NCBI GenBank assembly: GCA_031279475.1
Contig: JAITIL010000071.1
Coordinates: 1 to 33,261, forward strand
Length of the DNA: 33,261 bases
Direction: 5' to 3'
Source of the DNA: Prevotellaceae bacterium
GTDB lineage: Bacteria > Bacteroidota > Bacteroidia > Bacteroidales > UBA932
Part shown: one piece after another, positions 1 through 33,261 of the stretch
How the letters are laid out: each line of letters begins with the position of its first letter
Position numbering within the stretch: the first letter of the stretch is position 1
Translations under genes and position numbers: made by a program
Notes under the pieces: generated by a model
What the model was told of the DNA's origin: nothing
Seen by the model: only the letters and a program-made list of their open reading frames with translations
Database searches by the model: none

Positions 1-585
1 GTGGGAACAGCCAATAATATCTATACTTCTGCAGCTGCTCCCGGGAGCGCAGCCGGTGATTTGTTGAAGATATTTAATGAACATGGTTATACCGATCCTT
101 GCTATATCTCCGGTCAAAATAGCACGCAGGCGATCTATTTTATGTCGGATTACTTGAAATTTGGCAAAACAACTTATCATGGCGGATTGACGCACGGTAT
201 CCCTGACATAGAAACGGGCAGGAAAACAAATATTAAACTTTCAGTTGATAAGGTTACTTATAAATCTAATCCGAGCGCAAGTACTACTGGAAATTACGAT
301 CCTAATGGTAAAGCCAGCATTACTACATTTGCTTTAATTGTGGTGTTAGAAGGTCCCGGGTCGGTTAACGTAAATGACGGCACAACGAAAAGCGGCGTGC
401 TTTCTGATATGTATAAGGCCTATGGAACGCCGTGGGCATGGGAAACAGCTGACATTGTGCTATATGGCGTCACTTCCGAAACCAAGGTAACCATTAAAAC
501 TGACCAAGTGAATACGACTGGCATGCTTTGTCGTTACTATCTCGACAACCTGAAATTTGAAAAACACAGCGTGGTGACGCCGTAA
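1..585 (+). CDS. C-terminal part of an unrecognised surface-type protein (5' end outside window)
   Basis: The frame is open from the first base, so the gene almost certainly begins upstream and 194 residues is a lower limit. What is visible is rich in Ser, Thr, Gly, Asn and aromatic residues with alternating beta-type segments, ending in a strand (YYLDNLKFEK) typical of the last strand of carbohydrate-binding or other beta-sandwich domains of secreted Bacteroidota proteins. There are no membrane segments and no enzyme motif that I recognise. A strong hairpin terminator follows 36 bases after the stop. The surface location is inferred from composition; the family is not identified. Confidence 0.6.
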   Translation: MGTANNIYTSAAAPGSAAGDLLKIFNEHGYTDPCYISGQNSTQAIYFMSDYLKFGKTTYHGGLTHGIPDIETGRKTNIKLSVDKVTYKSNPSASTTGNYDPNGKASITTFALIVVLEGPGSVNVNDGTTKSGVLSDMYKAYGTPWAWETADIVLYGVTSETKVTIKTDQVNTTGMLCRYYLDNLKFEKHSVVTP

Positions 586-621
586 ATATTGCCTGTCGGA
601 TAGATGAGACAAACAAATATG

Positions 622-663
622 AAAATTAACGACCGGTGAAGTTCACTGGTCGTTAATTTTTTT
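622..663 (+). terminator. Intrinsic terminator after the first gene
   Basis: A 19-base inverted repeat (622-640 with 642-660) has a single G-U type mismatch and is followed by a T run. The flanks are A-rich on the left and T-rich on the right, so it could work in both directions. Confidence 0.75.
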
Positions 664-664
664 A

Positions 665-853
665 AATGGGAATATACTAAATGGGCAGAATTGCATTGAT
701 GCATTGCTCGCTGCGAAGAATCTTGAGGTTTTGTATAGCATACATTCCCTAAATTACGAAGTATTGAAAGGCGAAAAGGCGGGCATTTCATCTATCAGGG
801 TAAACAAACAGTATCGACCGGAGTACAATACACAATGCTCAATGAAATATTGA
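665..853 (+). pseudogene. HigB/RelE-type toxin remnant
   Basis: Translating from about 689 gives NCIDALLAAKNLEVLYSIHS and then a segment with LKGEKAG and SIRVNKQYR. These match the pattern of the C-terminal half of HigB toxins (SLEDLxSIPSLxxExLKGxRxGxxSIRVNxQYR). There is no start codon or N-terminal half, and the frame ends at 851-853. The higA-like fragment begins inside its tail. HigB normally is a ribosome-dependent mRNase; this copy cannot make a full toxin. The family call rests on motif memory and has not been searched. Confidence 0.6.
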
Positions 854-1083
854 ATGGAAAACGTACCGTAAACGCTCAATTTACAATGCTCGTTGAAGCA
901 GCATTGGATATTGACGCCGAATTATGGGTGAAAATGCGAAAGCGCTATAACTTGCTGGAAGTTAAAATGATGAATCCTTTACAGAGCGCCTTGCGCAAAT
1001 CCGCAAGGTCGCTGCCGTATTTTGATACTCGTGGTTGTGCCTTGATTGCGTTCTTTCTAAATAGACATATTTCTTCCGCGTGA
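835..1083 (+). pseudogene. HigA-type antitoxin remnant (C-terminal part only)
   Basis: Residues 1-44 of this frame (LNEILNGKRTVNAQ, AALDIDAELWVKM, RYNLL) correspond to the end of the XRE helix-turn-helix and the C-terminal helix of HigA antitoxins (SEILNGKRxI, ALGIxAEFWLNLQ). The N-terminal half of the DNA-binding domain is missing. The start codon falls inside the toxin remnant, which suggests a deletion joining the two genes. After residue 44 the frame runs into sequence that on the other strand carries a recombinase remnant, so the tail is not native. Probably non-functional. Confidence 0.55.
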
Positions 1084-1146
1084 GGTGCCGGAAAGGTCGG
1101 CGATTTCCTTCAGGTAGGCGTTCATCTTTTGGTTTGAAACTGAATC
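1057..1146 (-). pseudogene. Tyrosine recombinase (integrase) fragment
   Basis: Reading the minus strand in the frame of the ATG at 1125 gives DSVSNQKMNAYLKEIADLSG, then TSRGRNMSI and a stop. The stretch NQKMNAYLKEIADLSG (1134-1087) resembles the segment just before the conserved ARHTFA box of Bacteroidota tyrosine recombinases. The catalytic His, Arg and Tyr are not present. The fragment overlaps the last codons of the RNA ligase gene in another frame. It is a scar of an integrated element or of recombination at an integrase gene. Confidence 0.5.
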
Positions 1147-2150
1147 TTCTTAATCAAGTCGGCGGCCTGTTTATTGACATACCGGTTCAGGATTTTTTGC
1201 TCGCTCTTTTCCAACAGGGCATAGTCGCTTGCGTGTTCTTTCAGGTAATCCTCTAAAATATCTTTGCTGAAAAGGCCTATCAGCTTGCCCATCTCTTTTG
1301 GCACCGACACCTGCCCGATTTTGCTTATTACGTTATTCAGCCGGTTTTCCGTAACATACGCCTCTGCCAGCGCCAGCTGATTATTGAGCGCTTCGCTGTA
1401 TGTGGGCGCTACAAACAAAGCCGGCTGCCGTTTCTTCACCGCTTTCTTTTCGGCAAATTTGCTGTTCTTGCTTTTCAGTAATAACCGTGAGCCGTTACCG
1501 AGAAATGTCGGCTCAACCGGACGGATCACGACGCCTTCGCAAATATTGCCTTCAATAGGCGGCAGTCCCAGCCACCCGGCAATATGGCTCGGAAAATCGT
1601 TCGGATACGCCAAACATTCATCCAGTGTGCCCTGGAACAACGTCTTTGCATACAAAATGCCTCCCTTCTCAAAGAATGCGTTTGTTTCATCCACGGGGAA
1701 ATACCGTCTGCTGTCCGGCCCGGTGATATAAATGTCAAATCCGTAAAACTCGTGCACAGGGCAATAGTACACGCCTTTCTGAATATTCAGCACGGTCGAA
1801 AAGTTCTTCACGTCCGGGTGAGGATACTTACCGCCGAACATCTCGCCGTATACCAACATGTTTTCCATATCCGCATATTTCGCTTTTACCTGTTGAAACA
1901 GGCGAACGACGCGCTCCCGGTAGCGTTCGAGCAATTCTTCGTAGTTATAAAACGCCTCTCCGGGCTCAACCAGCCCTGTCCGTTTGGCAAACTGCACGGT
2001 TTGGCCGTCGGTGACAAAACTGCAATTCGCTCCATGCACCTTCTCCTGTACCACATAAGGCAGCGCGTCAAGATGCTCGAGCCTGATTTTATCCAAGAGT
2101 TCCTTATCGTAAGTGTTCTCTATGGAACTGTATTTTTTGAATGCTAACAT
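1122..2150 (-). CDS. Rnl2-family RNA ligase
   Basis: ATP-dependent RNA ligase that would adenylate itself on lysine, transfer AMP to a 5'-phosphate RNA end and seal nicks. All nucleotidyltransferase motifs are in register with T4 Rnl2. Motif I is EKVHGANC with the predicted nucleophile K37 (K35 in T4). Motif III is MLVYGEMFGG with E103, IIIa is FYGFDIYI near 135-142, IV is EGVVIRP with E205, and V is LLLKSK with K226 and K228. The 342-residue length is close to the 334 of T4 Rnl2, so the C-terminal Rnl2 domain (about 240-335) is present. The last few codons overlap a tyrosine-recombinase remnant, so the extreme C-terminus may be altered. A TAnnTTTG element lies 23 bases upstream. No end-healing enzyme or other repair partner is adjacent. 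Confidence 0.9.
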   Translation of the reverse strand: MLAFKKYSSIENTYDKELLDKIRLEHLDALPYVVQEKVHGANCSFVTDGQTVQFAKRTGLVEPGEAFYNYEELLERYRERVVRLFQQVKAKYADMENMLVYGEMFGGKYPHPDVKNFSTVLNIQKGVYYCPVHEFYGFDIYITGPDSRRYFPVDETNAFFEKGGILYAKTLFQGTLDECLAYPNDFPSHIAGWLGLPPIEGNICEGVVIRPVEPTFLGNGSRLLLKSKNSKFAEKKAVKKRQPALFVAPTYSEALNNQLALAEAYVTENRLNNVISKIGQVSVPKEMGKLIGLFSKDILEDYLKEHASDYALLEKSEQKILNRYVNKQAADLIKKIQFQTKR

Positions 2151-2173
2151 ACCCGTTCCTTATTTTTCTGATG

Positions 2174-2181
2174 CAAAGTTA
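2174..2181 (-). promoter_or_regulatory. Bacteroidota -7 promoter element for the RNA ligase gene
   Basis: TAACTTTG on the minus strand matches TAnnTTTG. Transcription would begin about 15-17 bases before the ATG at 2150. No clear -33 element was found. Confidence 0.55.
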
Positions 2182-2284
2182 CCCAACTTTTTTAATTTTT
2201 CCTGTAAAATTTTTGTTGTTTATAAAAAAAATTCCGAACTTCGCATCCTAAAACATAAAAATTACATAGATTTATTCACTAAAC

Positions 2285-2291
2285 GGGAGGA
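2285..2291 (+). promoter_or_regulatory. Ribosome binding site that fixes the AUA start of infC
   Basis: GGGAGGA lies 8 bases before the codon ATA at 2300. A strong Shine-Dalgarno sequence is unusual among the genes of this window. No ATG, GTG or TTG in frame would keep the IF3 N-terminal domain intact. Confidence 0.7.
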
Positions 2292-2299
2292 ACCAAACT

Positions 2300-2941
2300 A
2301 TAGTAGCACCTTATAGACCGCCGCGTCCGGTATTCAGGCCGGGCAATACTGGTAACAACAACAGTAGCAATAACAGGGCTACAAGGCCACGGCAGTTTGA
2401 AAAAAAGGACGCCGAATACCGTATCAATGCCGAAATTAGAGGTGTGACGAGTGTTCGGGTTGTCGGTGACAATGTGCCTAAACCGGGTACGGTGTATCCT
2501 GTAGCTGAAGCCTTGAAGATAGCACAGGACATGGAGCTTGATTTGGTTGAAATATCACCGAATGTTGATCCCCCTGTATGTAAAATTGTGGAGTACCAAA
2601 AATTCCTTTACCAGCAGCGTAAGAAAGCAAAGGAAATGAAGTCGAACGCGCAAAAGGTGGTGATTAAGGAAATACGGTTCGGCCCGAATACCGACGAGCA
2701 TGATTATCAGTTTAAGCTGAAACATGCGCAGGGTTTTTTGAGTGAAGGCGCCAAAGTGAAGTCGTATGTATTCTTTAAAGGGCGTTCTATTATGTTTTCG
2801 GAACAGGGCGAAAAACTCCTGCTGCGCTTTGCGGTTGACCTTGAAGAATTCGGCAAGGCTGAACAATTGCCTAAGTTAGAAGGTAAGCGTATGATTATGA
2901 TGATTGCCCCCGTGAAAAAAAATAAATTAAACAGTAACTAA
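2300..2941 (+). CDS. infC: Translation initiation factor IF-3, apparent AUA start codon
   Basis: IF-3 binds the 30S subunit, keeps it apart from 50S and rejects wrong start codons. The open frame continues upstream of the first GTG (2444) through YRINAEIR, a hallmark of the IF3 N-terminal domain, so that GTG cannot be the true start. Going upstream, the frame holds a Pro/Arg/Asn-rich extension (residues 1-35) as in other Bacteroidota and reaches ATA at 2300, 8 bases after GGGAGGA. That gives 213 residues. The C-terminal domain is intact ([34 protein letters not shown]). Enterobacterial infC uses AUU and IF-3 represses its own rare-start mRNA; the AUA here suggests the same autoregulation. First gene of infC-rpmI-rplT. 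Confidence 0.92.
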
Positions 2942-2958
2942 ATTTAAATAGAATAAAA

Positions 2959-3153
2959 ATGCCTAAAATTAAAACGAACTCCGGTGCCAAAAAGCGGTTT
3001 CAGCTTACCGGATCGGGAAAAGTAAAGCGCAAACATGCGTATAAACGTCATATTTTGACAAAAAAGACAACCAAACAAAAGCGCAACCTCACGTACGCCA
3101 CTATAGTGGATAAAGCCGATGAGAAACGCATCAAAGACTTGTTAGTCGCTTAA
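2959..3153 (+). CDS. rpmI: 50S ribosomal protein L35
   Basis: 64 residues with the L35 hallmark start [14 protein letters not shown] and the lysine/arginine-rich core [22 protein letters not shown]. It is a component of the large ribosomal subunit. It lies 17 bases after infC and before rplT, the classical order, and should share the infC transcript. Length is normal. Confidence 0.97.
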
Positions 3154-3174
3154 TTTTTTTATTAACCAGAATGT

Positions 3175-3206
3175 TCAGCAGAAAGATCCCGCGTGCGGGG
3201 CGCTGA
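3175..3206 (+). promoter_or_regulatory. Hairpin between rpmI and rplT
   Basis: A two-part stem: TCAGC (3175-3179) pairs with GCTGA (3202-3206), and CCCGC (3188-3192) with GCGGG (3195-3199). It ends 20 bases before the rplT start and has no T run behind it, so it is not an obvious terminator. L20 is a known autoregulator that binds leader RNA in other phyla; a role here as an L20 site is only inference. Confidence 0.4.
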
Positions 3207-3226
3207 CTTTCGCAAAACAACATTTT

Positions 3227-3571
3227 ATGTCTCGTTCTACTAATGCGGTTGCGTCACGCGCCCGCCGCAAAAAAATTCTCAAACTTACCAAAGGTAACTT
3301 TTTGGCCCGCGCCAATGTGTGGACGGTAGCCAAAAACACTTACGAAAAAGGCCTGACCTACGCTTACCGCGATCGTAAAGTTAAAAAACGCACGTTCCGA
3401 GCCCTGTGGATACAACGTATCAACGCCGCCGTACGCGCGTATGGAATGACGTATTCCGAGTTTATGGGCAAGGTGACCAAGCAGGATATTGCGCTTAACC
3501 GCAAGGTGCTGGCCGATTTGGCCATGAACCACCCTAAGGCTTTCGAAGCAGTGGTAAAATCCTTGAAATAA
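3227..3571 (+). CDS. rplT: 50S ribosomal protein L20
   Basis: 114 residues matching L20 along the whole length: the basic N-terminal extension ([15 protein letters not shown]), [33 protein letters not shown] and the C-terminal globular part ending in EAVVKSLK. L20 is needed early in 50S assembly and in other bacteria represses its operon. It is the last gene of the infC operon, and a terminator hairpin follows 65 bases downstream. Confidence 0.97.
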
Positions 3572-3636
3572 AGGCATACAAAGGAATTCGGCACAGGGCT
3601 GAATGAGCCAGCTTCCTGAAGCTGAATGACGACTTG

Positions 3637-3667
3637 AATACGGAATAATCATTCCGTATTTTTTTTT
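3637..3667 (+). terminator. Intrinsic terminator of infC-rpmI-rplT
   Basis: A perfect 10-base stem (AATACGGAAT with ATTCCGTATT) around a 4-base loop, followed by nine T residues. Confidence 0.88.
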
Positions 3668-3747
3668 CGTAAAACGCGATATTCCTTGCCATGTGATAGC
3701 GCTCCATCCGCAAGGCCGCCATGGAACGGATATGTGCATATTTGTGT

Positions 3748-4161
3748 TTACGCCTCATCATTTCCGTCTTTAACGGCGGCCGGTTTCTCCTGATGCAAAT
3801 CCGGCGACGCGGGATTGAAAAATATTTTCAGGAAAAAACGCACCATCCGGTTGGTGAAAATATGTTTACGCCACAATAGTACGAGGGCGGATAAACAAGC
3901 AATAAATCCTCCGGTGATAAACATGGCGCCTGCCGGCGAATGGAGCGCCTGCCCCAACCAACAGGTAAATCCGGCCATTATGAACAGGAACGCGCACATG
4001 AACAGTAACATGCCCATGATAACGCTGAATAACAAACCGGAAGAGGAGGAGAGATGATCGACCGCCCGTAATTTCAGTGCGTCAAGTCGCAAATTGATAT
4101 ATTCCCTCACATCGGCAAACAAGTGTTCCAACTGTGAAATTTTATCCCCTGCGTCCATCAT
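3748..4161 (-). CDS. Phage-holin-3_6-like / DUF1469-type inner membrane protein
   Basis: 137 residues. A soluble, probably helical N-terminus (1-40, LEHLFADVREYINLRLDALKLR) precedes two close hydrophobic helices (about 45-68 and 77-96), then a short basic tail. This layout is that of the small putative holin-superfamily membrane proteins that follow YtxH genes in many Bacteroidota. The gene starts 2 bases after the YtxH stop, so the two are probably cotranslated. The first of two tandem ATG codons is used here; the second (4158) is equally possible. Its molecular role is not established; an envelope-stress or cell-shape role is a guess from context. Confidence 0.7.
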   Translation of the reverse strand: MMDAGDKISQLEHLFADVREYINLRLDALKLRAVDHLSSSSGLLFSVIMGMLLFMCAFLFIMAGFTCWLGQALHSPAGAMFITGGFIACLSALVLLWRKHIFTNRMVRFFLKIFFNPASPDLHQEKPAAVKDGNDEA

Positions 4162-4163
4162 TG

Positions 4164-4379
4164 CTATGCTTTATTGCCGGCCGGCTCTTCCTTCTTCCCG
4201 GGATGGATGAAGTGGTCTATTTTGTTGCTCAGTTTGTCAAATTCCTTACTGAACAGGTCGGACACGGTTTTACGCGCTTCCGCCCCTTTTTCGGTAGTAA
4301 ACAGTAAAGCTGCCGCCGCACCTATGGCTGCACCGCCTAAAAAGGCAATCAAAGTTGTGGTTGAAGTTTTCATATTCAT
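4164..4379 (-). CDS. YtxH domain-containing small membrane protein
   Basis: 71 residues. A glycine/alanine-rich transmembrane helix (about 9-29, with GGAAIGAAAALLFTTEKGAEARK) is followed by an amphipathic charged helix with DLFSKEFDKLSNKID. This is the YtxH layout, in which the small-residue helix anchors the protein in the inner membrane. A second ATG two codons in could also be the start. It is the first gene of a two-gene unit with the holin-like gene and is divergent from the DUF2520 gene, with only 24 bases between the two start codons. Confidence 0.8.
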   Translation of the reverse strand: MNMKTSTTTLIAFLGGAAIGAAAALLFTTEKGAEARKTVSDLFSKEFDKLSNKIDHFIHPGKKEEPAGNKA

Positions 4380-4388
4380 ATTTTTTTG

Positions 4389-4396
4389 TACATTTG
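4389..4396 (+). promoter_or_regulatory. -7 promoter element for the DUF2520 gene, close to the start codon
   Basis: TACATTTG matches TAnnTTTG. It ends 7 bases before the ATG at 4404, so transcription would begin at or next to the start codon, giving an almost leaderless mRNA. Confidence 0.55.
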
Positions 4397-4403
4397 CACT
4401 TTC

Positions 4404-5165
4404 ATGGAAACAATTTCATTTATCGGTAGCGGACATGTTGCAACTCACCTTGCCAAAGCCTTTTTCGCCTGTGGCCATGTGGTGGTTGACATTTGCAGCC
4501 ACACGCCCGGGCATGCCCAACAACTTGCCGCACAAGTCAACGCCCACACTGCTCATCACATTAGCTCCCTGCGTCCGGCCGATGTGTACATCATAGCCGT
4601 TGACGACCACGCTATACCGCAGGTGGCGCAACAATTACTGCCCATGCAAAGCCTCGTATTACACACGGCCGGCTCGGTAGACCTGTCGGCGCTTCAAAAA
4701 TTCCCGAACCACGGCGTACTTTACCCGCTGCAGACCTTAAACCGTGAACGTGAAACAGACTTTCGCATGGTGCCTTTTTTTATAGAAGCAAATATACGAA
4801 AAAATTATAATATCATCAACCGTTTGGCAAAGTCTTTGTCGGGAAACGTGAAGGAGCTTGATTCTGAAACTCGTGCCCGCTTGCACCTGGCGGCGGTATT
4901 TGCCGGTAATTTTGTGAATAGCCTGTTGGGGATGGCCTGTGACATTGCCGGCGCCCAATTTGAATACCTGAAGCCGCTGGTGGAAGAAACGGTGAAAAAA
5001 GCGTTTGCGGCCAATCATCCGGCGGAGGTGCAAACCGGGCCGGCGCGTCGTGGCGACGAAGTCAGCATCAATAAACATATAAAATCATTATCTTTGCAAC
5101 CCGGATGGCAAACCATTTATCGTTTGCTCACCGAAAATATTATAAAACAAAGTCATGCAAAATAA
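4404..5165 (+). CDS. Rossmann-fold and DUF2520 domain-containing protein
   Basis: 253 residues from the ATG at 4404; the frame extends six codons further but crosses the -7 element. N-terminal dinucleotide-binding fold: ISFIGSGHVATHLAKAF (4-20) is a GxGxxG-type loop. Later come VYIIAVDD and HTAGSVDLSAL, then a helical C-terminal domain (about 130-250) with LHLAAVFAGNFVNSLL and the TGPARRGD motif shared with ketopantoate-reductase- and P5C-reductase-like enzymes. The substrate is unknown. In Bacteroidota this gene commonly sits before kdsC, as here, with an 11-base overlap that implies translational coupling. Confidence 0.85.
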   Translation: METISFIGSGHVATHLAKAFFACGHVVVDICSHTPGHAQQLAAQVNAHTAHHISSLRPADVYIIAVDDHAIPQVAQQLLPMQSLVLHTAGSVDLSALQKFPNHGVLYPLQTLNRERETDFRMVPFFIEANIRKNYNIINRLAKSLSGNVKELDSETRARLHLAAVFAGNFVNSLLGMACDIAGAQFEYLKPLVEETVKKAFAANHPAEVQTGPARRGDEVSINKHIKSLSLQPGWQTIYRLLTENIIKQSHAK

Positions 5166-5688
5166 ACCCGATTATAAAACCCGGTTGGAACAAATCAAAG
5201 CCTTTGCGTTTGACGTGGATGGGGTGTTTACCAACGGCATGGTGTTAGTGAGCGAAAACGGCGACCTGCTGCGCTCCTACAATGCCAAAGACGGCCATGC
5301 AATACGCGCGGCTGTGACGGCCGGCTATCCGGTGGCCATCATTACCGGCGGCTCGTCGGCCACCATCGAAAAACGCTTCCGCCCGTTGGGCGTGAACGAC
5401 ATTTACCTGAAATCATTTTACAAGTTGCCCGATTTCGACGATTTCTGCAAACGGCGCCAACTCTTGCCCCACGAAGTGCTTGTTATGGGTGATGACATTC
5501 CCGATATTGAAATTATGGAAGCGTGTGGCGTGGCATGCTGTCCTGCCGACGCGGTGCCGGAAGTGAAGGCGGCAGCCGATTATGTGTCGTCGCTAACGGG
5601 CGGCAGCGCCTGTGTCCGCGATGTGGTCATGCAGGTGATGAAGGTGCAGGGGCGCTGGGGCCGGCATGTGGAACTCGCCAGCCAATAA
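5155..5688 (+). CDS. kdsC: 3-deoxy-D-manno-octulosonate 8-phosphate phosphatase (HAD family, KdsC-like)
   Basis: Removes phosphate from KDO-8-P during lipid A-core synthesis in the cytosol. 177 residues without a cap domain, as in KdsC. Motif I is FDVDGVFTNG with nucleophile D20 and acid D22, followed by YNAKDGHAI and motif II IITGGSS. Motif III is at FYKLPDFDDF and motif IV is VMGDDIPDIE. The substrate-loop Gly-rich tail (LTGGSACVRDVVMQVM) is present. It overlaps the DUF2520 gene by 11 bases. The related NeuNAc-9-P or YrbI-type specificity cannot be ruled out by sequence reading alone. Confidence 0.88.
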   Translation: MQNKPDYKTRLEQIKAFAFDVDGVFTNGMVLVSENGDLLRSYNAKDGHAIRAAVTAGYPVAIITGGSSATIEKRFRPLGVNDIYLKSFYKLPDFDDFCKRRQLLPHEVLVMGDDIPDIEIMEACGVACCPADAVPEVKAAADYVSSLTGGSACVRDVVMQVMKVQGRWGRHVELASQ

Positions 5689-5703
5689 AATTCTTAACGG
5701 GAA

Positions 5704-5734
5704 TTGTGGTTTTCAAAAAAAATATTTACCTTTG
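5704..5734 (+). promoter_or_regulatory. Promoter of the rpn gene (-33 and -7)
   Basis: TTG at 5704-5706 and TACCTTTG at 5727-5734 are separated by 20 bases, the spacing usual for Bacteroidota sigma-ABfr promoters. It leaves a leader of about 35 bases before the ATG at 5777. Confidence 0.6.
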
Positions 5735-5776
5735 TAAAATATATTGCTTCCTGCACGGTTTTAAATATTTACACTG

Positions 5777-6736
5777 ATGAGGACGACCACTGAAAGATAC
5801 ATCAATCCGTTTACTGATTTTGGTTTCAAAAAGCTATTCGGTACCGAAGTCAACAAAGATCTCTTGATTGACTTCTTAAATCAGATTGTCAAGGAACAAG
5901 GTAGAATTACCAACATTCATTACTTGCAAAACGAACAGCTGGGATTTGGCGAACCCGACCGCCGCGCCATTTTCGATATTTATTGCGAAAATGAAAAAGG
6001 CGAAAAATTTATTGTGGAAATGCAGAAAGCCAAGCAGGAATATTTTAAAGAACGCAGTGTTTTTTATGCCACGTTCCCCATTCAGCAGCAAGGCCGACAG
6101 GGCAATTGGGATTTCTCTCTGAAAGCTGTTTATTTAATAGGCATCCTTGATTTTGTATTTGAGGACGATAAAGACGATAAGAGTTACTTTCATCGTGAAA
6201 TCAAACTGATGGACACGAAGAAGCACAATGTTTTTTACGACAAGCTCACGTTTATATATCTGGAGATGCCCAAGTTCAATAAGACGGAAGAAGAACTTGT
6301 TACGCGGTTCGACAAGTGGCTGTATGTGCTGAAAAATTTGCCGCAGTTGGAACGCCGCCCCCTAAAATTGCAGGAAAAAGTATTTGATAATTTGTTCCGT
6401 ACGGCAGAGATAGCAAAATTTACCCCATCGGAAATTTATCAATATGAAGACAGTGTGAAAGTATATCGCGACTTGTGGAATACGTTAAGTTATGCTATTA
6501 AAGACGGCCGTACGCGAGGCCGTGCCGAGGGTCATGCACAGGGTCATGCACAAGGTGTTGCCGAAGGCCGTGCTGAGGGTCATGCACAGGGTATTGCCGA
6601 AGGCCATGCAAGGGGTGTTATACAAGAACGTGAAGATATTGCCCTACACATGTTGAACGACCTCGAACCGGTGGAAAAAATCATGCGATACACTGGCCTT
6701 ACGGAGGAACAAATTCAGGCATTGCGCCAAAAATAA
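5777..6736 (+). CDS. Rpn-family PD-(D/E)XK nuclease / putative transposase
   Basis: 319 residues. It starts with RYINPFTDFGFKKLFGTEVNK, the signature of the Rpn (recombination-promoting nuclease) family. The nuclease core is FDIYCENEKGEKFIVEMQKA, with D67 and the E81-x-Q83 variant of the PD-(D/E)XK motif. Family members make DNA breaks and promote RecA-independent recombination; they often occur in many copies and have been linked to phage defence. A hydrophilic linker with a GHAQG-type 4-residue repeat (about 243-280) precedes a C-terminal helix pair (EKIMRYTGLTEEQIQALRQK). It is a complete single gene with its own promoter and appears intact. No inverted repeats were seen around it. Confidence 0.88.
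   Translation: MRTTTERYINPFTDFGFKKLFGTEVNKDLLIDFLNQIVKEQGRITNIHYLQNEQLGFGEPDRRAIFDIYCENEKGEKFIVEMQKAKQEYFKERSVFYATFPIQQQGRQGNWDFSLKAVYLIGILDFVFEDDKDDKSYFHREIKLMDTKKHNVFYDKLTFIYLEMPKFNKTEEELVTRFDKWLYVLKNLPQLERRPLKLQEKVFDNLFRTAEIAKFTPSEIYQYEDSVKVYRDLWNTLSYAIKDGRTRGRAEGHAQGHAQGVAEGRAEGHAQGIAEGHARGVIQEREDIALHMLNDLEPVEKIMRYTGLTEEQIQALRQK
6507..6630 (+). repeat. 12-bp coding repeats in rpn (AEGHAQG-type linker)
   Basis: Imperfect tandem 12-base units encode Gly-[HRVI]-Ala-[EQR] tetrapeptides about nine times. Such repeats are common in this family and can change copy number, altering linker length without breaking the frame. Confidence 0.75.
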
Positions 6737-6790
6737 ACAGTAGCCGGACAGATTGCTTACCTGAAAATCGGAGTGCTATGTACGGCTAAA

Positions 6791-8242
6791 CTATTTCCAG
6801 CTTCGTATAAAGAAAATAATGATAATCCCGTAAATTTCCAAGCGTCCCAGCAGCATGGAGAACGCCAGCACGAGTTTCACCGGATCAGGAAAGCTAGAGA
6901 AATTGCCCATTGAGCCCGCTACTTCGCCATATCCCGGCCCCACATTGCCCATTACGGCCACCGTGCTGCTGAATGCCGAAAGCAGGTCGATGCCGAAAAA
7001 CGACAGGAAGAGCGTTACCACAAATATAATGAGAAGGTACAACAAGACAAATATCGCCACTGCCGACACCGTGTCGTTCTCAATGGTTGTGCCGCCCAGC
7101 CGCGTGGAGATTACCGCATTGGGGTGTTGCAGCTTTTTAATCTGTGTTTTGATACTTTGAAATAAGATGAGCATCCGGTCGGCTTTGATGCCGCCGCTGG
7201 TGGAGCCGGAACAGGCGCACTGGAGCGAAAAATAAATGAGCAGCAAGATGGAAAACACCGGCCACACCGTCATATCGGCGATGGCAAAACCGGTGGTGCT
7301 GGCTGTGGCAACCACCTGAAAAGCGCCATGGTGTAAGGCTTTTTGCCAACTGGTATAACCGTCTTGGTTAAAGTAAAGGTCGGCGCTGACACAGAGTATG
7401 CCGATAAGCATGGCAAGCGTGTAAAAGCGCACCACCGGCGAGCGGAAAAACTGCTTGTGACGCCCGCTTACGGCAAGGAAAATCAAGCCGAAGTGCAGTC
7501 CCGCCGCATACATAAAAACCATGACAATGACGTTAATCGTTGTGCTGTCGTAATACAGGATACTGTTGTTTTTCGGACTAAACCCGCAGGAGGAGAGGGT
7601 GCTGAACGAGTGGATAATGGCGTCAAACGGCGACATGCCGGCCGCCCACAGGAGCAAAAATTCAAGCAACGTCAAGCCGGCATACACGCCGATGATGATG
7701 TGGGCGGTTTGTTGCAGGCGGTATTTAAAATTGTCTTTTGACAAGTGCGAGATTTCAACTTTAGCCAGCCGCAATTTCATGTTTTTTATGGTAGGTAGCA
7801 GGAGCAGCATAAATACCACAACGCCCAAGCCGCCAATCCATCCGGTACATGCGCGGAAGAAGAGCAACCCTTTGGGTAGCGCTTCGATATCGTTCAATAT
7901 GGTAGAGCCGGTGGTGGTGTAGCCCGATACGCTTTCGAACCAGGCGTTAACGGGGTTAAATTCACCGCCCCACAGCAAGTAGGGGAGCATGCCGAAAAAA
8001 CAGCACACCAGCCAGGCCATAATCACAATGATATATCCTTCTTTGTTTGAAATATTCGCTTCGGGACGGATGAAAACCAGGGGGCACAGGCCGGTGATTA
8101 TGGTGAATGACGCGCTGATTACAAGCGGCACAAAAGAACGGTCGACTTCGTTGAAGAAGGCAATGAGCGCCGCCAGCGCCATAAATACGCCGTTTAACAC
8201 AAGTATCATGCCGATATACCGCAGGACAACAGGAGGACGCAT
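6791..8242 (-). CDS. trkH: TrkH-family potassium uptake protein
   Basis: 483 residues, membrane spanning throughout. The four pore loops of the TrkH/KtrB fold can be seen in order: SGYTTTGST (about 105-113), TLSSCGFSPKN, TASTTGFAIADM and VMGNVGPGYGEV near the C-terminus, each with the selectivity-filter glycine. It imports K+ together with a regulatory RCK subunit (TrkA/KtrA), which is not encoded next to it. The gene follows rlmD on the same strand with 68 bases between. That gap holds two different 7-bp repeat tracts, one ending 2 bases before the start codon. The start at MRPPVVLRYIG is the family start. Confidence 0.92.
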   Translation of the reverse strand: MRPPVVLRYIGMILVLNGVFMALAALIAFFNEVDRSFVPLVISASFTIITGLCPLVFIRPEANISNKEGYIIVIMAWLVCCFFGMLPYLLWGGEFNPVNAWFESVSGYTTTGSTILNDIEALPKGLLFFRACTGWIGGLGVVVFMLLLLPTIKNMKLRLAKVEISHLSKDNFKYRLQQTAHIIIGVYAGLTLLEFLLLWAAGMSPFDAIIHSFSTLSSCGFSPKNNSILYYDSTTINVIVMVFMYAAGLHFGLIFLAVSGRHKQFFRSPVVRFYTLAMLIGILCVSADLYFNQDGYTSWQKALHHGAFQVVATASTTGFAIADMTVWPVFSILLLIYFSLQCACSGSTSGGIKADRMLILFQSIKTQIKKLQHPNAVISTRLGGTTIENDTVSAVAIFVLLYLLIIFVVTLFLSFFGIDLLSAFSSTVAVMGNVGPGYGEVAGSMGNFSSFPDPVKLVLAFSMLLGRLEIYGIIIIFFIRSWK

Positions 8243-8243
8243 A

Positions 8244-8271
8244 AAAGTTGAAAGTTAAAAGTTAAAAGTTA
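8244..8271. repeat. Four 7-bp tandem repeats directly before the trkH start
   Basis: AAAGTTG followed by three AAAGTTA units on the plus strand. Read toward trkH they give repeated TAACTTT, which resembles the TAnnTTTG promoter element, so copy-number change could alter expression. Confidence 0.75.
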
Positions 8272-8300
8272 AGAGGTCTGAGGTGCGGGTATTGTCATAA

Positions 8301-8321
8301 TTCTTAGTTCTTAGTTCATAA
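8301..8321. repeat. 7-bp repeats across the rlmD stop codon
   Basis: TTCTTAG, TTCTTAG, TTCATAA. The rlmD stop (TAA, 8313-8311 on the minus strand) lies inside the second unit. The same unit recurs at 19683-19710. Confidence 0.7.
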
Positions 8322-9714
8322 CTCTCTCGGCCAACACAATATTTTCCACATGATGCGTGTGTGGAAACATGTCTACTGGTTGTACCTCTGTGATATGGTA
8401 GTGAGAGGAAAGCCAAGCCATGTCGCGGGCTTGTGTGGCGGGGTTGCAACTGACGTACACCAAGCGCTGTACCCCACTGTCGAGGATATTACCGGCCACA
8501 TCGGGATGAATGCCTGCACGGGGCGGGTCGAGCACAATCACGTCGGGACGCCCGTTGGCAGCGATAAAATCGGGCTTGAACAGGTCTTTCATGTCACCGG
8601 CATAAAACTTAGTGTTGTAAATGCGGTTGCGCGCTGCATTCTGTTGCGCGTCGGTGATAGCGTCTTCCGTCATCTCCACGCCTACCACCAATGAGGCCTG
8701 ACGCGCAAGAAACAAGGCTATGGAACCGGTGCCGGTATAAAGGTCGTAGACCGTTTCTTTGCCGGTGAGCCCCGCAAAATCACGGATTACACGATACAAC
8801 CGTAGCGCCTGTTTACTGTTGGTCTGGAAAAACGACTTGGGACTGATTTTAAACGACAAGTCCTCCAACTGTTCCTCCATGTGGCTGCGACCGGAGAAAA
8901 GATTAACTTCAAGATCGTGGATAGTATCGTTGCGCTTGTTGTTGATAACATAAAAGAGGGAGGTGATAGCCGGGAACTGCTGTTGCAAGTACTGCAACAA
9001 ACCGTTGCGCTGTTTTTCGTCGTCGTGGGCAAACACTGCAATGACCATCACTTCGCCGCTCGACACGGAGTTGCGGATAATAAGCGTGCGCAAAAAACCT
9101 GTCTGTTCCCGGATGTTGAAAAACGGCAATTGATGCGCCAGCGCATACTGTTTTATGGCGAGGCGAATCTCGTTCGACGGGTTGGGCTGAAGGTAGCAAG
9201 TTTCAATATCGAGCACCTTATCGAACATTCCCGGAATATGAAAGCCAAGCCCGCAGCGTTGTTCAACGGTCTCTTTGTGGGCTATCTCGTCATTACTCAG
9301 CCAACGTTTCCCGGAAAAAGTAAACTCTAATTTATTGCGGTAGTACAAAGTTTCTTTAGCCGGCAGGATGGGCTGTATGCTAAGGTCTGTCAACTTCCCG
9401 ATACGTGAAAGCTGTTCAAACACCTGTTGCTCCTTATAGTCGAGCTGCATTTTATAGGGCAGCAATTGCCACTTGCATCCCCCGCATGTGCCGAAGTGAC
9501 TGCAAAAAGGCGCAACACGGTGCGGCGAAGGCGTTACAATATCTTTAATAATGCCCTCCACGTAATCGTGACGGCTTTTTATAACCTGCACATTCACCAC
9601 ATCGCCGGGTATGGCATAGGGGACAAAAATGACTTTCCCCTCATGTCGTCCAATCGCTTTTCCTTCGGCGGCAATATCGGTGATTGTAATATCATTATAA
9701 ATAGAATAATTCAT
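8311..9714 (-). CDS. rlmD: 23S rRNA (uracil-5-)-methyltransferase, RlmD/RumA type
   Basis: 467 residues. An N-terminal TRAM RNA-binding domain (about 1-60) is followed by an iron-sulfur site with C71, C77 and C80 (FCSHFGTCGGCKWQ) and a fourth Cys in QRCGLGFH. The SAM-binding Rossmann domain has VYDLYTGTGSIALFLA and VVGVEMTEDAI, then VLDPPRAGIHPDV. The catalytic Cys motif is YVSCNPATQARD. It makes m5U in 23S rRNA (or a related RNA) with SAM. Its ATG shares an A with the stop of the upstream deacetylase-like gene (TAATG), so the two are translationally coupled. The target base (1939, 747 or tRNA 54) cannot be told from sequence alone. Confidence 0.92.
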   Translation of the reverse strand: MNYSIYNDITITDIAAEGKAIGRHEGKVIFVPYAIPGDVVNVQVIKSRHDYVEGIIKDIVTPSPHRVAPFCSHFGTCGGCKWQLLPYKMQLDYKEQQVFEQLSRIGKLTDLSIQPILPAKETLYYRNKLEFTFSGKRWLSNDEIAHKETVEQRCGLGFHIPGMFDKVLDIETCYLQPNPSNEIRLAIKQYALAHQLPFFNIREQTGFLRTLIIRNSVSSGEVMVIAVFAHDDEKQRNGLLQYLQQQFPAITSLFYVINNKRNDTIHDLEVNLFSGRSHMEEQLEDLSFKISPKSFFQTNSKQALRLYRVIRDFAGLTGKETVYDLYTGTGSIALFLARQASLVVGVEMTEDAITDAQQNAARNRIYNTKFYAGDMKDLFKPDFIAANGRPDVIVLDPPRAGIHPDVAGNILDSGVQRLVYVSCNPATQARDMAWLSSHYHITEVQPVDMFPHTHHVENIVLAERVMN

Positions 9715-10709
9715 TATCGGTGTACTTCAAAAAATTGTTGATAATCCGATAATTTTTCAAAGTATACAGGTAATTTATGTGTTTTTATTTCTTCGATAGC
9801 GGCCTGCAATCCTTTGAGAATATTCGGATAATTAAGATTAATGCTGATAACAAGAATATGACCGTGACGCGCGTTTAGTATCCTTTCCTTTATTCCTTTG
9901 GCGCTCATTACGCCGCCATCGTCGGTTACCTGGTCGTATCCGATAACCCGGATACCAAGCTCGGTGATGGCCTTTGTCGCCACGTCATCAATATAGCCCG
10001 TTGCCGAACGGAAATAAGCAGGACATATTCCGGTTACCTGTTGTATCTTCTTTGCGCCTTCAACAACTTCCTGTAAAGCCCCGTAAATATTGGCCGTTCC
10101 CTTTATATGATAGGCCGAATCGCCGGATACGGACACAGGTTTACACCGGTTTCCAAGGTTCCCGACGTCGAACAGCGGGTTTTGCGCCAAACCCCACAGC
10201 GCCTGTGCGTGGCGCTGCGCGTAGTTTCCCGACACGAACACCGTAGCCTTTATATTGTTTGTAGCCAAATAACCGGTAAGCTCTTCCTGGTGGCTGTTGT
10301 AGGCGTTAATAGTCAAAAACAAAGTGCGCGCCGACGAATCGGCAGCAGGGAGGTTGACCTTATGCACCACGCCGCGGGTGTGTTCGCCCCATTGCGCCGG
10401 GGTGGCACGGACATATTTATTCTGTATATCTTTTATTTTTTCAGGATTTAACGCGAACGAAGCCGCTTGAACGGGTGGTGTAATACTATCTTTGGGTGCA
10501 GGCCGGTTGATGCTTTCCGGCTTTTGTATTTCCTCAGGCAGAGGCGTTGTATTCATGGCCGGCGTTTCAACGGTGCGCCCGGATGTTTCTGTAGAAAGTC
10601 CGGTAACCGGCGTGTCCATTCGTTGAGCCACTTTCTCAAGCAGCGCCGCCGCTCCGTATATAAAAAGTCCGCAAAACAAAAGCGAGACAAAAAAATAACG
10701 AATTTTCAT
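9714..10709 (-). CDS. Polysaccharide-deacetylase-like protein with lost metal site
   Basis: 331 residues. An N-terminal hydrophobic segment (5-24) acts as signal or anchor, a Pro/Thr-rich linker follows (about 30-85), and then a NodB-type fold (125-325). Close relatives read TFD for the first metal ligand, GNHGLRHRP for the His pair and LCHMNHP near the end. Here these are TINAYN (N135), GNLGNRCKP (L185 and C189) and LVISINLNYP, so the Asp and both His ligands are gone. The surrounding family signature is kept (PVSVSGDSAYHIKGT, FRSATGYIDDVA, GIRVIGYDQVTDDGG). I infer a periplasmic, membrane-anchored protein that no longer deacetylates. It is coupled to rlmD. Confidence 0.78.
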   Translation of the reverse strand: MKIRYFFVSLLFCGLFIYGAAALLEKVAQRMDTPVTGLSTETSGRTVETPAMNTTPLPEEIQKPESINRPAPKDSITPPVQAASFALNPEKIKDIQNKYVRATPAQWGEHTRGVVHKVNLPAADSSARTLFLTINAYNSHQEELTGYLATNNIKATVFVSGNYAQRHAQALWGLAQNPLFDVGNLGNRCKPVSVSGDSAYHIKGTANIYGALQEVVEGAKKIQQVTGICPAYFRSATGYIDDVATKAITELGIRVIGYDQVTDDGGVMSAKGIKERILNARHGHILVISINLNYPNILKGLQAAIEEIKTHKLPVYFEKLSDYQQFFEVHR

Positions 10710-10755
10710 ATTCTTACGCGAAACTTAGCTGCAGATTTATACTGCAATTTTCTTG

Positions 10756-10763
10756 CTAAGGTA
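10756..10763 (-). promoter_or_regulatory. Possible -7 element for the deacetylase-like/rlmD unit
   Basis: TACCTTAG on the minus strand differs by one base from TAnnTTTG and lies 47 bases before the ATG at 10709. Weak evidence. Confidence 0.3.
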
Positions 10764-10919
10764 GCGTTTTTTTTATAAACAGGCAAATTTCCGCATATAA
10801 AGATTTAAACCTTCAAATCATGAAACCTTACAGGCATTCCCCATGTTATTCTACAATAAGTTTTTTCATTATTCCTGCAATTTTTATGTGTTAAAATAGA
10901 TATAAAAGGCCCGGTAGCC

Positions 10920-11107
10920 TTTGCGGCACGTACCGCAAGTGTGGTTGAGGGCCCGGTGGCATTTGCGGCACGTACCGCAAGTGTGGTTGAGGGCTCGGTG
11001 GCGTTTGCGGCACGTACCGCAAGTGTGTTTGAGGGCTCGGTGGCATTTGCGGCACGTACCGCAAGTATCGTTGAGGGCTCGGTGACATTTGCGGCACGTA
11101 CCGCAAG
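10920..11107. repeat. Five 42-bp-spaced copies of a 20-bp palindromic repeat
   Basis: The core TTTGCGGCACGTACCGCAAG starts at 10920, 10962, 11004, 11046 and 11088, exactly 42 bases apart. Within it TTGCGG and CCGCAA pair around CACGTA, leaving a near-perfect 18-base palindrome. The 22-base pieces between are themselves near-identical (TGAGGGC then a CGGTGGCA-like end), so this is one 42-bp tandem unit rather than a CRISPR. Since 42 is a multiple of 3, several frames stay open and give artefact peptides of 14-residue repeats. The array ends 19 bases before a hicB-like fragment. No function is assigned. Confidence 0.9.
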
Positions 11108-11125
11108 GGGAGCTACACGCGAACA

Positions 11126-11299
11126 ACAGACAGTTATTATCGTTTCCAGCGATATGGGAAATTGTGGAAGGATGGCACAAGCCTTGCCGAACTTAAGGAA
11201 AATATTGTTGATGTGCTGGAAATGTATTTCGAAGACCTCCGTGAAGCCTATCAGCCCTGCGGCGAAATGATAGAGGAAGAGGAATTGGTTTTTGCATGA
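11126..11299 (+). pseudogene. HicB-type antitoxin remnant (C-terminal part)
   Basis: This frame reads KDGTSLAELKENIVDVLEMY then FEDLREAY and an acidic tail ending in ELVFA. It fits the helix of HicB antitoxins that follows the (G)xSLEEAxxNIxEAxxLYxE pattern. The N-terminal beta-sheet part is absent and is replaced by the 42-bp repeat array. The stop codon overlaps a following ATG (ATGA), the arrangement of hicB-hicA pairs. The assignment is from pattern only. Confidence 0.45.
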
Positions 11300-11334
11300 A
11301 AAGAACACAATTCATACAATACCTGAACAGCCAG
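11296..11334 (+). pseudogene. HicA-type toxin remnant (first codons)
   Basis: MKRTQFIQYLN resembles the start of HicA toxins (MKRxxFIxYLxxxGC). It begins in an ATGA overlap with the hicB-like fragment. After about 12 residues similarity stops, and the Gly-His catalytic region (GGNHSI) is not found in any frame nearby. Confidence 0.4.
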
Positions 11335-11382
11335 AGAGACACACACAAGTGCGCCCCTGTCCGGATTATCTGGGCAGGACCG

Positions 11383-11497
11383 TTCGGACGAGGTAGAACT
11401 TCGTCCGAATGGTGGGAGACAATCCATGCGTGTCCCCCGCTGGCGGGGGCGTGGGGCAACGAACAACGAACAATAGCGTCCGCAAAGGCGCTATTTT
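11383..11497. other. Three consecutive hairpins and a 7-bp repeat before relA
   Basis: Stem 1: 11383-11391 with 11401-11409 (9 bp). Stem 2: 11434-11440 with 11443-11449, very GC-rich. Stem 3: AATAGCG 11472-11478 with 11489-11495, followed by TT, a possible weak terminator. CAACGAA is repeated at 11457-11463 and 11464-11470. The region seems to be non-coding filler between the hic remnant and the relA promoter. Confidence 0.5.
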
Positions 11498-11560
11498 CGT
11501 AAATGGTGTTGCCTGGCTTCAATCTACACCCGCCTTGTGGGTAAAATCAATTTTTTCTGT

Positions 11561-11568
11561 TATCTTTG
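11561..11568 (+). promoter_or_regulatory. -7 promoter element of the RSH gene
   Basis: TATCTTTG matches TAnnTTTG and lies 17 bases before the ATG at 11586; a TTG at 11535-11537 is a possible but widely spaced -33 element. It rules out the much longer upstream frame starts. Confidence 0.6.
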
Positions 11569-11585
11569 CAAAAGAGGATAAAAAT

Positions 11586-13793
11586 ATGGACGTCCGGCAA
11601 CAATATCATAATTTACTCCAATCGCGCCAGTGTTCCGGGAAGGAAGCCGCACTGTTGAAAGACGCATTCGAGACGGCCGAAAAAGCGCTGGCGGGGCGGG
11701 TGCGTGAAAATGGAGACCCGTTTATCTGCCACCCGCTTGAAGTGTCGAGGATATTGTTACAGGATATCGGGCTGCAGATTTCGACGGCTATTGCGGTGCT
11801 GCTTCATGAAGCGCGCGGCAACCGCATGAAATTTGGCGCGGTGCTCGACCTCAAAATACTGGAAGAAGAAAAGAAACGGCAGGAAGAAGAAGCGGAACAC
11901 ATTGCGCAACACTATGGCAAAGAAATTGCCCAAATGGTGCTGGGCATGAATAAAATTTCGGCCATTGACCTGAAGGAAACCAAACTGGAATCCGACAATT
12001 TGCGCAAGTTCCTGGTGCTATACTCGCGCGACCCGCGGGTGACCATCATTAAACTGGCCGACCGGCTGGAAGTCATGCGCGTGCTGGAATTTTTCCCGAA
12101 ATCGAAACAGGAAAAGAAAGCTACGGAAACCCTGCTACTGTATGCGCCGTTGGCGCACCAGCTTGGGCTTTATAACATCAAATCGGAACTGGAAGACCTG
12201 TCGTTACGCTACACCGAGCCCGAGGCCTACCGGCTTATCTCGAATAAACTGAAGAGCTCTACGGGCGAACGGCAACAATTTATTGATGAATTCCTGCTGC
12301 CGGTTGAGAAAGAATTGAAGAAACGGGGACTGACGTATGAAATAAAAAGCCGTACAAAGTCGGTGTACTCCATTTGGCGCAAGATGCAGGTGCAGAAAGT
12401 CGACTTTGAAGGCGTGTATGATATTTTCGCCATTCGTATCATCATCGACGCGCCGGCCGGCGACAGGGCAGGGGAGGAACGGGTTTGCTGGGAAGCCTAT
12501 TCCGCCATTGACGCGTTATATACGGTTGATACCACGCGCCTGCGCGACTGGGTGTCGCAACCGAAGAAGAGCGGCTATGAGTCGTTGCACACTACGGTTA
12601 CCACGCCGCAGGGCAAAACGGTGGAAGTGCAGATACGTACCGTGCGCATGGACATCATTGCCGAACGCGGCACGGCTGCCCACTGGAAATATAAAGGCGT
12701 GAAGAGCGAAGACAACCTGCACGAATGGCTCGACACGGTGCGTGCCCTGCTCGAAACGCCCGACATGGATTACAAGAATTACTTCCCGAATTTCAAATCG
12801 AATGAAATTTTTGTGTTCACGCCCACCGGTGAATTGCGCCGCCTGCCCGCCGGGGCGTCGGTGCTCGACTTCGCTTTTGATATCCACAGCAACATCGGGC
12901 TGAAGTGTTCCGGCGCCATGGTCAATGGAAAAAACGTGCCGATTAGGGAGAAGTTGGTTACCGGCGATGTGGTGTCTATTACTACGGTCAAAAACCAGAA
13001 ACCCGCAGCGGCTTGGCTGGATTACGTCGTATCGTCGAAAGCGCGCGGCAAAATCAAACAGAAACTGCGCGAGGCCAATATGAAAATGGCTGCCGAAGGC
13101 AAGGAATTACTCGAACGGCGGCTGAAAAACTGGAAGCTGGAATTGACAGACGAGGTACTCACACTGCTGGTGAAACACTATAAACTGAAAACCATCACCG
13201 ACCTGTATGCCGGCATCGCGGAGCAGCGTATCGACATCCAGGACGTGCGCAATGCGCTTACCTCCGGGATACCGGCTGCGGAAGACCCGGGCAGCGTGAA
13301 ACCGGTGGCGAAACCCCTGTCGCCAACCGAAAACACGGCCGACTACCTGCTAATCGACGACAGCCTGAGCGGCGCGGGCTACAAGCTTTCGAAATGTTGC
13401 AACCCTATCTTCGGCGATGATGTGTTCGGCTTTGTGACCATCAACGAGGGCGTGAAGATACACCGCTACAGTTGTCCGAACGCCGCCCGGTTGATGGACC
13501 GGTATGCCTACCGCGTGGTAAAGGTGAAGTGGCGCGAAACCGCGCAAGCCACCATGTTCGAAGCTACGATACGCATCACGGGCTGTGATGAAGTGGGCAT
13601 GCTGAACCGGATTAATGAAGTTATCTCTTCGCACAGTATGAATATCCGTTCCATTAATATTAACAGCGGTAAAGATGGGAAGTTCGACGGCCGCATCCAG
13701 GTGCTGGTGCAATCCAATAAGCAGTTGGACAAGTTGCTTTATGCGCTCCGCGAGCTGCGGAGCGTGGAGAAGGTGACACGTGTTACCGGGTAA
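11586..13793 (+). CDS. relA: RelA/SpoT-family (p)ppGpp synthetase with degenerate hydrolase site
   Basis: 735 residues from the ATG just after the -7 element. Domains in order: HD hydrolase (about 20-180), synthetase (about 230-400), TGS (from NEIFVFTPTGELRRLPAG, about 400-465), helical linker, zinc-finger-like CCNPIFGDDVFGF segment, and C-terminal ACT (about 655-735). The synthetase looks active: KSRTKSVYSIWRKM, YDIFAIRIIID, KSGYESLHTTV, VEVQIRT, GTAAHWKYKG. In the HD domain H49 is kept, but the HDxxED motif reads HEARGN (74-79), losing three metal or catalytic residues. It should therefore make but not degrade (p)ppGpp; a separate bifunctional Rel/SpoT would be needed elsewhere. Monocistronic, with its own promoter. 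Confidence 0.92.
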   Translation: MDVRQQYHNLLQSRQCSGKEAALLKDAFETAEKALAGRVRENGDPFICHPLEVSRILLQDIGLQISTAIAVLLHEARGNRMKFGAVLDLKILEEEKKRQEEEAEHIAQHYGKEIAQMVLGMNKISAIDLKETKLESDNLRKFLVLYSRDPRVTIIKLADRLEVMRVLEFFPKSKQEKKATETLLLYAPLAHQLGLYNIKSELEDLSLRYTEPEAYRLISNKLKSSTGERQQFIDEFLLPVEKELKKRGLTYEIKSRTKSVYSIWRKMQVQKVDFEGVYDIFAIRIIIDAPAGDRAGEERVCWEAYSAIDALYTVDTTRLRDWVSQPKKSGYESLHTTVTTPQGKTVEVQIRTVRMDIIAERGTAAHWKYKGVKSEDNLHEWLDTVRALLETPDMDYKNYFPNFKSNEIFVFTPTGELRRLPAGASVLDFAFDIHSNIGLKCSGAMVNGKNVPIREKLVTGDVVSITTVKNQKPAAAWLDYVVSSKARGKIKQKLREANMKMAAEGKELLERRLKNWKLELTDEVLTLLVKHYKLKTITDLYAGIAEQRIDIQDVRNALTSGIPAAEDPGSVKPVAKPLSPTENTADYLLIDDSLSGAGYKLSKCCNPIFGDDVFGFVTINEGVKIHRYSCPNAARLMDRYAYRVVKVKWRETAQATMFEATIRITGCDEVGMLNRINEVISSHSMNIRSININSGKDGKFDGRIQVLVQSNKQLDKLLYALRELRSVEKVTRVTG

Positions 13794-13907
13794 CAATACA
13801 TAAAATTTGGTAATGACGCCAAAAATGGTTGGTAACGCAGTATCATATCCCTTATCAGCATTGAGATGTGAAAACCGGGAACATTCAGTTGTTCGTTGGT
13901 TTCACTA

Positions 13908-13935
13908 CTAACCGTTTACCACTAACCACTGCCTA
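13908..13935. repeat. 7-bp repeats across the DUF4293 stop codon
   Basis: CTAACCG, TTTACCA, CTAACCA, CTGCCTA. The last unit contains the stop codon of the DUF4293 gene (minus strand, 13935-13933). Confidence 0.6.
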
Positions 13936-14328
13936 CCGCAGATGGTGCAGCGATTTCACCATAGCTTCGTCGCGGCCGATATAGCGCATGGCGAGCGCCA
14001 GCAGGATGACGGCAATGAGCGGAAACGCCACCGTGAGGGAAAACACGGCGCCCGGCGCGGCGGTGACCATGTAGTAAATGATGATACCTTGCAGCCCCAG
14101 CAACACTATGCAGTTAAACAGGCAAAGCCTGATTTGCGCCATCCGGTGACGATAAAGGAAAACGGTGATAAATCCCACAGCGCCGCACAGGATAAGGAAA
14201 AAAAGCAAAATCCATGACGAGCGGTAGAAAATAATTTCGTCGATATAGGTGGCCAACGGCGAAAAAAACATGCCGGCGAGCAGCCCTACTGCCGCCAGGA
14301 GAAAAAGTGTCTGGACACGCTGTATCAT
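13933..14328 (-). CDS. DUF4293 family membrane protein
   Basis: 131 residues with four hydrophobic helices (about 8-28, 38-60, 66-88, 92-112). It has the family's start MIQRVQTLFLL and conserved end RYIGRDEAMVKSLHHLR. DUF4293 proteins are restricted to Bacteroidota and have no known function. The gene begins in a 4-base overlap (ATGA) with the pyrE stop, so it is translated from the pyrE mRNA. The stop codon lies within a 7-bp repeat tract. Confidence 0.85.
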   Translation of the reverse strand: MIQRVQTLFLLAAVGLLAGMFFSPLATYIDEIIFYRSSWILLFFLILCGAVGFITVFLYRHRMAQIRLCLFNCIVLLGLQGIIIYYMVTAAPGAVFSLTVAFPLIAVILLALAMRYIGRDEAMVKSLHHLR

Positions 14329-14999
14329 AATCTTGTTTGTTTACTGCCTCCTGCCACTGCCTCCTGTTTCCCGTTCCACTTGTCGGGTGTTTCCCGCCAT
14401 TGTTCGAGGGTTTCCATTTCCACCGGTTTAATATAGCCGCACTGCAGCGCTTCCTCAATGAGCGTGATATAATTGGTGAGGGTATACAGCACACAATTCG
14501 CATTCTCGAAATTACGCCGTGCGCTATTGAAATTGTATGAGAAAATAGCCGTCAGGCCCAGTACTTCGGCGCCGGCCTTGCGCAAAGTTTCCACGGCTTG
14601 CAAGCTGCTCCCGCCGGTAGAAATAAGGTCTTCCACCACCACCACGCGGGCGCCTTGCGACAACACGCCTTCAATACTGTTCGACAGCCCGTGGCCTTTA
14701 GGCGCGGCGCGCACATACACAAACGGCTTGTGCATGGCTTCGGCCACCAGCGCGCCGTGTGCAATAGCGCCGGTAGCCACGCCGGCAATATATGATATAT
14801 CTTCAAAATTTTGCTCAATAAGATGTTGAAGCCCCTCATAAACCAATTTGCGAATGTCGGGATAAGAAAGCACTTTGCGCGTGTCGCAATATATTGGCGA
14901 GCGCCAGCCCGACGCCCAGGTGTAGGGCTGTTCCACATTCAACTGGATGGCTTTTATATCTAATAACCGTTGCGCCACTATTTTTTCCATTTTTTCCAT
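14325..14999 (-). CDS. pyrE: Orotate phosphoribosyltransferase
   Basis: Joins orotate and PRPP to give OMP in pyrimidine synthesis. 224 residues. The PRPP-binding loop is VVVVEDLISTGGS (119-131), and the flexible catalytic loop with RAAPKGHG (97-104) is present, as is GVATGAIAHGALVA. The N-terminal ASGWRSPIYCDTRKVLS matches the family. The last about 15 residues (GKQEAVAGGSKQTRL) are encoded by a degenerate 7-bp repeat tract and extend past the usual family end, so they are probably an acquired tail. DUF4293 is cotranslated. Either of two early ATGs may be the start. Confidence 0.94.
   Translation of the reverse strand: MEKMEKIVAQRLLDIKAIQLNVEQPYTWASGWRSPIYCDTRKVLSYPDIRKLVYEGLQHLIEQNFEDISYIAGVATGAIAHGALVAEAMHKPFVYVRAAPKGHGLSNSIEGVLSQGARVVVVEDLISTGGSSLQAVETLRKAGAEVLGLTAIFSYNFNSARRNFENANCVLYTLTNYITLIEEALQCGYIKPVEMETLEQWRETPDKWNGKQEAVAGGSKQTRL
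14342..14375. repeat. 7-bp repeat tract inside the 3' end of pyrE
   Basis: TACTGCC, TCCTGCC, ACTGCC (six bases), TCCTGTT, TCCCGTT on the plus strand. It encodes part of the non-conserved C-terminal tail of PyrE. Confidence 0.55.
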
Positions 15000-15008
15000 A
15001 AATCTGCT

Positions 15009-15016
15009 TATCTTTG
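15009..15016 (+). promoter_or_regulatory. -7 promoter element of the Nudix gene
   Basis: TATCTTTG matches TAnnTTTG and ends 23 bases before the ATG at 15040. Confidence 0.5.
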
Positions 15017-15039
15017 TTGCGTAATTTTTTAATTATTTT

Positions 15040-15651
15040 ATGTATAAAATCTTCTTTTATGATCGTCTCCTTGGCATTTGTGACGACTGGGCAGCATGCA
15101 GCAGCCGGCCTGATGCCATAATTTACAAAGTTATAAAAAAATCTGAAATTAAAAATATTGTTACACAATTCCGGGGAAACCGGGACATGATGGAATTATG
15201 GCTTCTCACGGAAAACCCGGAGGAGGCGATGAATGAAGTGACGTCGCTCTTTACATTGATAGAAGCCGCCGGTGGGCTGGTGTATAATACCCGTGACGAT
15301 TTACTATTGATTTTCCGGCACGAACATTGGGATTTGCCCAAGGGGAAGCATGAGCCCGGCGAAACCATGGCCGAAACCGCCATGCGTGAAGTGGAAGAGG
15401 AATGTGGGATTGCGGCGCTGACGCTGTTTGAGCAGCTGGCCTGCTCCTACCATATATATAAGGACGGGGACGCATTTTTCCTGAAGAAAACACATTGGTT
15501 TTCGATGCAATATGGCGGCCATGCGCCATTAACGCTACAGGAAGCCGAAGGCATCAAACAGGCGCAATGGGTGGCAATGGATAAATTGGCGGAGTATTTT
15601 CCAAAAATGTTTTCCTCTATTGCCGATTTGCTTCATCGCGTAATCTCATAA
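15040..15651 (+). CDS. Nudix hydrolase
   Basis: 203 residues. The Nudix box GKHEPGETMAETAMREVEEE plus CGI (102-124) fits GX5EX7REUXEEXGU, so the divalent-metal pyrophosphatase site is complete. An extra N-terminal domain of about 70 residues (MYKIFFYDRLL, then ENPEEAMNEVTSLFTLIEAAGG) is typical of a Bacteroidota-specific Nudix group. The substrate is unknown. It is divergent from pyrE. Its 3' end overlaps the convergent thioredoxin-like gene by 35 bases, so the two transcripts are antisense at their ends. Confidence 0.88.
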   Translation: MYKIFFYDRLLGICDDWAACSSRPDAIIYKVIKKSEIKNIVTQFRGNRDMMELWLLTENPEEAMNEVTSLFTLIEAAGGLVYNTRDDLLLIFRHEHWDLPKGKHEPGETMAETAMREVEEECGIAALTLFEQLACSYHIYKDGDAFFLKKTHWFSMQYGGHAPLTLQEAEGIKQAQWVAMDKLAEYFPKMFSSIADLLHRVIS

Positions 15652-16921
15652 ACACATCTTCAATGTTGCCGAGCGGCGACGGGGCGGGCGAAAGCAGTAG
15701 CTTTCCCTCCTTATCAAGCAGGAAATAGGTGGGCAAGGCCTTAATGTCATATTGCTTGAGCACATCGGGGTTGTGGCTGTAGTGCAGGAAGCGCCAATGG
15801 TAACGCTCACTGTCGCGAAAAGCCTTGAGTTGTGCGGCGTCTTCGTCCACACTAATAACGGCTATATCCACCACATCACGATATACATTGTAGAGCGTGA
15901 ACAACCTTTCGAACGCATTAATGATACTATAATTAAATACCTTGCAAAAAATCAAATACAGCGCTTTCCCCTTGAAACCGTCGAGGTGGTGCAGGTTTCC
16001 CTCGGTGTCATACAGCGCGAATGGAGGCGGGGCGTAGCCCGGCATCAGCAGCGTAACCCGGCGGATAATGTTCCCGGCAATATTTTTATGTTCGTAGTAT
16101 GACGTTGTGGCTTCAATCTCCTTCACCAACGATAACAAACCCTCGTGCTGGAAGATTTTAGTGTAAAAATTATCATACAGGTTTTTGAGTATCACCAGCT
16201 CGAGCAGCGCATTGTCATGAAAAGTGCTGTCGCGCAAAAGAAAAGTTTTCAGGGCGGCCAACCCTTCCTGTTGGTTGATAATCGCCGACAGCCGCGCATA
16301 CTGCCGGTGGGCAAACTCAAAATAACGGCCGTATATCTGGTTGAACAAATCCATGTAGGCCTCATTGTAGTACAACACCGGCTGGTCGCGGAAATAGTTT
16401 ACCGACACAGCCCTCACTTTCTGCCTTACCGACTGGTATTTTGCCATTCCCCCGCGATAACGGCAATAAGCTTCATACTCGTCATTCCCCGCCGGCTTGC
16501 AGTCGCCTTCGAGCATCAGCCGGTTGATATCGCCTTCCGCCGTAGTGTGCACACCGGCGTGTATCGGCAGCTCTTCGTAGAACGGATTCAGCGAATCGGC
16601 AAGGCTTTTCGTTTCGTATGGCGGTAAATGCAGCGTATAAGTACCGTTAGGCACGGCATAGAAATAAATAAAGTATATGCCGGAACGTGCAAACACCATG
16701 CCCTCATGAGTAATATCGCCGGAGCCCGAAAATTTACCGGTAGCGTCCACGTCACACTGCACAACGTTATCTTCCGTGTAGGTGATATAATCGCCGTAGG
16801 TGCAAAAGCGGAGGGTGGTCCCTGCGTAACCGGGCGCCACGCCCTGTATGCTGATAGTTTGTGCAAAGGCTATGAGCGATGCGCCATGGAAAAAAATCAG
16901 GCAGGCTATACGTGCAATCAT
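15617..16921 (-). CDS. Exported thioredoxin-fold protein without a CXXC motif
   Basis: 434 residues. A signal peptide (about 1-20, ending AFAQ) is followed by a beta-rich N-terminal domain like DUF4369 (about 22-125), a long helical middle, and a C-terminal TlpA-like thioredoxin fold (about 295-430). In that fold the position after the first strand reads YLIFCKVFNYSII instead of WCxxC, so the redox pair is missing. The cis-Pro loop is kept (IKALPTYFLLDKEGK). It may be a structural or binding version of the TlpA family. It follows coaD by 4 bases and probably ends the miaA-ung-coaD transcript. Confidence 0.8.
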   Translation of the reverse strand: MIARIACLIFFHGASLIAFAQTISIQGVAPGYAGTTLRFCTYGDYITYTEDNVVQCDVDATGKFSGSGDITHEGMVFARSGIYFIYFYAVPNGTYTLHLPPYETKSLADSLNPFYEELPIHAGVHTTAEGDINRLMLEGDCKPAGNDEYEAYCRYRGGMAKYQSVRQKVRAVSVNYFRDQPVLYYNEAYMDLFNQIYGRYFEFAHRQYARLSAIINQQEGLAALKTFLLRDSTFHDNALLELVILKNLYDNFYTKIFQHEGLLSLVKEIEATTSYYEHKNIAGNIIRRVTLLMPGYAPPPFALYDTEGNLHHLDGFKGKALYLIFCKVFNYSIINAFERLFTLYNVYRDVVDIAVISVDEDAAQLKAFRDSERYHWRFLHYSHNPDVLKQYDIKALPTYFLLDKEGKLLLSPAPSPLGNIEDVFMRLRDEANRQ

Positions 16922-16925
16922 CGTC

Positions 16926-17384
16926 CTATTCCTTTAATGAAACGCCTTTGGGCAGGAAAGCAGATACATCGCCGCCGTGTGCCAGCACATCACGCACCAC
17001 GCTTGAGCACACAAAAAAATGTTCGGGCAATGCCGGGAGAAAAACAGTGTCGATGTGGTGACACAAGCAGTGGTTGGCTTGCGCAGTTATATTCTCGTGC
17101 TCGTAATCGAACGCAGAACGTATGCCGCGCACAATGCAGGTAATCTGGTTGGCCTTGCAGAAGTCCACCGTGAGCCCGTGGTAAATCACCGTTTCCACGT
17201 TTGGGAGGTCTTTCGTGGCTTCCCGGATGAAACGCATACGGTCTTCTTCCGAAAAAAGATTTTTCTTGAACGGGTTTGTGCCGATACCGATTATTACCCG
17301 GTCGAATATTTTGAGCGCGCGACACACAATATCGTAGTGTCCTATGGTGAACGGGTCGAAAGAGCCCGGGAAAAATGCGGTCAT
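16926..17384 (-). CDS. coaD: Phosphopantetheine adenylyltransferase
   Basis: Fourth step of coenzyme A synthesis: 4'-phosphopantetheine plus ATP gives dephospho-CoA. 152 residues, normal length. The nucleotidyl-transfer motif FPGSFDPFTIGH (5-16, the T/HxGH site) is present, as are NPFKKNLFS, VRGIRSAFDYEHE and the C-terminal SSVVRDVLAHGGDVS, which stands for the family's SSTxVRE. The start overlaps the ung stop by 4 bases (ATGA), so coupling is likely. Confidence 0.95.
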   Translation of the reverse strand: MTAFFPGSFDPFTIGHYDIVCRALKIFDRVIIGIGTNPFKKNLFSEEDRMRFIREATKDLPNVETVIYHGLTVDFCKANQITCIVRGIRSAFDYEHENITAQANHCLCHHIDTVFLPALPEHFFVCSSVVRDVLAHGGDVSAFLPKGVSLKE

Positions 17385-18049
17385 AATTGCCAGTTTATAG
17401 GAGTTAGTCCTTGTTTTGTGAGCAGGTCGTTAGTTTGGGAGAAGTGCCGGCAGCCGAAAAACTTTCCGCCCGAAAGGGGAGAGGGGTGTGCGGCTTCCAG
17501 TATGTAGTGTTTGTGGGCGTCAATCAAAATTCTTTTGTTTCGTGCAAAATTGCCCCACAGCAGGAAAACGAGGCCTGTTTTTTGTTCCGATAAGGTGCGG
17601 ATGACCGCGTCGGTAAAGGTCTCCCAGCCTATTTTACTGTGCGACATGGGCTCGCCCGCCCGCACCGTGAGGGCGGCATTCAGCATAAACACGCCCTGTT
17701 CGGCCCACGCTTCGAGGCAGCCGTGGCGGGGCGGCGCAATGCCAAGGTCGGTTTCTATCTCCTTGAAAATATTGACTAACGACGGCGGCGGATTTATCCC
17801 GCGTTGCACCGAGAAGCACAATCCGTGCGCCTGTCCCGCTCCGTGATAGGGGTCTTGCCCCAAAATAACAACTTTTACCTTGTCGAAGGGCGTTTTTTCG
17901 AAGGCGTTGAAAATATATTTCGGCGGCGGATACACGGTTTTCCCTGCCATAATTTCATTGCGTACCACCGTGGTTAGCTCGGCGAAGTAGGGTTTGTCAA
18001 ACTCCGGTTGCAACACGGCTTTCCAAGAGGCTTCTATTCTGACATCCAT
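17381..18049 (-). CDS. ung: Uracil-DNA glycosylase, family 1
   Basis: Removes uracil from DNA to start base-excision repair. 222 residues. The water-activating loop GQDPYHG holds D66, PPPSLVNIFKE is the Pro-rich loop, LLWGNFARNK (163-172) is the uracil-binding motif, and HPSPLSGGKFFG is the minor-groove intercalation loop with H188. All key residues are present. It starts 3 bases after the miaA stop and overlaps coaD by 4 bases. Confidence 0.96.
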   Translation of the reverse strand: MDVRIEASWKAVLQPEFDKPYFAELTTVVRNEIMAGKTVYPPPKYIFNAFEKTPFDKVKVVILGQDPYHGAGQAHGLCFSVQRGINPPPSLVNIFKEIETDLGIAPPRHGCLEAWAEQGVFMLNAALTVRAGEPMSHSKIGWETFTDAVIRTLSEQKTGLVFLLWGNFARNKRILIDAHKHYILEAAHPSPLSGGKFFGCRHFSQTNDLLTKQGLTPINWQL

Positions 18050-18052
18050 AGG

Positions 18053-18958
18053 CTATTCCATTAACTTAGACCACAAAGATACTATTTTTTCCGGTTCTGC
18101 GGCGTCTACCCACCTTATATCATTGTAACGCGCCCAATATGAGCGCTGTTTTTTTGCATAATTACGGGTATGCTGTTGAATGAGCGCGATGGTATTGTCG
18201 AGGTCGGCTTTCCCGTCCATGTAGTCAAACAGCTCCTTGTAGCCCACGGTATTTAGCGCCGGGAGACGCCGGAAAGGGTAGAGGCTGCGGGCTTCGTCGA
18301 GCCATCCCTCGTCCATCATGTGCACCACACGCCGGTTGATGCGTTCATAAAGCTCCTCGCGCGGGCGCTGCATCCCGATTTTCACGATACGGAACGGACG
18401 CGGTTGCTTGTGTTCCTTTTTGAAGGAAGAATACGGCCTTCCGGTGGCAATCGTAACTTCTAAGGCGCGCACCAGGCGGCGCGGATTTTTCAGGTCGAGG
18501 GCGTGGTAGCTTTCCCTGTCGAGCAGTTTCAGCTGTTGGCGAAGCGAATTAAGCCCTTCCTGCTTATATTGTGTCGTCAGCGCTGCGCGGAGTGAAGGGT
18601 CTGCGTCCGGGAAATCGTCAATTCCGTGGCAAAGCGCGTCGATATACAGCCCTGAGCCGCCCACCAGCAGCACCGCCTCGTGTTTGGCAAACAGCTTTTC
18701 GAGTAGCGCCAGGGCTTCCAGTTCGTACTTCCCGGCCGTGCAGGGCGCATGGATGCTGTGCGACAGGACAAAGTGATGCGGCACGGCGGCTAATTGCGCT
18801 GGCGTGGGCGCAGCCGTGCCGAGAGGCATTTCACGGTAAATTTGCCGCGAATCGCCCGACACGATTTCCGTGCCCAGCCATTGGGCTATGGCAATGCCCA
18901 CGTCGGTTTTTCCGACGCCGGTAGGGCCAAGAAGGACAATAAGCGTGGGCGTTGCCAT
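18053..18958 (-). CDS. miaA: tRNA dimethylallyltransferase
   Basis: Adds a dimethylallyl group to A37 of tRNAs that read UNN codons. 301 residues from the ATG at 18958. The P-loop GPTGVGKT (11-18) is followed by SGDSRQIYREM, GGSGLYIDAL and TRNYAKKQRSYWAR, the last of these being the family's tRNA- and prenyl-binding signature. An in-frame ATG at 19021 would add 21 residues but lies upstream of the -7 element at 18980-18987, and the added residues do not fit the family. First gene of miaA-ung-coaD-thioredoxin-like. Confidence 0.95.
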   Translation of the reverse strand: MATPTLIVLLGPTGVGKTDVGIAIAQWLGTEIVSGDSRQIYREMPLGTAAPTPAQLAAVPHHFVLSHSIHAPCTAGKYELEALALLEKLFAKHEAVLLVGGSGLYIDALCHGIDDFPDADPSLRAALTTQYKQEGLNSLRQQLKLLDRESYHALDLKNPRRLVRALEVTIATGRPYSSFKKEHKQPRPFRIVKIGMQRPREELYERINRRVVHMMDEGWLDEARSLYPFRRLPALNTVGYKELFDYMDGKADLDNTIALIQQHTRNYAKKQRSYWARYNDIRWVDAAEPEKIVSLWSKLME

Positions 18959-18979
18959 AACTATTGGTAAAAGTTGGCA

Positions 18980-18987
18980 CAAAGGTA
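18980..18987 (-). promoter_or_regulatory. -7 promoter element of the miaA operon
   Basis: TACCTTTG on the minus strand, 21 bases before the chosen miaA start. It decides the start codon. Confidence 0.65.
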
Positions 18988-19058
18988 CATGAAAAATCCT
19001 GGAAGTATAAAAAAAGGTCATTAAAAAATAATTATAACATATTTTAACATTTGTATAG

Positions 19059-19088
19059 TTGGAATTCTAAAAATTATATTTATATTTG
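19059..19088 (+). promoter_or_regulatory. Promoter at the head of the FISUMP leader
   Basis: TTG at 19059-19061, then a 19-base gap and TATATTTG at 19081-19088. This is a good match to the TTTG-N19/21-TAnnTTTG pattern. Transcription would begin near 19095, about 725 bases before the next gene. Confidence 0.5.
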
Positions 19089-19444
19089 CTCCCAGAAAAG
19101 GCAGTTCGTTCTTTTTATTATCTGTTGGCGCTCGCTTTTAAGTACTCTTAAAAGGAAACTTACGAATTTCTGAAAGTATAAAGGAGGAATAAAGTTAGCG
19201 CCCATGCATTTCTTTTTTATCAACCCAATTTATTTTTGTTAAAAAGTCAAGTGTGGGCCTAATTTATTTTTTATACTTGGTTTCGTAAGACCTCCTTTTA
19301 AAATAAATTATTCTACAGGCTCGCGCTACTATTATTTAATTAAGAGTTCCTTAGTGAGTGAGGAATTAAGTGATTAAGGTGTTTGCATTTTTCTTAATCG
19401 CCTAATCACTTAATCAGGTAATCTCTTAATTCCTGTAAGGAAAG

Positions 19445-19522
19445 AATAGCAACAAAAGATTGAAGATTGTGGTCCTTGTTGTTTGCTCTTCATATTGCAA
19501 TCTTTCATCTTTTGTTACTATT
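19445..19522. repeat. 25-bp inverted repeat (H3)
   Basis: 19445-19469 and 19498-19522 are reverse complements at 22 of 25 positions (arm AATAGCAACAAAAGATTGAA and so on), with a 28-base loop. It is the longest stem in the leader. Confidence 0.8.
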
Positions 19523-19573
19523 TTATATTTTAAATATAAAGTATTAATGTATTAATATGTTTTAATTTTAACT

Positions 19574-19646
19574 AAAAAGGGCTGTCAACTTCGATCTTTA
19601 AGTTTAATACAAATAACTACATTTTTAATCGATAGCCCTTTTTTTA
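19574..19646 (+). terminator. Terminator-like hairpin H4 in the FISUMP leader
   Basis: AAAAAGGGCTGTC (19574-19586) pairs with GATAGCCCTTTTT (19631-19643) with one mismatch and runs into a T tract. The 44-base loop is long for a simple terminator, so it may be a folded domain with a terminator base. Confidence 0.45.
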
Positions 19647-19682
19647 ATGTGCCAATGTGACTAATTAATGTGATTAATAAAA

Positions 19683-19717
19683 TTCTTAGTTCTTAACTCT
19701 TAGTTCTTAGTTAATAA
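19683..19717. repeat. 7-bp tandem repeats between the two terminator-like hairpins
   Basis: TTCTTAG, TTCTTAA, CTCTTAG, TTCTTAG, TTAATAA. The unit is the same as at the rlmD stop 11 kb away. Confidence 0.75.
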
Positions 19718-19777
19718 AGGGCTGCCGGCAATTAGTTCTTCTTTCTTCTTATATGCCATTTCTTGTAGACTGGCGGC
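19714..19777 (+). terminator. Terminator-like hairpin H5, diverged copy of H4
   Basis: GGCTGCC after AAAG pairs with GGCGGCC (one G-U) before TTTTTCTTTAATG. It has the same left-arm start (AAAGGGCTG), the same right-arm tail and a similar size to H4. It ends about 43 bases before the FISUMP start. Confidence 0.4.
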
Positions 19778-19819
19778 CTTTTTCTTTAATGGTTTGTGAT
19801 TAATTATTATAATAAAAAT

Positions 19820-22800
19820 ATGATGCAAAATTTTTTTAGAAAAAACAAAATGTCAATCAATGAAAAACGGAAAACGGAAAACAGGCGAATGGATTGTACG
19901 GTCGCACGAATACCGGCTATGTGCAGCCGCACGGCCATGCGGCTCTATCTGCTACTGGTAACATGTTTCCCGGCTATGCTGTCGGCGCAAAACGGTGTGA
20001 TGGTGTCGGGGCTTGATGTGAATGCAGGGACGGTGACGTTTAAGGTGAGTTGGGCCAGGAACAGCCCCGGTATGCCGTCGGTGTGGAGCGATTCGGTGTG
20101 GGTGTTTGTGGATTACAATAACGCGGCAGGCGCGATGAAGCGGTTGCCATTGATGTTGAACGCGGGCGCTACCTTGACCGAGACTTCGGCGCCGGGCGTG
20201 GGGAAACTGGTGGAAGTGCCCGGGAACAATCAGGGCATGTGGGTGATTGGTAATGCAAAGAGTGCCAGTTCCGGCAGTTTTTCGGCGACGGTGAAACTGT
20301 TCACGGCTGCTACTGTTACCGGGGCGTGCGCCTATGCCTCGAATTACCCGCCAACGGGGGAATATATTGACTCCGGTTCCATCATTCATTTTACGGGGAC
20401 GCCGCCATATGACCTTGTGTTGAAGCACACCAACGGGACTACGAAATCCTGGATATCGGCCGGTAATTATTTTGTGCAGCCGGATTATACGTTACAATCG
20501 TTTATTGACAAAACCGGTATGCCGGGGACTTTAAAATGTGCGCCGATGACCGGGAATATTAATTTTGAATGTATGCCGTCTTCCGTACCTAAGGGCCGAC
20601 CGGCGACGTTTACGGTGAATCTTGTTCCTACAGTGCCTCAGACTTCGAAGATAACGTACAGTTGGTCGGCGCCGGAGTTTACGCCGGCCACATATTCTGG
20701 AGCGACATTTACTACTACTGCGCCTAATACGTTTGGTGCATACGAAGTAACGTTGACGGCATACAGTAGGGGTTTTTGTGATTTGACACGGAAGAACGGT
20801 GTGACGGTGCTGGAATGCACTACCCCTAAGGTATTCACCTTAACGGCGTCGGCGCCGAGTTTCTGTGACGGTGGCGCCGGGGTTACATTTGCATTGTCGG
20901 ATACGGAGAGTGGGGTGAAGTATCAATTATACAAGGACGGCGTGTCTATCGGTACTGAGTTATCCGGCGGCGGAAGTGCGGCTACATTCAGTGGTGCGTT
21001 TAACGTAGCTGGCCTTTATACGGCGCGTTCGGTGCAGGGGGGGAAGTATTGTGAGGTTGCGATGACCGGGTCGCATGGCATTACATCGAATCTGGCGCCG
21101 CAGGCGCCGCAAATTTCCGCCAATGATGTGTGTTTGAATAGCGGGAATTTGGTGTTTACGGCGTCGGGTTATTCCGGGGCGGTGGAGTGGCTGTCGGACG
21201 GTGGCGGCGTAGTAAACGGCAATACGGTGACCTTTGCGGGTACACTCATCGGGACAAAGACGGTGACTGCCCGTTCGGCGCAAACCTATGCCAATGCGCC
21301 AACGTGTTACAGTGTGGAGGCGACCCAATCGGCAACGGTGAATCCGTTGCCCACGGTAAGTTCGACGGCCGGCGCTTCGCGTTGCGGCGCGGGTACGGTG
21401 ACGCTCACGGCCACGCCTTCGGATGGTGCGGTGATGGACTGGCACAGCGCATCCAGTGGCGACGCGTTGTTGTTGAGTTCGAACAATAATTATATTACGC
21501 CAACTATAAATACGAGTACGACGTATTATGCGCAGGCGCGCATTCAGGCCACCGGCTGTGTGTCGGCTTCGCGGACGGCGGTGTTGGCAACGGTGCAAAC
21601 TGCCCCTGCAGCGCCTAACGGATTAACTGCCGATAAAACCACGATATGTAGTGGAGAGGCCACGACTGTAACTTTAACGGCCACCGGCGGCGACACAGGT
21701 TCCGGGGCGGTGTATGAGTGGGGCACGGGTGCGATAGGCAGTAATCTGCTTTCACCCTCGACTACCACTGCCAACACCTGTTTGGTGAATCCGAGCGATG
21801 CAGTTACCTACTGGGTACGATTAAAGGGTACGACGTCCTGTTCGGCCACTACCGGCGGGGCGACAACGTCTATCGGGACATATGGTACGATTGACGCAGG
21901 TGTGATAACTACAGCTTCGAAGACGACCTGGATAGGAATGGATGCCAACATAGTGGTGGAAAATTCTTCAATGGCTTCTGGTGCCAATGGGTCCTTTACA
22001 TACTTGTGGCTTCGTACCGGAACGGGGGGGGCTTCTACCTTGACCGCTAATGATGCAGTTACCGGCATCATAAATTCCGATGATTATGCTACTGCCGGCA
22101 CCTACTATTTTAACCGTTATGCGAAAGACGCAGTTTGTAGCATGGCGGCGTGGATAGCTGCAACGGGTACTTATACGTTAGTGGTAAGGGAGGGCGTTAA
22201 CCAGCAGCAGGGCGGTTGTACGTTTACGCCACCACCGGTGGCGGGTACGTTTGCGAGTTTCAACAAGAATTACAGCGCTTCTACGTATGTGACCCTGGCC
22301 GATGAGCGGGACGGTAATAATTATACGGTGGTGAAAATCGCCGACCGGTGGATTATGGCGCAGAACTTGAATTACCAAAAGGATTTGACGTTGCAGGAGA
22401 ATTCTAAGGCGCCGACCACAAAATCCGGAGGCAAAATACTGGAGTTAATCGGGCATTTCTGGTGTCCGGGCGGGTACAGTGCGACGTCGACTACTTCCAC
22501 CAGGGCAAGTTGTGATGTGTGGGGCGCGCTGTATTCGTGGGAAACGGCGATGATGGTGGATGGGAAATGGACGTCTGATGCACACAATAGTAGTACATGG
22601 GTTGAGCCAACTTCGTATGGTACCAGCTCAAGTTCGGGTAATACGCAAAATCATGCCCGCTCGGGTGACGGCGCCACTTCCGGTGGTCGCGGTATTTGTC
22701 CGCCGAATTGGCATGTGCCGACCGATAAGGAATGGGGTGATATCTTAAATGCTATGGAATCCGGTGCGGGTACAACGCATAACACCGGTACGGGTGAAAG

Positions 22801-23143
22801 GGGTACGGATGCCGGAACACGTGGTAAGTCAAAGTGCAAAATTGCGAATAACAGTACATCTGGAAATGCGTATGTGAACGATGCTAATGCAAATTGGTAT
22901 TATTATAGCTCTCGTTCGGGAACTGATGTTTATGGGTTCCGGGTGCTGCCGGCGGGCTACCGCGCCAACAATGGCTCCAACTTCTCCTATAGAGGCAGAC
23001 GCGCCTACTTTTGGCATTCGACTGCCTATAATAATTTGAATGCGGGGTTCAGATACTTCAGCCATGACCGCGCCACCGTGAACCGCAACGCCAACTTCAA
23101 TCGTTCTTATGCGCTCTCTGTCCGTTGTATCAGGGATTTGTAG
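19820..23143 (+). CDS. Secreted multi-domain protein with C-terminal FISUMP domain
   Basis: 1107 residues from the ATG at 19820; GTG 19796 and later ATGs (19823, 19850) are alternatives. A long polar N-region is followed by a signal peptide hydrophobic core (LYLLLVTCFPAMLSAQ). Then come several beta-sandwich modules of about 80-100 residues, some Ig/PKD-like with paired cysteines, with a Thr/Ser/Gly/Ala-rich composition. The last about 270 residues are a Fibrobacter-succinogenes-major-paralogue (FISUMP) domain: DERDGNNYTVVKIADRWIMA, the GHFWCPGGYSA region, RGICPPNWHVPTDKEWGDI and GFRVLPAGYR, ending in SVRCIRDL. No sorting signal follows FISUMP. It is likely at the cell surface; binding function unknown. 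AAAACGG is tandemly repeated in the signal-peptide region (19864-19884). Confidence 0.85.
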   Translation: MMQNFFRKNKMSINEKRKTENRRMDCTVARIPAMCSRTAMRLYLLLVTCFPAMLSAQNGVMVSGLDVNAGTVTFKVSWARNSPGMPSVWSDSVWVFVDYNNAAGAMKRLPLMLNAGATLTETSAPGVGKLVEVPGNNQGMWVIGNAKSASSGSFSATVKLFTAATVTGACAYASNYPPTGEYIDSGSIIHFTGTPPYDLVLKHTNGTTKSWISAGNYFVQPDYTLQSFIDKTGMPGTLKCAPMTGNINFECMPSSVPKGRPATFTVNLVPTVPQTSKITYSWSAPEFTPATYSGATFTTTAPNTFGAYEVTLTAYSRGFCDLTRKNGVTVLECTTPKVFTLTASAPSFCDGGAGVTFALSDTESGVKYQLYKDGVSIGTELSGGGSAATFSGAFNVAGLYTARSVQGGKYCEVAMTGSHGITSNLAPQAPQISANDVCLNSGNLVFTASGYSGAVEWLSDGGGVVNGNTVTFAGTLIGTKTVTARSAQTYANAPTCYSVEATQSATVNPLPTVSSTAGASRCGAGTVTLTATPSDGAVMDWHSASSGDALLLSSNNNYITPTINTSTTYYAQARIQATGCVSASRTAVLATVQTAPAAPNGLTADKTTICSGEATTVTLTATGGDTGSGAVYEWGTGAIGSNLLSPSTTTANTCLVNPSDAVTYWVRLKGTTSCSATTGGATTSIGTYGTIDAGVITTASKTTWIGMDANIVVENSSMASGANGSFTYLWLRTGTGGASTLTANDAVTGIINSDDYATAGTYYFNRYAKDAVCSMAAWIAATGTYTLVVREGVNQQQGGCTFTPPPVAGTFASFNKNYSASTYVTLADERDGNNYTVVKIADRWIMAQNLNYQKDLTLQENSKAPTTKSGGKILELIGHFWCPGGYSATSTTSTRASCDVWGALYSWETAMMVDGKWTSDAHNSSTWVEPTSYGTSSSSGNTQNHARSGDGATSGGRGICPPNWHVPTDKEWGDILNAMESGAGTTHNTGTGERGTDAGTRGKSKCKIANNSTSGNAYVNDANANWYYYSSRSGTDVYGFRVLPAGYRANNGSNFSYRGRRAYFWHSTAYNNLNAGFRYFSHDRATVNRNANFNRSYALSVRCIRDL

Positions 23144-23277
23144 TCCGTTTGGCAAAATAATTATGAATGTAATCAGTCTAATATCGAACATCTATGGAAC
23201 ACAATAAATAAACTGGATTGTAAAAATTTCGTAAGTTTCTTAAAAAGGGCGGTGGCTTGCCCGGAGTACTAACGTGG

Positions 23278-23306
23278 CGCGGGGTCTTTTGGCCCCGCGT
23301 TTTTTA
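23278..23306 (+). terminator. Intrinsic terminator after the FISUMP gene
   Basis: CGCGGGG (23278-23284) pairs with CCCCGCG (23293-23299), loop TCTTTTGG, followed by TTTTTT. It is oriented for the plus strand only. Confidence 0.88.
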
Positions 23307-23477
23307 TAAACAGACGATAGCAGGGTGCGTTCCAAGAGCTATGCTTCCTTGGTTTTGTAAATTTGCACCGTTAACTTCATCAAGGTATGCGGGCTTGTGA
23401 GGAGGCGGCTCATCATCGCAAAGGCCAAACCTTCTTTTTGTAGCGCAGTCTTGGCGTTTTGAGTCGAAGAAATTCAT
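23304..23477 (-). pseudogene. Truncated partner gene after the first ABC-type ATPase
   Basis: A 57-codon frame starts at the ATG (23477-23475) that overlaps the ATPase stop as ATGA. It begins MNFFDSKRQD, continues RRFGLCDDEPPPHKPAYLDE, then loses any conserved look and stops at 23304. The overlap and the KxFGLCDDExxxxKPAYxDE-like start resemble a small protein family that I recall downstream of such ATPases, where the intact protein is much longer. The end falls at the FISUMP terminator, so the rest is probably deleted. The family recollection is uncertain. Confidence 0.5.
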
Positions 23478-24694
23478 ACTGCGGGCTTTTTTTGAATTTC
23501 CAATAACTTTGCGAATAGTTCATTACTTTCTTCCAACTCTTTATTCAATGCGTTTTCATCGGAAGGTAATTCGTTTAATGTCTCGAGGGCGTGAATGGAG
23601 CCGGTTATTTCGTCGAGTTCATAAACCGACAAATCGGCCGGGTTAACAATTGATTTTAGCGAAATAATTTTCCCCAATTCTTTTTCCTGGGTAGCTGTTA
23701 CTATCGGCGCTAACTGTCCGGCCTTAACCAGTAGCGTAAGATAGCTAATCAGGTAAGGGCTATGCGTTGTTATTACCAGCTTATTGCCCGGCGTTCCGTT
23801 ATTAAATTCCAGCAAACTTTGAAGCATCATCCATTGCGAAGACGGAAACAGGTTTTGCTCAGGCTCTTCGACGATATTCACAAACGCGGTCTTGTTGAAC
23901 TTCGACGACAGGGCCGACAGGGCAAGCCGCTTTTGCTCGTCGGTGAGGCTGGGATTATCCCAGATTTTTTTCGCATCTTCTTTAAAGCGGCTTCGCTCTT
24001 CCGCACTCATGGCTTCTTTGTTGTCACTATGCGTTTTCACCGAATCCGCCAAATATTTTGAAACCAGGTATTGCGGCACGAATGATTGAAATCCGCTTGA
24101 CGCTTCGGTAAGCTCAATTTTGTAACCATCGCCTTTCAGATAGAGGTTGTCGTGTTGTTTGCTGTATTCGACGTCGGTATTGCCGATAGGTAGCCTGGCT
24201 GTTGCCTTCAGGTCATTTTTTGCATGGATATATTCCGTATTAAACTCCTGTAAAGCTTCGGACGACAACTTCAACTCTTTGGCTCCTTTAATATAAGTCA
24301 AAAAGTTCCTTTCGGCCGGAACATACATGATTTGAGGCAAAGGATACGTCCCCCCCGTTTCAGAGATTGACATTGCCCCATCCCTGTATTTTATGGAGTA
24401 AACATCTCCCTGATATTCGATGCCGGTGTCGGGCTGGAGATAGTTCTCTAAACGGTGATAGGGTAAAAATTGATTTTTAAACCTGTTTTTCTTCTCAAAC
24501 CATTCTTTATCGTAATCGCCTCTGAATAATGCTTTTTCCATCCACGTGAAAGCCGAAACCAGTTTAGCAACCGTACTTTTCCCTGAGCCTTGGTTGCCGA
24601 CAAATACCGTAACTTTCCGTATATCGAGCCAGCCATTTTTTTCAGAAAATCCTTCTTTAACAGGGCCGAAACATCTAATTTTTATTTTACTCAT
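23474..24694 (-). CDS. AAA/ABC-type ATPase (OLD/RecF-like, no TOPRIM domain), first copy
   Basis: 406 residues from the ATG at 24694; an ATG at 24757 lies upstream of the -7 element and is rejected. Walker A is VFVGNQGSGKST (K39), the ABC-signature-like piece is EASSGFQSF, Walker B is VNIVEEPEQNLFP, and the switch His is VITTHSPYL. A charged helical insert (about 230-285) sits between the two halves. The C-terminal end has DLSVYELDEITGSI. The fold is that of SMC-like ATPases found in defence and repair modules (PARIS AriA, Septu PtuA, OLD), but no nuclease domain is fused. The stop overlaps a second, truncated gene. It resembles the gene at 30452-31591 in motif order and ends. Confidence 0.85.
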   Translation of the reverse strand: MSKIKIRCFGPVKEGFSEKNGWLDIRKVTVFVGNQGSGKSTVAKLVSAFTWMEKALFRGDYDKEWFEKKNRFKNQFLPYHRLENYLQPDTGIEYQGDVYSIKYRDGAMSISETGGTYPLPQIMYVPAERNFLTYIKGAKELKLSSEALQEFNTEYIHAKNDLKATARLPIGNTDVEYSKQHDNLYLKGDGYKIELTEASSGFQSFVPQYLVSKYLADSVKTHSDNKEAMSAEERSRFKEDAKKIWDNPSLTDEQKRLALSALSSKFNKTAFVNIVEEPEQNLFPSSQWMMLQSLLEFNNGTPGNKLVITTHSPYLISYLTLLVKAGQLAPIVTATQEKELGKIISLKSIVNPADLSVYELDEITGSIHALETLNELPSDENALNKELEESNELFAKLLEIQKKPAV

Positions 24695-24726
24695 TTTGTT
24701 TAATTTAAATAAAATTATACCCACAG

Positions 24727-24734
24727 CAAAGGTA
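24727..24734 (-). promoter_or_regulatory. -7 promoter element of the first ATPase gene
   Basis: TACCTTTG on the minus strand, 32 bases before the ATG at 24694. It supports the shorter start. Confidence 0.6.
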
Positions 24735-24816
24735 CAGAGTAATTCTTTAATTAACAAATCACAGATGATGCGCGAAAAACGGTAATTAAATTAACGCGTC
24801 AGTAAAGATTAAAAAT

Positions 24817-27800
24817 TTACTTCTTTATCTCTTTGGGCGATGCGCCGAACTGCTTTTTAAAGCGTTTGGAGAAATAGGACGACGACCCGAAGCCCACTAA
24901 AAAACAGATTTCATTAATCCGGCAGGAGCCTTCCTGCAATAACTCGGCGGCCTTTTTCAGTCGAACCAACTGGATAAAATCGTTGGGCGTCAGTTCAGAT
25001 ATCCCCTTAATCTTCCGGTGCAGGCTGGAGCGGCTCATGTGCAGTTCGCCTGCCAGCGAGTCTACATTGAAATCCACGTCCGACAGGTTTTTATCAATAA
25101 TTCGGGTCACTTTCTCCAGGAAAATTTCATCAGCCTTTGTTAAAGCAATGCTGCCGGCCTTTTGGGTAGGGGAGTTGATGAAAGCCTGCTTCACTTTATT
25201 CCGGTTGGTAAAGATATTGGATAGCTGCGCCAGCAAATGCTCCATCGAAAAGGGTTTTTCCACATAAGCGTCGGCGCCGGCGTCCAAACCTTCAATATGC
25301 GATTTGATATCGGCCTTGGCCGTCAGCAGGATTACCGGGATATGGCTGTGGTTTACGTTGGCTTTTACTTCGGCGCAGAGTTGCAGGCCGTCCATTTCCG
25401 GCATTATGATATCGGAAACAATAATATCTACATTTTCCTTCCGGAGACATTCCAGCGCGATTTTCCCGTTCTGCGCCTTTATGACTTTGTAAAGCGGTTT
25501 CAAGCGGTTGTACAGGAAATGCCGCATTTCCTGGTTGTCTTCCACAATCAGGACGGTGGGTTTGGTTTTGAACGGGATTTCTTCGCCCGCCGCCATCTCG
25601 GTTTCCGGCTCCGGGGCTTCTTCCACCACTGTAATCGCGGAATCTTGCGCCAACGGAAGTTGCAGGATGAAAATATTCGGTTGGCCGGGTAAAATTTCGA
25701 GATACAACTTCCCCTTGTGCAATTCGGCCAGCGAACGTGCCAGGGGCAACCCTAACCCGGCGCCCGATTTTATGCTGTTCCCGTCTTCATCGCCAATCTG
25801 GAAAAACGGCTCAAAAATCTTTTCTTTCATCTCTTCCGGAATCAGATAACCGTCGTTGGAAACTTTGAGCCTGAATTGGTTTTCACCAGCGCTTTCCAGT
25901 GCCGCCACTATTGTGTTTTGGGCATATTTGATGGCATTCGTGAAAAGGTTGCTCACCATTTTAGTAAAAGCTTCCCGGTCGATATCGGCAAAAAGTTTTT
26001 CCGCAGGAAGCTGGAGCTCAAAGTCCAGGTTTTTCTGGCGGGCTGTCAGTTCAAAACGTACATACACCTCCTCGACAAGTTGTTTGACGTCGGAATGCAT
26101 ATAATTCAGCTGAAATCCTTTGGCTTCCACTTTGCGGAAATCGAGTAATTGGTTGGATAAATTCAGCAGGCGGTTGGTGTTCTTTTCAATCACTTTCAGG
26201 TTTTCCGTCATCTCTTCCGCTTCTATTTCGTGCGTGAGGATGTATTCCACCGGCCCTTTGATTAAACTCAGCGGCGTGCGTATTTCGTGGGCAATGTTGG
26301 TGAAGAAGGCGATTTTCGCGTTATACAGCTCTTTGTCCTTTTCGTTTTCGAATATTTCCAGTTTTCTCTTCTCCCGCCGTTTCAACCGTTTATGGTATGA
26401 CAGGAAAAACCAGACGAGGAACAACAGCAAAAGCAGCGTGTACGCCGAATACGCCCAAACCGTCTTGTAAAACGGCGGATGGATATATATCGCCAGGTTG
26501 ACCGGCGTTTCGTTCCATTTTCCATCGCTGTTCGAGCCTTTCAGGCGGAACACATAATCGCCCGGCGAAATGTTGGAGTAAGTAACGCTGTTGTGTCCGG
26601 TGAGGTGCGTCCATTCCTTTTCGAAGCCTTCCAGCATACAGGCATATTTGTTTTTCCCGGGCGCCATGTAGCTCAATGCGGCGAAGTCGATGCTGAAAGA
26701 GGTCTGGTTGTACTTCAAATGTATTTCATTCGTTAAATGAAACGGCTGTTTCGTGGGAAAACCCTGCGTATCGTCTTTCGTTTCTTTGTTGAACAGGCGG
26801 AATCCGGTAATAACAACCGGAGGGATATAATCGTTTTCGGTAAAACCCAGCGGGTCGAAAGCAATGAAACCGTTCAGGCAACCCCAGTATAATTTCCCCT
26901 CCGGCGTTTTATAGCCCGACTTGTAATTAAACTGGTTGCCTAACAAACCCTCGGCAAGCGTGTACGTCTTTATAGCGCCATTGTCGGGATTGAAGCAGGA
27001 AAGGCCGTTGTTGCTGGTGAACCAAAGTTTCCCGTTGTCATCTTCCAGCATTTTATAGACCACATCATTGGGCAAACCGTCTTTGGTGGTATAGGAAATA
27101 AAGCTTTCATCATCCGGGTTGTATTTACAGAACCCACCGCCCTCGGAGGTAACCCACAGGTTTTTCTTGCTGTCTTCGTAAATAGAGATGATTTTATCGT
27201 GAGGCAAACTCTTTTCGTTTTCCGGGTCATGTTTGAATACTTTCCATTCTTCGTTGCGGGGATTGTAGCGAAAAAGCCCCTGATTGAACGAGGCGAACCA
27301 CAACAAACCGTCGTACGATTGGAAAATGTCATAAATGAACGTATCGCCCATGTACTTTATTTTGGTGAAATTATCCTGCTGCGGGTTGTAGCGCGACAGC
27401 CCGTAAATCGTGCCGAGCCAAAGGTTCCCGACATCGTCCTTGCAGATGGCGAAGACGCTGTTGTCGCATAAAGAATGGGGGTCTTCCGTCTTTTTGTAAT
27501 GGCGGATTACTTTTTGTGTCTTGATGTCGAGCACATCCAGCCCGTGCGTAAACGTCCCGATCCATAGTTTGTCACCATCGACCAACAGTCCGTGGATATT
27601 CAGATAGCTGATGCTTTTGTGAGTGCCGTCAGGCATAAAATTCCGGAAAGCGCCCGTACGCGGGTTATAATAGTTCAGTCCGCCGTCTTCCGTGCCGATC
27701 CAAAGGCCGCCGTACCTGTCTTGTTGAAATTCCCGGATGCGTTTTCCACGTATCGTGTTCTGCCTGTTTTGCGGATAAAACCGCTCAAAGGGCGTATATT

Positions 27801-28821
27801 GGGGCGGATAATAATTGACTCCGCCGAAGTAGGTGCCAATCCAGAGCCCGCCCTCGCGGTCTTTATACAAGCTGTAAACCGCGTTGTCGGAAAGCGAATA
27901 AGGGTCGAAAGGTTCGTGGCAAAAATGCTGTATGCTATGGCTCTGCGTATGGTAAATGTAAATGCCCGATTCGGTGCCGATGCACAGTTCGTTGTCGGAT
28001 TTCCGGATAATGTCCCGGACAAAAAGGTGGTCGTAGCTTTCCGGCTCCAGCAGCGGTTGGATTTGTTTGTTCAGCAGATTTAACTTCTTCACGCCCCCGT
28101 TGGCCGTTCCGATAAGCAAATTATTGTAGTTATCCTGAAAGAGCCGGTAGATGTCGCCCTTGACTTCGTTTCCGTTAGTCAGCGGGACAGCTTCGAACCG
28201 GTCGTTTTTCCGGTCATACCGGTTCAGGCCTCCGCCATGGGTGCCTGTCCACACGTTGTTTTCGCGGTCGATGCAGATACTCCACGCATTGACAATGGTG
28301 TTCACTTTGTAGAAAATCAAGGATGGGCGATTGTCCGCCCCTGCGCCCTGGGGTTTATACAGGAATATGCCCTGCCAATCAACGGCAAACCAAATATTCC
28401 CGTCCTTATCCGCCTTGATGTCATTCACCTCTTTCTCAATGCCGGTTCCGTTTGCGGTCTGCAAATCGAAGCGGGTAAAACTTTCCGTATCCGGATGGTA
28501 GATATAGACGCCCATATCCGTTCCCACCCAAATGTCCCCGTTTTCTCCCTGGAAAAGGCTCCGGATAAAGTTATTGCCGATGCTGTTTTTGTTTGCCTTG
28601 TCGTGCCTGAAATTCCGGAACGTATATCCGTCATAGCGGCTCAGCCCGTCTTTTGTTCCAAACCACATGAAGCCCTGCCTGTCCTGCAAAATGCAGGAGA
28701 CCGTATTTTGCGGCAACCCGTCTTCCACGCCGAAATGCCGGAAGTAGTAGCCTGGCTCGCCTTGCATGGACAATGGCAAGGATGCCGCGAGCAACAAGAG
28801 GTATGTGCGTAGTGTGTTCAT
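24817..28821 (-). CDS. Hybrid two-component system sensor/regulator (HTCS)
   Basis: 1334 residues. Signal peptide (1-20); two-component propeller repeats over about 25-690 (repeated WFGTKDGLSRYD, IWVGTDMG, LWIGTYFGG, LWFTSNNGLS blades); Y_Y_Y domain (about 700-775); one membrane helix (AYSAYTLLLLLFLVWFFLSY). Then a histidine kinase with IAHEIRTPLSL (phospho-acceptor H845), N-box NLFTNAIKYA and G-box SGAGLGLPLARSLAELHKG. The receiver has SDIIMPEMDG (D1137) and the T and K residues (LLTAK, EKPFS). An AraC-type helix-turn-helix ends it. The complete phosphorelay senses a periplasmic ligand, usually a glycan, and acts directly on DNA. No susC/susD or glycan enzymes are in the window. It starts 3 bases after the AAA_14 gene. 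Confidence 0.96.
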   Translation of the reverse strand: MNTLRTYLLLLAASLPLSMQGEPGYYFRHFGVEDGLPQNTVSCILQDRQGFMWFGTKDGLSRYDGYTFRNFRHDKANKNSIGNNFIRSLFQGENGDIWVGTDMGVYIYHPDTESFTRFDLQTANGTGIEKEVNDIKADKDGNIWFAVDWQGIFLYKPQGAGADNRPSLIFYKVNTIVNAWSICIDRENNVWTGTHGGGLNRYDRKNDRFEAVPLTNGNEVKGDIYRLFQDNYNNLLIGTANGGVKKLNLLNKQIQPLLEPESYDHLFVRDIIRKSDNELCIGTESGIYIYHTQSHSIQHFCHEPFDPYSLSDNAVYSLYKDREGGLWIGTYFGGVNYYPPQYTPFERFYPQNRQNTIRGKRIREFQQDRYGGLWIGTEDGGLNYYNPRTGAFRNFMPDGTHKSISYLNIHGLLVDGDKLWIGTFTHGLDVLDIKTQKVIRHYKKTEDPHSLCDNSVFAICKDDVGNLWLGTIYGLSRYNPQQDNFTKIKYMGDTFIYDIFQSYDGLLWFASFNQGLFRYNPRNEEWKVFKHDPENEKSLPHDKIISIYEDSKKNLWVTSEGGGFCKYNPDDESFISYTTKDGLPNDVVYKMLEDDNGKLWFTSNNGLSCFNPDNGAIKTYTLAEGLLGNQFNYKSGYKTPEGKLYWGCLNGFIAFDPLGFTENDYIPPVVITGFRLFNKETKDDTQGFPTKQPFHLTNEIHLKYNQTSFSIDFAALSYMAPGKNKYACMLEGFEKEWTHLTGHNSVTYSNISPGDYVFRLKGSNSDGKWNETPVNLAIYIHPPFYKTVWAYSAYTLLLLLFLVWFFLSYHKRLKRREKRKLEIFENEKDKELYNAKIAFFTNIAHEIRTPLSLIKGPVEYILTHEIEAEEMTENLKVIEKNTNRLLNLSNQLLDFRKVEAKGFQLNYMHSDVKQLVEEVYVRFELTARQKNLDFELQLPAEKLFADIDREAFTKMVSNLFTNAIKYAQNTIVAALESAGENQFRLKVSNDGYLIPEEMKEKIFEPFFQIGDEDGNSIKSGAGLGLPLARSLAELHKGKLYLEILPGQPNIFILQLPLAQDSAITVVEEAPEPETEMAAGEEIPFKTKPTVLIVEDNQEMRHFLYNRLKPLYKVIKAQNGKIALECLRKENVDIIVSDIIMPEMDGLQLCAEVKANVNHSHIPVILLTAKADIKSHIEGLDAGADAYVEKPFSMEHLLAQLSNIFTNRNKVKQAFINSPTQKAGSIALTKADEIFLEKVTRIIDKNLSDVDFNVDSLAGELHMSRSSLHRKIKGISELTPNDFIQLVRLKKAAELLQEGSCRINEICFLVGFGSSSYFSKRFKKQFGASPKEIKK

Positions 28822-28822
28822 T
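28725..28822. repeat. 98-bp direct repeat, copy inside the intact HTCS gene
   Basis: Covers the first 97 bases of the HTCS gene plus one base upstream. The second copy is at 30277-30374 in the same orientation. There are 7 differences, all transitions, and no gaps. Similarity ends one base before the ATG. Confidence 0.9.
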
Positions 28823-28824
28823 TT

Positions 28825-30156
28825 TTATTTTAGCGCCTGACTGATGGCATATAAAGGGATAACTTTGATAGCGTTATATTGCGAAAAATTTTCGAGCGAA
28901 GTACGAATACCATACGTCACATTTTTTTCTTTCAGAAACAGATACAAACTCTGCATGGCGCCGGTTATGCCCGATTTTACCTCAATGGGAATGATTTCCC
29001 TGTTTTTTTGAATGATGTAATCTACCTCGGCAAGACTGCCCGGCTTGTCGCGTTGCCAATAATATAGACCTTGCTGTGTGTAGCAGGAGCTTGCCTTTAA
29101 CAGTTCCAAGCCGACAAAAAGCTCGGCGATGTTCCCTTTGTTTACGAAGTTAAAATCGCTGCCCAACAATATGTCCGATAATTGTAAACCTTGTAACCGT
29201 TGTAAAATTCCGGTATCAAGCAGCAACATTTTTTGTTTTTTATAATTGAGTTGGGCGCCCAATGGGATGCCCGTAGCTGCTGTGTGTACAACCGGAATAA
29301 CCAAACCTGCCATTTTAAGGGTTTCCAAAGCTTGCTTCAGCTGATAATGCGAATATTCCTGCCCTGATTTTGAGAACATAAACTTTTTACCGACTTGCTC
29401 GCTGACCATATCGAAAACCGTGGAAACTTGCAATGGCAGAATGCGCTGTTTATATTTGGCAAAATCGGTGCGTAGCGAAATAATTAAATCGTCGAGTACG
29501 CGCTGGCATTGGCGTAAATCTTTTTTCGAGGCATAGGTGGCCACTACTTCGGGCATACCGCCCACAATCAAAAACTCCCTCAAATGTTCAAGCGCTTTTC
29601 GATGAATGGCTTCAGGAAGCGGATTTTCGACATTTCCCTCCCCAATGGCTTCTAACAGCAGGGCATGTCCGCACGCACTCAAAAACTCCGCAAAAGAGAA
29701 CGGGTACATAAACAACGACCGGATGCGCCCCACGCCAAACGACGGCAGGACTTCCAACGCAAATTCCAGCAGCGAGCCGGCTGCAATCACATGCAATTCG
29801 GGGTAATCTTCGTAGAAAAAGCGCAACGAAGAAATGGCGGGAAGACAAGATTGAATTTCATCGAAAAAAAGTAAGGTCTTACCCGGAATAACAGGAGTAT
29901 CATAGATAGCAGAGAGCTGATTGCAAATCCGCTGTGGAGATAAATTCCCCTCGGAGAACACTTTGCTTGCCTTTTCGTCTTTCTCAAAATTTATTTCCAG
30001 GAAGTGAGGAAATAATTTAGCCAAGTGCCGCACCGACGATGATTTCCCCACTTGTCGCGCTCCGCGCAATAACAAAGGCTTATGTTGGACTTCTTTCGAC
30101 CATGCCTCCAACTCTCTGTCAATCTCTCTTTTAATATATCCTATTTCTATTTTCAT
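28825..30156 (-). CDS. ATP-binding protein with AAA_14 and DUF4143 domains
   Basis: 443 residues. Walker A is LLLRGARQVGKSS (28-40) and Walker B is TLLFFDEIQS (D99, E100). Then come the AAA_14 sensor segment AAGSLLEFAL and MYPFSFAEFL, and a DUF4143 C-terminal half (about 210-430) with LLDTGILQRLQGL. Near the end, GSLAEVDYIIQKNREIIPIEVKSG has the spacing of a PD-(D/E)XK nuclease-like core. Such proteins are widespread in Bacteroidota, often in many copies; their role is not established. It starts 30 bases after a TATTTTTG element and is followed 3 bases later by the HTCS gene, so the two share a transcript. Confidence 0.9.
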   Translation of the reverse strand: MKIEIGYIKREIDRELEAWSKEVQHKPLLLRGARQVGKSSSVRHLAKLFPHFLEINFEKDEKASKVFSEGNLSPQRICNQLSAIYDTPVIPGKTLLFFDEIQSCLPAISSLRFFYEDYPELHVIAAGSLLEFALEVLPSFGVGRIRSLFMYPFSFAEFLSACGHALLLEAIGEGNVENPLPEAIHRKALEHLREFLIVGGMPEVVATYASKKDLRQCQRVLDDLIISLRTDFAKYKQRILPLQVSTVFDMVSEQVGKKFMFSKSGQEYSHYQLKQALETLKMAGLVIPVVHTAATGIPLGAQLNYKKQKMLLLDTGILQRLQGLQLSDILLGSDFNFVNKGNIAELFVGLELLKASSCYTQQGLYYWQRDKPGSLAEVDYIIQKNREIIPIEVKSGITGAMQSLYLFLKEKNVTYGIRTSLENFSQYNAIKVIPLYAISQALK

Positions 30157-30192
30157 GACCTAAATCCCTCAGATAATTTTAAAAATTAGGGG

Positions 30193-30200
30193 CAAAAATA
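30193..30200 (-). promoter_or_regulatory. -7 promoter element of the AAA_14/DUF4143 gene
   Basis: TATTTTTG on the minus strand, 36 bases before the ATG at 30156; it matches TAnnTTTG. It may also serve the HTCS gene downstream. Confidence 0.45.
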
Positions 30201-30250
30201 GCTGTTTTTTTTCAAAAATCATGACCGAATGCCACTTTTATATGATTGTG

Positions 30251-30267
30251 ATTTTCCTGCCAAAAAT
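30251..30267. repeat. 17-bp hairpin repeat, copy 1
   Basis: ATTTTCCTGCCAAAAAT, identical to 31880-31896. Each copy sits in a small stem (here TGATTTT with AAAATCA) whose outer bases differ but still pair. This copy lies next to the break point of the truncated HTCS copy. Confidence 0.6.
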
Positions 30268-30276
30268 CAAAAAACG

Positions 30277-30374
30277 CCACGCCGAAGCGCCGGAAATAGT
30301 AGTTTGGTTCGCCTTGCATGGACAATGGCAAGGACGCCGCGAGCAACAAGAGGTATGTGCGTAGTGTGTTCATT
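30277..30374 (-). pseudogene. Truncated second copy of the HTCS start
   Basis: The ATG at 30373 begins MNTLRTYLLLLAASLPLSMQ and continues GEPNYYFRRFGV, about 31 codons, then runs into unrelated AT-rich sequence and a stop. It encodes the signal peptide and first propeller residues of an HTCS-like protein. The differences from the intact gene include Gly to Asn and His to Arg changes, so it may be the remnant of a separate paralogue rather than a fresh duplicate. Confidence 0.85.
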
Positions 30375-30416
30375 AGCTATAGCTGGCAGGCTTGTGTGCC
30401 TGAAAACTCACAAAAC

Positions 30417-30455
30417 TCAAAATTGAATTTGCCGTAACAGATTTTTCATTGTCAT
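30417..30455 (-). pseudogene. Truncated partner gene after the second ABC-type ATPase
   Basis: An ATG (30455-30453) overlaps the ATPase stop as ATGA and gives MTMKNLLRQIQF, then a stop. Its length rules out a functional protein. It ends about 40 bases before the truncated HTCS copy, which suggests one deletion joined the two. The family cannot be recognised. Confidence 0.4.
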
Positions 30456-31591
30456 AACTGATTATATTCTTCGTAAATGTCGTTAATTGTTTCAGAAAGA
30501 GGATTTGTATTTATCAATTTTTTGTTTGCGATTTTCAAATCAAAAATTTCCCCTTCATCCACTTGGTAAACAGACACGTCGTCATAATTTAGTTGTGCGC
30601 CTTCCACTAATTTGTTTTTATCACGGGCTTTAATCAGCAAGTTTAAATGATTAATGATATACGGACTGTGTGTAGCCATCATAACAGTCATATTGTAGTC
30701 TTTATGATTTTCCACAAAGCAACGGTTTACAATAAAATTTATCAAACTGCGCTGACTTTCGGGAAATAAACTCAATTCCGGCTCTTCAATGTGGATATGC
30801 ACATTCCGGTGTTTGATATCCCCGATATTTTGCACTGCCCGGAAATCTTTTAAACTGTCGTTCCGGGAGAGATAATCCAACACAATATTGTTAAAACGGC
30901 TATTGAAATCATAGTGTCGTGCAAAATGCTCCACAATGACCGACAGTGGAATTAGTGTTTGTGTGCCAGAAGAAGCGTTATATAGATTTATAGAATACGG
31001 CTCGTCATTCCCTATATTTTCAACAAGATACCTTGGAATGACCCCCTCCTTTTTAACCACAAACTTAATGCCTAAATAAGCTATATGTAATGGCTGGGCT
31101 ATTTGATTTAGCGCTAACAAAATATCGTTTAATGTTTCCTGTAAATAAAAATCGGTTTGCAGGTTCATTTTATTGGCGAGTATATCAGGTATGATATTTC
31201 TTCTATCTGCCACAAAGCACATTTTTTCTAAACTTAACTCGTCTTTGGGCACTAAATCAGAAGTAACCAACTTATCCTTCTTGTAATGAACAGTAGCGCT
31301 TCCCTTTTTATAAATGATTTCGGTATTGTCTTTTAAATATTCCAATAATCCGTTTTTCTTTAACAATTCCTTAAACTCAAATTCAACCAGTGATTTTGAG
31401 ATATTCGAATGTTTCAAATAGGAGCGAATATTAACCCATTTATAAATCCATCGAAAAAGTATGATTACCTTCATAATCGCGCTTTTCCCGCTGCCCGATT
31501 CGCCAATAAACACGGTAAATGGGCGTATGTCTTCAATTTCTATGTGCTTAACAGGACCGAAATTCTTTATGATTATTGCTTCTTGCATCAT
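30452..31591 (-). CDS. AAA/ABC-type ATPase (OLD/RecF-like, no TOPRIM domain), second copy
   Basis: 379 residues from the first of two tandem ATGs at 31591; an ATG at 31615 lies before the likely transcription start. Walker A is VFIGESGSGKSA (K36), the signature-like piece is NASSGTQTLIP, Walker B is VHIHIEEPELSLFP, and the switch His is MMATHSPYIINHL. The C-terminal segment is DVSVYQVDEGEIFDL. Both the N-terminal GPVK and the C-terminal YxVDE region match the gene at 23474-24694, so the two are distant paralogues. No TOPRIM or nuclease domain is fused. It is lower in GC than its neighbours (many AAA, ATT and TTT codons), consistent with transfer. The stop overlaps a truncated second gene. Confidence 0.85.
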   Translation of the reverse strand: MMQEAIIIKNFGPVKHIEIEDIRPFTVFIGESGSGKSAIMKVIILFRWIYKWVNIRSYLKHSNISKSLVEFEFKELLKKNGLLEYLKDNTEIIYKKGSATVHYKKDKLVTSDLVPKDELSLEKMCFVADRRNIIPDILANKMNLQTDFYLQETLNDILLALNQIAQPLHIAYLGIKFVVKKEGVIPRYLVENIGNDEPYSINLYNASSGTQTLIPLSVIVEHFARHYDFNSRFNNIVLDYLSRNDSLKDFRAVQNIGDIKHRNVHIHIEEPELSLFPESQRSLINFIVNRCFVENHKDYNMTVMMATHSPYIINHLNLLIKARDKNKLVEGAQLNYDDVSVYQVDEGEIFDLKIANKKLINTNPLSETINDIYEEYNQL

Positions 31592-31604
31592 GTCAAAATT
31601 TTTG

Positions 31605-31612
31605 TAAAGGTA
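31605..31612 (-). promoter_or_regulatory. Possible -7 element of the second ATPase gene
   Basis: TACCTTTA on the minus strand differs from TAnnTTTG at the last base and lies 13 bases before the ATG at 31591. Confidence 0.35.
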
Positions 31613-31971
31613 CATAAAAGTCTTAACATATACACAGACCGATAAAATTCAGTTGAAAAACCTATCTTCACTGCGTTTCGTTCGGTACAGTCAGCGCGCA
31701 ATATGTAAAAAACCACCACTTTCGTTATATTTGCAGAAATAACATTAAATATTAATCAATATACTGAAAGTGTTTGGTTTATAGGTGTATAAAGATAATG
31801 TGTTTTGTGCGGTTTACAATGGAGAGACGTCATTTATTCACTTACAAATAAAAATACAACTTTTCTCCCAAAAACATGTATTTTCCTGCCAAAAATTAAA
31901 AATACGGTGAATTTGACAAAAAATTACACCTATTTGAAAGAATAGATATACTTTAAATTTGCCTTATCACT

Positions 31972-31979
31972 TATCTTTG
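31972..31979 (+). promoter_or_regulatory. -7 promoter element before the heptapeptide-repeat ORF
   Basis: TATCTTTG matches TAnnTTTG; it lies 86 bases before the ATG at 32066. No convincing -33 element. Confidence 0.4.
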
Positions 31980-32065
31980 CCTTAACATAATATAAACCTT
32001 ATTTTAATCTATACTTGTTTTACGCTAACAAACCGAATTAAACCAGACCAAACGCAGGAATAATT

Positions 32066-32329
32066 ATGAAGCTACCGGTTAACACACCAAAAAACGGGTG
32101 CATCAGCGCCGAAAATTCGCCTGGATATACCGCGAATTCGCGCGAATTTATGGCAAATTCGCCTGAATATGGCGCGTGTTCGCCTGGATTTATGACAAAT
32201 TCGCTTGAATACGGCGCGCGTTCGCCTGAATTTTACAGGAATTCGCCTGGATATACCGCGAATTCGCGCGAATTTATGGCAAATTCGCCATGTCTAATTT
32301 GTGTAATCCGTCTCAATTCGTATAATTAA
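32066..32329 (+). CDS. Small heptapeptide-repeat ORF
   Basis: 87 residues. After a short unique start (MKLPVNTPKNGCISAE) come nine heptapeptides of the form [NRC]-S-[PRL]-x-[YF]-x-x (NSPGYTA, NSREFMA, NSPEYGA, CSPGFMT, NSLEYGA, RSPEFYR and so on), then a short tail. AGGA lies 7 bases before the ATG and a -7 element farther upstream. There is no signal peptide or membrane helix. Whether it is translated is unclear; it could equally be a 21-bp DNA repeat that happens to be open. It ends 29 bases before the next gene. Function unknown. Confidence 0.45.
   Translation: MKLPVNTPKNGCISAENSPGYTANSREFMANSPEYGACSPGFMTNSLEYGARSPEFYRNSPGYTANSREFMANSPCLICVIRLNSYN
32114..32289. repeat. 21-bp-period repeat block with a 50-bp exact duplication
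   Basis: 32114-32163 and 32240-32289 are identical over 50 bases and lie 126 bases (six 21-bp units) apart. Units centre on AATTCGCC or AATTCGCG. The palindrome CGCGAATTCGCG occurs in each of the two long copies (32131-32142 and 32257-32268). Confidence 0.88.
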
Positions 32330-32358
32330 TTCGTATAATCCATAAAATTCATAAAAAT

Positions 32359-33015
32359 ATGTCAACATCAAGAAGCACCCTGAACAGGCCAGACGCAGAA
32401 TTCCTGGCAAAAGCAAACAACATTAACGAACAATGCCACCTCCACGGACCTGAGTGGGACATCGAGCCGCCGCGACTTACGCAGTTCAACACGCTGCTGG
32501 CCGCCGCCAACACGGCCTACGAGGCCAATAACCACGAGAGTACGAAAAACGCCATCACGTCGGCACACAAAAAGTCGACGTTTGGCGAGTTGAAACACTT
32601 CATGGGGCCGTTTATTGACTACCTGGAAGTGAACACCAACGTGCCCGACGAGGCGCTCGCTTTCATGGGTCTGCGGTCGCGCGAACACCACGTGCACCAG
32701 CCGTTGCCGCGGCCTACTGAGGCGCCGGTGATTTCGGTACGGCGGCAGCACGACGAGATTACCGTGTATGCCGCACGTCCCGAACAAGACCACCCCACCG
32801 CAGGCGTGGCGCCGGCGCATTACCACGGCTTCGCGCTCCGCTACAGGGTAGACGGCGAAGAACGGTACGAAACCGTAATGTCGTCGCGCCTGCACCACAC
32901 CCTCTTTTTCGAGCGCGCCGACGAAGGCAAGCGCATTCTCCTCTCGGCGGCATGGGTGAACCCGCGCCTCGAAACCGGCCCCTGGTGCGTGGAGACGTCG
33001 GAAGTAATAGGATAA
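32359..33015 (+). CDS. Unrecognised protein with helical N-terminus and fibronectin-like C-terminus
   Basis: 218 residues, no signal peptide. Residues 1-110 look all-helical (LAKANNINEQCHLHGPEWDI, LTQFNTLLAAANTAYEANNH, KSTFGELKHFMGPFIDYLEV). A Pro-rich link (PLPRPTEAPVISV) leads to about 90 residues of beta strands (HDEITVYAARP, YHGFALRYRVDG, RILLSAAWVNPRLETGPW) that could be a fibronectin-III-like domain. I have seen similar hypothetical proteins in Bacteroidota but know no function. Its third-position GC is far higher than in the AT-rich DNA before it. A hairpin of 7-bp repeats follows the stop. Confidence 0.75.
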   Translation: MSTSRSTLNRPDAEFLAKANNINEQCHLHGPEWDIEPPRLTQFNTLLAAANTAYEANNHESTKNAITSAHKKSTFGELKHFMGPFIDYLEVNTNVPDEALAFMGLRSREHHVHQPLPRPTEAPVISVRRQHDEITVYAARPEQDHPTAGVAPAHYHGFALRYRVDGEERYETVMSSRLHHTLFFERADEGKRILLSAAWVNPRLETGPWCVETSEVIG

Positions 33016-33030
33016 CCCGCCTCCCCCCAG

Positions 33031-33106
33031 CCCTCCGCTCAGTCGGCAGTGGCAGTTTTCAGTTGGCAGTACATACTGCATACTGCAACTGCCTACTGAA
33101 GGAGGG
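33031..33106 (+). repeat. Hairpin made of opposed 7-bp repeats
   Basis: CAGTCGG, CAGTGG, CAGTTTT, CAGTTGG and CAGTACA (33040-33073) face TACTGCA, TACTGCA, ACTGCCT and ACTGAAG (33074-33101). CCCTCC (33031-33036) can close the stem with GGAGGG (33101-33106). No T run follows. It begins 15 bases after the stop of the preceding gene. Confidence 0.7.
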
Positions 33107-33157
33107 GGCGGGGATGAGGACAATAGGATAATGATAAATGTTATGGATTAAATAGTG

Positions 33158-33261
33158 ATGAAATCTGCCAAACCCATAAAATCCATTGATCCGGCAACGT
33201 GCGTAACGCTGCTGGGCATGGTATGCGTCTGTGCCCTTTTCGTGTCGTCGCGGGCGCTGGT
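33158..33261 (+). CDS. Start of an exported or membrane protein (3' end outside window)
   Basis: The ATG at 33158 opens 34 codons to the window edge: a polar, basic start (MKSAKPIKSIDPAT) and then a hydrophobic stretch (CVTLLGMVCVCALFVSS), as in a signal peptide or first membrane helix. It follows the previous gene by 142 bases. Family unknown. Confidence 0.5.
   Translation, partial: MKSAKPIKSIDPATCVTLLGMVCVCALFVSSRAL

Follow-up and report, generated by a model that had tools for sequence, protein, structure and literature searches.

A truncated PDC-M29 locus in a Prevotellaceae bacterium retains an intact ABC-type ATPase gene and the 5′ end of its putative nuclease gene

The window, by which we mean the whole 33,261-nucleotide stretch of Prevotellaceae bacterium DNA that was analysed, carries on its minus strand an ABC-type ATPase gene that starts with ATG at 24694 and ends with TGA at 23476–23474 (Table 1). 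The stop codon shares the sequence ATGA with a second start codon (23477–23475), which opens a frame of 57 codons, MNFFDSKRQDCATKRRFGLCDDEPPPHKPAYLDEVNGANLQNQGSIALGTHPAIVCL, and the stop codon of this second frame (23304–23306) is located inside the T-run of the terminator of a convergent FISUMP gene. An earlier note on this DNA had given the coordinates, the ATGA overlap, the length of the frame and its stop at the FISUMP terminator exactly, and had read the frame as what is left of a lost effector gene.

Table 1. Features of the window at and around the PDC-M29 locus
Feature	Position	Strand	Description
Fib_succ_major (FISUMP) domain	22331..23143	plus	C-terminal region, convergent neighbour gene; PF09603, E 5e-24
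FISUMP 3′ module	23235..23310	plus	GC-rich hairpin and T-run
Tail of the 57-codon frame	23304..23360	minus	non-homologous, 18 codons and stop
PDC-M29B remnant	23361..23477	minus	start codon in the ATGA overlap and first 39 partner codons
PDC-M29A ATPase	23474..24694	minus	406 aa, intact; PDC-M29A profile match
Upstream region	24695..24816	minus	short gap between the hybrid two-component gene and the ATPase gene

The ATPase matched the PDC-M29A profile of PADLOC over almost its entire length (E 1e-175; residues 1–403 of 406, profile positions 1–409 of 410), and it has a Walker A motif (GNQGSGKS, residues 33–40), a signature motif (EASSGFQS), a Walker B motif (VNIVEEPEQNLFP) and an H-loop (TTHSPY). 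The only class assigned to it by Pfam and NCBIfam was AAA_15/AAA_21, and the description "SMC-like" in the earlier note is therefore loose, while that of an ABC-type ATPase stands. In a leave-one-out comparison, none of the 42 family-conserved positions was altered, and this lack of decay implies either that the loss of the nuclease described below was recent or that the ATPase still has some role. Based on this profile match, the ATPase is assigned to the PDC-M29 system; the locus as a whole is classified as a broken, truncated member of it, since most of B is missing (see below). In a congener (G398), a tRNA-like sequence, recognized as a tRNA by eye, takes the place of the ATPase gene after the same two-component gene (90% DNA identity), and the ATPase locus is therefore accessory.

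The second frame begins with the partner gene of the same candidate system. The PDC-M29B model of PADLOC matched residues 1–38 of the 57-codon frame (profile positions 3–38 of 164, E 2e-7), which bears out the idea of a lost effector, and our own B profile, in which the window fragment itself is one of the 18 sequences, matched it with an E-value of 2e-11. The remnant shares 28 of its 39 residues (72% identity) with the N-terminal end of the open-frame partner encoded in the related locus L033, and searches of the fragment and of B in Pfam, NCBIfam and PDB sequences returned nothing useful. The position of the frame, directly downstream of the ATPase gene on the same strand with an ATGA overlap, is also that of B in PDC-M29; the rest of B, including the D..ExK region, is gone from the window. 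Judging from these matches, the 57-codon frame is not a chance open reading frame and starts with a true fragment of PDC-M29B. The dN values to L033 are alike for the ATPase (0.226) and the B fragment (0.20), as a recent truncation of B would predict, and dS is saturated between the window ATPase and its relatives.

The homology to B does not decay gradually, as had been proposed, and instead breaks off sharply at residue 39 (around 23361). The remaining part of the frame is made up of approximately 50 bp of unplaced origin, with no match elsewhere in the assembly, and the T-run of the terminator. It is conceivable that the frame encodes a functional short peptide, such as an inhibitor or a regulatory N-terminus, given that it opens within the native overlap and shows conservation over its first 39 residues. 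However, the last 18 residues have no match and run into the terminator of the opposite gene, and a B of such length occurs in no other locus; we dropped a working short protein on the latter ground and consider it highly improbable.

To see how the two genes occur elsewhere, PDC-M29A loci were collected from 395 Bacteroidia genomes, 60 relatives and 393 same-order genomes, in addition to plasmids, phages and genome contigs. A B frame was present directly downstream and on the same strand in 30 of the 33 assessable loci outside the window, with an overlap of 4 or 10 nt in most paired loci; a shredded ATPase fragment (L050) was left out of the 33. The homologues of the ATPase are thus not solitary as a rule, and homologues of the 57-residue frame are found in their neighbourhoods in exactly the position that this frame occupies, both of which agree with the earlier note. 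The three unpaired loci differ from each other. In L034, from a Chitinispirillales MAG, the ATPase gene is frameshifted and B is absent; in G441, approximately the first dozen codons of B are joined to its C-terminal part, the catalytic core being deleted; and in Microcystis phage Mic1 an intact ATPase gene has no B. More distant ATPases, some of them on viral contigs and plasmids, are likewise paired with B-like partners; no close relatives turned up on viral contigs when these were scanned with close A or B queries.

The intact partner in other loci is a small protein of approximately 165 residues that bears the signature of a PD-(D/E)xK nuclease. Hardly any variation is seen among 44 B sequences in the pattern D...C..D/E(n)ExK...Q: D is present in 43, D or E in 44, E in 44, K in 43 and Q in 41 of them. 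When B was compared by hhalign with HSDR_N_2 and NERD/YraN-type domains, both of which belong to the PD-(D/E)xK superfamily, the D..ExK core was aligned, and the scores (26.9 and 27.8, respectively) exceeded those of all 100 column permutations made for each comparison (maxima of 18.6 and 12.1, respectively). AlphaFold2 predictions for two B homologues, made from alignments of few sequences, had pLDDT values of 35.5 and 48.2, too low for the models to be used, and the assignment of B as a putative nuclease is accordingly one of sequence signature and not of fold.

The source genome is a MAG of 172 contigs that is 85% complete, and an assembly artefact has to be weighed, in which a FISUMP 3′ end was wrongly joined to the contig of an organism whose PDC-M29B is intact. 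The number of contigs is in favour of such a misjoin, and so is the recurrence of FISUMP 3′ modules in the genome: similar modules are present on contigs C17 and C168 and in a congener, following FISUMP genes on C168 as in the window. Nevertheless, the copies of the module near the breakpoint are just 72–78% alike, and no 18-mer of 23281–23400 was found elsewhere in the sequence searched. Exact repeats of at least 18 bases across the join were likewise absent from the sequence searched, which argues against a simple misassembly. A 26-bp near-exact repeat after the FISUMP gene (23201–23226), with approximately 14 further copies genome-wide that are not just beside FISUMP genes, is situated well before the breakpoint. 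In addition, the two nearest relatives of the locus have independently broken partners. A chimeric join at the breakpoint keeps a small residual probability, and we regard an artefact of assembly as improbable.

The closest described counterpart of the locus is PDC-M29 itself, a PADLOC-DB candidate composed of genes A and B, with which the window shares the full-length ATPase family, the gene order and the overlap; unlike B of PDC-M29, that of the window is cut after 39 of approximately 165 residues and cannot act. PARIS likewise consists of two genes, for an ATPase (AriA) and a small effector nuclease (AriB, with a Toprim domain), and AriB is sequestered by AriA and released upon a phage trigger (PMC12409363). 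The AriA model matched the window ATPase only distantly (E 8e-15, against 1e-175 for M29A), and M29B has the PD-(D/E)xK signature and no Pfam Toprim match, unlike AriB. The locus was not assigned to PARIS, as AriA is not its best match and B lacks Toprim. Septu and retron-Septu also pair an ATPase (PtuA) with a nuclease (PtuB, an HNH nuclease). Retron PtuA is, weakly, the nearest solved structure to the window ATPase by sequence, but the NCBIfam PtuA model gave 28.2 bits against a cut-off of 500, and none of the M29B members matched the PtuB model, matching PDC-M29B instead. With PtuA below its cut-off and PtuB without a match, Septu, which is listed as a 6:2 PtuA–PtuB complex degrading the genome of the phage (PMC12948488), was set aside as well. 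The PADLOC-DB candidates HEC-02, PDC-M56 and PDC-M47 have a similar two-gene layout by name, and weak B-to-B matches were obtained for some distant members; these are too weak to merge the families, and PDC-M29 is a far better fit for the genes of the window.

A defence role of the candidate PDC-M29 system is supported by its neighbourhood. Among 90 proteins encoded around ten PDC-M29 loci, 132 PADLOC families were matched at E ≤ 1e-20, as opposed to 3 among 90 control proteins encoded elsewhere, for the most part in the same Bacteroidia genomes; many related models match one protein, so that the count of 132 overstates the number of genes and the enrichment is one in kind. The neighbours include type I restriction-modification, a DpdF homologue and other candidate defence genes. 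This enrichment, along with the analogy to known systems, backs the proposal of the earlier note that the pair was probably defensive. The description of the pair as undescribed or poorly described was fair: PDC-M29 is a database candidate for which no naming paper, and no test of any member for defence, was found in the literature searched.

From the intact PDC-M29A, the frame that is the 5′ end of PDC-M29B and the nuclease signature of B elsewhere, we infer a working mode for the pair. In a working system, the ATPase would assemble with the nuclease and restrain it. Upon sensing infection, the ATPase would activate or release the nuclease, which would then cut nucleic acid and halt either the phage or the cell, in the manner of PARIS and Septu. 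At the present locus, a PDC-M29 operon would once have stood beside the two-component gene, and its second gene would have been truncated later, when recombination or deletion removed the nuclease core (all beyond codon 39) and joined codon 39 to DNA beside the FISUMP terminator. As the core is gone, the window copy could sense at most and not execute. Taken as a whole, this explanation, namely a PDC-M29 operon with an infection-sensing ATPase that controls a toxic nuclease and with B truncated here, is in our judgement very likely. It turns the bare label PDC-M29 into a testable two-part system of an ABC-type ATPase and a PD-(D/E)xK-type nuclease, and it illustrates that the scar of a lost effector can be spotted from raw sequence.

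What goes beyond the earlier reading, apart from the nuclease signature of the partner, is a cluster of ATPases that lack a working nuclease. In the tree, the ATPases of the window, L033 and L034 form one clade (98/98), L033 and L034 being the two nearest relatives of the window. B is broken in all three loci and differently in each: truncated in the window, mutated in L033 and absent from L034. The closest partner with an open frame is that of L033 (7323–7814); its catalytic Lys is replaced by Thr (ELT instead of ELK), a Ser is inserted between the C and the D of the CD motif, and the protein is probably a dead nuclease. Given 5 broken loci among 34, the chance of finding three of three broken is 0.0017, a post-hoc figure for three loci. 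The pattern of the clade is compatible both with decay that begins with the effector, a costly nuclease, and with an ATPase that is retained in its own right.

Retention would mean that selection keeps a nuclease-less ATPase, as a decoy, a regulator or an antitoxin-like protein, in a PDC-M29 sublineage, and it is compatible with the explanation given above. Besides the three different lesions, the solitary, full-length and expressed PDC-M29A of phage Mic1 and a second, equally partnerless M29A-like ATPase of the window speak for it. However, the clade offers three cases only, examined after they had been seen; the ATPase gene of L034 is itself frameshifted, the B frame of L033 is full length, and the same pattern would be produced without any selection on A if the toxic effector gene is simply the first to be lost. 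We thus regard retention under selection as unlikely. Rather doubtful is its extended form, in which a PDC-M29 ATPase sublineage, that of the window included, persists nuclease-less under selection, the Mic1 version stands alone, and such proteins may bind triggers or poison competing intact complexes (decoy or anti-defence). The solitary ATPases of one clade and a cyanophage pose the question of whether the ATPase has any role without the nuclease.

The Mic1 protein is gp13 (L055:4001–5239; MN013189, 16586–17824), which matches PDC-M29A over its full length (E 2e-187) and has no B next to it. It is annotated as an "ATP-binding protein", and an adenine methylase gene adjoins it on the opposite strand. 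Mic1 gp13 is reported to be expressed together with late genes, in the late L2 expression cluster (PMC11237433).

The second PDC-M29A-related ATPase of the window (30452–31588, minus strand; E 3e-40) has no partner, being followed by a frame of only 10 codons (MKNLLRQIQF). In the one good homologue found for it (L079, 45% identity), the ATPase gene shares an ATGA overlap with a partner-like gene for 226 aa, and the second window ATPase may, by this comparison, have lost its effector too. Elsewhere in the window, a 98-nt direct repeat with 93% identity (28725–28822 and 30277–30374), which corresponds to the 5′ end of the two-component gene, brackets an AAA_14/DUF4143 gene (28825–30156), as if the latter had entered at the start codon and the accompanying duplication had kept the reading frame of the target gene whole. 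Open frames composed of short amino-acid repeats are present at 10805–11308 (LAVRAANATEPS-like) and 32066–32329 (NSPEYGARSPEF-like).
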